A DNA stretch of 64,000 nt from Rugalucina vietnamica. Lineage: Eukaryota > Mollusca > Bivalvia > Lucinida > Lucinidae. Where the stretch lies: the NCBI GenBank assembly GCA_964017185.1, contig OZ024879.1:41237883-41301882 (forward strand), in the 5' to 3' direction. Below the pieces are notes generated by a model. It was not told the DNA's origin. It did not search any database and saw only the letters and a program-made list of their open reading frames with translations. A program made the translations under genes and the position numbers. Shown here piece by piece: positions 1 to 64,000 of this stretch (position 1 is its first letter; each line of letters begins with the position of its first letter).

Positions 1-753
1 TTGCGTTTGCCCCGTCAAATTATTGAATGTTCCGTCAGGACAAAGTTTGCAATCTGGCTGTCCTTTAGTATTCTGATATTGTCCATTTGGGCAGTCAATG
101 CATGTAGTCTGTTCCTCGGAATTCTGATACTGTCCTGTAGGGCATGGCTCACAGCTGCTTTGCTCTGTTAAATTCTGATACGTTCCTGGTTGACATTTTT
201 TACATTTCTTTTGTTCGATGGAATCTTGATAGGTTCCAGGCTGACAAGGATCACAGACTATTGATTCTGAAAAGGTCTCGTATGTCCCAACAGGACACGG
301 AATACAGTTAGGTTGACCTGTAGAGTTCTGGTATGAACCCGGTTGACAAGGTTTGCATGACGTTGCACCGATTGAGTCCTGATAATGTCCACTGGGACAA
401 GGCGTACAGCTAGACTGGCCTGTCTGATCATTATACGTGCCATCAGGACAACTGACACAACTGGCTGCACCTGTCGAATTCTGATACTGTCTCGTTGGAC
501 AAGGTGTGCATTTGTCTTGTCCCTTCAAGGATTGAAAATGCCCTATAGGACATTCCTTACACTTGTCGGTTTGTCCAGTCACGTTTTCATATTTTCCAGC
601 CGGACACTGGAGGCATGAATCTTGACCAGCTGATGGTTGATAGGTACCAGTTTCACACAGAGTACAGGCTTCCTGACCCTCGGTGCCTGTATATGACCCT
701 GGCTGGCAAGGCTCACACTTGACTGAGTTTTGCAAAGGTTGGAATAACCCTTA
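1..753 (-). CDS. Continuation of the Cys-rich repeat array past an in-frame TAA; runs off the window
   Basis: The reading frame of the main exon stays fully open for 250 codons after the TAA at 751–753. It continues the same 17-residue CxxC units (for example CEPCQPGSYTGTEGQEA and CIDCPNGQYQNTKGQPD) to base 1. The stop falls where other units read P-K-G-Y-F-Q: here the codons are CCT TAA GGG TTA TTC CAA. Two substitutions, or a pair of compensating one-base shifts, would explain it. With no second stop in 250 codons, the stop is recent, a sequencing error, or a true terminator with the rest only lately released from selection. I cannot tell which. Confidence 0.65.
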
Positions 754-3005
754 AGGACAAAGAGCACATTTCTCTTGGCCAGTAGAATTCGTGTAAGAAC
801 CAGAGGCACAGGAAATACAGGAAGTTTTTCCTGTCGAATTCTGAAATTTTCCAGCTCCGCAAGGAATGCAGTTTGTCGAATTGGTTGCATTCTGATAGTA
901 TCCGACCGCACAAAAAGTGCACTGTGGTTGACCAGTCATGTTGGCATAAGAACCTGCAGGACATGGTTTGCATTGTTCCTGTCCCAACTGATCGTTATAT
1001 TGTCCAAGGCCACATGGTAGGCAGTTGGTAGAATTTTCGTCGGGTTGGTAGTGTCCTTTAGAGCATTGAATACATACCTTACTACCAGTTGTATTTGTAT
1101 AAGAACCCGTATGGCATATTTTGCATTGTATCTGTCCAGGCTGATCCTGATATTGTCCTGGTGGACACTGCAGACAGCTGGTAGAGTTAACCTCGGGTTG
1201 GAAATATCCTTTAGAACATGGAATACATGTGTTACTCCCAGAAACATTAGAAAAAGTGCCTGCTGAACAAGTTTTACATTGTTCTTTTCCCGTGTTGTCC
1301 TGATATTGTCCCGGCACACATGGTATGCATTCTGTTGACGTATATGCAGGCTGGTGGTAGCCGTCGGGACACGGGTTGCATTGTCCCATTCCAGGCAAAT
1401 TTTGATACTGTCCCGGAACACACGATAAGCAACTGGTTGAGCCTTCATCTGGTTGATGGTGTCCTGGCGAACATTCAAAACACTTGTCATTACCTCTTGT
1501 GTTTGTATAAGTACCTGCGAGACACGACTTGCAGGATTCCTGCCCTTTTATATCCTGATACTCGCCTTGCTCACATGGTTCGCATTGTGTTGACGCTTTA
1601 TTTTCTTGGTAGAACCCAACATCACAAGAGGTGCACTTTGAATTGCCGTATGTATTTGAGTACGTTCCACTTAAGCAATCTAAACACCTGTCCTGTCCTC
1701 TGCTATCCTGATACGTTGTGGGTGGACAGTCTTCACAAGATGTTGTTCCTGTTTGATACTGATATGTTCCGGCATAACAAAGGGTGCATTTCACTGTATG
1801 TGGAGATTGTGAGAATGTACCTATGTCACACTTCTTGCATTCAGTACTGCCATCTTCATCCTGGTACTCCCCTTCAAGGCATTCTTTACACTCTGTTGAA
1901 GCTTCTTGATCTTGATAGGTTCCCACAGTACAACTTGTACATCCCACAGAAGCCCAAATATTTGAATAACTTCCAGGTTCACATGGTTCGCACTTGGTCT
2001 TACCAAAATCAGATTGATAATATCCCCAATCACAAAATTCACACTCGTATTGTCCATTCTCAGATGAAGCGCTTCCAGGATAGCAATCGGTACACGTTGA
2101 ACTGCCTTCATTCTCTGCGTATGATCCAGCTAGGCATATTTTGCAGTTTAATTGACCTTTTTGATCTTGGTACCATCCTTTTGCACAATTAAGACAACTG
2201 CCCTGTCCACTGTTAGGTTGATATTTTCCAGGTTCGCAAGGTGTGCACTGCATGCTGCCTGTTGCTGCGTAAGTTCCAGCTTCACATATCTTGCAGCTTG
2301 TTTTACCTATCTCATCCTGGTACCATCCATTTGCGCAATCTAGACATCTGTCTTGCCCACTGTTGGGTTGATATGTTCCATATTGACAGAGTGTACACTC
2401 CGGCTCGCCTTCTGTTGGTGCAAAAGTTCCAACTTCACACATCTTGCAGCTTGATTTACCTTCGTCATCTTGGTACCATCCTTTTGCACAATTTAGACAT
2501 CTGTCTTGCCCACTGTTGGGTTGATATGTTCCATATTGACAGGGTGAACACACCGAAGTGCTTTCACTTGCTGCAAAAGTTCCAGCTTCACACATCTTGC
2601 AGCTTGTTTTACCTCCCTCATCCTGATACCATCCTTTTGCACAATCTAGACATATGTCTTGCCCAATGTTTGGTTGATATTTTCCTGGTGAACAGGGCGT
2701 ACACATCGTATTGCCTTCATTTGATGCATAAGTTCCAGCTCCACATTTTATACAGTTTACTTGACCGTCTTTATCTTGATACGTTCCTGCTTCACATTTT
2801 GAACAATTGCCCTTTGCACTACCATACCATCCTGCTTTACATTTTTCGCAATATCTAAACAATAAAACACCTTCAAGATCAACCACACCAGTACCAGTTA
2901 TATGGGTAATATAGTAAGGGTCTATTGTTTCTTCTTCATCCAAAACAAGTTCCTCTCCCCAGTCACAACTAAACGGTATATTTTCGAAACCTTCGTAACA
3001 ACGGT
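751..3005 (-). CDS. Secreted Cys-rich repeat protein, main exon (to in-frame TAA)
   Basis: This exon encodes a chain of about 41 units of 17 residues with the pattern C-x2-C-x3-G-x-[YF]-Q-x3-G-x3, the ephrin-receptor-like/GCC2-GCC3 type of disulphide-rich repeat found in extracellular proteins. A short non-repeat lead (CYEGFENIPF, then an acidic stretch) precedes the first unit. The exon opens at 3005 after a good 3' splice site (TATATTTTCAG). One base from the exon ending at 10438 completes its first codon as GAC, so the phases match. With that exon the product up to the TAA at 751–753 is 779 residues. There is no ATG at 2943; the codon there is TTG inside the exon. Some units repeat as triplets: near-identical 153-bp blocks lie about 2200–2680, a sign of recent unequal duplication. 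Secretion is inferred from the signal peptide. The specific function is unknown. Confidence 0.8.
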
Positions 3006-3014
3006 CTGAAAATA

Positions 3015-3285
3015 TAATTCAAAAATGAATATAATCAGAGATTTTTGAGCGTTAAAATTTGAAAATTTTCAGCTGAAAATTTTTGATAATTTTCTTATTT
3101 TTGCTCCAAACATAGATTGTGGGTACACGTTAGAACCGCCTCGGCGAGGCGGTCCTAACGAGTACCCACAATCTATGTTCTGGAGCAAAAATAAGAAAAA
3201 TAGGTATACCCCTGCAAACCCCAGTTTTGCTATATAAAAGTGGGGTATAAGGGGGTATACATTACACAGACATGTTTGCGTGATG
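3015..3285 (-). mobile_element. MITE family A, copy 1
   Basis: A roughly 270-bp element. The ends are imperfect inverted repeats of about 24 bp around GAAAACATG(T/C)CC. In the middle is a hairpin of about 33-bp arms (3114–3181) with CATAGATTGTGGGTAC and a GC-rich tip CGCCTCGGCGAGGCG. Next to the hairpin are GAGCAAAAATAAGAAAAA and a CCCCAGTTTTGCTATATAAA block, shared by all copies. No coding capacity. Confidence 0.7.
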
Positions 3286-4167
3286 TCTATCGAAAATTCG
3301 TGTTAATTTATGAGAAATTGGGAGTCACAGCTACAATAAAAATGCACTTGGCAAAAATGCCAACGCATCAATTTTAAAAACTGAATAAAATTTGTTTCGT
3401 TAAAGATTTCGCTTTAAAAGTTTGCATACCCTTCCTTGACTATCATTTACTCAAAACGACTAGATTATTTAAAACTTAATCACGAGACCGCGTCATAAAA
3501 ACAAAAGCAGTTGTTCTGCACGTGTTGCTAACGGGCATTGTATTTTGATAATATTTGAAGGGTATTAGAAAGCTTGTTGTTCGTTGAAATAATTTGCCTG
3601 TGTGTCGCAAATATCGCTAGAGCGGCCGGCTTGGTAGAGTGGGTAGCTCGTCTATCGTAGAAACGTTTAAAATGCGTTTTAAATCAATGGAACAAAAACG
3701 TATTTATTTCGCCTTTTTACTCTCACAAGTCGCATGGTGTCTTGGGCGTCGACGGATTCTCCATATGTTGGCAACTTCAGACGTTACCGCACTTTACAAC
3801 GCTTAACAAACATGCCAATGGTTAACGTTTTGATTCAAATCTGTGTTGTTAAGTGGGCTAAATTATAAAAATTGTAAGTGGACCACATTCTGTTAATGAG
3901 AAATTGCTTTTCAGTGCTACTTAGAGCAAATGGAATTGGTGTACCCACCAGGTACTGATTTTGTAAAGTAAAACGATATGGATTCTTCAAATTAAATTGT
4001 TAATTACATGTCTTTTTGATACGCTAAATTTCGATAAAACTGACTTTCGTGTTAATATGTGTTGTACTTTTTATTCAGTTTCAATACAAGTATTGTACAG
4101 ATTGTGAGTTTGGACTTAATTTACGATTTTCACCGGCCTATCAATTCACTTGTTTTTATGTAAAGAG

Positions 4168-4716
4168 GTACAAGTAGGCAAAGAGCAGGAAAAGGCGCAA
4201 TCAGAAAAAGATTCCGACTCCAAAAACCGAGGCGGGAAAAACTAAATTAACAATCAGGTACTTATACCATAGAAACTTATCGTAAGCCGAATGAGCAGCT
4301 ATTTTCCCAATAGGTGGCCACTCAGTTACCTAAACTTAATTAAAAATATGAAAACATACAAAAGGCGCCAACAGCACAAAAAAAAAACACCAATACATAA
4401 AACAAAAAGAACCACAACAGAAGTACCGCCTTGGAACGATCAGTAACACAAAGTTACTGGCGGGCTTATACCTGTTTTACATGGCCATAACCTCACCCTC
4501 AGCTTCTGCAGTGGTCCATAACATTTAGTTAGTTCTTTAGTCCTCGTGGTGAATCTCTAACTAGTCAATGAATCATCAAGAACAAACAAATAAATCATGA
4601 TAACCATCCTGATGAATCAAAAACCAGGACTCACAGATTGAGTAAGCTGCCCTACGATGGAGATCCCTGGGCGGCGAAAAACCTACTAACTCCGGAGCAA
4701 AAGAAAAACAGCAGTT
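4168..4716 (-). mobile_element. Retroposon-like repeat C, copy 1
   Basis: About 550 bp of a family that recurs at 11557, 36474, 43302, 45327, 49538 and 56032. All copies share the end GTACAAGTAGGCAAAGATCAGG (at 4168 here), while the other end stops at different places. That pattern suggests a retroposon with 5' truncation whose 3' end is the conserved one, read on the minus strand. There is no A tail and no open frame. Confidence 0.55.
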
Positions 4717-5197
4717 GTAAGCATATTCCGATTTTTCGAATGAATGGTTTGCTTACAAAAAGTTCGATTATTTTCGACAGAAATCACTTTTTGCAGCAAA
4801 ATTTCAGCATTCTATTTGAAAATGATTTTCAACATGCGTAAATTTTGAAGGCTTTCAGTTGATCAACGTTTGAAATATTTAACAAAATATTACTAGGTGC
4901 GTTGGGAATTTGGTAAAATATATATTTTAACTTTTCTTCTAAATTCAAAATGATAAGTAATTGCTTGTTGGTTTGAATTGATACCTAACATCCCAGTCAA
5001 CAGCGTTGGTCATGTCGGAACGTTGCCTCCATTGTATTGGACTTATGCCCAAAATTAGGACTTCATGATATCCAAAAACGTGCATCAAATATAACCAACA
5101 GACCAACTAAACAATTAGGCTTTTATGTATGGTTGGTTTGACATGAACCACTCTTCCTTGGCAGACTCAGGCCTGAGCGATGAGCCAGTAATCAGGA

Positions 5198-5438
5198 CCC
5201 AGTTGTTCAAAGCATCGCTAGCTTAACGATATCGTTAAGACATAAATTTGTTAAGCAAATATCAGCTAAAGTAACAAATACACTGTTATTTTTTGTTGAA
5301 AAAATGTGAGAATCCTTTGCAGTGCAAAGGATTCTCACATTTTTTCAACAAAAAATAACAGTGTATTTGAAATATTAATGTTTGAAATTTTATCGAAACG
5401 TTAACTAACGATGTCGTTAGTTTTGAACAACTGGGTCA
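5198..5438. mobile_element. Foldback element with a perfect 46-bp palindrome
   Basis: The outer ends are inverted repeats GACCCAGTTGTTCAAA / TTTGAACAACTGGGTC. Inside, 5277–5369 is an exact inverted repeat of 46 bp per arm around a single central G, with CTTTGCA-G-TGCAAAG at the centre. No open frame is present. It looks like a small non-autonomous DNA transposon. Confidence 0.65.
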
Positions 5439-5765
5439 GTCAGTAGCGTATAAAATTTGCCTGGAGGCACAAGCAGCCCATCTATTTCTTTGGGCTCCAA
5501 TGGTAATTCAATACAGGATGCATAGGCAATTAGACGACTTTGCAGGTATGTCCCTGATTTATCACACGGATTCTCCAGCAATATCAAATTGAACTAGTAT
5601 TAATGACACTCTAAAGTGAAATTTCTAATAATACGCGTCCATATCGGTAAAATTCAATTTAATTCACTTGATGCTGAACTTATGCAATGTCTAATCGCCA
5701 GTGATTCGTTTAGCATGTAGAACTCATGATACAAAAAGCCAGTTCCACATGACTTGGCGCAGATG

Positions 5766-5822
5766 GTTTGAGCGTAAGAGTTGTAATTATGAGAACCGGG
5801 TTCAAATCCCGACAGGGAGTAA
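5766..5822 (+). repeat. tRNA-like fragment
   Basis: GGTTTGAGCGTAAGAG followed by GGGTTCAAATCCCGAC resembles tRNA A and B boxes, but the fold is not complete. It is probably a decayed SINE head that runs straight into family-A-type sequence (ATCTATGTTTTAGAGCAAAA). Confidence 0.3.
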
Positions 5823-6063
5823 CCACAATCTATGTTTTAGAGCAAAAATAAGAAAACCAGGAAAGCCCCTTAATACTCAAGATTTGCTATATAAAAGTGG
5901 GGTTCAAGGGGGTTTAATTTTCATAGAAATGTTTTCCTCTTGCAGACCACGTTGAAATAATATCACATACAGATGAGCGTTTCGACAATTAAGACACTGT
6001 ATGAAATCAATTAACAATGATGTGTTAATAAATAATGAAAATATACAAAACATACAAAAACTT

Positions 6064-6240
6064 GAACACCGCTGTGTCTGGTGTGGGTTCGAGCCCAGCT
6101 CTGGCCACATGTGAGACAAGCCAAGTTCTGCTTGCGGGTGTGTCAGGTGGTTCTTCTCGGGGATCTCCCGTTTTCGCCCCACCTACTGATTGGTCCGTCT
6201 CATATGAGCTGAAATAATCTTGAAAGGGACGTAAAACTGA

Positions 6241-6279
<39 letters not shown>
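6064..6279 (+). mobile_element. SINE family D, copy 1 (with A tail)
   Basis: It contains a B-box-like GTGTGGGTTCGAGCCCAG, the body GACAAGCCAAGTTCTGCTTG, the 3' end GAAAGGGACGTAAAACTGA and a pure A run of about 38 bases (6242–6279). Other copies lie at 14846–15041 and, inverted, at 45893–46030. Confidence 0.65.
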
Positions 6280-6281
<2 letters not shown>

Positions 6282-6432
6282 TGAAACATTGATAAACTAA
6301 CAGGAAGATTTAACGATATTGAGAAATTAACGAAAAAAGTAACTATGTAATGAGAAAAAAATTTCGTATGAAAAAATAAGTGGTTCGTGGTATTCTTGTT
6401 ATTCGAACCATTGACCGTTCGGAACACTGTAA

Positions 6433-6972
6433 CATCACGAAAACATATCCGTGTAATGTATACCCCCTTGAATCCCACTTTTATATGAGCCTGTGCGTGA
6501 GAAAACCAACAATTTGGGGTTCCGACCAGGTCTGACACAAACCAGGCTGTACAGTCACAGAATAAAGCTAGAAGCTTGAAACTTTGGATATAAGTAATAG
6601 AGGAATTGTACTATCCGTGTGGCGAAAACAAAGGCGCTGATCAGCTGTGCAGTTACTGCACAGCTGATCTGCGTCTTTGTTTTCGCATATGCACATTGTT
6701 AGTTTTCTCATGCACAGGCTCATATAGTAAAACTGGGGTATGAAGGGGTAGGTCTATTTTTCTTATTTTTGCTCCAAAACATAGATTGTGGGTACTCGTT
6801 AGAACTGCCTCACCGAGGCGGTTCTAACGTGTACGGTGAGGCGGTTCTAACGAGTACCCACAATCTATGTTTTGTGCAAAATAAGAAAAATGTCAAAACT
6901 TTTCAGCTGAATTTTTTCATTTTTTAAAGCTCAAAAAATATCTGTTTATTGCATGGGAATGTTTTCGTAATG
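6433..6972 (+). mobile_element. MITE family A, copy 2, split by a family-B MITE
   Basis: The left part (6433–6485) and the right part (6723–6972) join to a normal family-A element once the B insertion is removed. The central hairpin tip is duplicated here: the block GAGGCGGTTCTAACG occurs twice at about 6813–6852. Confidence 0.7.
6486..6722 (+). mobile_element. MITE family B, copy 1 (TA target site)
   Basis: 237 bp with inverted ends TGAGCCTGTGCRTGAGAAAA and an inner hairpin (GCGAAAACAAAGGCGC … GCGTCTTTGTTTTCGC). It lies inside a family-A element and is flanked by TA on both sides. The uninterrupted A sequence has a single TA there, which fits a Tc1/mariner-type target duplication. No transposase. 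Confidence 0.75.
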
Positions 6973-7074
6973 AGAACTAATTGAACTATCCCGATTACAC
7001 ACGTTTGTTTCGGATCAAAATTAAAAACAAAACTGTAAACCCCAAATTTACTTTATCAAAGTGTAGTTTAAAGG

Positions 7075-7265
7075 TTCTTATATAGCAAAACTGTGGTACG
7101 GAGGGGTATACCTATTTTTCTTGTTTTTGTTCTAAAACATAGATTGTAGGTACTCGTTAGAACCGCCTCGTCGAGACAAGATACGAAAAATATAAAAACA
7201 AAATCTTATGAATTTTTTAATTTTTACACGTGAAAAATATTAATTACATGGACAATCATGTTATC
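7075..7265 (+). mobile_element. MITE family A, copy 3 (half of the hairpin lost)
   Basis: It has GCAAAACTGTGGTACGGAGG, the left hairpin arm (CATAGATTGTAGGTACTCG) and the right end TTACATGGACAATCATG, but the right hairpin arm is missing. The borders are approximate. Confidence 0.5.
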
Positions 7266-7545
7266 TTGTTGAGCAATACAACCGTTATAGATGGTGAAAA
7301 ATGTTGAAAAGTCATATGGCTGATGGCAATGCTGGGCATCTAGTCTGTATGTCAAAGATAGGCTTATGCAACACACATTAGTTTTTTACGTAGTTGTGAA
7401 AGTTGGTTTCACTCCAAAATTTTCTTCCGCTTTGCTCAAAATATAGAAAGTGGGTACGTTGATGATTCAAAATTATGCCTGAATTTCAATTCTTGTTTTG
7501 CAAATACACAGGATCTACGTTTCCACTATCTTACAGAATTTCATT

Positions 7546-7812
7546 CATCATGAAAACGTGTACCCCTCGAACCCCAAGTTTATATAGTAACACTGGGGTA
7601 TGAAGAGGTATACCTATTTTGTCTTATTTTTGCTTCAAAACATAGATTGTAGATACTCATTAGAACCGCCTCGATGAGGCGGTTCTAAGGTGTACCCACA
7701 ATCAATGTTTTGAGCAAAAATAAGAAAAATATCAAAATTTTTCCAACAAAATTTTCAATTTTTGCCTTTGAAAAAAAATCTATATATATTACATGGGCAA
7801 GTTTTTGTAATG
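7546..7812 (+). mobile_element. MITE family A, copy 4
   Basis: A complete copy with inverted ends CATCATGAAAACGTG / CAAGTTTTTGTAATG. The central hairpin (7639–7706) is intact apart from small changes. Confidence 0.65.
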
Positions 7813-7904
7813 AATTGTTTCTCATTCTTACATGCAGGACAAAAGGATACAATAATTTGTCCATTTCATAAAGCAGACAATACACTTTCGAACATATTAA
7901 ATAA

Positions 7905-8640
7905 AGATTAAACTGTGATCCTTTAAAATCAATGAACATATAAATGAGACCATATGGATGGACCATACCGCTGTTTCGGCTACTTAAGCCTCCTTTTGGC
8001 AACCTGGGGCCAAAATGAATTGTATAATTTTGTAGTTTCAACAGAGTAGTCGATACAAAGACTTGTATAATCCAAATGGGACCAAATATACAGAACATTG
8101 GTTAGAAAATGAAGTTGAACTGATAATAATTTTCTAACTTCCCAGAATACCCTCGCTGATCTCGAAGGACTAAACGAAAATATAATCTGCACTATGGGTG
8201 ATGTACGGGGAGACTTTTAGGGCCGCCGCACGGCACAACACAAGCTGCAGTAATAGAAATACAAAAAAACTGAGATCCTTTAAGAGCAGTGAACAAATAA
8301 ATTAGGAAGGGGATAGGCCATACCGCGGTTTTGGCTACTTAAGCCTCTTCAGTGACCCTATATTTTGGCAACATCGGGCCAAAATGAATTAGTATAATTT
8401 TGCAATTTCAACAGGGAAGTAGATACAAAGATTTGTATAATTCAAATGCGGCCAAATATATAGAACGTAGGTTAGAAAATGAATTTTAACCGATTATAAC
8501 TTTCTGATTTCTCGGAATACCCTCGCTGAATCTCAAAGGACCAAAAGGAAAATATAATCTGCACTATGGTTGATGTACTGGGAGATTTTTAGGGCCGCCA
8601 CACGGCACAACGCCAGCTGCAGTGAAAGCAGCTATTTGTC
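7905..8640 (+). repeat. Repeat family H, two tandem units
   Basis: Two direct copies about 358 bp apart (GATCCTTTAA at 7917 and 8275), each ending near AGGGCCGCC(G/A)CACGGCACAAC. A third copy lies inverted at 14387–14735. No coding frame. Confidence 0.55.
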
Positions 8641-8767
8641 AAGTAAGGATAGAAAAACAACTTAAATTGCTTACATTTTATCATTTTAAAACATGTCTTT
8701 GTTTTTATGTGATTATAAAGCCGAAAGAATGAGGCTTGAGAGAATACTGTATACTAAAATTATAAAA

Positions 8768-9003
8768 TGAGCCGCCTCGTGGTAAAACCAACAATGTGGT
8801 TTCCGAACAGGTTCGACACAAACCGATCTGTACAAGCACAGAAGAGAGCTAGAATCTTAAAATTTCGGATTTAAGTAGAAGAGGAATTGTACTATCCGAG
8901 TAGCGAAAACAAAGGCGCTGATCAGCTTCGCGGTTACCGCGAAGCTGATCTGCGCCTTTGTTTTCGCCTATGCAGATTGTTGGTTTTCCCACGAGGCGGC
9001 TCA
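8768..9003 (+). mobile_element. MITE family B, copy 2
   Basis: 236 bp with ends TGAGCCGCCTCGTGG / CCACGAGGCGGCTCA. An almost perfect inner hairpin at 8905–8967 has arms of about 31 bases meeting at CGCGGTTACCGCG. No TA duplication is visible at the edges. Confidence 0.7.
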
Positions 9004-9341
9004 AATGTATAAGATAAGTGTTGTATGTAAATAAAATTTAAAGGTTTGATCCTTTGGAAGCAGTAAAAAACATTCAAAGGGAGACAGTATGAACTATATT
9101 GTACAATTTCGGATAATGAACCCTCATCAGTAGCCCTTTTAAATGCCAGACTATTGTACTGTAATTTCGAAAATTTACACGAGAAGTCTGCATCAAAGAC
9201 GTATTCCTAAACGGGGTCAAATAATTCAAGCATCTTTGGCTATATCTGAATTTCGTATTTTTCTATCCCTAATAAAACCAGTTCTATCAACAAGTATATG
9301 ACCTTGGGGATCCTCTTTGAAATTATCGTCACGCAAACATG

Positions 9342-9634
9342 CATCAGGAAAACATGTCCGTGAAATGTATACCCCCTTAAACCCCACTTTTATATAGAAA
9401 AACTGGGGTATGTGGGGGTATACCTATTTTTCTTATTTTTGCTCCAAAATATAGATTGTTGGTACTCGTTAGAACCGCCTCGCCGAGGCGGTTCTAAGGC
9501 GAGGCGGTTCTAACGTGTACCCACAAATTATGTTTTGAGCAAAAATAAGAAAAATATCAAAAAATTCTACTGAAAATTTTAAATTTTTACAACTTTAGAA
9601 AAATTGTATATTACATGGGCGTGTTTTCGCAATG
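9342..9634 (+). mobile_element. MITE family A, copy 5
   Basis: A complete copy with ends CATCAGGAAAACATGTCCGT / GGGCGTGTTTTCGCAATG. The hairpin tip carries an extra GCGAGGCGGTTCTAA block. Confidence 0.7.
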
Positions 9635-9639
9635 TACAT

Positions 9640-9900
9640 GTACTGAATGTCCCCTTAACCCCAATTTTTATGAAGTAAAACGGGGATGTACAGGGGTACT
9701 TTGTTTTCATAATTTTGATCCAAAACACAGATTGTGGGTACTCGTTTTAACCGCGTCGGCGAGGCAGTTCTTACGCGTAATATCATTTCGTGTTAGGCGT
9801 AAAAATAAGTAAAACAATACAAACTTTTTTTTCTACTGAAAATTTTCCATTTTTACAACTTAAATCTATATATTACATGGACGTATTTTCGTTAATTACA
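9640..9900 (+). mobile_element. MITE family A, copy 6 (decayed)
   Basis: It follows copy 5 directly. It has the ACCCCAATTTTTATGAAGTAA block, the left hairpin arm near 9722 and the end TTACATGGACGTATTTTCG, but the right hairpin arm is mostly lost. Confidence 0.5.
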
Positions 9901-9992
9901 ATTAAAATGTTCTTTATGTTCTTGTATGTGAAGGGTTCTAGCAATTATACATGGATCAGGCTCATTAAAAATAAAGGAATGAATACATAACT

Positions 9993-10031
9993 AAATTAAT
10001 TAATAAATTAATTAATTAATTAATTAATTAA
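9993..10031. repeat. (ATTA)n microsatellite
   Basis: About nine tandem ATTA units inside the intron of the Cys-rich gene. Confidence 0.85.
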
Positions 10032-10437
10032 CAACAAATCCGTCCAAAAATTTCAATATTTCCTTTTTGTCCCGAACAAGTAGAGATTATTTTATTTACT
10101 TATTTTAATTTATTTATCAATTTTATATGTCAGTCCAATTGTATGGATATCAGTAATGAATTTGGTCATGCTTAATACACCTACACATAACGTTGATTTT
10201 CATAAAAGTTGCAGAGATATTTTAATAAATATAAAATTTTATTTAATTGTATGTTGTTTTTTTTATTAGAGAAATGGGATTTACATGGAATTCATTTGAA
10301 ATAAAACTATAGAAAAATATCTGCAACTGCTTCATGAACATGTCTACAAAATAAGAAAAAAAAAAAACATAAACAAATTTCTCAAAAAGCTTTGTAACTA
10401 AGGCTTTGTAATATCATAAAGTAAAGGCAATACTTAC

Positions 10438-10522
10438 CATTTTGGTCACAATCTAAAAAGCTATAATAGGCAGTGGTAGGCACCACTGTTCCTCCAAAAC
10501 ACACGAGCAAAAACAGCCACAT
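10438..10522 (-). CDS. First coding exon of the Cys-rich gene: signal peptide
   Basis: The exon reads ATG to AAT plus one base (28 codons and G). It begins MWLFLLVCFGGTVVPTTA, a clean signal peptide: a hydrophobic core followed by small residues before a likely cut ahead of YYSF. It ends at a consensus 5' splice site, AATG/GTAAGTAT. The exon is in phase 1, and the acceptor at 3005/3006 supplies the other two bases of the codon. It was too short to stand out as an open frame and was found by looking for the missing start of the repeat protein. The intermediate intron (3006–10437) would be 7.4 kb. A further small exon inside the intron is possible but is not needed for the phase to match. Confidence 0.72.
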
Positions 10523-10565
10523 TGTGATTGTCAATGAATGCGGAGTGTAATGACAAAATATGCGA

Positions 10566-10573
10566 TATATATA
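10566..10573 (-). promoter_or_regulatory. TATA box of the Cys-rich gene
   Basis: On the minus strand CCTATATATATCG lies 44–51 bases upstream of the ATG at 10522, so a start about 30 bases further on would give a 5' UTR of only 10–20 bases. An inverted CCAAT motif (plus-strand TCCAATACC) lies at about 10580–10588. The end of a family-A MITE sits right behind it at 10590. Confidence 0.5.
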
Positions 10574-10589
10574 GGCAGTAATCCAATAC

Positions 10590-10864
10590 CATTACGAAAT
10601 CTTGCCCATGCAATATACAGAGATTTTTTGAGCTTTAAAATTGTAAATTTTGAGCTGAAAAATTTTGATATTTTTCTTATTTTTGCTAAAAACATAGATT
10701 GTGGGTACACGTTAGAACCGCCTCAGCGAGGCGGTTTTAACGAGTACCCACAATCTATGTTTTGGAGCAAAAATAAGAAAAAAGTATACCCCTGCAAACC
10801 CCAGTTTTTCTATGTAAAAGTGTGGTTAAGGGGGTATATATTTCACGGACATGTTTTCCTGATG
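10590..10864 (-). mobile_element. MITE family A, copy 7, abutting the promoter
   Basis: 275 bp with ends CATTACGAAATCTTGCCCAT and ATGTTTTCCTGATG. The hairpin at 10690–10760 is well kept. CAATAC occurs on both outer sides and may be a target duplication. It sits 17 bases behind the TATA box of the Cys-rich gene, so it forms the upstream promoter region. Confidence 0.7.
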
Positions 10865-11556
10865 CAATACGTTGCATAGACACGTTTGCATGTCTGTTTT
10901 GACTATACTTGAGACAATCTGCTTTTAACTTAGCATTGAGCGCATTTTTGGGGGATTCATGCACATTCACGCAATTTTATCACTCATCTTATTAGTTTTT
11001 CTAGTACAATATTAAATTGGTATTTGATTCTAGAACATGCGGTAATGTTTTGGGGCATTCCGGACGAATAATAGAACGATGCATTTCCTAAGACCATTTT
11101 AACCTAAATAAGCCTGGTGCAATCTTCGTGGCACATAGGCAAACAGTATATACCCAACTGTAATGCCGCACAAAATGATCTGTGCTATCTGGGATTCTCT
11201 TGTTTGGTAAAGGAATTTCCTTAAATGAAATAAATAAAACTATAAAATCACTCCTGATGCCTCTAAAAATGGGTTTATTGCGTCACCTGCATGGCAATAC
11301 AAACAATACAAAGACAAATACAGAGGCGCTACAGTTTCTCAGCTAAAAAAATGAAAGTGTAAAACTATACTTGACCAATTACACCATCATTTGGTCAAAT
11401 TTGACACACCATTTGACCAAAAGCAAATCATCACGTGCATAATTTTGACTTAGCCAAAATTAAAGTCATCTGACGCTTGCACAAAATATCGAAGCACGGA
11501 AGGACTTAAAATAACGATCGATCTCAAAAGACAATTATTTCAATTTTGATAAAAAT
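10865..11556. other. Gene-free stretch
   Basis: AT-rich single-copy-looking DNA. I see no gene, element end or tandem repeat here. Confidence 0.4.
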
Positions 11557-11710
11557 GTACAAGTACGCAATGATCAGGAAAAGGCGCAATCAGAAAGAAA
11601 CTCCCATAACAAAAACCGAGGTTTGAATACCAAATTGACAATTAGGTACTTATACTTAGAAAACATATCGTAAGCCGAGTGGGCAGCTATTTCCCAATAC
11701 TGTTTTGAGA
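11557..11710 (-). mobile_element. Retroposon-like repeat C, short copy
   Basis: It starts with the conserved end GTACAAGTACGCAATGATCAGG and matches the first ~150 bases of the family before breaking off at the variable (5') end. Confidence 0.5.
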
Positions 11711-11728
11711 CATGGCTTGAACTCAAAC

Positions 11729-11992
11729 CATCAGGAAAACATGCCCGTGCAATGAATACCCCCGTAAACCCCACTTTTATATATAGTAAAACTGGGGTAT
11801 GCACGGGTATAACTATTTTTCTTATTTTTGCTCCAAAACATAGATTGTGGGTGCTCGTTAGAATCGCCTCGTCGAAGCGGTTCTAACGTGTACCCACAAC
11901 CTATGAAAAATATCAAAATTTGTACACTGAAAATTTTCATTTTTTGCAACCAAAAATTTCTCTGTATATTGCATGGTCAAGTTTTCGTGATG
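11729..11992 (+). mobile_element. MITE family A, copy 8
   Basis: A complete copy with ends CATCAGGAAAACATGCCCGT / GGTCAAGTTTTCGTGATG and the central hairpin at 11836–11904, slightly shortened on the right. Confidence 0.65.
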
Positions 11993-12042
11993 CAATGTTT
12001 CTTTGCTACTCCTTGTCAGAAAGACGTAAATGTACATGTAAA

Positions 12043-12367
12043 CCAAGGTTATTAAACTTTTTTCATGCTCAGCTCAGCTGAGACTAAAATTTATCCTGCT
12101 CATCAATGTTAAAATGCCAGCAATTGTTAATTTCAATTTCAATATATTTGGGCTAGCACAATTATTGTCTGGCGTTCGTTGCCAGTTCAAAAAGGGCAAC
12201 TGACGAGGGTTCATTACCCGAAATTGCGCAATATAGTCTATACTATCTCCATTTGAATGTTTTACTGCTTCCAAAGGATCAAACCTTTATATTGTATTCA
12301 GTATTTATGAGAAATTGAAATTTCAAGCTCAGCTGAGTTGAGCATGAAAAAAAGCTTTATAACCTCG
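12043..12367 (+). mobile_element. MITE family G, copy 1
   Basis: Inverted ends of about 40 bp: CAAGGTTATTAAACTTTTTT plus CATGCTCAGCTCAGCTGAG, mirrored at 12328–12367. The inside (about 12150–12290) matches, inverted, the unit at 9046–9170. Copy 2 lies in the MULE gene at 54283–54502. Confidence 0.6.
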
Positions 12368-13189
12368 GGCAAGGTCAATGTTGAATGACATCTGAAGGCG
12401 TCCAAATTGGTGAGACAGACGTCAGACTCTATCATGGCCCCGACTTAACCCATATTTGACGATTGGATTTTCCCATCGTTATCATTTGGGTAAGTACACT
12501 TTCATTTTTAGGGATGTCAGGAGTGACTTTTAAATTTTATTCAATTTTTCGATGAATTTTTTAAGCAAAGAGAATAGCCCCAATGGAACGCCTTAAAGCC
12601 ACATCCCTTAAAACATAGTCGAAAATTTTCATTCGGGTAAGACTTAAAACCAAGGTCCCGTTTCAGTAAGATTTTAATGTTTTGACGTTAAAGCATAAAC
12701 GAAACAAGCAACGTTTTGTTATTTAGAACGAATACGGTTTTCTCGTTTATGACAACTGACAGAGAATGGACTCGCATTACGATAACATTACTATGGATTA
12801 CAACATGGTTTACAAGCAGTAAAAGTGATAAGTTAGGATATAACTTTACGTATTTACGACCACGGTCAAACATAAGGTGAACGTGTTTCTTACCACTTAT
12901 CATGGGAACATTGAGACAATTGAAACGAGTACCAGCGGTATTAATCTTAGAGATAAATAAGAAAAATGCACCCCTGTATAAGAGTATTGTGTCATTATGT
13001 TATAATGATTCACAGCAAATGTATGTTATCCTGATGTTAGTCGTAAGCAAGACGCTGACAGGTGTTAGGTTAATTAGTAAGAGCTTTTGTTTCCATTTCT
13101 ATATCTGCATTTGCACCCGATACGCTCATTTTATAAACAAAAGTTGCACCAAGTCAGACATACGAGCCATTGAGTAAGCAAACTAACTG

Positions 13190-13253
13190 CAAAGCTGATC
13201 TGCGCCTTTGTTTTCGCATATGCAAATTGTTTGTTTTCTGATGCGGCGGCTCA
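13190..13253 (+). mobile_element. MITE family B, right half only
   Basis: GCTGATCTGCGCCTTTG followed by the B end GATGCGGCGGCTCA. The left half is missing. Confidence 0.55.
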
Positions 13254-13420
13254 TATCAGGTTTTGGCCCATCACAATAAAATGTATACATGATGTTTGCG
13301 ACGTTTTTCCGTGATACCTTTTGTGACAAACATTATTATTGTTTAGTTTGATTTTGTTGCGTTACGTCCCAGTCGCTATGGCCAAATCAGAAAGTTGATT
13401 CCACTGCAAGCCTCTGCAAT

Positions 13421-13653
13421 CATCCGGAAAACATGTCCGTGTAATGTATACCCCCTTGAATCCCAGTTTTATATAGCAAAACTTGGGTATGCAGGGGTAT
13501 AACTTTTTTTTTATTTTTGCTCCAAAACATAGATTATGGGTACTCGCAAAGGCGGTTCTAACGTGTACCCACAACCTATGTTTTGAGCAAAAATATAATA
13601 ATTTTTACAAGTTTAAAAATCTCTGTATACTGCATGGGCGTGTTTTCGTAATG
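13421..13653 (+). mobile_element. MITE family A, copy 9
   Basis: Ends CATCCGGAAAACATGTCCGT / GGGCGTGTTTTCGTAATG. The hairpin has lost part of its GC-rich tip (about 13525–13579). Confidence 0.6.
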
Positions 13654-13740
13654 ATCAATAGTGATTTCTCCTCTTTGGGCCCCTACCTGTATTCAGAGTT
13701 ATTGTCAGGCCGCCAGGTTTTGTAGTGTCCTGTCCTTGGT

Positions 13741-13955
13741 CAATAGGGAGCGCGGTGGCGTAGTGGTAGAGCGTCGGACTCCGAATCTTGAGGTCCTGGG
13801 TTCGAACCCCACAAGCGTCACCGTGTTGTGTCCTTGAGCAAGGCACATCTACTCCCTACAGTACTGGTTAAACCCAGGAAGCGTTGGCTCCGTCCCGACA
13901 TGACTGAGAAATTGTTGACTGGGACGTTAAGCCTCTACACAAACAAACAAACAAA
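13741..13955 (+). mobile_element. tRNA-derived SINE
   Basis: The tRNA-like head has an A box (TGGCGTAGTGGTAGAGCG) and a B box (GGGTTCGAACCCCAC). It is followed by CCTTGAGCAAGGCAC, which looks like one of the conserved central domains of metazoan SINEs, and by a tail TTGACTGGGACGTTAAGCC with (CAAA)n. The head does not fold as a working tRNA, and the attached body argues for a SINE. Confidence 0.7.
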
Positions 13956-14309
13956 CTGATAGCTAGTCCACTAGCTGTCCCCCTAAATAAGCTAGTCCAC
14001 TCTAAATAATTCAGTTATATTCAAATTGCATGTTTTATCCGTTTGTCTGCCTGTTGTGCTCGTCGGAATATTTTTGATTTATTATGGTCGAGTTGCTGTT
14101 TTTGTTGTTGGGCTCTTTTTTCGTTTCGTGGATGAACATCTTGATGAACCAGTAGATATGGTCTCATGCCCGCCAAGTATCCTTGGGTTGAGGTTTTGGC
14201 TTTATTGCAGCAACATTTTGTAATACATGTGTTATTCATTTTATTCTAATCCGTTTAATACATTTTCGCTGTACTGGCAGAAATGGTATTTTCGCTATCC
14301 TGGTAAAAA

Positions 14310-14388
14310 GGATCAGGAAAAGGCGCAATCAGAAAAAAAAGTTTCCATCTCTAAAAAACCGAGGTAGGAAAAAAACTAAAAACTAAAG
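14310..14388 (-). mobile_element. Retroposon-like repeat C, fragment
   Basis: GGATCAGGAAAAGGCGCAAT and about 60 further bases of the family. The terminal GTACAAG is missing. Confidence 0.4.
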
Positions 14389-14735
14389 GATCTCAGTTTG
14401 AATTTTTATTTGCTATTACTGCAGCTGGTATTGTGCCGTATGGCGGCCTAAAAAGTATCCACGTACATCATCCATAGTGCAGATTAGATTTTTTTTTGGT
14501 CCTTTGAGATCAGCGAGGATATACTGAGAAATCAGAAATGTATTATCGGTCAAGATTCATTTTCTAACCGATCCCATTTAGATAATACTAGTCTTTCTAT
14601 CGACTACCCTGTTGAAAGTTGCAAAATTTTAGTGATAAAGGGTCACTGACGAAACTTTAATAGTCGAAACCGCAGTATGGCCCATCCCCTTTCTCATTAA
14701 TGTGTTCACTACTCTTAAAGGATCTGAGTTTTATT
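14387..14735 (-). repeat. Repeat family H, third copy
   Basis: It reads inverted relative to 7905–8640 (TGTGCCGTATGGCGGCC … GATCCTTTAAGAG reversed) and is about 80–85% alike by eye. Confidence 0.5.
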
Positions 14736-14774
14736 TTTTTATTTATTTGTAAGGGAAAAGTAATCAGACTGAGA

Positions 14775-16012
14775 ACGCTCACCTGAAGCCTGATCTTGGA
14801 GCATTTATTCATCAGGCGGCCCACGTGAGCATTGTTTCTTAATCACTCGATCATCTCACCGCTGTGTCTGGTGTGGGTTCGAACCCCGCTCTGGTCACAT
14901 GTGAGACAAGCCAAGTTCTGCTTGCGGGTGTGTCAGGTGGTTTTTCTCGGGGTTCTCCCGTTTTCGCCCCACCTACTGATTGGCCCGTCTCACATGAGCT
15001 GAAATAATCTTGAAAGGGACGTAAAACTGAATGAAAAAAATAATTCATCATTAAATGACCCTGACCTTGAATACTCACACCTCTTTTGACTTCATATTTT
15101 GTCTGCATCTGCCAAGTTTCAGGTCTCAGGCTGCAATAGTTTCCAAAATATCTATTGTGTCAAACTTTTCACATGTAAAAGCCTATGTTTCCAAAATTGA
15201 CTGCCGTAAATTAGGTCAAGGTCATCCAAGGGTCATCATTTGAGCCACTATGATGGCTGGAGTCCCCAAGAGTACATACCAAGTTTCTCGGAAATCGGCC
15301 CACAGGCTCTGGAGAAGATTTGTCAAGTTTTTTTTTACCATATATGAGCGTGGTGGCCGTCATGGTAATATGTTACCAAGATATCGCGAACAAATTTTCC
15401 ATGCCACTACCCAAAGAGGTTCCACATAAAATTTCAACTTGATTTCGGTTTCAGAAAAGAAATTTGAAATTGCGATTTAATTTTGATATTTCTATGACCT
15501 ATGGTCAAGGTCAAGTAATGTCCTTGACCTTAATTAATTACATACCCTCATTGACTCCTACAGTTGTCTGCATCTAGCAACTCTCAAGTCTCAGGCTTCA
15601 ATAATTTCCAAAATATTAATTGATTTCGCCATTTTCCAAGTAAAAACATATGTTTCCAAAATTTACCTTGCCGTAAAATAGGTCAAGGTCATCACAGGGT
15701 CATCATTTTAGCAAACTATAATAGGCTGGTGTCTCGGAGGCTACCTATCAAGTTTCGTGGAAATCGGGCCACCAGTTCTTGAGAAGAAGGTTTTTGAAGG
15801 GTTTTTACCATATATGGTCGTGGCGGCCATCTTGGTCATGTGACCACGATCCCGTGAACAAACTTTCATTCCCCATACCCATGGGGGTTCCACATAAAAT
15901 TTCAACATGATCGATCTAGAAGATCATTGAAATTTTGGACGTCGACGGACGACGGGGCACTGGTATACTATAAGCTCACCTGTGAGCCTTCAGCTGAGGT
16001 GAGCTAATAAAA
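14775..16012 (-). mobile_element. Hairpin-ended repeat E, copy 1, with a SINE inside
   Basis: The right end is GCTCACCTGTGAGCCTTCAGCTGAGGTGAGCT (15973 onward), read here as two hairpin arms. The left end near 14780 is again a GCTCACCTGAAGCC … GTGAGC hairpin. The body holds two diverged direct halves (15060–15470 and 15528–15900) with 'AAGGTCATC' and 'TGGTCATGTGACCACGAT' stretches. SINE D copy 2 interrupts it at 14846–15041. Non-coding. Confidence 0.55.
14846..15041 (+). mobile_element. SINE family D, copy 2
   Basis: It matches 6064–6240 along its length, including GTGTGGGTTCGAACCCCG and the 3' end GAAAGGGACGTAAAACTGA, with only a short A tail. Confidence 0.65.
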
Positions 16013-16097
16013 ACGCGTCGCGTTTTGCACATGAGCGCCGTTTACAAGAGAACTAATCCATAGATTTTTTTTTATCTAAATATAGTCTCGTTATTGG

Positions 16098-16123
16098 AAA
16101 AGGTCCCTCAGGACCTTTTCCAC
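16098..16123. repeat. Short perfect hairpin
   Basis: GGAAAAGGTCC-CTCA-GGACCTTTTCC, an 11-bp stem with a 4-base loop in otherwise plain DNA. Its role is unknown. Confidence 0.5.
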
Positions 16124-16904
16124 AGTGTTTACTTTGAATATGAAGAAAATCTTACCCATGATCGACTGCTCTCTCTCAATTACGCGTTTTGTCACATAAA
16201 GCGCTTTATAAAAACTAGTGAACACGTCTATACTGACTAGACAGTTAACCGCAATTAATTAAATTTATCCATTGTTGACACTCCCCGTCAAAAAGCGGTA
16301 AAATCTAGCAAGCAGTCTCGATCGTGGTGACTGCTTATCATAGCGCATCTAGGCTTAGATCGTAGATACCCTGACGAGGGGTACAGAAACTATAGGAACT
16401 CTATATGGCTGACTTTTTGTCCATCACATTGGTCCCATGGGTCTGTGTCTGGTAGAATAGAATAGAATAGAATAGAATAGAATATTCTTTATTTCCACAA
16501 GGGGCCCGATCATAGGGCATACAACACAGCATTTATAAACATATATGTACAGTAATGCATGCAATCAAGACAACACGCCTACCATATATTAGGAAAAGAT
16601 AGGTTAAACCAATTAAGGTAGTTTTTATGGATTATTCTTTTCTATTTCATCTTATTTCTAGAAATAGAGCCTTACAGACATGAACTTCTACTGAGTAGAC
16701 AAAAAAGAAAAAAAAAAAAAAAAAAAAATCTTGAATACCCTATCATTATAGCATTCAGTAGGCGTGTCTCCTTAATAAATATTCACATGAAAATATATCA
16801 AATTTACACATATATACACAAATAAAAATAATTACAACAATGGCTTGCTTATATTTTCATCTTAAAAATCTTTATGAAAGTGACTAGAACACGTGAGTAC
16901 TGGA

Positions 16905-19900
16905 TTATTGCTTCCTGATTTCCAAACAGGTAAAAATAAAATTCGAGAGTTTTTGTATGACATCCTCATTTTCATTTGTCAGAAGCCATATAAATTTATT
17001 TTCATCTGTCAAGATATTAAAATTTTTGTATGTACTCTTCAAATACAAATATAATTTATTACGTTCCTCTTGATATTTCTGACATTGTAGCAAAAAGTGC
17101 ATTTCACTTTCAACTTCATTGGTGTGACAATTTTTACAAATTCTTTCAGTTGATTTAACATTTTTGTACCTGCCTCTTTCAATAGCTAATTGGTGGGCAC
17201 TTATTCTAAACTCTGTGTAGCATTTTCTGACCTCTCTATTTTGAATGATGCGGAGATATATTTCTTTCTTGAATTTTGGTTTAAAACAAAAGTAAGTTCG
17301 TAGTTTTCCTTGTTTATCAACTGCATTTTCTTTAATCTGTTTTTCCCAGTAGCCCATTGAACGTTTAATAAGTAATGATTTGATTTCATGCACACTCATA
17401 TTATCATCAATATTAAGTTGATCAAAAATAAATGACAATCCTGTATACCAACTTTGTTTACCATTATTAAATAGTTCTTTACTTGTATTCAGACTCTGCG
17501 CTAATAGGCTATCACTTTCCATATTTTGAATGCGCTTGAAATATTTTATAACTCCACCGATTATATCTATAAAATAAGGTGTCCTACCTAATTCACCGTA
17601 AACTGCTAAATTAGTAGATTTCTTATGTACACCTAACACATACTTATAATATTTAGTTGTTAATTTTTCACATTCATAATTGGAATATGCCTTTTCTAAC
17701 TTGAATTCTGTTTCATTCTTTAAAGCTGTTGATGATGGCGAACATAAACCCCAAATTTCACTTCCATATAGCAAAATAGGTTTAACTGTATGGTCAAATA
17801 TATGTAAGCTAGTATCTATATTCGGGGATAAATCTCCAAAAATACTTTTGAGTTTGAAAAATGCCTTAAGAGCTCGCTTGTACAGATCCGTTCTTGCATG
17901 TGAAAATGATCCTGAAGCAGCAAAAACCACTCCCAAATACTTATAAGTTTTCACATTTTCTATCAACTCTCCATCAAAATAAAATTTATAGGGTAATAAT
18001 TTTCCAGTCTTATTGAATACAATTGTTTTTGTTTTATTAATATTTATATCTAAACACCATCTCTTACAATAGGCTTCAAGTTTTTCAAGACAGTTTTGTA
18101 AACCTATTTCACTTTTAGATAAGAGTATAACATCATCAGCATACATAAGGCAGTTTAAGTTACAATCTCCCAAACTAACAGCATCACAATCTTCATCAAA
18201 AATTCTTGGTAAGTCATTTATGAATATCTTGAATAAATTAGGGCTAAGCGTATCTCCTTGTCTAACACCCAGTTCTGACTCGAATTCTTCAGTAAGACTA
18301 TTGCCTATTCTAATCCGCAACTTATTTCCTAAATACATATTCTTAACAATATTATAAAACAATCCAGATATGCCTAAGTTCTGCAGCTTCAAAAATAATG
18401 CCTGATGTAAAACTGAATCAAATGCTTTTCTGAAATCTATAAAGCATGTGAACAACCGTGCTTTACTTTGATATGTATATTTCTCAATCAATGTGCGCAA
18501 AACAAACATATGATCTGATGTGCGCGCCTGTTTTTGAAATCCAATTTGCGTTTTACTAATTACCCTATTCTCATTCAAAAAATTATCAAGTCTAGCATTA
18601 AGTATGGAATTAAAAAGTTTTCCCAGGCAGCTCATAATGGTGATACCCCTATAATTTGATGGGTCCGACTTTAAACCTGACTTATAAATAGGGTTAATAT
18701 AACCGCTTTTCCATGCTTGGGGATAAACACCAACCTGTAAAATTGCATTAACTATTTTCAAGATACAAGGCAACAGGATAGATTTACCACATTTTAGCAT
18801 TTCATTACATATACAATCCAACCCTGATGATTTACCATTTTTTAAAGCACTTAAACTTTTGGTAATTTCAGATTCAGTGATAGAAAAATCGAGTTTATTA
18901 AAGGATTGACTGCGTTCTGCTTGCTTCAATAACTCCTCTACTTCCTTTGCTCTTTCTTGAAATTTAGATGGAAGAGTATTAAGATTAGAAAAATGTTCTG
19001 ACATTTCTTCAGATGAAGTCAATGTTTCTGTCGTCGATTTTTTATCATCTTTTAGTTCATTTAAGAGTGACCAGTATGCCTTAGGATCTTTCTCAAATAG
19101 GTTATTTAATTGATCAATAAGGTTAGCTTTATATTGTTTTCGCTTAAATTTACACAACTTACTATATAATTTCCTGTACCTATAAAAACTCCCTCTGACT
19201 AAAGGATCATTAGGGTACTTTGCAAATTGCTTACCTTTGAAATCTAATGTTTTTCTCATTTTCAAGAGGTCTAAATCAAACCATTTTTTATTCCTCTTAA
19301 ATTTACTCTTCCTAATTTTCTTTTTCCTGAGACACTTATTACCAGCACTGTACAATATTTCAGAGAATTTATCTACAATATCATTAACTTCAACTGTATT
19401 GCTTATTTGCATATCTAAAACATCATGCAATCTATCCATAATTTCTCCACTCTGTAATTCATTATAAAAAAGTTGAGGTGAAAAATCATCCCACTTAAAT
19501 TGCTCTGGAAAATCTTTTAAATTCTGTTTATGTTCATCTTGAAAAAAGTTAGCAAATATTCTGACAGAAATTTTAGAATGATCAGACAGTCTTAAGATAG
19601 GTTCATCAACATGGAAGTATAATACATTTGACATTTGTTCTTCAGATACTAATCCATAATCTATAACGCTATTACCATTATATTGGTAAGATGTGTATTT
19701 ACCATGCAAATCACCAAACGTCCTACCGTTTAGAATTCTTAGTCTACTTGAAATGCATATTTCTAATAACTCTTTTCCTCTTGAACAAACCTTAGTATCC
19801 TTACTATTTCTGTGAACAATATTAGAGTCAATAATATAATCTTCATGCAGGGGTAAATAATTGTCATCATCATTCATAATAAAATCATCTTCAGTACCTG

Positions 19901-20393
19901 TCCTAGCATTAAAATCTCCCATTAACGTCACTGACCCTAATTTCTTGTATTTTGCAATGTCTGTTTCTACCATTTCTAAAAAATCAATGTTTTGGTCAAT
20001 ATAATAAGAGGAATATTGTGGTGGTATATACACAAAACATACATATAGGTCCTTATCAAAACCAAAAAAGTTTTTATCCATTAAAAGCCATTGATATTCA
20101 GAACATGTAGATGACAAATATTTTACACCTTTTCTTAAATTTCTTTTTATTAATATGCCTAAGCCACCATAATGCTGTTTACCCTTTGAAGATTTTCTTT
20201 CTATGTAATGTAGAATATGCTCACTAAAATTGCAAGTACTGATGTCACTTTTTACTTCAGCTAAACAAATAATGTCACATTTTTCAAGACTTCTATTAAA
20301 TAAAATGTCTTTTGATTTATCAGCCTGTTTGGAAATTAACTTATTTATATTCCAGTAACCAATGTTTATAGATGATTGATGTCTATTCGTCAT
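16905..20393 (-). CDS. LINE ORF2: endonuclease and reverse transcriptase
   Basis: 1162 residues, intact. The N-terminal ~240 residues are an APE-type endonuclease (GYWNINKL, CLAEVKSD, LMGDFNART, DYGLVSEE, LSDHSKISV). Reverse transcriptase follows at about residues 480–760, with NYRGITIMSCLGK, FIDFRKAFD, GVRQGDTLSP and the catalytic YADDVILL. The C-terminus has a zinc-binding motif CKNCHTNEVESEMHFLLQC. It starts at the ATG that overlaps the ORF1 stop (TAATG, sharing base 20393), which suggests translation by termination and restart. There is no RNase H here; that activity sits in ORF1. The encoded enzyme would nick DNA and prime reverse transcription of the element's own RNA. Confidence 0.88.
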   Translation of the reverse strand: MTNRHQSSINIGYWNINKLISKQADKSKDILFNRSLEKCDIICLAEVKSDISTCNFSEHILHYIERKSSKGKQHYGGLGILIKRNLRKGVKYLSSTCSEYQWLLMDKNFFGFDKDLYVCFVYIPPQYSSYYIDQNIDFLEMVETDIAKYKKLGSVTLMGDFNARTGTEDDFIMNDDDNYLPLHEDYIIDSNIVHRNSKDTKVCSRGKELLEICISSRLRILNGRTFGDLHGKYTSYQYNGNSVIDYGLVSEEQMSNVLYFHVDEPILRLSDHSKISVRIFANFFQDEHKQNLKDFPEQFKWDDFSPQLFYNELQSGEIMDRLHDVLDMQISNTVEVNDIVDKFSEILYSAGNKCLRKKKIRKSKFKRNKKWFDLDLLKMRKTLDFKGKQFAKYPNDPLVRGSFYRYRKLYSKLCKFKRKQYKANLIDQLNNLFEKDPKAYWSLLNELKDDKKSTTETLTSSEEMSEHFSNLNTLPSKFQERAKEVEELLKQAERSQSFNKLDFSITESEITKSLSALKNGKSSGLDCICNEMLKCGKSILLPCILKIVNAILQVGVYPQAWKSGYINPIYKSGLKSDPSNYRGITIMSCLGKLFNSILNARLDNFLNENRVISKTQIGFQKQARTSDHMFVLRTLIEKYTYQSKARLFTCFIDFRKAFDSVLHQALFLKLQNLGISGLFYNIVKNMYLGNKLRIRIGNSLTEEFESELGVRQGDTLSPNLFKIFINDLPRIFDEDCDAVSLGDCNLNCLMYADDVILLSKSEIGLQNCLEKLEAYCKRWCLDININKTKTIVFNKTGKLLPYKFYFDGELIENVKTYKYLGVVFAASGSFSHARTDLYKRALKAFFKLKSIFGDLSPNIDTSLHIFDHTVKPILLYGSEIWGLCSPSSTALKNETEFKLEKAYSNYECEKLTTKYYKYVLGVHKKSTNLAVYGELGRTPYFIDIIGGVIKYFKRIQNMESDSLLAQSLNTSKELFNNGKQSWYTGLSFIFDQLNIDDNMSVHEIKSLLIKRSMGYWEKQIKENAVDKQGKLRTYFCFKPKFKKEIYLRIIQNREVRKCYTEFRISAHQLAIERGRYKNVKSTERICKNCHTNEVESEMHFLLQCQKYQEERNKLYLYLKSTYKNFNILTDENKFIWLLTNENEDVIQKLSNFIFTCLEIRKQ

Positions 20394-20395
20394 TA
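20391..20395 (-). promoter_or_regulatory. TAATG stop/start overlap between LINE ORF1 and ORF2
   Basis: The ORF1 stop TAA and the ORF2 ATG share one A. This arrangement is known to support reinitiation of ORF2 in some non-LTR elements (for example SART1). Here the mechanism is inference. Confidence 0.7.
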
Positions 20396-22771
20396 ATTAT
20401 ATCGTCCATGATAATAACCATATCTCGGTCTATCCCGCCGTGAACCGCCATTTCGTCTACCATTGAACCCATTGTATGGCCTGTATCTTCCGTTCCCATT
20501 CGATTGTCCTAGAGCTTTATGGATCGAAGACTTCAGGTTGGCACTGAGTTTCTGAGTGCCAAGGCGCGACAGATGTTTACCGTCAGCGTTCAGAATTCCT
20601 TTAGACGGTTGCCCCCGATAAAACAGATTCCCGTTATCACACAGAGATACGCTTTCCATATCCGCCAACTTCTCCTGTAGAAGGACATTTAATTTCATGA
20701 CTTTACGGTTAATGCCCTCCTCTCTGCGTGGTAGTCCCATCGATACGACTATTTTGGTATTTCTAGCTTTTTGTTTAATGTCTGTACATATGTTGTGTAC
20801 CTTTGCAGCGCAATCCTCTGGTGTCTCTTTTTCCATGTCGTTTTCAAACAGATGCAAAACGACCGCATCAGGATTCTCTTTCATCTGGTCAATGTACTCC
20901 TGTCCTTCTTTGAGGGTGTATTTCGTGGTTTTCTGCACCTCTACTTCTGTGCTGGACAATCGGTTAGCATCGATATATTTGATATTTGAAGTTCCAATCA
21001 ACAGCACTGACTTCTTGTCAGGTATGGCTTCAATGTCGATAACAGGTTCTTCACTCGGTGTAGATGATTTTTCTCTAACGTTACTTCCTTCTTTCTGACT
21101 CCTCACTTTCGCCCGCGATTCAGTAGCTGGTAGCTCTTGCACCTGTTCCTGGACTTTCATAGATCCCTGCTGGACAAGAGAGTCATCTTTTCTAGATGCG
21201 TGCATCTTCCATGCCAGAACTTCATCTTGTAGCTGTAGCAAATCAGAATTCTGTTTCTTGACTTTTTCTTCCAATTCTAATATAACTTCACATTTGATTT
21301 TCAGTCTTTTCTCCATATTTTCTACATCTTGTTGTATAATCCCTGCCTGGGTTTTGGATGACTCATATTTCTGGTTGAGAACTGATAAGGCACTTTGCTG
21401 TTTGGCTGCGACCATTTCTTTCTCGAGGTTTACTTCAAATATCTGCTGTTTTAGTTTCTTATTTTCTCTGTCTTGGTTTTCAATTTTCAATGAAAGTGTT
21501 TGGCAATTATCACATTTCTTGTCAGGTTTTGATGAAGTCTCTTGATTCTGTGTTTTCAAACTGTCCCTTTCTTCTGTCAATTTTCTTATCTGGTTCTGTA
21601 AGTTTGTAGTATTATTGTGAACTTTAGCGAAGTTGTCGATGGCATTAATAAAGCTACTTTCAAGTCTTTGAACGGTTACGTCTTGGAAATCAGTTAGGCA
21701 TTTGTCGATGGAAGTGAAGGATTCCGGTGTTTGTGTCTCTCTATCGGTTGTAGCTGACTTTCCCTTTTTTGTCTTTCCGTCACTATCTGATTCATGCTGG
21801 ATGCATTTGTCACTCATCTGTTTCCCATCTGATGGTTTATCTGTTTGGATACAGCTGTCCACATGTTCCACTCCTGTTTGTGTTTCTGATTCAAGATATT
21901 TCCCAGGTTGGACAACAGGGTATTCAAAATGATCTTTCACTCCTCTACTCTGTTCTTGGCATTTTTCATCTGATCCTGACATAGCCATCATTTCATCAAA
22001 TTTTCTATTGAATTCTGTATCCATATTTGAACAAGTTTCACATGTATACTTTCTTTGTGATTTCTCATACATGTATAACTGGTAGGCTGGCAGTTTAGAG
22101 CATGTATAGTGAAACCAAAGTTTACAGTCTCTGCACTGAATACCATCATCTGCGACTGGACTCTTACAGGTTCCGCAGTTATATTTCTTCTCTGATATGA
22201 CATCACTCTTCCGCGTCTCCTTTCCTTGCTGAACATCGCTCCTTCTTGACTCTCTTGTAGATTTTGTCTCGCTACTCCTTTCCTCCTCTATGGATTTTAC
22301 CAACTCCTGCCAATGGCAACTTTCTGAAGAAATTCCAGACTTCGCGAGCTCATCCGCTTTAAGATTACCAGCAACATCACCATGGCCCTCTACCCAGCAC
22401 CACTTCAACTGTAATTGACTTGAGAGCTTGTCTAATGTGATCCACAGATCTTTGTTCAGGACATCTGACTTCTGCTTAGTTTTCCAGCCATTTGCTTTCC
22501 ACTGAAGTATCCATTTGGTTATCCCTTCTTTAACATATTTGCTATCAGTACTAATCTGGACTTGCTTCATTTGACTGTGCTTTGCTTGGACTAATGCGAT
22601 TATTACGGCGGTCAATTCTGCTCGATTATTTGTTTGCTTCTCTCCAACAAGGTACTCACTTACGTTGAGAGGGTTTTCTTCGCCCCAGAACACGCCGCAT
22701 CCCCCCTGGGGGTCCTCCTGTCCATTATTTCTGCATGCCCCATCAACGAAGACACTGACGAAGTCATCCAT
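20393..22771 (-). CDS. LINE ORF1: RNase H1, PHD finger, coiled coil, esterase
   Basis: 792 residues, intact. Residues 5–150 are an RNase H1 domain with all four metal-binding acids in place (FVDGAC, NNRAELTA, STDSKYV, and D in LKADELAK) and the HGD loop. The stretch GITKWILQWKANGWKT followed by LNKDLW is close to cellular eukaryotic RNASEH1. A PHD-type zinc finger follows at about 195–250 (CGTCKSPVADDGIQCRDC, FHYTC, CETC). Then comes a coiled coil (about 380–540), and an SGNH-type esterase at about 595–765 (LLIGTSN, LHLFENDM, GKHLSRLGT). The tail is Gly/Arg-rich (GRRNGGSRRDRPRYG), probably RNA binding. PHD plus esterase is known from CR1 ORF1; a front-end RNase H1 is not usual as far as I know. 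Confidence 0.85.
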   Translation of the reverse strand: MDDFVSVFVDGACRNNGQEDPQGGCGVFWGEENPLNVSEYLVGEKQTNNRAELTAVIIALVQAKHSQMKQVQISTDSKYVKEGITKWILQWKANGWKTKQKSDVLNKDLWITLDKLSSQLQLKWCWVEGHGDVAGNLKADELAKSGISSESCHWQELVKSIEEERSSETKSTRESRRSDVQQGKETRKSDVISEKKYNCGTCKSPVADDGIQCRDCKLWFHYTCSKLPAYQLYMYEKSQRKYTCETCSNMDTEFNRKFDEMMAMSGSDEKCQEQSRGVKDHFEYPVVQPGKYLESETQTGVEHVDSCIQTDKPSDGKQMSDKCIQHESDSDGKTKKGKSATTDRETQTPESFTSIDKCLTDFQDVTVQRLESSFINAIDNFAKVHNNTTNLQNQIRKLTEERDSLKTQNQETSSKPDKKCDNCQTLSLKIENQDRENKKLKQQIFEVNLEKEMVAAKQQSALSVLNQKYESSKTQAGIIQQDVENMEKRLKIKCEVILELEEKVKKQNSDLLQLQDEVLAWKMHASRKDDSLVQQGSMKVQEQVQELPATESRAKVRSQKEGSNVREKSSTPSEEPVIDIEAIPDKKSVLLIGTSNIKYIDANRLSSTEVEVQKTTKYTLKEGQEYIDQMKENPDAVVLHLFENDMEKETPEDCAAKVHNICTDIKQKARNTKIVVSMGLPRREEGINRKVMKLNVLLQEKLADMESVSLCDNGNLFYRGQPSKGILNADGKHLSRLGTQKLSANLKSSIHKALGQSNGNGRYRPYNGFNGRRNGGSRRDRPRYGYYHGRYN

Positions 22772-23439
22772 TACAGTTGCGGTGGTCGGATATTCACTGA
22801 TTTTTAAGAAACGGCTAAGAGTTCGAAATTCAAACGTCGTCGGCTATAAGGGACACTTCTTCCTCACCTGACTGTATATTATTTTCAATAATCACGACCT
22901 TGTAGACCTTGAATTTGGTTAAAATCTTCTAATTATTCTTGACAATTTCAAAATTCATTGTTTACACACGAACGTCACTTCCGGTTATAACTGGTAGTGT
23001 GGCTGCAGGTCAAAATTCAGAACTCTGACACAAATTGACTGCACTGCAAAATGGTTTTCTACACATCGACATATTGATTGTAATCGTGTTCCCTTTAGTA
23101 TTGGCTTTGATTCCATAACGTCAGAAATTTTGGGCAACGCCTTGAGTGACAGATACACACACTGGTCAAGCGTTCATAACAAGAAACGCCATTCATGTAT
23201 AGGAAACGAAACTGAAACGTATGAGAATCGAAATTAATGACAAACCAGAGAATCAACGACACTGAAATCCAGAGCAAAAGGAATCTCTTATAACAAACGG
23301 CTGCTGACCTTTTCATTGGTTTCTTTTTAAAGAAGCCAACTTGTTATGTCTTGAGTCAAAAAGTAAAAAGAAAGTCCATGACTACCAGTTTGGTTTCGGC
23401 GGTATTTGTCAACGATTGCAGTCAGGTAAGCTAAAATTC

Positions 23440-26400
23440 TGATATTTTCGTATGTGACGTTAACGTCATAAGGACGAAACTTTCAAAATTATCCATGTCC
23501 CACCGAAAGCATACTTTAGAACACTATGATTGGTCTGATAGTATTGCATTGACATAGCAATTTAACCATAATAACTAATATTGAAATCATTGAATTTACA
23601 TATATTCATGAATATTAATAAAAATCATAATGGGAGAAAAATCGTGGAAAATAGGGGGTATACATACAAAAACACCGTACCCAGGCTGTTAATGCATCTA
23701 GGATTCCGAAAGAGAGATCAAATGATTGCTGTAGCAATGTACTATCACTCTGAAATATGATATAAGAATAATCGGATTTGAAATTTCATGTATTTTAATG
23801 AAATCTTTAAAGACAGGACAGAAAAAAATGAAACAGTTAAGGGGTAAACGTAAAAAATGGCTTGTATCTTGGCAATCAAAAGCCCTAAAGTGCTGAATAA
23901 TGTATCAAATGGTTGTTAAGGCAATATTATGCCATCCTATATTACAATTTATAAGTTATTTGATTTTTGTTTTCATGAATATTAACATCATCTTTAGGAC
24001 ATAGCGTACACATCTCTTATAAAATTTTTGTGCATTTTTTCTTCACTGAACCATGAATCAGGCATATGGTTTCAACTATAAAACTGGGCAATAAAGTGTT
24101 CCTGATGCTGCAGCTCACTGCAGGGGGTGTGTAATTAGCTGATCATGTCAGATACAAAAGTATTTTCATCAAGGTGCAAAATCGTTAATATTTCATGTAG
24201 AAAACGGATTAAAAATGCTATGTTATTCAAAACATTCTGATTATTATGAATTTTTACTTTGTTTTTGTCTAAAATGTACAATTAAATATTTTGATTTTTA
24301 TACAGATATATCAATTTATCAACAGATAATTAATCACGAGATAACCATACGAAAATGTGCATAATGACCGCAGTAGCACTGGGGGAGCTAATTATTTTAT
24401 TACCTTATAATTTGCACTATCTGTACCCGAGATACCTTTCATCTCAGGCAGAGTGAAAGGTATCTAGGGGTCCAAAACAATAAGACATGTGTACGCCATG
24501 AACAGGGGTAAACTGCTAAAAGCATAAGGCGGTATACTCGTAAATGCACATATCATGGCTACTTATAGACCTAGAGAGCTGAAATTAGCAGCAATTGATT
24601 GCTAAGACATTGTTTGTTAACCATACAATCTTCAACTTGCTTTATCTGACATATTTGCTGTATGAATGTTAATAAGATCTTTATAAATAAGAAAATAATG
24701 ACTGGAAAATGAAGGTGGTTTACCAATAAAATTGCTTATATCTAGACTACAAATAGACTTACAGAGTTCAAAGTGGCATCAAATTATTGCAAGTACATGT
24801 ACAATCTATTTTTGCCATATGTTCAGATTTATAAAGCATATTTGTTAGCAACCAAGATACAAGCAATTTTGTTTGAGCTCAACCTCCATTTTTTGTAATT
24901 TTTACAATTTTCGTAACATTCAAGGCCTTTAATAAGTTATGGTTTATCTATCAGACTACATGTTTTTTTAATCATATACTGTTTATCTATCAGACTACAT
25001 TGTCCTAACATTCTATGGCTACCATTTTCATCCCTCTAAAGATATTAGCAGTGGATATATAGGCAACTTTGTTGGTATACCGCCTTTGCTTTTCGGTGAT
25101 AGTTCTCTAATTTAAAAGATCTAGATGCCTTATATATCAGATCATATGGTTATAGAACATTGTCATAGCAATCATTTGATTTCAACTTCGGCTCTTTCGG
25201 TCCTTCAGTAGCCAAGATACATGTGTTTAAATGTATACCTCCTATTTTCCTGCATTTTACCCTAATTCCTAAAGGTTTTATTAATATGCATGAAAATGAA
25301 ACTCAAATAACATCTATTACAGTATGGATGGTATAGTATTGCCCTAGCAACCATTTGATTCCATTTTCAGCACTTTGGGACTTTTGGCTGCCAAGATACA
25401 AGTGTATTTGAAGGTGTATCTGTTTTATCTTTTTCCATTTTTTCTCCCAATTTCATTAGTTTTCATTAATATACATGAAATTGAAAATCAATTTTTTCTT
25501 ATATCACACTTCAAAGGGATAGTATGATACCTTAGCATTTAATTGATACCATTTTCAACATTCTAGGCTTATTTACAGCTCAGGTACCAGTAATTTTGTA
25601 TGTAAACCCCATATTTTTCCATGATTTTCATGAATATACAAATTCAATGATTTGAATATTAGGATTACCATTAAATTGTTATGTCCAAGCACTACTATCA
25701 GATCAAACATAGTATTCTAGAGCATGCTATTGGTATGATATGGCTATTTTTGTTAGAGCATCCCATTCTTTAGAATCACACAATGGATGGGCGCCGAAAC
25801 AATATGATTTTATTTCGTGCAAATATGTTCATTGTTGATGACAATATTTCATGGCATTTAAGTGGTCTCTCTGACCGAACTGGCAGCCATGAAACTTTGT
25901 CTTAAAATGCAAAGGGCTAACCATCTAATCTGCTTCTTCCTCTCCTACTGTCTCTTTCCACTCTCGCTACTCTAATTAAAAATGTGTGAAAATTTACTAA
26001 AAAGTAAAAATCTAACGAACCCCATGTTTTTCAACCATTTGCTTCATAAACATATAAATGAAAATGAATGAGAAAATGTGTGTAACTTTTCATTTATAGT
26101 GCATGCATTGTAAACAGGTGAGGGGGATCCCCGACCCCCTCCTTGTATATAGCGGGGGAATAAATTCACACAACACCAAAAAAAAATAAAAATATAAATA
26201 AATAAATAAATAAAATGCAAAGGGCTTATAATCCACCAAAAACCTTTCAATGGCAGTAGTTTTCCCTGGTTTTCGCCCCAGTTTCAACATTAAAATTGAT
26301 ATTCATGAATATGCAAACGAGATAAATTTTTCAAATAGGTCCATGACATCAATATATTTGTCACATGAAATATTACTAGTGCAATAACAGTGTCATAATT

Positions 26401-26490
26401 ATGGTTTAGGCCTGAAAATTGTTTATTTAGATTTTAAACCATTTTTAATGTTTTTATCATGAATATGCAAATTAGATAATTTGCATTACT
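23440..26490. repeat. Old array of ~200-bp units with a change of direction near 24.8 kb
   Basis: Units carry the marks 'TTGTATCTTGGCAAYCAAAAG' (in parts), 'AAAGTGCTGAA', 'TCAAATGGTTG' and a TTCATGAATATTAAT segment. From 23.6 to 24.8 kb they read on the plus strand (clearest at 23870–23945), and from about 24.84 to 26.3 kb on the minus strand (clearest at 25320–25400 and 25150–25230). No reading frame survives. The function is unknown; it could be a very old foldback element. Confidence 0.5.
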
Positions 26491-26974
26491 TTCCATAGGA
26501 TGAAAGGGTTATGTATAAGCTTAACAACGAGACCAGGCTCAGTGGTCTAGGACGAGCAACAGTGGCGATATGATTAATTTTATAGGTATATCCCCCATCA
26601 GCAATCACATTAACAGTTGCCATGGAAACCATGCATTTTTTCATAGTGCAATCGAGTTTATCTTGGAGGGCAAAAATTCTTTGCATTTAAATTTATGTAA
26701 TTTAGTCAAGCAATCAAGTTTTCGAAATGTAAACAACATGGTGACAGGTGTATGGTGAGCGAGTGCATGCTTTTGTTTTCTTACCAGCGCTGTCTGAACA
26801 AACGGTATAAATATATTATGAACAAAAGACATGCACTGAGACAAAAGAGTAGAATTCAAAAGAAACATTCAAAAGAAACAAAATAATTTTTTCAATAATG
26901 ATGAAATATAAGATTGAATTTCAACAACGCCTTTAACACCTGTTTCGCTCATCTTACTAATCCCGCATATGTTT

Positions 26975-27193
26975 TGAACCGCGACGAAAGAAACCCGGTC
27001 TTTAGGGTTTCCGACCAGGTCCGTCAGAAACAGGCCTGTACAGCCGCAGAACAAGACTAGAAACTTGAAAATTGGAATTTGAGATGAGATTTACTATCAG
27101 ACTGGCGAAAATAAAGGCTGTGCAGTTACTGCATAGTAGATCTGCGCTTTTGTTTTCGCAAAGGCAATATCCGGTTTCTCATGACACGGCTTA
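26975..27193 (+). mobile_element. MITE family B-like, decayed copy
   Basis: It shares GGTTTCCGACCAGGTCCGT, GTACAGCCGCAGAACAAG and the end TTTGTTTTCGCAAAGG … TTTCTCATGACACGGCT with family B, but with many changes. Confidence 0.5.
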
Positions 27194-27227
27194 TTAGACG
27201 TTATTTGTAATTAAGAAAGGGAAATCC

Positions 27228-27479
27228 CGCATATGGTTTTGAACCGCAACGCGAGAAAACCGGTCTTTAGGGTTTCCGACCAGGTCCGTCAAATACAGGC
27301 CTTACCAGCCTGTACAGCCGCAGAACATGGCTAACTTGAAATTTCGAATTTGAGAAGAAGAGGAGATGTACTATCACCCTAGCGAAAATAAAAACACTGA
27401 TCAGCCGTGCAGTTACTGACAGCTGATCTGCGCTTTTGTTTTCGCAAAGGCAAAATCTGGTTTCTCATGACGCGGCTCA
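27228..27479 (+). mobile_element. MITE family B-like, second decayed copy
   Basis: A near-tandem relative of the copy just upstream (same TTTAGGGTTTCCGACCAGGT block). It ends TTTCTCATGACGCGGCTCAT. Confidence 0.5.
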
Positions 27480-27519
27480 TTTATTCTACGCCTACAGATA
27501 TTTGTAATTAAGAAAGGGA

Positions 27520-27552
27520 GTGCGATGGCTCAGTAGTAAAACAACGGACTAT
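27520..27552 (+). repeat. Possible SINE head remnant
   Basis: GTGCGATGGCTCAGTAGTAA resembles a tRNA-type A box, but no B box follows. Confidence 0.2.
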
Positions 27553-27698
27553 GTGGGGAGGGAGGGGGGCTTGTACAATACCTCCATTAATGGTGTCATG
27601 TTAAAATTGTGTAAATCGAACATGACAGCAAAAATGATGTGTAGGATGTTAAAATCAATCATAAAGAATAAGAATAAGAGAGTTTGCATATGATAGAT

Positions 27699-27907
27699 GA
27701 GCCGCCGCACCAGAAAACCAACAATCCAAAGGGAAGCAACTGCATAGCGCAGGATCAGCGCCTTTTTGCCGCTACACGGATAGTACAATACCTTTTCTTC
27801 TTTAATCCAAAGTTTTAAGCCTTTAGCCTGCTTCTGTGACTTTACAGACTGGTCTGTGTTGGACCTGGTTGGAAAACTAAATTATTGATTTGCACATAGA
27901 AGGCTCA
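27699..27907 (-). mobile_element. MITE family B, decayed copy
   Basis: It begins TGAGCCGCCGCACCAGAAAA and ends near AGAAGGCTCA. In the middle, CGGATAGTACAATACCTTTT and CAGACTGGTCTGTGTTGGAC match family B read in reverse. Confidence 0.5.
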
Positions 27908-28096
27908 AATATTTCTGACGTGCGGTCCAGAAAATAATTTAGTTACAACAATTGTTGTTTTACACCCAAGTCAGTAGTTATAGCCATACCAGCACGTTTC
28001 CTCCACCTTATGGGACGTGTTCCAATCACAGTCTTTGGCATGCGAAATGTGCTTTAACTAATGCTTATGTACCTTATGGCTGATCTACATGTAACT

Positions 28097-28933
28097 TTTT
28101 AGCTCACCTGAGCCGAAGGCTCACAAAGTGAGCTTATAGGATGGCCATGCTCCGTCGTCGTCCGTCCACAATTTCAAATATCTTCTCCTCTGAAACCGCT
28201 GGGCCAATCAAAGCCAAACTTCATGTGGAGCATCCTTAGGAAGGGGGAACGAAAGTTTATAAAAATGGTCCGGGTCACATGACCAAGATGACTGCCATGC
28301 CCATATATGGTAAAAACCATAAAAACATCTTCATCTCTAGAACCGGTGGACCGATTTCAACGAAACTTGGTATGTAGCATCGAGGACTCTGACCCATCAT
28401 AGTTTATATAAATCATGACCTTGGGTTGACCTTGACCTATTTTACGACAAGGTCAATTTTGGTTACATAGGCTTTTCAAAGGAAAGAAGTGAAAACGAAG
28501 TTTCGTAGCCTGTGACCTGAAAGTTGGTAGATACAGACAACATGTTGAGCTAATGAAGTGATGTGAGTATTAAAGGTCAAGGTCATTTCTTGACCTTGGC
28601 CAAAGGTTATTTATAAATTAAATGTTAAACTTAATTTTCTCAGTAACCGCTCAACCAATCAAAGCTAAATTTTATATGTAGCATCCTCAGGATGGGGGAA
28701 TGTAAGTTAATATAAATAGTCAAGGTCACGTGACCAGATGGCCGCCATGGATATAAATAACAAAAACCTTTAAAAATCTTCTCCAGAACCAGAAGGCCTA
28801 TGATTTTGAAACCTGGCATGAAGCATCAGGGGGAGGAGCTCTACAAAGTCTATATAAATCATGACCCTGGGATGACGACCTATTTTACGGCAAAGTCAAT
28901 ATAGGTCGCCCATGCATTTGAAAGGGGAAAGTT
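28097..28933 (+). mobile_element. Hairpin-ended repeat E, copy 2, left part
   Basis: It opens with TTAGCTCACCTGAGCCGAAGG and the mirrored GTGAGCTTATAGG, then CGTCGTCGTCCGTCC. The body has 'GACCTTGACCTATTTTACG' and 'CATGACCAAGATG' stretches as in copy 1. The copy is cut at 28920–28933 by the Nimb-type LINE and resumes at 34719. Confidence 0.6.
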
Positions 28934-29099
28934 TGTTTGTTTGTTGTTTAACGACGCATCAACCCTGATGGGTCATTAGCGTCTAACAAGGTAAAACGTT
29001 AAAATATATTGAACTCGTATTAAAAAGTAACACTAAGTAAGATATAAATATCGTTGTAAAGAAACGATATATGAAATAATAAGATTGGTGATTTAAAAA

Positions 29100-31499
29100 T
29101 TATATTTTATAAAACAGATTTACTTGTCTAAGAAATGATAAAATCTTTCCAACGGGTACATCTTTGAACAATTCTTTCAAGTTATTAGCTTGAAAACAAG
29201 AAATTCGCTCTGCTGCAAAGTCAGTGCATTCTAAAAGAACGTGTTTAACTGTGAACGGTGTATCACAGCCAATGCATTTAGGTTCATCTTCTCGCTTTAA
29301 TAAGTGGGAATGTGTTATTCTTGTATGACCAATTCGGAGACGAACAAGAACGATTTCTTCTCGTCTCGAAAGTTTATGAATTGCTTTTGGTCGTTTAACG
29401 ATCGGTTCGACTTCCCTCAATTTATCAAACTTCGCTCCGTTCCAGATTGTTTGCCATTTGTCAGAGATGTACTCGTTAATAAAAGGTTTAAAATTGACAT
29501 AAGGAATTTTAAAAACGGTTTATTCTAGATTTAACGATTCTTTAGCGTTCTTATCAACTTTCTCATTTCCATATATACCTTTATGACTGGGAACCCAGCA
29601 ATAGATAATTGTTTTCAATTCCGAGATGGTATGATGTTTTATTAATAGTTTTTGTATTTGAGGGTTTTTGGATGATGTATGGTTTAAGGCCTGTAGAACT
29701 GACATAGAGTCAGAAAAAATAATAAATTTGTCCTTTAAGTTACTTTCATTTATGAAGTCCAAAGCTAAGTCTATAGCTTTAGCTTCCGCTGTGAAAATTG
29801 AAGAGCCATCAGGTAAACGTAATGTTTTGCAATTGCCGTTTGTAAAAGTAGCACAACCAACTTTGTTTTCTTCTTTTGAACCATCAGTATAAATACATTG
29901 ATAGTCAATAAATTGAGATTGTAGTTGATGAAAACTTTCTTTTAGAAGGTGTGGATTTGAGTCGGATTTTTTCCCTGTATGTAGAGTCAAATTAACTTCT
30001 GGTTTTCTAATGCACCATGATGGTATTTCTGAAACAAAATGTTCTTCTATTTTATCTTTTTGGATGTTTGCTGATTCTAAAAGTGGTGCAACCCGTAAAC
30101 CAAAGGACCGGATAGCCTTTGGTTTACTTTCGTAAAGCTGTACGACTTCTTCAGAAATATATGGCGGAAAAGACACCTTATGAACTGGATTTGATGGATT
30201 AGCAGCAATTCTAATGGCGTACTGTAGGGCAAGTTTCTCTCGTCGTAAATATAGAGATGGCTCTTCAGCCTCGACATAGAGGCTTTGTACAGGTGATGTT
30301 CGAAAAGCACCCAGAGCTAATCTTAGGCCTTGATGATGCACTGTGTCAAGAGAACTGATATATGATGGTCTTGCCGATCCATATACGATGGATCCATAAT
30401 CTAATTTTGAACGAATGAGGGAACGGTATAGCTGGAGAAGGACAGTGCGATCAGCACCCCAGTCTGTGTGTGATAATACTTTCAGTAAGTTCAACGCTTT
30501 CAGGCATTTGGCTTTTAAGTACTTGATATGTGGAATGAAAGAAAGTTTACGATCAAAAAGAACTCCAAGAAATTTAAAATCTTCAACTACTGGAATAAGA
30601 GAACCATATAAATAAAGTTCGGGATCATTGTGTACTTTCCGTAGTTGACAAAAATGTACGCATTGAGTTTTCGACTTGGAAAATTTGAAACCATTATGTG
30701 AGGCCCAGTTTTCTATTCTGTTGATGCACTGCTGTAAGTGCCTTTCGATAGTTCTCATACTTTTTGACCTGTAACACATACAGAAATCATCTACATATAA
30801 TGATCCATCTGTTTTAGGATCCAAGCAATCCATTATGCTATTTATCTTAATATTGAACAATGTTGTAGACAAGATGCTCCCTTGTGGGACACCCTGTGCT
30901 TGGTCGAACTTTTCGGATAAAGTCGATCCAACACGAACCTGGATCCAACGATCCGCAAGGAAATTTTCGATAAATGTAGCTAATCTGCCTCGTATTCCGA
31001 GATCATGTAGATCTCGCATAATACCATGTCTCCAGGTGGTATCATAAGCTTTTTCCAAGTCGAAAAACACAGCAACAACATGCTCTTTTGCAACAAAGGC
31101 ATCACGAATAAAGGTTTCCAGTCTTACTAGATTGTCGTTGGTACTTCGTTCAGAACGGAAGCCCGACTGAACAGGAGATATTAGGTTATTACTTTCTAAG
31201 TACCAAACAAGTCTTACATTTATCATTCTCTCTAAAGTTTTGCAAAGACAACTTGTAAGTGCTATCGGTCTATAGCTGTTAGGTTCTGCATGGTCTTTTC
31301 CAGGTTTAGGAATTGGTATTATAGTGGCTAGTTCCCAACTTTCGGGAAACTTTCCAGTTTCCCACATATCATTAAATATATCTAAGAGAGCAAGAAGTGA
31401 TTTTGGTGAAAGATGTTTTAACATTTGATAGTGAACTTCGTCGGGACCTGTTGCTGTATCATGGGCTTTACTGATGGCGTCTTTTAGTTCATCCAAATT
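29100..31499 (-). pseudogene. LINE ORF2, reverse transcriptase–RNase H–zinc motif part
   Basis: Reverse transcriptase: PNSYRPIALTSCLCK, FFDLEKAYD, GVPQGSILS and the catalytic LYVDDF. RNase H follows with IYTDGSK, AEAKAIDLAL, FSDSMSV and VPSHKGIYGNEKVD. A TAA at 29520–29522 ends the long frame after ESLNLE. The same frame stays open downstream (TVFKIPYVNFKPF …) to a C-terminal zinc motif CIGCDTPFTVKHVLLEC and stops near 29100, so the TAA is a single in-frame nonsense change. It joins the endonuclease part across a one-base shift near 31490, where a T run in CCTTTAATTTGG looks one base short. Confidence 0.8.
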
Positions 31500-32809
31500 A
31501 AAGGAGTATTGTATTCTTCATTATTTGAGGACTTAAAGTTTAACTTAGTCTTTTCTTGTTCTTTCTTATATTTTTGAAATTCCTCCGAATAATGACTGGT
31601 TGAGGAATTTGAACAAAATTGTGATGCCAAAGTATCTGCTATATCTTGTTTTGTGGAAGCTGTTTCGTTCGCATTGTTGAAATTGTAATTAAGATGGTGA
31701 TAAGAAGCAGATTTAGATTTACCGGATACTTTCCTAACCATGTCCCAAACTTTTTTAGTGGGTGTTTTATAATTCAAATTCGATACGTATGTTCTCCATG
31801 ATTTGCGTTTTGCAGACTTCATAGTCCGACGGGCTTTTGCTCTAGAATTCCTATAACTATTTAAATTTTCATGCGTTGGGAACTTGCAGAACTTCGACAA
31901 AGTGTCTTTCCGTTGTTTGATAGCTTCTTTACAATCGTCATTATACCATGGGTTACTTTTCTTTGGGTTCGTCGAGGTTTTGGGGATACATTTCTCAGAT
32001 ATATTTATTAAAGAAGAGGTGAAGTCAGTTATAGGATCAGAAGAATCAGAGAGAAAAGTATCAGTAAGGGACTCATTACATAAAGTATGAAATAAATCCC
32101 AATCTGCCTTATTCAATTTCCATTTGGGATTATGGGCTTCATCATGAGTCTGAACGCTGTCAATTAAAATTGGAAAGTGGTCAGATCCACGTTGATCTTC
32201 ACAAACAGACCAGTCATAGTCAAGAAAGAGAGAGGGGTGACAGAGTGAAAGATCAAGGGATGAGAATGTGCCTTTACCAGAATCTAGATAAGTGTTAGAT
32301 TTATCATTTATCAAACAAATGTCGTTTTTCGTGATGAAATCCTCGATTAATTCTCCTCTGGGATCATTGTCATTACAACCCCAAAGCACATTGTGACCAT
32401 TGAAGTCACCTACCAACATATAGGGTGAAGGAAGCTGTTGAAGTAAAGAAGTAAGTTGTTCAGATTTTAAAAGATAAGAGGGAGGGATATAGACTGAGCA
32501 GAAAGTTATCTCTTTCTCGAGTGTAACAGAAACAGCTACCGCTTGTAGATCCGTTTTAAGTTTAATTTGACGCTGTGGTAATGTTGAATGGACAAGTAAA
32601 GAGCTTCCACCAGATGCTCTTAGACAATCCAAGTGTATGTGATTGTAAATATTAAAGCCTTTCAAAGTAAACGTGTCATTAGGTTTGAGGAAAGTTTCTT
32701 GAAGACAGAAAACAGAAGGTCTAAGTAGTGACAAAAGAAGTAGTAGTTCTTCAAAACGTGGTTTTACACCTCGACAGTTCCATTGTATTATTTTATATTT
32801 GCTACCCAT
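31484..32809 (-). pseudogene. LINE ORF2, endonuclease part
   Basis: 441 codons from the ATG at 32809. APE-type endonuclease motifs are IIQWNCRGVK, CLQETFL, VYIPPSY, LVGDFNGHNVLWG, SSLDLSL and GSDHFPIL. The linker after it is basic. The frame runs out at 31484 because of the one-base shift described for the next part. The ATG lies 62 bases after the ORF1 stop, so there is no ORF overlap in this family copy. Confidence 0.8.
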
Positions 32810-32871
32810 TAAATAATTTAGAGAGGAGATTTAAATGCGTGACCTTTTGTTTAAATGTAGACTGGAAACTT

Positions 32872-34095
32872 TTACTTTGGAGCTGTGATTGGTGACCGAG
32901 GACGATGGCCACGGGAACCAGGGCGCGAGGCAACCTCGTCCATCTCCATGGCATCGTCATTAGCCAGAGCTCCAAATTTGTTATACTGTTGGACGGGATC
33001 ATCTGATCCCTTCTGCACCCTACTGGATGCAGAATGTGGTTTTGCGTTTGTACTCGGTTGGTTTGGTTTTGAACTAACTTTGGCTTGTTCTGACAGAGAT
33101 TTGCTTGATGTTACGTTCTGATTTTGAGAATTATTGTTTCTGTTTGGTTTCCTCGCAATGAGAACTTTTGAACTCTCTGTAATCTTACAGTCTTCGACAC
33201 TGTATTGTGTAGCAGCTGTTTTGGTTTCTGGTTTGGCAGCAAGTGATTTGACTATATGTGAGAAACTAAATTCAGGCTTCTGTTCAAGTTGTTTTCGAGC
33301 TTCAAGATATGTCAAGTTCTTTGTTATCTTCAATCGCATGATTTCTTTTTACTTCTTCCATGTTTCGCATTCATTTGACCGTGATAGATGCGCTCCGCCA
33401 CAGTTGACACATTTTGTGGGGTTTTTGCAGTGATTTGTATGATGGTCATGGTTTCCCATACCACATCTTTCACAGACTGACCCGGGGTCAACTGGGCATT
33501 TGTCCTCATGGTGTCCAAATTTCTGACAGTTAAAGCATCTCAAAGGATTTGGTATGTACAGATCGACAGGAATAATTTGATAAAAGATTTTCAGAGATTT
33601 AGGTGGTACAACTGAGTCAAATGTTAAAAGAAGTGTATTCGTGTTGATTGTGTCTTGTCCTTTTTTAACTGTGAAGCGTTTTACTGCTGTAACACCTTGA
33701 TTTTCCAAGTACTCGAGTATGTTCTTTTCTGATTCTCCTTTGAGATTTCTGTCTCTGATTATGCCTTTGGAAGAGTTTAGAGTTTTGTGTGGTTTAACCT
33801 CTACTGGTAGATTGAAGAACTTTTTTGATTTTAAAAGAATATCTGTTTGCATTTTCCTTGTTGTTTCTACAAACAATGTTCCGTTTTTTAATTTCTTCAC
33901 AGATTTTGGTGTGCCTATAATAGATTCAATTTGTTTCTCAATAACGAAAGGTGACAGTGATGTAACTTGTGTTTCTTTGTTTGTTGACTCAATAATAATA
34001 AACTTTGGAAAATTTTCTTGTGCTCTAAACAGTGTCGAAGCGTCTATATCGTCGTCGGAGTCCGGTCGTTGTCGTTTGTGTGCTATTGAATCCAT
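32872..34095 (-). pseudogene. LINE ORF1 with zinc knuckles, one in-frame stop
   Basis: The first 248 codons (34095–33352) hold a nucleic-acid chaperone-like region and three zinc knuckles (CFNCQKFGHHEDKC, CERCGMGNHDHHTNHC, CVNCGGAHLSRSNEC). A TAA at 33349–33351 follows ETWKK. The same frame then continues for 155 residues (KEIMRLKITKNLTYLEARKQ … SPITAPK), rich in Ser, Lys and Gln. A single base change explains the break. Such ORF1 proteins bind the element RNA. Confidence 0.75.
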
Positions 34096-34718
34096 TTTTT
34101 TAGTTTTAAGTCTCGACGGCTATGCGCTTCACCCTCCTTGGAGCCCTACAAGGGGACGCTATACGGAAACGGCTCTCCAGTTTCCAGCGCCAAAGCTACA
34201 TACCCGTCATACTCGCCGTGCAAGATTCCAAAGTACTTCAGACTACCCAAGCTTTAACAACAAATAAATATTAAGTCAGATGTCTAATAAAGAAAACCGA
34301 AATAACATTCAGACGTTGTACCCACCCTGCCTCTCAACCTAGACCCAAGTAACCCAGAAATACCGAAAAACAAGCCCGTCGATTGACCCTTAAACCACCG
34401 CCTTCTGAGATATAGGGAAAAGGATGATTAAATGAAGAAATTTGGAACACGGTTGCGTATCATTCGATACTGAAACAGTTAGAAGAAAGAAGAGATCTCA
34501 GGGCAAGGCATGGCAGCCGATTGACCGTGTCGAGCCTCCACGGCCTCCCGTTTACACCGAATCCGAGGCCAAAGAGGCGTGTTGAGACAGGTGAAGATCT
34601 CTGGCCTGTCCCTCAACCTCCAGGATCCTCTTCTCCGGCTTACGGGTATCCACCCACGGCAAACAGGTGGCACCTCTTTTGACCGGGTTTTACGGTTCCG
34701 CATGAGGGAGCGACCGGC
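34096..34718 (-). promoter_or_regulatory. 5' UTR of the Nimb-type LINE
   Basis: About 620 bases between the 5' target duplication and the ORF1 ATG. It is richer in G+C than its surroundings and probably holds an internal promoter, as in related LINEs. No motif is clear enough to name. Confidence 0.4.
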
Positions 34719-34900
34719 GAAAGGGGAAAGTTGTCAAAATGTCATTTGACGGGGAAAATTTTGTGGAAATGTGCAAATGGACTGAATATTTATGATTCTG
34801 AAAATAAGCAACCCAGGGGCAGGTCTGCCTCCACCCCGGGACAATATACATGTTTGTTATATGACTGAAGGAATTCCTGTCTCCTGACTGGCTCATGCAG
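34719..34900 (+). mobile_element. Hairpin-ended repeat E, copy 2, right part
   Basis: The sequence resumes after the LINE with the second GAAAGGGGAAAGTT and continues as repeat-E-like DNA. The right border is unclear. Confidence 0.35.
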
Positions 34901-35640
34901 TATTAATAAATCCTTATATTTCTCTGAAACCAGACTAAACTGATGAATACCAGATCAAACCAGTTCCTGGAGGTTAATTATTATGTAGCCACCAAGGAAA
35001 ATAATCAGCAAATAGAGTACCACACAAACGGAACCTCGGGTTTGAAGTCATGTTAACCAGTGAAGATAGGATCGAGCCTTAGATCCCTTATTTACATGAC
35101 ATAATACGTTGTACTGGCGTACTACGGTAATACGACAGCCAGATATTCGAAACATGTTCAAGCAATCACACGACATTTGTTCACACCCAAAGGCGGAGAA
35201 TATTGCAAAGAAAATCTTTACGTGCTGTGCGATAACCACAGTATACTTCCGATACAAAACTTCAAGTTCTGAGCACGTGACAAAACGTGGCGTGGCGTAA
35301 CCAAAACACCTTATCGTGTCTAGCACACCAAAGCTCAAAATAAAGCGCCGCCTTTCTGTTATACTGAATTATGTATGAAGTAATAATTTATATTCATATA
35401 GACATAACTTTTGAATTAATTAATTCATCAACTACTGCAAGCCGGTGTTTCATTGTTTTGAGACGTTAATTATTTTGAGACGGTGCATCTTTAGAAACAT
35501 CTTAATTAAGTGTGTGGGCTTTGAAACAAAAGACGAACTTATTAAGCATATGTCACCATTCTGTCTACATCTACGCGTTGCAACGAACAAAAGGGTTATA
35601 GGAATAGAGACACAGGTGGTGAAACGTAGTCAAACATAAT
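34901..35640. other. Gene-free stretch
   Basis: AT-rich DNA. I recognise no gene, element or tandem repeat. Confidence 0.4.
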
Positions 35641-35853
35641 TGAGCCTTCACGTGAGAAAACCAACAGTTGGGGTTTCTGACCAGGTCCGACACAAAGCAG
35701 TCCATACATTCTGACGTAGGCTATAAGCTTGAGATTTTGGTTTTAAGAAGAAGAGGGACTGTACTATCTATGTAGAGAAAACAAAGGCCCTGATCAGCTT
35801 CGCGGTTACCTATGTTTTCGCAAATGTAGATTTTTGGTTTCCTCTTGCGGCGG
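35641..35853 (+). mobile_element. MITE family B, copy
   Basis: TGAGCCTTCACGTGAGAAAA at the left, CTTGCGGCGGCTGAG at the right, and the shared body GACCAGGTCCGACACAAA. Part of the inner hairpin is deleted. Confidence 0.6.
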
Positions 35854-35895
35854 CTGAGGTCGTACCATGACTAAACGTCACTTCGCAGTTTCCGA

Positions 35896-36190
35896 ACATA
35901 CACTATTCTGGGCAAAACTTGCTATTCAGGAACTAGAGTGAGCCTTCGCATGAGAAAAACAACAGTTTGCATATGCGAAAACAAAGACGCAGTAACTGCA
36001 CAGCTGATCAACATACACTATTCCGGGCATAACTTGCTATTCAGGAACTAGAGTGAGCCTTCGCATGAGAAAAACAACAGTTTGCATATGCGAAAACAAA
36101 GACGCAGTAACTGCACAGCTGATCAGCGCCTTTGTTTTTGCCACCCGCGGATAGTACAATTCCCGTTCTACGTATATCCAAAGTCAGTGA
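35896..36190 (-). mobile_element. MITE family B with a 115-bp tandem duplication of one end
   Basis: A 115-bp unit starting ACATACACTATTC is present twice (35896 and 36011) and includes the B end TGAGCCTTCGCATGAGAAAA. The element then runs on to the central TGATCAGCGCCTTTGTTTTT and CGGATAGTACAATTCC; the far end is lost. Confidence 0.6.
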
Positions 36191-36473
36191 CGTCGACGCA
36201 AAAACACTGATTTTGAACAACAAAATGTGCTTTTTAGGGCTACTGTTTTTTACATTTTTAATGCTCAAAGTATGTTAAAAATTTGTACACTATTAGAGCA
36301 TGGTTTAAATTACCAATCTGTATAAAAGTATAAATGTGTAGCCATGATTTCAGAATAAATTTGGACTGGGCATATTGATGCTGACTTTTAACATTATGAT
36401 TTAGGCGTTAGAACATTTTAAATGACGGATATGAATTTCTGATATTAATTTGGGCCCTTAAAGCTATTCATTT

Positions 36474-37072
36474 TAGTTGGTTGGGGCCAAAGCTTCTTGT
36501 CTGTTGCTTGGTCCACCGGGGTCCAACTGACGTTTTTTCTTATGCTCCGGAGTTAGTAAGTTATTCGGCGCCAAGGGATCTCCATCGTCGGGCAGCTTAC
36601 TGAATCTTTGAGTCCTGGGTTTTGATTCATCAGGATGTTTATAATGATTTATTTGTTTGTTCTTGATGATTCATTGACTAGTTAGAGATTCACCACGAGG
36701 ACCGAAGAACTAACTAAATGTTATGAACCACTGCAGTAGCTGAGGGTGAAGTTATGGCCATGTAAAATCGATTTAAGCCCGCCAGTAACTTTGTGTTACT
36801 GATCGTTCCAAGTCGATACTTCTGTGGTGGTTCTTTTTGTTTTATGTCTTGGTGTTTAAAATATTTTTGTGCTGTTGGCGCCTTATGTATGTTTTCATAT
36901 TTTAGTTAAGGTAACTCAGTGGCCACCTATTGGGAAAATAGCTGCTCATTCGGCTTACGAAATGTTTTCATGGTATAAGTACCTGATTGTTAGTTTGTTT
37001 TTTCCCACCTCGGTTTTTGGAGTGGGAATCTTTTTCTGATTGCGCCTTTTCCTGATCTTTGCCTACTTGTAC
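36474..37072 (+). mobile_element. Retroposon-like repeat C, longest copy
   Basis: About 599 bp, from TAGTTGGTTGGGGCC to the conserved 3' end GATCTTTGCCTACTTGTAC. The left end matches that of the copy at 56032–56635, so these two are the most complete. No poly(A), no open frame. Confidence 0.6.
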
Positions 37073-37272
37073 CTATTTGTTCAAACATGCATGCAATGTT
37101 TCATTTGTAATGCTTTATCAAAGGACCTTTGAAGTTTTACCGGCAAATAAAGAAATTAGGATTTGTTTCAAATGGGAATTGTACAATATTGGCGGTGTAT
37201 CTGTGTTGCATGAAATTCAGACATCGCTTAACTATTCTGAAAAAGCAAATATGTAACCAACCAACCATGCTT

Positions 37273-37290
37273 TGGGGGGGGGGGGGGGGC
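37273..37290 (+). repeat. Poly(G) run
   Basis: About 17 consecutive G, followed near 37350 by T-rich runs. Confidence 0.8.
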
Positions 37291-37454
37291 ATGCTCCCAC
37301 AGGAACATTTTGAAACCTTTGTCCAGTTTGGTGGCATCTGGTGCATCTTTTTTTTTTTCTTCTTTTTTTTTTCTTTTTATCAAACACACATATATATATG
37401 AACCTCACATGATTACCTTACATGTTAAATAATAGCATGTTTTTGCAATTACAG

Positions 37455-39708
37455 GACACCATGTTTGCCTGCAATCGGTGCCCAATCAGATCCCTGAAGT
37501 CAAGGTTCGAGATCGTACGTCACTGTGAGGAGCAGCATGGAGGGTTTGGTTATTGGTGCACGGAGTGTAACCATCCGTACACAAGATTGGGAAAACACAG
37601 CCGCTGCAAGGCCATGACATCGCAAATGGTCACATACCATCGCCTAAGTGGTGCCTCCGGACCCAAGCTCAGATTATCTTAGAAGAATTCAGCAGAACAG
37701 AACTGCCGCACATGTGGAGGGCTATACCAAACAGCCAGGAAGACTTCGTGAATAATGCCCCCATACCCCCACCAGTTCTCCCATCTATACTACATGATAT
37801 GAACATGAACAATTCCCAAACAGTGACACATACTCTCTTCAAACCCACGACCCAGCCACACAAACGAAATGTCCCTACATCAATAGTACCGAAACGTACC
37901 AAGTCAGTGCAGCCGTCTTCCACACAACCATACATGGACGCGTTTGCCGGAACGAATGACCCAGAAATCCAGTTGATGGGGCCACCCATCGATCTGGGGG
38001 ATGTATATTTTGAACCGCCAGTTCGTTCATACTCCCCCAATGGCAGATACAGTCCACACCTGAGCATTTCTAGCTCAGATTCAAGCTCCCGAGCCAGCCC
38101 CCGATCAAGATACACATCTGGCTCAAGCCGCTCTAGGTCTAGTGGGCGATCTGATTCTCGATCATCGAGCTCTAGGTCATTATCCTATGAAACTGAAACA
38201 AAGAGACATAAAACCCTAGAACCCGACGACAGAATCATAAATGTAAGGAAAAGAAAAGCTCCCCCCAGAACAATACACAGAAACAAAAATGTCCAGAATG
38301 GAAAAAGAGAAAGCAACTGAAAATGAAAAACAAACTAAGACTAAAGACAAAAGTCACAAGACACATGAACTAAAACCAGAATAAAAAATGACCAAGTCTG
38401 AAAAACCAAAGTCAAATGAAGAAAGATCAAAGACAAATGAAAACCCTAAAATGACACAAACACATGTAACTGAAAAACCAAAACCTAACAATGAGGACAA
38501 TACAAAGACGAAAGACAAAGATGGACATGAAAAGATGAATATTAAAGTAACTGTAGGAAAAGAAAGTGAGAGGAAAGTCAGAAGCAATGAAACAAGCACA
38601 AAACTGAGTAGAGTATCAAACGAAAAGAGAGTAACTGACTGTGAAATGAGGAGTGAAAGCAAAGAGAAAAAGGAATGGAATAAGGAAAAAGAAAGTGAGA
38701 AAATTTCAAGCAAGAAAATGAATACTAGTGATTCAGATAAAAAGAAAGTAACTGGAGGAGAACAGAGAAATGAAAACAGAGAGAAAAAGGAGTCTAAAAT
38801 AGAAAATGGCAGCAAGAAAATGAGTTATGAATCAGATGACCGTAATAATGTAACTGAAAGTGAAACGAGAAATAAAAACAAAGAGAAAAGTGAATCCAAG
38901 AAGGAAATAGAAAATGACAAAATGAGAAGTACGTCAAATGTAAATAAAGTGACTGAAAGTGAAACGAGAAAAGTGAATCCAAAAAGGAAAAAGAAAGTGG
39001 AAAAATAAGAAGTACATCAAATGAGAATAAAGAAACTGAAAGTGAAAAGATAAATGGAAACAGAGAAAAAAAGGAATCAAAAATGGAAAAAGAACATGAA
39101 AAACTGAAAAGTGAATCAAAAGTTGAAAACAGAGAAAATCCCAATAATCAAGTAGCTGAAGAGGATGATAGTGACTTTGAGGTACCGGAAGCGGATGTTT
39201 GTGAATGGTTTGCGAAAAATTGGTCGCATAATGTTTTTTACAACCTACCACGTGGTATTACAACATAATGTTACAGAGGGTCAACGAGACCGCCAGAGAG
39301 GAAAGAGTCCCATACCCCCATAACAAACATTGCTTTCAAACAATACTCGATACTACAAGAAATTCAGGAGTCGCCCATCAATTTGATAATTGGTGGTAAG
39401 GAATTCAGAACAAGCAAAGTGACACTGTTATCTTACCCTGATTCTTTGCTTGGGATGCTGTTTAGGCGTTCGTGGCCCATGAGGCCATTAATGGAAATAC
39501 ATATATCTTTGACAGGAACCCTAAATATTTTGAGTACATCCTTGACTACTTACGTAATGGCGGCCACATCGACTTAATGGTTCTTCCAGGGGAGAAAAGT
39601 GAACTATTAGCTCTGCTTACGGAAGCCAGATATTTCATGGTAAAGGGACTGGAGAACATTATCCTTGACAGATGTCAAGTTGAATTCAATAGTCGTTTAT
39701 ATTAAATT
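37455..39708 (+). pseudogene. Zinc finger – Arg/Ser – Lys/Glu – BTB(T1) protein gene, broken
   Basis: It opens after a splice-acceptor-like TTTTTGCAATTACAG with ATG at 37461. A pair of C2H2-like fingers (FACNRCPIRS … HCEEQH; YWCTECNHPY) is followed by a Pro/Ser-rich part, an Arg-Ser stretch (ASPRSRYTSGSSRSRSSGR), a Lys/Glu-rich tract of loosely repeated ~35-residue units, and an end close to the T1/KCTD type of BTB domain (INLIIGGKEFRTSKVTLLSY, IFDRNPKYFEYILDYLRNGG). The frame changes at about 37675, 38290, 38980 and 39463, and in-frame TAA codons lie at 38382 and 39266. No introns are seen within 2.25 kb. It may be a decayed copy, or a good gene in poor sequence. KCTD proteins often pair with cullin-3, but nothing here proves that role. 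Confidence 0.6.
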
Positions 39709-41550
<1,842 letters not shown>

Positions 41551-41678
41551 ATGGTTCTTAAAACATTGCACTGGATTGACCTTGTGGCCTGCACTGCTAG
41601 CCCAGTTTAACTATTTAACATTGGTTTTATTATTCAGTATTCACTTACCTTTTTCTGCCTATTCGAGGACGAATTCCT

Positions 41679-42863
41679 AAGGAGGGGAGGTATTGAAGCG
41701 CCCCAGGGTCCATCAGTGCAATGCCAGGCTGTCTGGGTGTTATTTTATTTTATTTTATATACACGCACCTTGCCCGTAATTGTTCGGCATTTTTACTTTC
41801 ACGTTTCAAGACTGGGATGCACCGCTTTTTCTCCTATTAAATGAACTTACCGCGCGTAATTATTGTATTCAGTCAAATCTAAGTAATTTTCCCCTCATTC
41901 TGCATCCAATCGCTACATTTATCCTTCATTTTTGACGTTGTATTTAAGGATTTTAGCCGCTTAATTGTTCTTCCGTTTCGCATCTTTTTTCCATCATGGC
42001 GAATGTTTACGCCGTAACTATGGCCGGTAATGTACATAGCCGAGTTTTCCGAAGTTGTTTCTTGCCGCTTTTTCATTGGTCAGTTTTCGGCAGCGCGTTA
42101 ATCCGAAACAATTTAAGGCAGTGCATTGACGTTTCGTGTGCTTTTCCGCCCAGAGAAGAAGCCGTTCACTTGGCACTCAGCCAACTCCAGATCTGGAGAA
42201 AATACCAGCGCTCCACCGATTTCACATAGTTTCTGGACGTTTACCACTTCTCGGTGCTTACTATATCCTAGATATATTTTAGATTATGGCTTGTTCCAAG
42301 CCTTTTGGCAAGGTAGTGATACTTTAAGCATTTTCACCGGATTTCACCCCATTCTCACCAAGATTTGTGATTTCACCACAAATTTTAGGCATTTCATCAC
42401 AATTTAAGGTATTTTTAAGATATTTTACTTAGGGTTTCATGGTACATCTCTCTCTCGGACGTTTATATTTATCCAAAACTTAATTCTAATCAATTTGAAG
42501 TAGATTTCTGTCCTCCATTTTGTTTTCTTAAGGTGAGATTAAAGCTAAGAGGCTTAAATCTCAAGTTTTGCACTTTAACATTTAATTTAGTAATTCAGTA
42601 GCCTTTCAGACAGCCTGTTATACATTATTTGATGTTAATATAATCTGTTTCCATGCTATGATATGTCAGTTTATGTCCTATGACTTAAAAGTCTAGAATT
42701 AGAATAAGAACCATAATTTTAGTTTAATTTTCATTCCACCACAATCCTATCGACCCAAGCGAACCCACAAATTTTGTAATCTCTCTTGTTCTTGGCTTAG
42801 CTCGGCTTCTTCCTGACTAATTAAGCCCTTAATTCGGCTAAGAAAAGAGGCATTAGTGTTACA
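41679..42863 (+). mobile_element. Possible solo LTR or LTR remnant (Ty3/gypsy-like)
   Basis: A purine run (AAGGAGGGGAGG, 41679–41690) that looks like a polypurine tract is followed by TATTGAAGCGCCCC. About 1.2 kb of non-coding AT-rich DNA ends near AGTGTTACA. The type of tract and the length suit the right end of a gypsy-like element. No internal coding part lies next to it. This is a broken fossil at best. Confidence 0.25.
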
Positions 42864-42889
42864 ATACATGTACTCAAATATAAATACTC

Positions 42890-43260
42890 ATAAATGTCCT
42901 TCTGCATAGAGATGTGGCAAGGGCAGACAACATTTAGTCCATTTGCATCTAGGCGACTTAAGCACACCTTGCCAAGGTATCTAAGGGTCATGATTTATGT
43001 GAACTTTGTAGTACTTCTTTCCCTATGCTTCACACAAAGGTTCAAGATCATAGGCTTTCTGATTCTGGAGAAAAAGATTTTTAAAGGTTTTTACTATCTA
43101 TCTAGCCATGGCGGCCATCTTGATCATGTAACCTGGACCACTTGAATTAACTTTAGTTCCCACTTCATAAGAATGCTCCATAAGAAGTTTGGCTTTGATT
43201 GGCGAAGCAGTTTGAGAGAAGAAGATATTTGAATACCAGAGGACCAATAGTCCTGTAAGC
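42890..43260 (+). mobile_element. Hairpin-ended repeat E, fragment
   Basis: It has AGGTTCAAGATCATAGGC, GGCGGCCATCTTGATCATGT and TTTGGCTTTGATTGG as in the other copies. The ends are missing. Confidence 0.45.
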
Positions 43261-43301
43261 GTTTTGTAAGATCTGGTATATACTCAAATACTTTCATCTC
43301 C

Positions 43302-43786
43302 AGGGATCTCCATCGTCGGGCAGCTTACTGAATCTGTGAGTCCTGGCTTTTGATTCATCAGGATGTTTATCATGATTCATTTACTAGTTAGAGATTCACC
43401 ACAAGGACCGAAGAACTAACTAAATGTTATGAACCACTGCAGAAGCTGAGGGTGAGGTTACGGCCGTGTAAAATCGATTTAAACCCGCCAGTAACTTTGT
43501 GTTACTGATCGTTCCAAGTCGATACTTCTGTGGTGGTTCTTTTTGTTTTATGTCTTGGTGTTTAAAATATTTTTGTGCTGTTGACGCCTTATGAATGTTT
43601 GCAAAATTTTTAGTTAAGTTAAGGTAACTGAGTGGCCACCTATTGGGAAAATAGCTGCTCATTCGGCTTACGTAATGTTTTCATGGTATAAGTAACTGAT
43701 TGTTAGTTTGGTTTTTTCCCACCTTGGTTTTTGGAGTGGGAGTCTTTTTCTGATTGCGCATTTTCCTGATCTTTGCCTACTTGTAC
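43302..43786 (+). mobile_element. Retroposon-like repeat C, copy
   Basis: It starts at AGGGATCTCCATCGTCGG (5'-truncated relative to 36474) and runs to the conserved CTTTGCCTACTTGTAC. Repeat E lies on both sides. Confidence 0.6.
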
Positions 43787-43797
43787 TTTTTTCATGA

Positions 43798-44245
43798 ATG
43801 TGGTGCATAATCCTGGGGCAAGGCCAGACAACATTAATATCTATAGTCCATTTACAAAGGCAACCTAGGATGACCTTGCCATAAAACAGGACAAGGTCAT
43901 CCCAGACAATCCCCTGGTGCCAAAATGTATTCATAATCCTGAATCTCCTGTCCATTTGCCTATTCCCAGTAAGTTTTACCCATTAAATAGCATTTTACCA
44001 ATTCTTCCCATTCAAATGCATTGGCGACCAAATTTGACCTTGCTGTAAAATAGGTCAGTCCCTGGTGCTTCACACCAAGTTTCAAGATCATAGGCCTTCT
44101 GGTTCTGGAGAAGAAGATTTTTAAAGTTTTTGCTATTTATAGCCAAGGCGGCCCGGCCATCTTGGTGATGTGACCATTTATATAAACTTTCTTTCCCCCT
44201 TCCCAAGGATGCTCCATGTGAAGGTTGTATGACCTGATGGGGAAT
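43798..44245 (+). mobile_element. Hairpin-ended repeat E, fragment
   Basis: GACCTTGCCATAAAACAGGA, GGCCTTCTGGTTCTGGAG and GGCCATCTTGGTGATGTGAC match the body of repeat E. It is the other side of the C insertion. Confidence 0.45.
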
Positions 44246-44655
44246 TGTCTTAAGCAATCTTTTGGCATCGGGGGAAACAGTTTTGATTAATTGGCTTGAT
44301 GGAAAATATTTTTCATTTTACTTTACAAATTACAGGACATCTCAAGAGAAGAAAGTGGGTGCTTTACTTGTAAGCACTAACACTTTCTGATAGAAGCTGG
44401 CTGAGCCTGCTAAGAATTGAAAAGCAGCCTCTTGATCTTAAAATGCTGCTTCCATGTCATTCATGTAAGTACAAATAATTACAAAGCATAACTTAGTCAC
44501 ATTGAACAGTGCTGTTTAAGCTAATGCATTTCAAATAATAATCGGCTTCTTTTGTCTCAAAATAGGCTGCAGCACTTGTCAGAAGGGGCAGTTGGAACAG
44601 TTGAAGGGTTAACTGATGACATGTCGAGGTAATATTATAATGCATTTTATACATA

Positions 44656-44727
44656 AGCCATATAGGGCAATAATTTATAAAACTCAAAGCAGCCATATAG
44701 GGCAATAATTTATAAAATTCAAAGCCA
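44656..44727. repeat. Two tandem 36-bp units
   Basis: AGCCATATAGGGCAATAATT and the following 16 bases occur twice in a row with one difference. Confidence 0.7.
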
Positions 44728-45114
44728 AACATACATATACGCCTAAACCGAGACTGTCTGTTGTATGGTAGTTGGTTGTCACATACAAGTTTTATTGAAT
44801 ATCATTTTTGAAAAGTTATGTTTGCTTATATATTGCATACATTAACAGATTCTGTTGGAGTAAGTCATCGAGTTCTTGTGTATAAAGTCAATCGGACTTT
44901 GAAAACAGTAATATACACAGGAATGAGGAACGACAAAGTCTTTGATTCATTCAAAAACAAGGTCAAAGAAGTTGTTAGTCCTGTAAAAATCAACAACATG
45001 ATGACCCTGGATTTTGTAGAACATTGTAGAACATAAAGGCAATCAGTCTGCTCTCTCGATAGAGGAGAAAAAAGTTTTTAAAAATTGTTGAAAGCAATAT
45101 CAAGAAAGTAGAAA

Positions 45115-45890
45115 GACATTATGAAATGCCCTTGCCCTTGAAGAACGTTGACATAAATCTCCCAAATAAGAGTCAAACGCATTAGCTTTTAGAAGGACTA
45201 CGACGTAAACTCAGCAAGGACAAGAAGTATCATGACCATTATATAACCTTCATGCAAGAGATGATACGTAGTGGTTATGCAGAGAAAGTCACAGAGTCTG
45301 ACCTCCAAAGAGAAGATGGTAAAACAGTAAAAGTAGGCAACGATCAGGAAAATGCGCAATCAGAAAGAAATTCCCACTCCTAAAACCGAGGTGGGAAAAA
45401 CTAAATTAACAATCAGGTACTTATACTAAGAAATAATATTGCAAGCCGAAAGGGTCAGCCATTTTCCCAGATAGGTGGCCACCCAAACTGAAACAAAAAT
45501 ATGAAAACGCACATAAGGAGCTAACAGCACAAAAATTCAACACCAAGACCTAAAACAAAAAGAACCACCACAGAAGTATCGCCTTGGAACGATCAGTAAT
45601 ATAAAATTACTGGCGGGCTTAAATCGACATGGCTGGTACATACCCCATCGTGGTGTCTATCATCCCAAAAAGCTAGAGAAGATCAGAGTCATTTTCGATT
45701 GAAACGCCACGTACCGAAGCAAATTTCCTGCAAGGCCCTGACTAGTGATGAGCAAGGCTAGGATGGTTCCACTGAAACCAATTGCAATTCCTCGCTTGGA
45801 ATGGAGTGCTGCAGTGCTTTCGGTCAAGATAAGTTCTTTGTTGTAGCAGGAGTTGGATTTACAGGATGCCAAGGAATTGTATTTTATTTA
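45115..45890 (+). mobile_element. BEL/Pao retrotransposon remnant (pol), split by repeat C
   Basis: Short peptides typical of BEL/Pao pol are visible: before the insertion KKYHDHYITFMQEMI and GYAEKVTESDL (start of the reverse transcriptase region), and after it WYIPHRGVYHPKKLEK, then SKARMVPLKPIAIPRLEW, which belongs further along pol. A middle part is therefore missing. It is an old, broken fragment with several breaks and no LTRs. A retroposon C copy sits inside it (45327–45627). Confidence 0.6.
45327..45627 (-). mobile_element. Retroposon-like repeat C, copy inside the BEL/Pao remnant
   Basis: It has the conserved end (GTAAAAGTAGGCAACGATCA) and stops at CTTAAATCGA, half-way along the family. 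Confidence 0.6.
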
Positions 45891-45892
45891 AA

Positions 45893-46030
45893 TTAAGGTT
45901 TACGTCCCTTTGAAGATTATTTCAACTCATATGAATCGGGCCAATCAGTAGGTGGGCGAAAACGGGAAAACCTCGAGAAAAACCACCTGACACACCCGCA
46001 AGCAGAACTTGGCTTGTCTCACATGTGGCC
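45893..46030 (-). mobile_element. SINE family D, copy 3 (inverted, truncated)
   Basis: TTTACGTCCCTTTGAAGATT … GCAAGCAGAACTTGGCTTGT, the reverse complement of the D body and 3' end. It lacks the A tail and the head. Confidence 0.6.
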
Positions 46031-46199
46031 AGTGTGGCATAACTAATGTAGTCTCGCATGTGGTCACGTGACTCTTTGTTTACTCACAACTCCTAACAGG
46101 GGAAATCGTATTGATCTTTGCTCGTAACACGTTATTGGTATTATCTATCTTCTGATACTGAGTCGATAAATTTCTAATCATCATCTCAGGTGCATTATG

Positions 46200-47424
46200 C
46201 ACCAGTCATTTGTAACCACTGCCCCCCCCCCCAACCTACGGGGATAGCCGGGGAATGGCCGGGCCAATGAGCGGGGTAATTACCTGTTGAGTGCCCCGGC
46301 AGGGCCGTGTAAGTGCTGGGATAGTGATTTGGCACCGAAATAGCGGGGCGATAGCCGTGGAATGGGCCGGAGAAAAAGCAGTGTTTTACGCGTGTTTTAC
46401 CGGAGCGATGGTCGTCTTTTAGCAGAGCAGTAACGACGAAATCTCCCGAGGACATTTCAAAGAAGATGGTGGCTTCAAAGCAAAACAAAAGTGAGAAAAT
46501 TCTATCAATATTTTTAACAAAAATACCCATTCCCGCAGCTGTTTCTGCGTTCTCGATAACTCCAATATGGGCGTATTTTTACGCGTGTTTTGCGTTTCGC
46601 ACGCCTAACATTCACTGCCGTGGATTCTCGCGCATTACGTCATGTTTGTTTCTGGCGACGCGTCCAAAATTTTCCATAAATTAGGTGAGAAAATAAGCTA
46701 CTGCTGAGAGATCAAGGCATCGTAGCCGCTAGACATTGTTCAAAGGTCAAGCTAGTCACCGACATGTGCCACTGACATTGGGAAGCAGTAGGCGTGTACT
46801 AAGCCCTTAGCCAATCAGAGCGCAGTAAGCTGACGATCAAGTTTTTGTTGATGGAGATTGACAGGTCAATTTTCACGGATCACAAATTCGTGTTAGTTCA
46901 TAGGAATGATAGGAAAACATGATGTAGTTAAAATATATTGTTAGCGATAAGACACTGCAGTGAATAAAGTCTACGCAAATATGCTTGTAATTTTGGTAGG
47001 AAAATTCGCTACAGAGACGGAACAATTTACACAATAGAGAGATCGTTTTCTTGTGCGATTTTCCGTTTTTTGCACATGTTTCCACTACTATTTGCATAAA
47101 AATTCTCCGAATGAGAGAATGAATCACAATGTCAATTGTTTTTAAGAACTTCTGAATGAGAAATCGGCAGAAAAGAAGAGAAAAAAAAACACCTTTCTAC
47201 GGTCACGAAAACTAATGACATTACATCGGTCCCTTTAAAGCACAAGCATTTTTCTTTGTAATGAATATTCAGCAGTCTCCTGGCATCGGTATTGGTCTTA
47301 ACTGCCTTCATGTGTGATAAAAACCTTAATTTATAAATTTTGGCTGCTTCTACTTCAGTATTCTCTAACAAATTTGTTACGTCTAGAAAAAACAAGTACT
47401 GGCTTTTGTAAAAAAAAAAAAAAG

Positions 47425-47461
<37 letters not shown>

Positions 47462-48821
47462 GGACATGACCAAATTTTCAGTGGAATCCTAGTTGATGAA
47501 AAAAAAAGTTTTTGAAATATATTATTAAGGGTAAAACTCCAAGTTTTCATGGTCAAACTCCTAGTTTTCATTTCTGACTCCAAGTTTTCATTTCTGACTC
47601 CAACTTTTTTCCAGTGAAGGGTTCTTAGAATCCTGTTCTCAAAATCCTCGTGAGAGCTTATTCCCTCCTTGAATCGATGTACACTCTGTGGTCATAAATG
47701 AGTTATCAAAGTGAAAAAAGTTTTTAAGTGAATTTGGGGGATAGACATATGAATTTTAATTATATCGCAAAACAATTCTTGTCTTGTTATGTTATAAAGT
47801 AAAATTTCTAAAAGAAAATAATGTTTTGTTGATCATAACTTTGATCTTAAATTTTTGGCTGGTTGCTAGGCAATTTAAAAACGTGACTGAAAAATGGGTA
47901 CCCGTTCAACTACAATTGTTGCCATGTTACATACATGTTCTCACCTGGTTGATTTACCACTGAAAGTAAGGACTATGTATTTACCTTTGCATAAATATAT
48001 GTTTGGACAAGTTTGAACACGTCAAAAAGAAACTGCAGCCTTTTAAATTTTTGTCAAGCAAAAAAGACAAAATTAATATGGGAGTCAATGGGAGTGAAGG
48101 TGTTCTCAGAATTTCTGCAGCATATAACTAGTGCCATTTTAAACTTCATTATTTAAGTACTTTAGGTCACTTATAGATTAGCGCCTAATATCTTACCTTT
48201 CATCTCACCCCACTATTACCATGGCAACCACAAACAGCAGACTGGTGCTCAATTTTATGTGGTGTTGTAAAATATATGCTTAGCAACAAACTCCATTTGG
48301 ATCAAGAATAATATAAATATTTTAAGATTGTTTGGAAATGTTTTCCCTACATGATGGTATGTAATATGATATAGTTCAAGTAATAGAAATTATATTATGT
48401 TGACAAAAATGACTAAAGATCTTGCATTTTTTCACTTTGGGAACTCACTTATGGCCTCTGAGTGTAATTAATCAATGCAGACAGTCTGAGATAAAGATGA
48501 AACTGTATCTGTACATGTCTCTGAGACAGTTTACATGTATTAAGACTTCAGCTGAATTTGAACAAAATGATGTACTGCACAAAGATCTGTTGCAGGGCAT
48601 CGTATTTACATAAAAGTGGTAAATGTTTTTTGTTGATGAAATATTTGACATCTACAATCAAAATTTTTTACCTGTCCCCGGGGGTGGGGGAAAAAGACCA
48701 GTGTTTTTACCTCCCATATGTCCCCATAGTGCGGGGGTTATAGCAGGGCTTTATTTTGTAAAAAGTTGCTGTCCCCGCCCATCCCCGTAGGTGGGGAGGC
48801 AGTGATTACAAATGACTGGTG
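46200..48821. mobile_element. 2.6-kb element with long terminal inverted repeats (family J)
   Basis: The left end, CACCAGTCATTTGTAACCAC then TGCC, a C run and CCTACGGGGAT, is mirrored at 48757–48821 (ATCCCCGTAGGTGGGG … AGTGATTACAAATGACTGGTG). The ends pair over about 65 bp. Outside them lie CATTATG (46193–46199) and CATTAATG (48822–48829), a likely 7–8 bp target duplication. GC-rich sub-terminal parts (46230–46400 and 48670–48780) contrast with the AT-rich core. I find no transposase, so it looks non-autonomous; an 8-bp target site would suit hAT-like elements. Confidence 0.6.
47409..47460. repeat. Poly(A) run
   Basis: About 50 A with one G inside family J. Possibly the tail of a lost retroposon. 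Confidence 0.7.
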
Positions 48822-49044
48822 CATTAATGCCAGCATTTTATTTTTCTAAAAACCAAAAAAAAAAAAAAAACATCATAAGTTCTAATTGAGATTGGGGAGA
48901 ATTGGAGTGCAGGCTCTAAAGGCGTACCTAAGGGTAAATACGTTAAAAATTTTCTTACTTTGTAGCGTTGTGTTTAAAATAATTGGTCAAAATGTACCAT
49001 ACCACGCTGAAAAACCCTTAGGTAGAATCAGAATACGTCAAAAT

Positions 49045-49145
49045 GACAATACCACACCTGGGGGGATGGGCCCGGGGGGGGGGGGGGGGGCACTCCCTGA
49101 TAAGCAGTGTACCGATGCGTGATCAAAGGAATGTTGAACATACCC
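49045..49145 (+). repeat. LINE 3' tail fragment (family F)
   Basis: GGGGGGATGGG, a G run, then GCACTCCCTGATAAGCAGTG and TACCGATGCGTGATCAAA. The same block, inverted, follows the LINE coding fragment at 61600–61735, so it is probably that LINE's 3' UTR. Confidence 0.5.
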
Positions 49146-49537
49146 TAAACAGTGTGATCGACATTTAAAATTTGACCCCCCTTTTCACTGTGTTTGCTTT
49201 AAGGATTTATCAATATTGACATGAGTGGGTGGGGTATGTAAAACAGAAATCTACTGTTTTCTTGAATCTGTTAATCAAATGATGATGTGTATTTATTGCT
49301 AATAGACGTCACCGATACTAGGAATGAGTCAATATAGTTATTATTTTAAAATTTTAAATAGCTTGGTGTAAAATTGGAAATGTAACTGGTTTTCGTGGGA
49401 CCCATTTCCTGGAAAATGGAATGCATTTGAATAAAAATTACGCAAAGCCTAAATGTCTAGGATACATAATCTGACAAATTAAAAATTATTTTGGGGTCAT
49501 GGAAATGTATTTCTCTGGGGAAAGTTAGTGTAAAAAG

Positions 49538-50032
49538 GTACAAGTAGGCAAAGATCAGGAAAAGGCGCAATCAGAAAAAGATTCCCACTCCAAAAACCGA
49601 GGTGGGAAAAAACCAAACTAACAATCAGGTACTTATACCATGAAACATATCGTAAGCCGAATGAGCAGCTATTTTCCCAATAGGTGGCCACTCAGTTACC
49701 TTAACTTAACTAAAAATATGAAAACATACATAAGGCGCCAACAGCACAAAAAATTTTAAACACCAAGACATAAAACAAAAAGAACCACTACAGAAGTATC
49801 GACTTGGAACGATCAGTAACACAAAGTTACTGGCGGGCTTAAACCGGTTTTACAGGTACCTAACCTCACCCTCAGCTTCTGCAGTGGTTCACAACATTTA
49901 GTTAGTTCTTCGGTCCTCGTGGTGAATCTCTAACTAGTCAATGAATCATCAAGAACAAACAAATAAATCATGATTAATATCCTGATGAATCAAAAACCAG
50001 GACTCACAGATTGAGTAAGCTGCCCGACGATG
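49538..50032 (-). mobile_element. Retroposon-like repeat C, copy
   Basis: It has the conserved end GTACAAGTAGGCAAAGATCA and breaks off at GCTGCCCGACGATG. Close to the copy at 56032. Confidence 0.65.
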
Positions 50033-50564
50033 TTTTTCTGGAAAATTCTGAAAGTGGGTAACTTGGGGCGGATCGTGTGCGCTTACTGTTTGCTGAAAGA
50101 TGACATGCCTTTTGTTTCAGGTTCTTATATAATTGAAGTCAATGACTAAGAAAAATGGGTCCGACGATTTCAACCCGGAAGTAACTGAAAAATGACTCAC
50201 TTGCTCTGAGCTGACCACTCATTCCACAATCATGTATACACAAATCCATGTATTTGCAACATATTCAATAGTCCCATGATAAAGCATGCTAAAGAATGTA
50301 GTATTGTTGACAAAATAAACAATGCTTTTTACACAGGTAAATCTTCAATTATGTATATACAGTGACCGGCTATAAGTCCTTAAAATGTGACCCTTTCCAC
50401 TGTGTCCCGTCAAAAAGTACCCTTTTCCACTGTAGTCAACTAAAACACTGGAATGCAATAATTCTTTTATAACCACGTGAAGATGCTATATGTGTTATAT
50501 GCAAACAATCTGCCTGATGGCTTCAGAGAAGTAATTTTAAAATATAGACAGACTAGGGGTTAGA

Positions 50565-50785
50565 CGATTTACTGAAATCACCGAAATCACCACGAAATCA
50601 CCGAAATCACCTCAGAAATCACTTATATAAACATTATTTCTCTATTTAATGGTTTATATAATAGAGAAATATAGTACTTGAAGCTTTTATATTAGCATTT
50701 GATCAAGTAAATATGTTTTAGATGATAAAGAATAAAAAAGACATTGGAAGATTTCCGTGGTGATTTCGGTTAATCGTCGGTCTCC
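50565..50785. mobile_element. Small inverted-repeat element, 'ACCGAAATCACC' family
   Basis: TAGACGATTTACTGAAATCA and further CACCGAAATCAC repeats on the left face CCGTGGTGATTTCGGTTAAT on the right. A related GGTGATTTCGGTTAGTCGTC lies at 50945–50965, and another copy at 60430–60655. Confidence 0.5.
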
Positions 50786-51589
50786 CAAAATATACTGAAA
50801 TCACTTTGGAAGCATAGGTATATTTGAAGTGTATTGCTTTGATTTAGGCTTTACAATACACCCATTCTAAATGTTCAAAACTAAATGTATTAGTCCGTTG
50901 ATTGTAATATAAGGATATATATAAATGTGAAGAACAATAGTAAGTCCGCGGTGATTTCGGTTAGTCGTCGTAAAAACCGAAATCACCAGATAGTGACCCT
51001 GAGCAATGACCAGTGATGCGTTACCAGCAGTCAATGTGCAACAAAAGAAAAATTTCCATGACCAATATTTTCTATATCACGGTACAATAACTATTTCCTT
51101 TTTAATTTGATCGTTTGTTGTTCAGATTCAATGGAATGTAAAGGAGAGTAATCACGTTAAACTTTTATTGACTTTATTTCAACTAAAACTACATATACAT
51201 GTGTACACAACCGATTTTCGTCGCGAATAAACATATGTTACAGTTTCAAAGTATTTCAGATGCAGAGGTCATTTCAACATACTATATAGCGAACCACAAA
51301 GACGCCGATCAGACAGGTTACGCCTTTGTTGTTCGCTTATGCCAAACATATGTTTAGTCGTGACGATAATCTCGTATATAATCGCATATTGCATATTCAA
51401 ATATCAAACAGATTTAAAAGAAACAAACCCATACTTTTTGAAACATATGTAAAATAAGAGATTTATGAATAAAACATTCTATATATAAAATTTTGGAGGA
51501 AAAATTTTAAGACTAACAAAGAATTAAATATAAAGGGCAAAAAAGAAAACTATCATAAACACATGTATATCACCTTTGACTATTTTAAC

Positions 51590-52110
51590 AAAGTACATGC
51601 ACTCAGTGTAAAAAGCGTATCTGGAAAATCGTGCGTCATAAAAGATATAAAAATAAATGTAAATATTCCCAATATCATAGATTCAAAAATAAAAAGGACG
51701 AACCAAAATGCACATGTACACAGTGTAAAAGGTGTATATGAAAATTATGTGTCAATAAAGATATAAAATAAATGTAAGTATACCCAATTTCAAAACTTGG
51801 AGGAGGACGAACAAAAATGTTTGAAAAATGCATATACAATCTGGAACTATATAACACTGCTGCTTCAGAAAATGAACAATAAATGAAATCATGCGATCCT
51901 ACGAGATCGTAACCGGTGGTTAAGCCATGGTTGTATGACACGAACCATTTATGCCATTTCAGGAAAACAGTGAATAAGTGAATATAAAATGTATCACAAT
52001 CGAATAGCACAGCTATAAAGAACACCACATAGTGAAAATAAAAGAAAAACGTGCGACCTACGCAGTCGTAACCGATGGTTAAACCATAGTTTTTTGACAC
52101 GAATCTTTCA
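51590..52110. repeat. Pairs of direct repeats beside the MULE gene
   Basis: ACACAGTGTAAAAGGTGTAT-type units occur twice about 128 bp apart (51600 and 51720). The AGATCGTAACCGGTGGTTAA block occurs twice about 161 bp apart (51890 and 52051). They lie just past the 3' end of the transposase gene and could be sub-terminal repeats of the element. Confidence 0.4.
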
Positions 52111-52235
52111 TTTCACTGAGTGATGGGCACATTTTGCTTAAAACCTGAGATAGATAGCACAATCCCTCTATTTTCTCTAAATCCAGTGTACGAGTCGATT
52201 AATCTCATTCATATCATTCAAACTACATGTATTGA

Positions 52236-54711
52236 TCACTGACTTTTTTTCTTCATTAGACCGGACGTCGTTCGTTCCGTCCTGTTACGCTTACGCTGTC
52301 CGATTTTCTGACCTTTCGTCCTTGGTGCAACAACCTCAGATGACCCGTCAGTGGACGTCACAAGACGTGCGTTTTTCAGTTCATACGCCCTAAAACGACG
52401 GAACAACCTGTTCCTCTCGTCATCTGTCTTGTTTGCCCAGACCATCTTGCTGACAACGAACTGACTGTGTGATTCTGCCAATCTGTACTGACCAGTACTC
52501 ACCAAAGCTCTCTTCAAGTCTTTAAATTGAGCGTCAACAAGTTCCTTGACGTACAAAATAAAGTCAAGAAGAGGCTTTGATTTCCAGTCTATTGCCTGTT
52601 TCAATACATGATTGACAGACTCACAGTTGTTGTTCGTCCAGTCACTCTGTGAAACTACTTCAGGATCCTTGCGTTTTTATTAAGCAAATCCTTAAGTCGT
52701 TTCTGAAAATACCTGAGAAAGTTTTTAGATATAGACTGACTCAGTGATTCTATTTCTTCGCACTTTTCGTCGAAGCAAATAGTATCATCGGCATGAACTA
52801 ACCCATCATCACCAAAAAGTTTGTCCATCATAATCTTTTTGTCATACTTGTCGACACTGTCGTCCGATAGTTTCTGATTGGCATTTTGTCGCAAATGTCG
52901 AGTACACAAGATATGGTTTGAGTCGGGAAAGGCCATTTTTATTGCGTTCACCAATGCCCGTTCATCATCAGTACCTATAACCAAATTGGATGTGTCAACG
53001 TCATTCAGTTTTACCTTTAAGTTCTAGAAGAAGTTGCTATATGTGTCAATATCTGAATTGTCATGGATAAACATAGAACCAATGAATATTGGGGGCTCAG
53101 AAGTTGGTCACTGACAGCTGTTTATAGCATGTAACTGTGACGTGCATGTCACACAAATTGAAAGTTTTATCAACCCCTAAGACTGTTTTGCCATTGCAAC
53201 ACAGTTGTTTAAGATCTTGGATTTGCTCATCATTATACAAAACTTGCCATTTTGTCGTATAACTGACCTGATAAATGGGTCATTACGGGATACCTTATTC
53301 TCAATCTCAATGATATGGTCTGCAATGTTCTGTCTGTTACCAGTTAAACCAGCTTGTTTTCGTTCATTAGTGACCATTCTACGTTTCATGTCCCTAACCT
53401 GTCTTGGGTCCGTTGGACCACTTAGTTCATCGTGTTTGTTTGTGAGTTTATCATAGACTTGCTTTGGTTTGTTTGACTTAAGCATGTCGGCCATCTCAGA
53501 CATTACATTGTCCGGCGTCCGAACATATTCTGTCTTGTGCTTTGCGTTGCCATGAGGTGCAACACCGGGGAACTTCCCGACATACTCAACAACTGCTATT
53601 TCTTTATCCCCTCCTAACCCTAACCAAGAAACCCTTTTTTCATATGTCTGATCTTTCTTCAACTTGGTATAATACCTATGAAGCTCAACTATTTCGCTAT
53701 CTAATGGTGGTGGATTGAGCGGTACATACTGATATTGACCCTTAATTTTCCGTTTAAAACAATAGCCGGTATCCTCCCTTTTTACTATTCCTTTAAGTTC
53801 CCCACTAGGCAAGACCAAAAATCTGGAAGTTGGAGACCCCCCTTTACTTCCTTGCCAAACCCCACAGTCATCAGAAAATCTGCTTCTTCCCCCATTTTTC
53901 CTACTGTCAAAATTTTGATCATTTCGTACAACAAAGTACACATTTTCCTTTAGACCAGTGGGAATCTGTTCCAAACATCGATCACTTGCTTGTAATAGCC
54001 TGATTAATGAGTTCATTTCAAGAAACCCACCATTCAGTTTACCACCTAACGTCTCATCATCATCAATTTCAACTGTTTCGTTTTCGACCGAACCTATCGA
54101 CTCTTGTGATTTATCATTTTCTGACAATTCTGAAGCAACAGACTTAGCGCAGTCGCCATAATCTGATTGATCACCATCAGCTTGACACTCGTCAAGCTTC
54201 ATGGGACCAACTGATTCCTGGAAACTATCAGAGGTCTGTGGGTGCAGAACAACATCAGATGCATCAAGGGGAGATCTGGGCCCGAGGTTATAAAACTTTT
54301 TTCATGCTCAGCTCAGCTGAGACAAAAATTTATCCTGCTCATAAATGTTAAAATGCCAACAATTGTAAATTGAGCAGGATAAATTACTAGTTTTTGAGTT
54401 TTGAACCTGAATATTTCACAATTTTTGACTATTTCAGCATTTATTAGCAGTTGAAATTTCATGCTCAGCTGAGCTGAGCTTGAAAAAAGATTTATAACCT
54501 TGGGGCCTGAACTGGAAAGATTTACATTCAGTACCTGAGTGAGCTGTATCAGAATTCGATTCCGAACCTGATAGATCTGACATAGATGGCCAACCTAAAT
54601 CTATATGCAACGAATCGTCAACCCTGTTTCCAAGATTTTCTGATTCTATGCATGTAGGTTTAGAAGGCTGTTTTACTGCTGTAACCTTAACACATGAATC
54701 TTTAAGTATAG
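52236..54711 (-). pseudogene. MULE-type (Mutator-like) transposase gene, decayed
   Basis: It starts near 54711 after an acceptor-like TATAGACAGCTAACAG. The front (54711–53177, apart from a MITE at 54283–54502) is acidic and Ser-rich, then a basic part leading to the core. Core marks in order: GVDKTFNLCDMHVTVTCYK (about 53180–53120), SEPPIFIGSMFIHDNSDID, NLVIGTDDERALVNAIKMAF, ILCTRHLRQN, DWTNNNCESVNHVLKQA and a basic tail RTKGQKIGQRKRNRTERT. These match the MULE DDE core (acidic TDD, C/H block, NN-CES). Frame changes fall near 53190, 53115 and 52660, and a TAG lies near 53023. As a transposase it would cut and paste DNA; this copy cannot be complete. Confidence 0.7.
54283..54502 (+). mobile_element. 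MITE family G, copy 2, inside the MULE coding exon
   Basis: 220 bp with ends CGAGGTTATAAAACTTTTTT and, mirrored, TTTATAACCTTG, plus the CTCAGCTGAGCTGAG arms. GGGCC flanks both sides (54278–54282 and 54503–54507), a likely target duplication. Sequence on both sides reads in the same coding style (…KSFQF and SPLDASDVVLHPQ). Confidence 0.65.
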
Positions 54712-55073
54712 CCTGTTAGCTGTCTATAAAAACTGATGTTTTGCAGAATATCTGGCTTATTATTAGTGATACAATTAAATTTATTTTTCCAATGTTATTT
54801 GTATACCAATACATAACTAGCAACTGATTTTCAGAATTTTTGCTTGTTGATTTCTTGCTTTTGTCTATTAAACCTAATACAAATAATTAAGACAGAATGA
54901 AGGGGAGTAGTTCGAATTATTGTAACAGCTAAATGCACCGCCCAAGCCCACATCCCATTCAATGAAATTTCTATAGGCAGATTAATGTAATCCAATAGTA
55001 TACTGTTGAACAAAGTGAATGTTGGAAACCATGTAAATGAACTTTTCAATAAAGTTTAAAGTAACCACTTTCA

Positions 55074-55225
55074 TTAAGCTTCAGTGTCATCATCAGACTC
55101 TGTTGATCCTCCTGACTCTGTATCCTCACTATCAGAGTCAATGCTTCAAAATACTTATGGTTTTTCAAAATCACATACGATTTTTCTGGCAAAGGTTTAG
55201 GTGGCATTTCTTTTTTTCTTCTGGA
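55074..55225 (-). CDS. Candidate 3' exon of the PHD–OTU gene with an acidic tail
   Basis: After TATTCTCCAG the sequence encodes KKKEMPPKPLPEKSYVILKN in one frame and then, after an apparent one-base shift near 55147, SIDSDSEDTESGGSTESDDD and a stop at 55074. A basic patch and an acidic Ser-rich tail would suit a nuclear protein. The link to the OTU exon is not proven; no donor/acceptor pair keeps a single frame. Confidence 0.3.
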
Positions 55226-55810
55226 GAATACAAATAAAGTGAATAAGTTTTACTCAGGCAAGAGATTAACAGTTAACAGGTATTATAAATGCATTGTTCG
55301 CATAATAACTGGGGCATTTTAAAACCTACATCACGGTATGTGTTTCAAATGTAAACTATATTTTGCTGGACTTATCAGTCTCTACTGAGCATCCGTACGT
55401 CGCACTGGGACCTTGCTGTTCCCATGCGCACAGCTTTGAAGAAAACATACTGCTGCTAGTCTTGCATTGGAGCACAGGACATTTCTTAGGTTTTACATAG
55501 TGTACTTTTTCATGTGCATTTCAAATGCAGACTTAACCAACAATAGATAGAGATATTGCATTCAAAGAAGCATATATTCCTAGGCTATTACATAAACAAA
55601 TTTACTCCCATGTTCATTACAGGCAAAATGCCATGTAAAAATGGGCAGTTTTCAAAAGAAACTTTTTAACCTCAAAATGTAAAAGTTGTTAAAAATATAG
55701 ATTAGTTATGTATAAGATAACCATTTAAGGTGCACCATACCTCAAAGTGATTAGTTTTGTTGTTTTGAAGATATATAGCAAAACCCCAGTTTTTATAGAC
55801 AGCTAACCGC

Positions 55811-56031
55811 CTATACCAATGGAACAAAATGATTGACCTTAAACTGTTTTGGAGTTTGAGGAACACGCACTGATGTCCACATCAATGTCAAACTACTGGC
55901 TGACTGTAGTGAAACCTTCCTACCACACACAGTTCTAGTAAATGCTGAAGAAAGTTCGTGCTTTAACTGAGGAGGGTAGTATGATTTGATGGGTATACCT
56001 AACGCGGCACTCAGAGCATACACATGAGAAA
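55811..56031 (-). CDS. OTU-type cysteine protease, C-terminal half
   Basis: Reads SHVYALSAALGIPIKSYYPP, continuing to KVNHFVPLV and TAG at 55811. HVYALS…I.S.YPP and the catalytic-His motif NHF-P-L are the end of an OTU domain. A GTATAG right after CCATTG could also serve as a splice donor. It is separated from its front half by retroposon C (56032–56635). Confidence 0.7.
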
Positions 56032-56635
56032 GTACAAGTAGGCAAAGATCAGGAAAAGGCGCAATCAGAAAAAGAATCCCACTCCAAAAACCAAGGTGGG
56101 AAAAAACCAAACTAACAATCAGGTGCTTATACCATGAAAACATTTCGTAAGCCGAATGAGCAGCTATTTTCCCAATAGGTGGCCACTCAGTTACCTTAAC
56201 TTAACTAAAAATATGCAAACATACATAAGGCGCCAACAACACAAAAATATTTTAAACACCAAGACATAAAACAAAAAGAACCACCACAGAAGTATCGACT
56301 TGGAACGATCAGTAACACAAAGTTACTGGCGGGTTTAAATCGATTTTACACGGCCGTAACCTCACCCTCAGCTTCTGCAGTGGTTCATAACATTTAGTTA
56401 GTTCTTCGGTCCTCGTGGTGAATCTCTAACTAGTAAATGAATCATCAAGAACAAACAAATAAATCATGATAGACATCCTGATGAATCAAAAACCAGGACT
56501 CACAGATTCAGTAAGCTGCCCGACGATGGAGATCCCTGGGCGCCAAATAACTTACTAACTCCGGAGCTAAAGAAAAACAACAGTTAGACCCCGGTGGGCC
56601 AAGCAACAGACAAGAAGCTCCGGCCCCAACCAACT
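56032..56635 (-). mobile_element. Retroposon-like repeat C, inserted in the OTU domain
   Basis: A full-length copy (about 604 bp) from GTACAAGTAGGC to CCAACCAACTA, same ends as the copy at 36474–37072. Coding sequence of the OTU domain lies directly on both sides (…ESYAEI and SHVYALS…), so it splits the catalytic domain unless it is spliced out. The last ~17 codons of the open frame (VGWGRSFLSVAWPTGV) are element sequence. Confidence 0.7.
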
Positions 56636-57076
56636 ATTTCTGCATACGATTCATCAATCACAGCATCTCTAACAAGCTTATCATAGTCACTAGTAACGAT
56701 TCTTGTGTCATTAAGAAAGTCATTGTACTTTTTCTTAGTATCATAACTTGATCTGTTGAGAATCAATTCTAGAGAAGTCTGTAACCTTAAAAGAATGTGA
56801 CAGTCCTGCTCACCAGTCATTGCTAAAGAAACTGATCTATATAAACAATTGCCGTCACCAATTACTTGTAACGGATTATAGTCCGTGTTCATAACTGGAT
56901 GAAACGTGTTTAATATCTGTACTGACGCTCTGTCAATTTGGGATTCGGAGAACACATGAACCGTACGATCTGCATCACATGGTACCTTCACGCCATAGGT
57001 CTGTAGTAACTTGTTCTCTGACTTTGCCTGGTTGAGAAGGTCACTCTTTCTAGTAGATTTCAGTGCTTCTCGCAAC
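56636..57076 (-). CDS. OTU-type cysteine protease, N-terminal half (exon 2)
   Basis: It begins after the acceptor TTTTTAATTATTTTTAAG at 57077. Its first base completes an AGG codon with exon 1 (59220), so the phases match. The catalytic motif is VIGDGNCLYRSVSLAMTG, with the OTU Asp and Cys in place, followed by the helix LLRLQTSLELILNR and the DAVIDESYAEI region. OTU enzymes usually cut ubiquitin chains; the substrate here is unknown. The N-terminal TTG sometimes taken as a start is inside the spliced frame. Confidence 0.72.
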
Positions 57077-57293
57077 CTTAAAAATAATTAAAAACTCTAT
57101 GACTAAACTGTAACCATTATGTACTGAGCAAAAGTGTAAACGTTACACATATACGATGGGCTATCGTAAAATACGTTTATAAATGTTGTAAAATAAAGAT
57201 ACGACATGCTGCATTATGTTTTGAAATTTCATCTCAAAGCTAAAAAACGACAACATTTTTATACGATCTTTTCGAACAACCCATGTATAAGTA

Positions 57294-57627
57294 TCACGAA
57301 AAATGCATGTCCTTGTAATGTATACCTCCTTGAACCTGGGGTATGCAGGGATATTCCTATTTTTGCTCCAAAATATAGATCATGCGCGGATCAAGAAATT
57401 TTCATGAGAGTGAGTCCAACGAAAATGGTAATTTTTAGTCACAGACGAGAGGGGGGTATCCAACCCCTCAAACAATCCCGAATTTACCTTTTTAGGTAAA
57501 ATTTTCTAATTCCCGGGGGGGGGGGTCCCCCCCCTCTGGATCCGCGCATGTAGATAGCGGTTCTAACTTGTGACCATGATCTATGTTTTGGAGCAAAAAT
57601 CAGAAAACTATGGCAAGTTTTCGTAAT
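57294..57627 (+). mobile_element. MITE family A, copy 10, with another MITE inside
   Basis: Left end ATCACGAAAAATGCATGTCC, right end GGCAAGTTTTCGTAATG, with the usual GAGCAAAAATCAGAAAAC block. The hairpin centre is replaced by family I (57379–57551). Confidence 0.6.
57379..57551 (+). mobile_element. MITE family I (CATGCGCGGATC ends)
   Basis: 173 bp with ends CATGCGCGGATC / GATCCGCGCATG and a G/C run (GGGGGGGGGGTCCCCCCCC) near the right end. TAGAT-like sequence lies on both sides and may be a target duplication. Confidence 0.6.
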
Positions 57628-57668
57628 GTAAGCCACCGCCCCATGCAACATGTGCAAGTTTTCGTCAT

Positions 57669-57780
57669 GCAAGCCACCGCATTAGAAAACCAACAATCTG
57701 CAGATGCGAAAACAAAGGTGCTGATCAGTGCCTTTGTTTTCGCTACTAAGATAGTACAATTCCTCTTCATTGAATGCGTT
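57669..57780 (+). mobile_element. MITE family B, deleted copy
   Basis: GCCACCGCATTAGAAAACCA, then GCGAAAACAAAGGTGCTGAT facing AGTGCCTTTGTTTTCGC, then AGATAGTACAATTCCTC. About half of the element is missing. Confidence 0.5.
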
Positions 57781-58017
57781 ATAATGCAAGAACGTATCTA
57801 AGACCGAGTGTAGATTTATGTATACTGTGGGTAGCCTTGACAAAGGCTCATTTTCTGCCATTACGTTGTGATATATTGGAAATAAAAATATTATCATTCA
57901 ATTAACTAAAGGTAATCTATTTATCACAAATTTCAACATGTTACTTTTCCCTACATTCTACGTTGTTTTCACCTGGACATCAAATATGACTTCTTTTAAA
58001 ACGTGTATGAGTTTTAT

Positions 58018-58760
58018 ACATTAGTAAGTCCTCTTACATGTACAAATTCGAAAACATGCCCATGTATCAAACACAGATTTTTTTCAGTTGTAAAAATTGA
58101 AAATTTCATCGGGAAAAAATATGGTTTCATATTTTGCTCAAACATTTATTGTAGGCTCTCGCCGAGGTGGTTCTAACAAGTACCCACATCAAAAATAAGA
58201 AACTTTGTATAAGCAAAAGCGACTTCGACAACTTGGGATTTTCCTTATCTATTTGATATCCAAGATGACTGCGTGAAACTTAACATGCTTTGGAATGACC
58301 TTCATATTTTTTCTGTATATTGTATTTACACACACGTATTCAGAATCGTTTTAATTTCAAGAGAGAAATAAAGATGACATCAAAGATGGCTGCATTAACT
58401 TATAACTATGACAAAAACTAATGACTGGAGCGAAAACCACTAAATCAAGCATTCTGAGTTAGATAGGAGGCAACGTTCAATAAAGATGGCAACAAAGATG
58501 GCTGCATTTTATACATTAGTAAGTCCTCTTAAAGTACATGTACAAATTCGAAACATAGCCATGTTTTTTAAGTTGTAAAAAATGAAAATTTCATCGGGAA
58601 AAAAATATACCTTTCATATTTTGCTCAAACATTTGTTGTGGGTACACGTGAGAACCCTCTCGCCGAGGTGGTTCTAACAAGTACCCACATAAAGATGGCT
58701 GCATAACTATGACGAAAACTAATGACTGGAGCGAAAAGCACTAAATCAAACATTGATGTC
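58018..58760. repeat. Local direct duplication, period about 495 bp, with family-A pieces
   Basis: ACATTAGTAAGTCCTCTTA begins two copies at 58018 and 58513. Both include a family-A half hairpin (TCGCCGAGGTGGTTCTAACA, AGTACCCACAT) and an AAGATGGCTGCAT segment. Confidence 0.6.
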
Positions 58761-59088
58761 ATCAAAGATGGCTGCGTAAACTAATTCTATGACAAAAGCC
58801 GATGGCTGTGACGTATTTAGCATTAAATCAAACAACAGTTCATTATTCAGGAGTAACATCGATTTATACATGACATCGGAGTATTGCCGAGAAAAAAGAT
58901 AAATTAATTTATTACATGGAATTATTAAGATAACGTTCCTACATGACAAATATGAATTCATACATGAATAAAGGTTTAATTATTATAGGCACAGTTCCGA
59001 CATGATCAAAGCTGAAGACTGGGACGTAAAGCACAAACAACTCATCATCAGTAAAACCGGTATGCACATGGCATGTGTAATGTAGGTG

Positions 59089-59090
59089 AA

Positions 59091-59121
<31 letters not shown>

Positions 59122-59206
59122 ATGTGGAATTACTATTAAGACAGCGTCCTGACATGACGAAAGTTGTTGACTGAGATGTAAAACAAAAAATAAATAAATA
59201 AATAAA
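59089..59206. repeat. (AAAT)n tracts
   Basis: Two runs of AAAT units (59089–59123 and 59189–59206) in intron 1 of the PHD–OTU gene, close to the donor site. Confidence 0.85.
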
Positions 59207-59219
59207 TTTAACAACATAC

Positions 59220-59503
59220 CTGTCAAGAGCAGCTCTTGCTTTGTACTCGGAGCCATCAAAAGTACACCGTTGGCACAGAAATTGTAGATAATCCACTGAC
59301 CACTGTTTTAGATTTGACTTAGATAAATTTGTACAAATATCATGAACCCATTTTTCACAATTGCAACATTGAATGGTATTATATATTTCGTCTAAACATG
59401 GTTTAGAGCACATTGTGCATATGTACTCGTCGATCGTGAATGATGTCCGAGTGAAGATGCGAAGAGGCTGAAAACGTGGGGTTATATATGCTCGGAACTT
59501 CAT
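59220..59503 (-). CDS. PHD finger exon (exon 1 of the PHD–OTU gene)
   Basis: ATG at 59503, 94 codons and two bases, ending CTTGACAG/GTATGT. Residues 27–82 form a PHD finger with C4HC3 spacing (YICTMC, IQCCNC, WVHDIC, FLCQRC). PHD fingers read histone tails or bind protein partners in the nucleus. The phase (2) matches the acceptor at 57077/57076, so the spliced protein runs …KARAALD-R-LREALKSTRK… into the OTU protease. No clear TATA box lies upstream; an earlier exon is possible. Confidence 0.72.
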
Positions 59504-59690
59504 GTCCCTTAATTACTCGTGACAAACAAATGCGGCATTTCGTTTTAAGGACAAGATTATAAATCCAATCACACCTTTAATTAACTTATTATTTAAAAGA
59601 TTAAAGAAGTACAAATGTCTTTGAAGATGCGTATCCTTTGGAGTGATTAGCAGGAATTAGCGTCCAGGTGCCTGGCCACTCTGCATTATC

Positions 59691-59691
<1 letters not shown>

Positions 59692-59723
<32 letters not shown>

Positions 59724-59745
59724 CGTTTTTTTTTCTCTTTTTTTC
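59692..59745. repeat. Poly(T) and T-rich run
   Basis: About 30 T followed by CG and more T-rich sequence; reversed it could be a retroposon tail. Confidence 0.75.
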
Positions 59746-59954
59746 ATATTTAAGTCTTCTTCAATTAAAATATGCTTATATGCCATGTATGTATTGAGGT
59801 TTTATAAACCGATGAGCAATGTAATAAGCAAAATTCGGCAAAAAATCATACTGAAAATTGTCATGTGTATAGCCGAAAAAAGCATGCAGGTTTTGTAATG
59901 TTATTTCTGTACAGTACAGTTCTGTCTGCACAGTACAGTACATAACAGTTCCGT

Positions 59955-60105
59955 CCGTCCGTCCGTCTTTCTTTCTTTCTTAAATATTCAACTTTGTATT
60001 CTGTGCCGCAAAGAAACATCATATGTTATTGTAATTTTATTTCTGTACAGTTATTTCCTTCATCTTCCTCTTCTTTCTTTTTTCTTTCTTTTCTTTCTTT
60101 CTCAG
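59955..60105. repeat. (CCGT)n and (CTTT)n tracts
   Basis: GTCCGTCCGTCCGTCTTTCT followed by several CTTT runs up to about 60105. ACAGTACAGTTCTGT-type repeats lie just before it. Confidence 0.7.
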
Positions 60106-60429
60106 TTAATTATTCAACTTAGTATTCAGTAAAATTAACGGTTTTGCTAATCAAAGTCAATTAAACAGTTGAAAGAAACTAATCAGCGATCCGACAAAGA
60201 GAAAATTCAACTACTATTTTCAGTTGTGATTTAAGTTTATCGATGCGGTCGAGCGGTACCGATGTAACCAAATTTTTTTAGGATCCGCACGAAGAACAGC
60301 TTAATCTTTCTAACATTTCAATAATGAAAGCCAAAGATTTTGCATTGTTAAATAGAATATATTATTTAGGAGACAGCTTAGTTGTTTGTTTGGTATTCCG
60401 GTTTATCGTCAATATTTAATTTCTGTTAG

Positions 60430-60655
60430 ATGGTGATTTCGGTTAATCACCTGTGTAATGTAGCCGGTAGACATAGTTTTGATCGTGTCAGAGCAATTTT
60501 TTTTTTCAAATATCATTTTAATATCTTTTATTTTGCCCATATAAAAATAACACAAGCCCTTAAACTTAATTTTGAGAGTGATTTCAGTGATTTCTGGGGT
60601 GATTTCGGTGATTTAGTAGTGATTTCGGTGATTTCGGTTAATCGTCTCACCGGAC
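60430..60655. mobile_element. Small element, 'ACCGAAATCACC' family, second copy
   Basis: GATGGTGATTTCGGTTAATC on the left; GTGATTTCGGTGATTTCGGT and TAATCGTCTCACCGG on the right. Here the two ends lie in the same direction, so it may be two joined pieces. Confidence 0.4.
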
Positions 60656-60859
60656 AGACTACAGTAACGGAAGATGGATGCCAGGTACCTGCCTATCCTA
60701 TAAGATCACCTTTGAGACTTTGGCTCTGTTGGGTTAAAATGCTTAAAAATGTGGAACTGATATGATCATAAACAAACATTTGGTCATGCAATCAACACAT
60801 GAAATAGCTAAAGTTACAAATAGGCAACATACAGGTACAATAGGAAAAGATGGTAAACC

Positions 60860-61020
60860 TTAAAATGCACATACAAAAGAAATTGTCATCACTGAAACGA
60901 GAAACAGACTAACCACAGAGGAAGTATCGCCTTGGAACTGTCAGTAATAAAGTATTGGGGGTTTAAATTGTTTCAGGGCTTTCAAGCTTTGCCCTCAGCA
61001 TCTGAATTTGTTCAAATGTA
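60860..61020 (-). mobile_element. Retroposon-like repeat C, diverged fragment
   Basis: CCACAGAGGAAGTATCGCCT and TGGAACTGTCAGTAATAAAG match the middle of the family, with many changes. A poly(A) run follows at 61109–61131. Confidence 0.35.
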
Positions 61021-61599
61021 CACAGAAAATTAGAATTAGAAGTAGCACTTTCAAGAGAAAAAAATGAAGGCACCAAAATGAATCAAAAGCAGTTTGGAAT
61101 TTTATGAATGAAAAAAAAAAAAAAAAAAAAAACAGTTGCCGAAACAATATTACTACCGGATTCTATGAAATTGAAACCTGAAAATTTTACTATAATTTAT
61201 AAGCTTATTCCTCGCTGTGCAGCCCGGGTGTACTGCCTTGTTTTGTAAAAAAAACATGTATAAAATCAGTGGGATTATATCTATATTACCTATGAAAGTG
61301 GGAATGAGAATTCCCATGCCATTTTTGTCTAAAAATTCTTCCATTGCTCCATCGCTCCATGAGCGCTCTTTTTCTGGCTGGTTTCTGTCTCCGGCTTCTA
61401 ATCGAAATTTCATGTGCCGCAAACCGGTAACCAGTCAAAGCGGTGCGTCTAAATGCGAAAAAAATTGTTGCGGGTCATTTCGGCCCAAAACATATCGGCC
61501 AAGGACGCCTCGGTCCACCCCTTTTCACAGCGTTTTAGCAGAATTGTAAAAAACATACCCTTTTTCCACAAAAAAACGACATTTTGCCTACCCTAAATG

Positions 61600-63180
61600 A
61601 TGTCAGCGCTGCTCACTGCCCTTCTTGAAAAAAGTACCCTTTCTCATCGTTCTTTTGATCACGCATCGGTACACTGCTGACCAGGGAGTGCCCTCCCCGG
61701 GGGGATGGGGCTTGACCGGAGGGAGTTAGTCCCGAGCTATCACAAGAGAAGTAAATTTAGACACACAATCATCTGACAATTCAGCAGAGGAGATCAGAAG
61801 AGAATCAGGGAGTTCATTCCAATCTCTAATAGTCTGAGGGGAAAACTGTGTAAATAGGCATATGTACTTGCTGAAGGTATCTGAAACGCCAAGGATTGTT
61901 GATTCCTACAACGCCTATTTTTGGGGTAAGGTCATCCGTGGGTATTTGTGGTCTCCCTTTTAAACCTTTGTAAAGCAATACAATTCTATTATCCTTTCTT
62001 CTTTTCTGCAGGGATTCCCATTTTTATCGCACCTGCTTATAGCAGGGTGCGAAAAAGTAGTCCAAATATCTGTCCGTCCGTTCGTTCGTCCGTCCTGTCC
62101 GTCAACATTTACGTTGAAGTTTGACATTTACGTCGAAGTTTTTGTTTTCTCTGCATCAGTGATAGCTGTGACTATGAAACCTTGTATAGTAATTGTCCTT
62201 GACATACCCTTCAAGAATGCACCTTGACCCAGTGCCCTTGACCTGTATTTCATGGTCCATTGACTTTGTTTATTTTTACGTCGAAGTTTGGTATTCTCTG
62301 CATCAGTGATAGCTGCGACTATGAAACCTTGTATAGTAATTGTCCTTGACATACCCTTCAAGCACGCACCTTGACCCAGTGCCCTTGACCTATATTTCAC
62401 GGTCCATTGACTTTGTTTATTTTTACGTCGAAGTTTGGTATTCTCTGCATCAGTGATAGCTGCGACTATGAAACCTTGTATAGTAATTGTCCTTGACATA
62501 CCCTTCAAGCACGCACATTGACCCAGTGTCCTTGACCTATATTTCATGGTCCATTGACTTTGTTAATTTTTACGTCGAAGTTTGGTTTTCTCTGCATCAG
62601 CGATAGCTGTGAGTGTGAAACGTTGCATAGTAATTGTCCTTGACATACCCTTCATGCACGCACCTTGACCCGCAGACCTTGACCTATATTTCACGGTCCA
62701 TTGACTTTGTTCATTTTTACGTCGAAGTTTTTTTTTCCATGCATCAGTGATAGTTGCGAGTGTGAAACCTTGCATAGTAATTGTCCTTGACATACCCTTC
62801 AAGCACGCACCTTCACCTGCTGACCTTGACCTATATTTCATGGTCCATTGACTTTGTCAATTTTTACGTCAAAGGTTTTTTCTGGATCAGTGATAGCTGC
62901 GAGTGTGAAACCTTGCATAGTAAATGTCCTTCACATACCCTTTCAGAACACACCTTAACCAGGTGCCCTCGACCTATATTTCACGTTTTTAGTTATTTTG
63001 CCCGATGCAGGTGTGATATCGACCTCCGCGGAGTTCTTGTATGTTAAGGATGTCAGTCATACTACCTTTTTCATATGTATAGTTCCTAGTTACATTCTTA
63101 GCTGCACGCTTTTGCACTTTCTCCAAATCATCAGACCTTCATAATGAGGGTCCCAAACTGAGCTACCAAAACCTACCAAA
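61600..63180 (-). mobile_element. LINE 3' fragment (ORF2 end and 3' UTR), split by a tandem-repeat element
   Basis: Minus-strand peptides typical of the end of a LINE ORF2: DDLEKVQKRAAKNVTRNYTY (63140–63070 region), then WESLQKRRKDNRIVLLYKGL and TIRDWNELPDSLLISSAELS, stop near 61737. A frame change lies in the CCCCTCAGAC area near 61845. The family-F block (61600–61735) is its 3' UTR. The part 62028–63015 is an insertion. The style is that of CR1/Jockey-like LINEs; the exact clade is open. Confidence 0.6.
62028..63015. repeat. Inserted element with six 147-bp tandem units
   Basis: The marker GATAGCTGYGA recurs at 62161, 62308, 62455, 62602, 62749 and 62892: period 147 for the first five, 143 for the last. 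Each unit has TTGTCCTTGACATACCCTTC and TTGACTTTGTTTATTTTTAC. The left edge is a hairpin (GCACCTGC-TTATA-GCAGGGTGC) with GTCCGTCCGTTCG, and the right edge has GATGCAGGTG. As 147 is a multiple of three, open frames cross the units, but they look meaningless. Confidence 0.7.
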
Positions 63181-63559
63181 GAAGCTCAAAACCTGCAAAG
63201 TCTTTGTAAATACTGAATTAATTTTATATACAAGTAAAATGAATGTTGCTTCTAAATGCCTGGTGTTTCTTTATCACTACAATTCCATTATTTTACAACC
63301 ATACGTATCAGCTTTAAGAGAGATAGTTTGGTAAAACTATTTTTGACCAACATTAAATGTTTTGGAGCTCTTTCTGCCACCTTCAGTCCCAAAAAGCTAC
63401 AGTTGCACTTAATGCTCACAGGTGTAGCTTGCATCTTGAGGGTAACAACAGCAGGTAGACAATATGTCAACCATCATTATCTGGCTGCATACCACTATTC
63501 TCTAGCAGATAAGAGGTGATTATGCAACACCGTTTCCCACATAACCTGATACATACATT

Positions 63560-63660
63560 TAGTGTCCCCGCCGTTTCGAAGAAACTGTAGAGGGACATAG
63601 TTTTCGGCTTTCCGTTCTTCCGTATGGCCGTCCTTCCGTCCCCCTATAGTAGTAAGTACC
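63560..63660 (+). repeat. Dispersed repeat fragment, 'GTCCCCGCCGTTTCG'
   Basis: GTCCCCGCCGTTTCGAAGAA, ACTGTAGAGGGACATAG and CGTCCTTCCGTCCCCC look like the start of another hairpin-ended repeat. I see no second copy in the window. Confidence 0.3.
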
Positions 63661-64000
63661 TTGTGGCTTGTTTTCACAACCCCTCCTACAGTTTTGTTTC
63701 TGATTCTTTTGAAACTGAACAGATGTCTTAGCCATGCTTTGGCAGATGTGCAATTGGTTTGTATATAATTGTCAGATTAATATTTGTCACTTTTTGCGTA
63801 ATTTGAACTTAGTCAGTTTTCGGGCATTTTGACAGTGAAAATATGTTCCAGCCTGATAAAATTTATAAAGAACAACTAATTTTGTAATTTTGAAAATTAA
63901 TGAATCACTACACATGACAGTCTGTTGCTGGAAAGTCCTTTAGGTAGCAAATGATAAAACATTTGAATACATCTTCATTCTTTCAGTTTTGCACATCTTT

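What the first reader, a model, noticed from the sequence alone, without database searches (positions are those of the whole stretch)
20393..22771. RNase H1 domain fused to the front of a CR1-type LINE ORF1
Seen: ORF1 starts with a complete RNase H1-like domain (FVDGAC, NNRAELTA, STDSKYV, LKADELAK) whose GITKWILQWKANGWKT segment looks like cellular eukaryotic RNASEH1, followed by PHD finger, coiled coil and esterase. Known: LINE RNase H domains normally sit after the reverse transcriptase in ORF2, and CR1 ORF1 is known for PHD plus esterase. Inference: the element captured a host RNASEH1 and put it in the protein that is made in larger amounts, possibly to remove RNA from the new cDNA in trans. 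The ORF2 here lacks RNase H, which fits.
Basis: partly seen in the sequence, partly recalled or inferred. Interest (0 to 1): 0.85.

Follow-up and report, generated by a model that had tools for sequence, protein, structure and literature searches.

The report
LINE ORF1 carrying captured cellular RNASEH1
A group of jumping genes in this animal genome carries, inside its RNA-packaging protein, a copy of the cell's own RNASEH1 enzyme (some relatives also keep its hybrid-binding domain), held intact by strong selection, which suggests that these elements bring their own tool for stripping RNA off freshly copied DNA.

Summary
ORF1 (792 aa) reads RNase H1 – PHD – coiled coil – SGNH esterase; ORF2 (endonuclease + RT) has no RNase H hit. 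It is no chance fusion: 9 of 20 DNA matches in the same genome run from the element's 5' end through the domain (7 at 99-100%, 2 at 76% identity), and none of the 20 joins the 5'UTR to the rest without it. Three diverged families keep it as their best conserved ORF1 domain (56-63% identity; coiled coil 23-27%). Catalytic D-E-D-H-D is invariant in 14 of 14 families aligned; pN/pS is 0.06 in the pair tested by region. The domain groups with human and own-genome RNASEH1 (98/98 to 100/99), away from ORF2-type RNase H. New: 34 of 63 RNASEH1-like sites have RNASEH1's hybrid-binding domain (HBD) just upstream, and five further ORF1s keep HBD without RNase H. So an ancestor acquired RNASEH1's HBD–RNH architecture and lineages trimmed it; one capture or several is unresolved (AU p 0.058). 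The RT clade ("CR1-type") is not established. Most likely role, inferred: tethered RNA removal during target-primed reverse transcription. Nine searches of the paper library showed no report of RNase H in a LINE ORF1.

The parts
16458..22983 (-). whole LINE copy: 5' end at about 22983, 3' end in a (TTCTA)n repeat at about 16458
   Evidence: identity to other copies drops at both ends: 5' start shared by 5 of the 6 copies compared (one begins about 13 bases later), (TTCTA)n tail in 4 of 4 copies compared; no clear target-site duplication
22772..22983 (-). 5' untranslated leader, 212 bases
20393..22771 (-). ORF1, 792 aa: RNase H1 - PHD - coiled coil - SGNH esterase - Arg/Gly/Tyr-rich tail
22331..22759 (-). 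RNase H1 domain, aa 5-147; catalytic D10, E52, D76, H130, D140
   Evidence: PF00075 E 2e-37; human RNase H1 best in PDB; residues invariant in 14 of 14 ORF1s; positions
22031..22177 (-). PHD finger, aa 199-247 (C4HC3)
   Evidence: PF00628 E 5e-5, just under the cut-off; ligands
21092..21661 (-). coiled-coil region, about aa 371-560
   Evidence: read from the sequence; no dedicated predictor run (limits)
20516..21004 (-). SGNH esterase domain, about aa 590-752 (GTSN, END, DGKH)
   Evidence: profile of 11 ORF1s against PDB 4c1b E 5.5e-14
20396..20515 (-). Arg/Gly/Tyr-rich basic tail, aa 753-792
16905..20393 (-). ORF2, 1162 aa: endonuclease + reverse transcriptase, no RNase H hit; starts in TAATG overlap with the ORF1 stop

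Best explanation
A lineage of non-LTR retrotransposons in this genome acquired the coding sequence of cellular RNASEH1 (hybrid-binding domain, linker, RNase H) at the front of ORF1, ahead of a coiled coil and an SGNH esterase. Descendants kept both domains, or lost the HBD (the window's family and its PHD-bearing kin), or lost the RNase H and kept the HBD. Shown here: presence, architecture, kinship to RNASEH1, intact catalytic residues, strong purifying selection, recurrence in many families and copies. Inferred: ORF1p multimers on the element's RNP bring RNase H (and HBD) to the RNA:DNA hybrid made by target-primed reverse transcription, so that the RNA is removed by a tethered enzyme and second-strand synthesis can go ahead with less help from host RNase H. 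The overlap TAATG suggests that ORF2 is made by termination-reinitiation, hence in lower amount than ORF1p (recalled for other LINEs, not tested here).
For: Architecture. HBD: PF01693 hits up to 62.6 bits in ORF1s, profile matches yeast and human RNase H1 HBD structures 1qhk and 3bsu; 34 of 63 RNASEH1-like RNase H sites above 75 bits have an HBD within 1.5 kb upstream on the same strand. Origin: ORF1 RNase H + human + own-genome RNASEH1 form a clade at 98/98 (47 rows), 100/99 (28 rows), and window-type alone with RNASEH1 100/98 (21 rows); ORF2-type RNase H fall apart from it (100/99). The own-genome RNASEH1 is a split gene with introns inside HBD and RNase H. Function kept: D, E, D, H, D invariant in 14 of 14; pN/pS 0.057 in RNase H against 0.30 in coiled coil for one pair of families; dN/dS 0.04-0.14 in the 4 of 11 pairs where dS was not saturated; best conserved ORF1 domain, 62/63/56% against three families. 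Recent activity: the window and three other copies have both ORFs open at 99-100%. Mechanism: host RNase H2 is needed by LINEs without RNase H, and overexpressed RNase H1 partly rescues L1 in RNase H2-null cells (PMC6068448, passages).
Against: No biochemical or expression data. Five relatives with HBD but without RNase H (L053, L054, L064-L066) have long open ORF1s, so the enzyme is not needed in every lineage. Only two eukaryotic RNASEH1 sequences were at hand for the tree. By plain identity the window domain is as close to bacterial RNase HI (Halomonas 46%, E. coli 43%) as to RNASEH1 (own genome 44%, human 42%). In the rooted trees ORF1 domains do not form one clade: RNASEH1 falls among them; one clade is not rejected (p 0.058), but joining window-type with HBD type A is (p 0.021). 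Order among the ORF1 types is unresolved without prokaryotes.
Confidence: 0.66

Rival explanations
1. The domain acts mainly before or beside reverse transcription: removing R-loops at the target, or cutting RNA paired to element DNA or to host nucleic acid, for example as a counter-defence.
For: RNASEH1 of cells acts on R-loops (PMC6068448 passage); catalytic residues kept; N-terminal placement away from the RT.
Against: No evidence for any specific target; the simplest substrate near an ORF1p-RNP is the TPRT hybrid.
Confidence: 0.15
2. RNase H and HBD serve as nucleic-acid binding modules that package RNA or hybrids, since esterase-type ORF1ps lack RRM domains; catalysis is incidental.
For: [quoted passage not shown] five relatives keep only the HBD.
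Against: All five catalytic residues invariant in 14 of 14 ORF1s; an active RNase H would endanger what it binds.
Confidence: 0.12
3. Two or more separate captures: the window-type RNase H (no HBD) was acquired independently of the HBD-RNase H types, from RNASEH1 or even from a bacterial RNase HI.
For: Window-type lacks HBD and splits off first in the prokaryote-rooted trees; joining it with type A rejected at p 0.021; identity to Halomonas RNase HI 46%.
Against: Window-type joins RNASEH1 rather than 13 prokaryote and viral sequences at 100/98; one clade of ORF1 domains not rejected, p 0.058; an HBD-PHD ORF1 family (L053) lies among the PHD-bearing RNase H families in the RT tree, though weakly (80/93 and 83/92), which fits loss from an HBD-RNase H ancestor.
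Confidence: 0.3
4. The domain is a relocated LINE ORF2 RNase H.
For: Some LINEs carry RNase H in ORF2, also in this window.
Against: 13 ORF2-type domains are separate at 100/99 and share only 24-28% identity with it (2 compared).
Confidence: 0.01
5. Chance fusion in one copy, or an assembly artefact.
For: None found.
Against: 9 DNA matches at 76-100% hold the same fusion, and diverged families hold the same order.
Confidence: 0.01

Closest known systems
Esterase-type (type IV) ORF1 of CR1/L2/RTEX LINEs, such as ZfL2-1
   Same: coiled coil followed by SGNH esterase; profile matches the ZfL2-1 esterase 4c1b; PHD fingers are known in CR1/L2 ORF1s (PMC4120745 passages)
   Different: RNase H1 (and HBD in relatives) in front; PMC3905857 found no structural RNA-binding domain in esterase ORF1ps, and PMC4120745 has no mention of RNase H (passages and term counts)
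LINEs with RNase H in ORF2 (I, R1, Tad type; plant Ta11 and oomycete L1/Utopia with archaea-like RNase H)
   Same: an element-encoded RNase H, in some cases acquired from cellular-type genes (PMC5348765 passages)
   Different: there the domain sits in ORF2 and belongs to another branch; here it is in ORF1, of RNASEH1 kind, with HBD in relatives
Eukaryotic RNASEH1
   Same: RNase H domain with basic protrusion, catalytic residues, and in relatives HBD-linker-RNase H order
   Different: intronless inside a retrotransposon ORF, fused to PHD/coiled coil/esterase, many copies; the window's family has no HBD
Fungal Helitron with captured PF01693 and RNase H-fold genes (PMC4289320, passages)
   Same: a mobile element carrying an HBD-type (PF01693) domain
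   Different: DNA transposon, separate captured genes, described there as viral sequences

Membership tests
CR1 clade of LINEs | RT groups with CR1 RTs in a tree | not testable with these tools
   no named CR1/L2/RTE RT at hand; RT tree had only L1 and R2 from PDB and a LINE of this window. Motifs GVRQGD and NYRGI look RTE-like rather than CR1-like (recalled, not tested)
CR1 clade of LINEs | ORF1 with PHD and/or esterase | tested here: met
   PHD just under Pfam cut-off, esterase by profile; not exclusive to CR1
Esterase-type (type IV) ORF1 | SGNH domain behind a coiled coil | tested here: met
   SGNH; coiled coil read by eye only
LINEs with ORF2 RNase H | RNase H behind RT in ORF2 | tested here: not met
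   no RNase H hit in ORF2 at E<=0.1
LINEs with ORF2 RNase H | RNase H of LINE type by tree | tested here: not met
Eukaryotic RNASEH1 (domain origin) | RNase H domain groups with RNASEH1 against prokaryote RNase HI | tested here: met
   only two RNASEH1s in the trees
Eukaryotic RNASEH1 (domain origin) | N-terminal hybrid-binding domain | tested here: not met
   absent from the window's ORF1; present in related ORF1s
Eukaryotic RNASEH1 (domain origin) | hydrolysis of RNA in RNA:DNA hybrids | not testable with these tools
   catalytic residues intact only

The most novel reading that the evidence does not exclude
A deep group of animal LINEs took over the cell's RNASEH1, HBD and enzyme together, as the leading module of ORF1p in a single old event, and has since evolved by trimming it; ORF1p thereby became a hybrid-binding and hybrid-cutting scaffold that supplies RNase H to target-primed reverse transcription in trans and frees the element from host RNase H2.
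Probability: 0.42. Interest if true: 0.88.

Novelty: new variant of a known kind. Interest (0 to 1): 0.76.

Why it matters
How LINEs without RNase H clear the RNA template is an old question; host RNase H2 is one answer (PMC6068448 passages), and the benefit of acquired RNase H in LINEs has been called enigmatic (PMC5348765 passage). Natural ORF1ps with RNASEH1 fused on, with HBD only, or with both, form a ready series for testing whether the enzyme must be tethered to the RNP. They also show ORF1 taking up a host enzyme of nucleic-acid metabolism, and would give the esterase-type ORF1p the structured nucleic-acid binding that it was said to lack.

Tried and rejected
Rejected: ORF2-type RNase H relocated; single-copy accident; bacterial origin of the window domain, though plain identity alone does not decide it. 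Led nowhere: P0002 and HBD alignment against viral contigs gave no relative; the 80 RNase H loci from viral contigs were not examined for LINE context. No other eukaryote genome was available, so spread to other species is untested. HBD tree of 15 short rows is too weak to decide (72/84). RNase H tree without prokaryotes does not resolve the order of ORF1 types. No target-site duplication was found. Structure prediction was not run.

Rows dropped: from the RNase H set, L033 (a stop), and L029, L014, L037 (identical to others); L012 (a stop) never entered; bacterial L075 and L077 (partial) not used; of 80 viral loci 8 were used and 4; one search also left out all 13 ORF2-type rows, BACT_L074 and BACT_L076. 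Of 63 RNASEH1-like sites, 15 different ORF1 sequences entered the trees. Sites under 75 bits were left out of the count; some are RNASEH1-like fragments next to an HBD (for example C1:58431022, C3:72195218).
Full report
WHAT IS THERE. The window holds a LINE copy on the minus strand, about 16458-22983: a 212-base leader, ORF1 (20393-22771, 792 aa), ORF2 (16905-20393, 1162 aa) and a 3' end in (TTCTA)n. ORF1 stop and ORF2 start overlap as TAATG. ORF1 gives PF00075 at aa 5-147 (E 2e-37) and PHD at 199-247 (23.6 bits, cut-off 24); its C-terminal domain belongs to a set of 11 whose profile matches the ZfL2-1 ORF1 esterase 4c1b (E 5.5e-14). ORF2 has endonuclease and RT hits and no RNase H hit at E<=0.1.

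NOT AN ACCIDENT. The own genome (1.09 Gb, 47 contigs) is held. A DNA search with leader + ORF1 gave 20 matches from 19 candidates, all scored: 7 at 99-100% over essentially the full length, 2 at 76% that run from base 1 through the domain, 11 short ones to diverged families. In the first 2244 bases of ORF1 the window differs from five other copies at 8, 10, 8, 13 and 24 sites. Four places, the window included, have a whole ORF2 at 99-100% without a stop next to an ORF1 without a stop. The protein search gave 87 matches (57 of 1737 candidates scored, so a lower bound), down to 38% identity over nearly the whole ORF1.

DEEP CONSERVATION. Among 14 ORF1 RNase H domains the catalytic D10, E52, D76, H130 and D140 never vary, nor do W87, W91, N94, W96 and K97 of the basic protrusion. 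Against three diverged families the RNase H domain is 62, 63 and 56% identical; PHD 47, 61, 37; SGNH 42, 42, 35; coiled coil 27, 26, 23. Between two families on C1 and C12, pN/pS is 0.057 in RNase H, 0.053 in PHD, 0.30 in the middle and coiled coil, with synonymous sites near saturation. Of 11 RNase H pairs, 4 had a computable dN/dS (0.04, 0.04, 0.07, 0.14); of 15 HBD pairs, 5 (0.07-0.24).

THE HYBRID-BINDING DOMAIN. Reading the diverged ORF1s showed a domain that Pfam calls the RNase H1 N-terminal domain (PF01693) ahead of the RNase H: L010 50.7 bits, L036 49.7, L022 62.6 (cut-off 21). A profile of 9 such stretches finds only yeast and human RNase H1 HBDs in the PDB at E<=0.01. PF01693 gave 51 matches in the genome, 65 of 65 candidates scored. 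PF00075 gave 150 scored of 412 candidates; 63 exceed 75 bits, and 34 of these have an HBD within 1.5 kb upstream on the same strand, mostly 180-390 bases away, 29 not. Layouts seen in full: RNH-PHD-coil-SGNH (window, C15, C4, C1:45374880), HBD-RNH-coil-SGNH without PHD (C1:31624774, C10:33237126, C1:99301275), and HBD with no RNase H hit in five ORF1s, four of them with a PHD hit (L053, L054, L064, L066; L065 without). Five of the six RNase H-bearing relatives read downstream have a long open ORF2 with RT; at C15 only an endonuclease start is open. One kindred ORF1 (L060) has neither domain.

ORIGIN. The own genome has an RNASEH1 gene on C5 with introns inside HBD and RNase H. In trees the ORF1 domains, human and own-genome RNASEH1 form a group: 98/98 with 47 rows, 100/99 with 28, and 100/98 for window-type alone with RNASEH1 against 13 prokaryote and viral rows. 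The 13 ORF2-type domains stand apart (100/99). Against this reading: plain identity does not separate RNASEH1 (44 and 42%) from bacterial RNase HI (46 and 43%), only two RNASEH1s were available, and RNASEH1 falls among the ORF1 domains in the rooted trees; one ORF1 clade is held at p 0.058, window-type with type A rejected at 0.021. Without prokaryotes the order is open. The RT tree places the type A elements outside, then C1:99301275, then the PHD-bearing families with the HBD-only L053 family among them, at moderate support. I take uptake of HBD-RNH in a common ancestor with later losses as likeliest; several captures remain possible.

HOW IT PROBABLY WORKS. Shown: an intact, selected RNase H in the ORF1 protein. 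Inferred: ORF1p multimers on the RNP hold RNase H at the TPRT hybrid. LINEs without RNase H depend on host RNase H2, and overexpressed RNase H1 rescues L1 only partly, which the authors ascribe to diffusion (PMC6068448, passages). Fusion to ORF1p would solve that. The HBD would add grip on the hybrid. That some relatives live without RNase H shows that it is an advantage in some lineages, not a rule.

WHAT IS KNOWN. Nine library searches listed no paper that I could see to describe RNase H in a LINE ORF1. Passages were seen of PMC4120745 (ORF1 types; 'RNase H' 0 times), PMC10294476 (bivalve LINEs; 0 times), PMC11203168, PMC5408684, PMC3905857, PMC5348765, PMC6338049 and PMC4289320. Repbase and subscription papers could not be searched, so an unpublished or unindexed record may exist.

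Noticed in passing
window 29520-34095 minus: A second LINE of another kind: ORF with RT and a C-terminal RNase H of the usual ORF2 type (41.7 bits), a separate endonuclease frame and a zinc-knuckle-like ORF1 (the last read by eye).
   Followed up: partly
L060 (C11:48063000-48066800 minus): Kindred ORF1 with coiled coil and esterase but another N-terminal region without Pfam match in place of HBD/RNase H/PHD.
   Followed up: partly
L053, L054, L064, L065, L066: ORF1s that keep RNASEH1's hybrid-binding domain without any RNase H hit.
   Followed up: yes
L062:8668-8754: A second RNASEH1-like first RNase H exon upstream of the one used, suggesting a duplicated or partly duplicated host gene.
   Followed up: no
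window about 22970-22983 minus: The element begins CCGGAAGTGACGT, which resembles ETS and CRE binding sites (recalled), perhaps an internal promoter.
   Followed up: no
window 59048-59503 minus: A PHD-like fragment (20.4 bits, under Pfam cut-off), possibly a remnant of another LINE ORF1.
   Followed up: partly
window 751-2943 minus: 730-aa ORF with 25 ephrin-receptor-like cysteine-rich repeats (PF07699).
   Followed up: partly
window 56584-57075 minus: Short ORF with a weak OTU-protease-like match (22.2 bits, under the cut-off of 23.3).
   Followed up: partly
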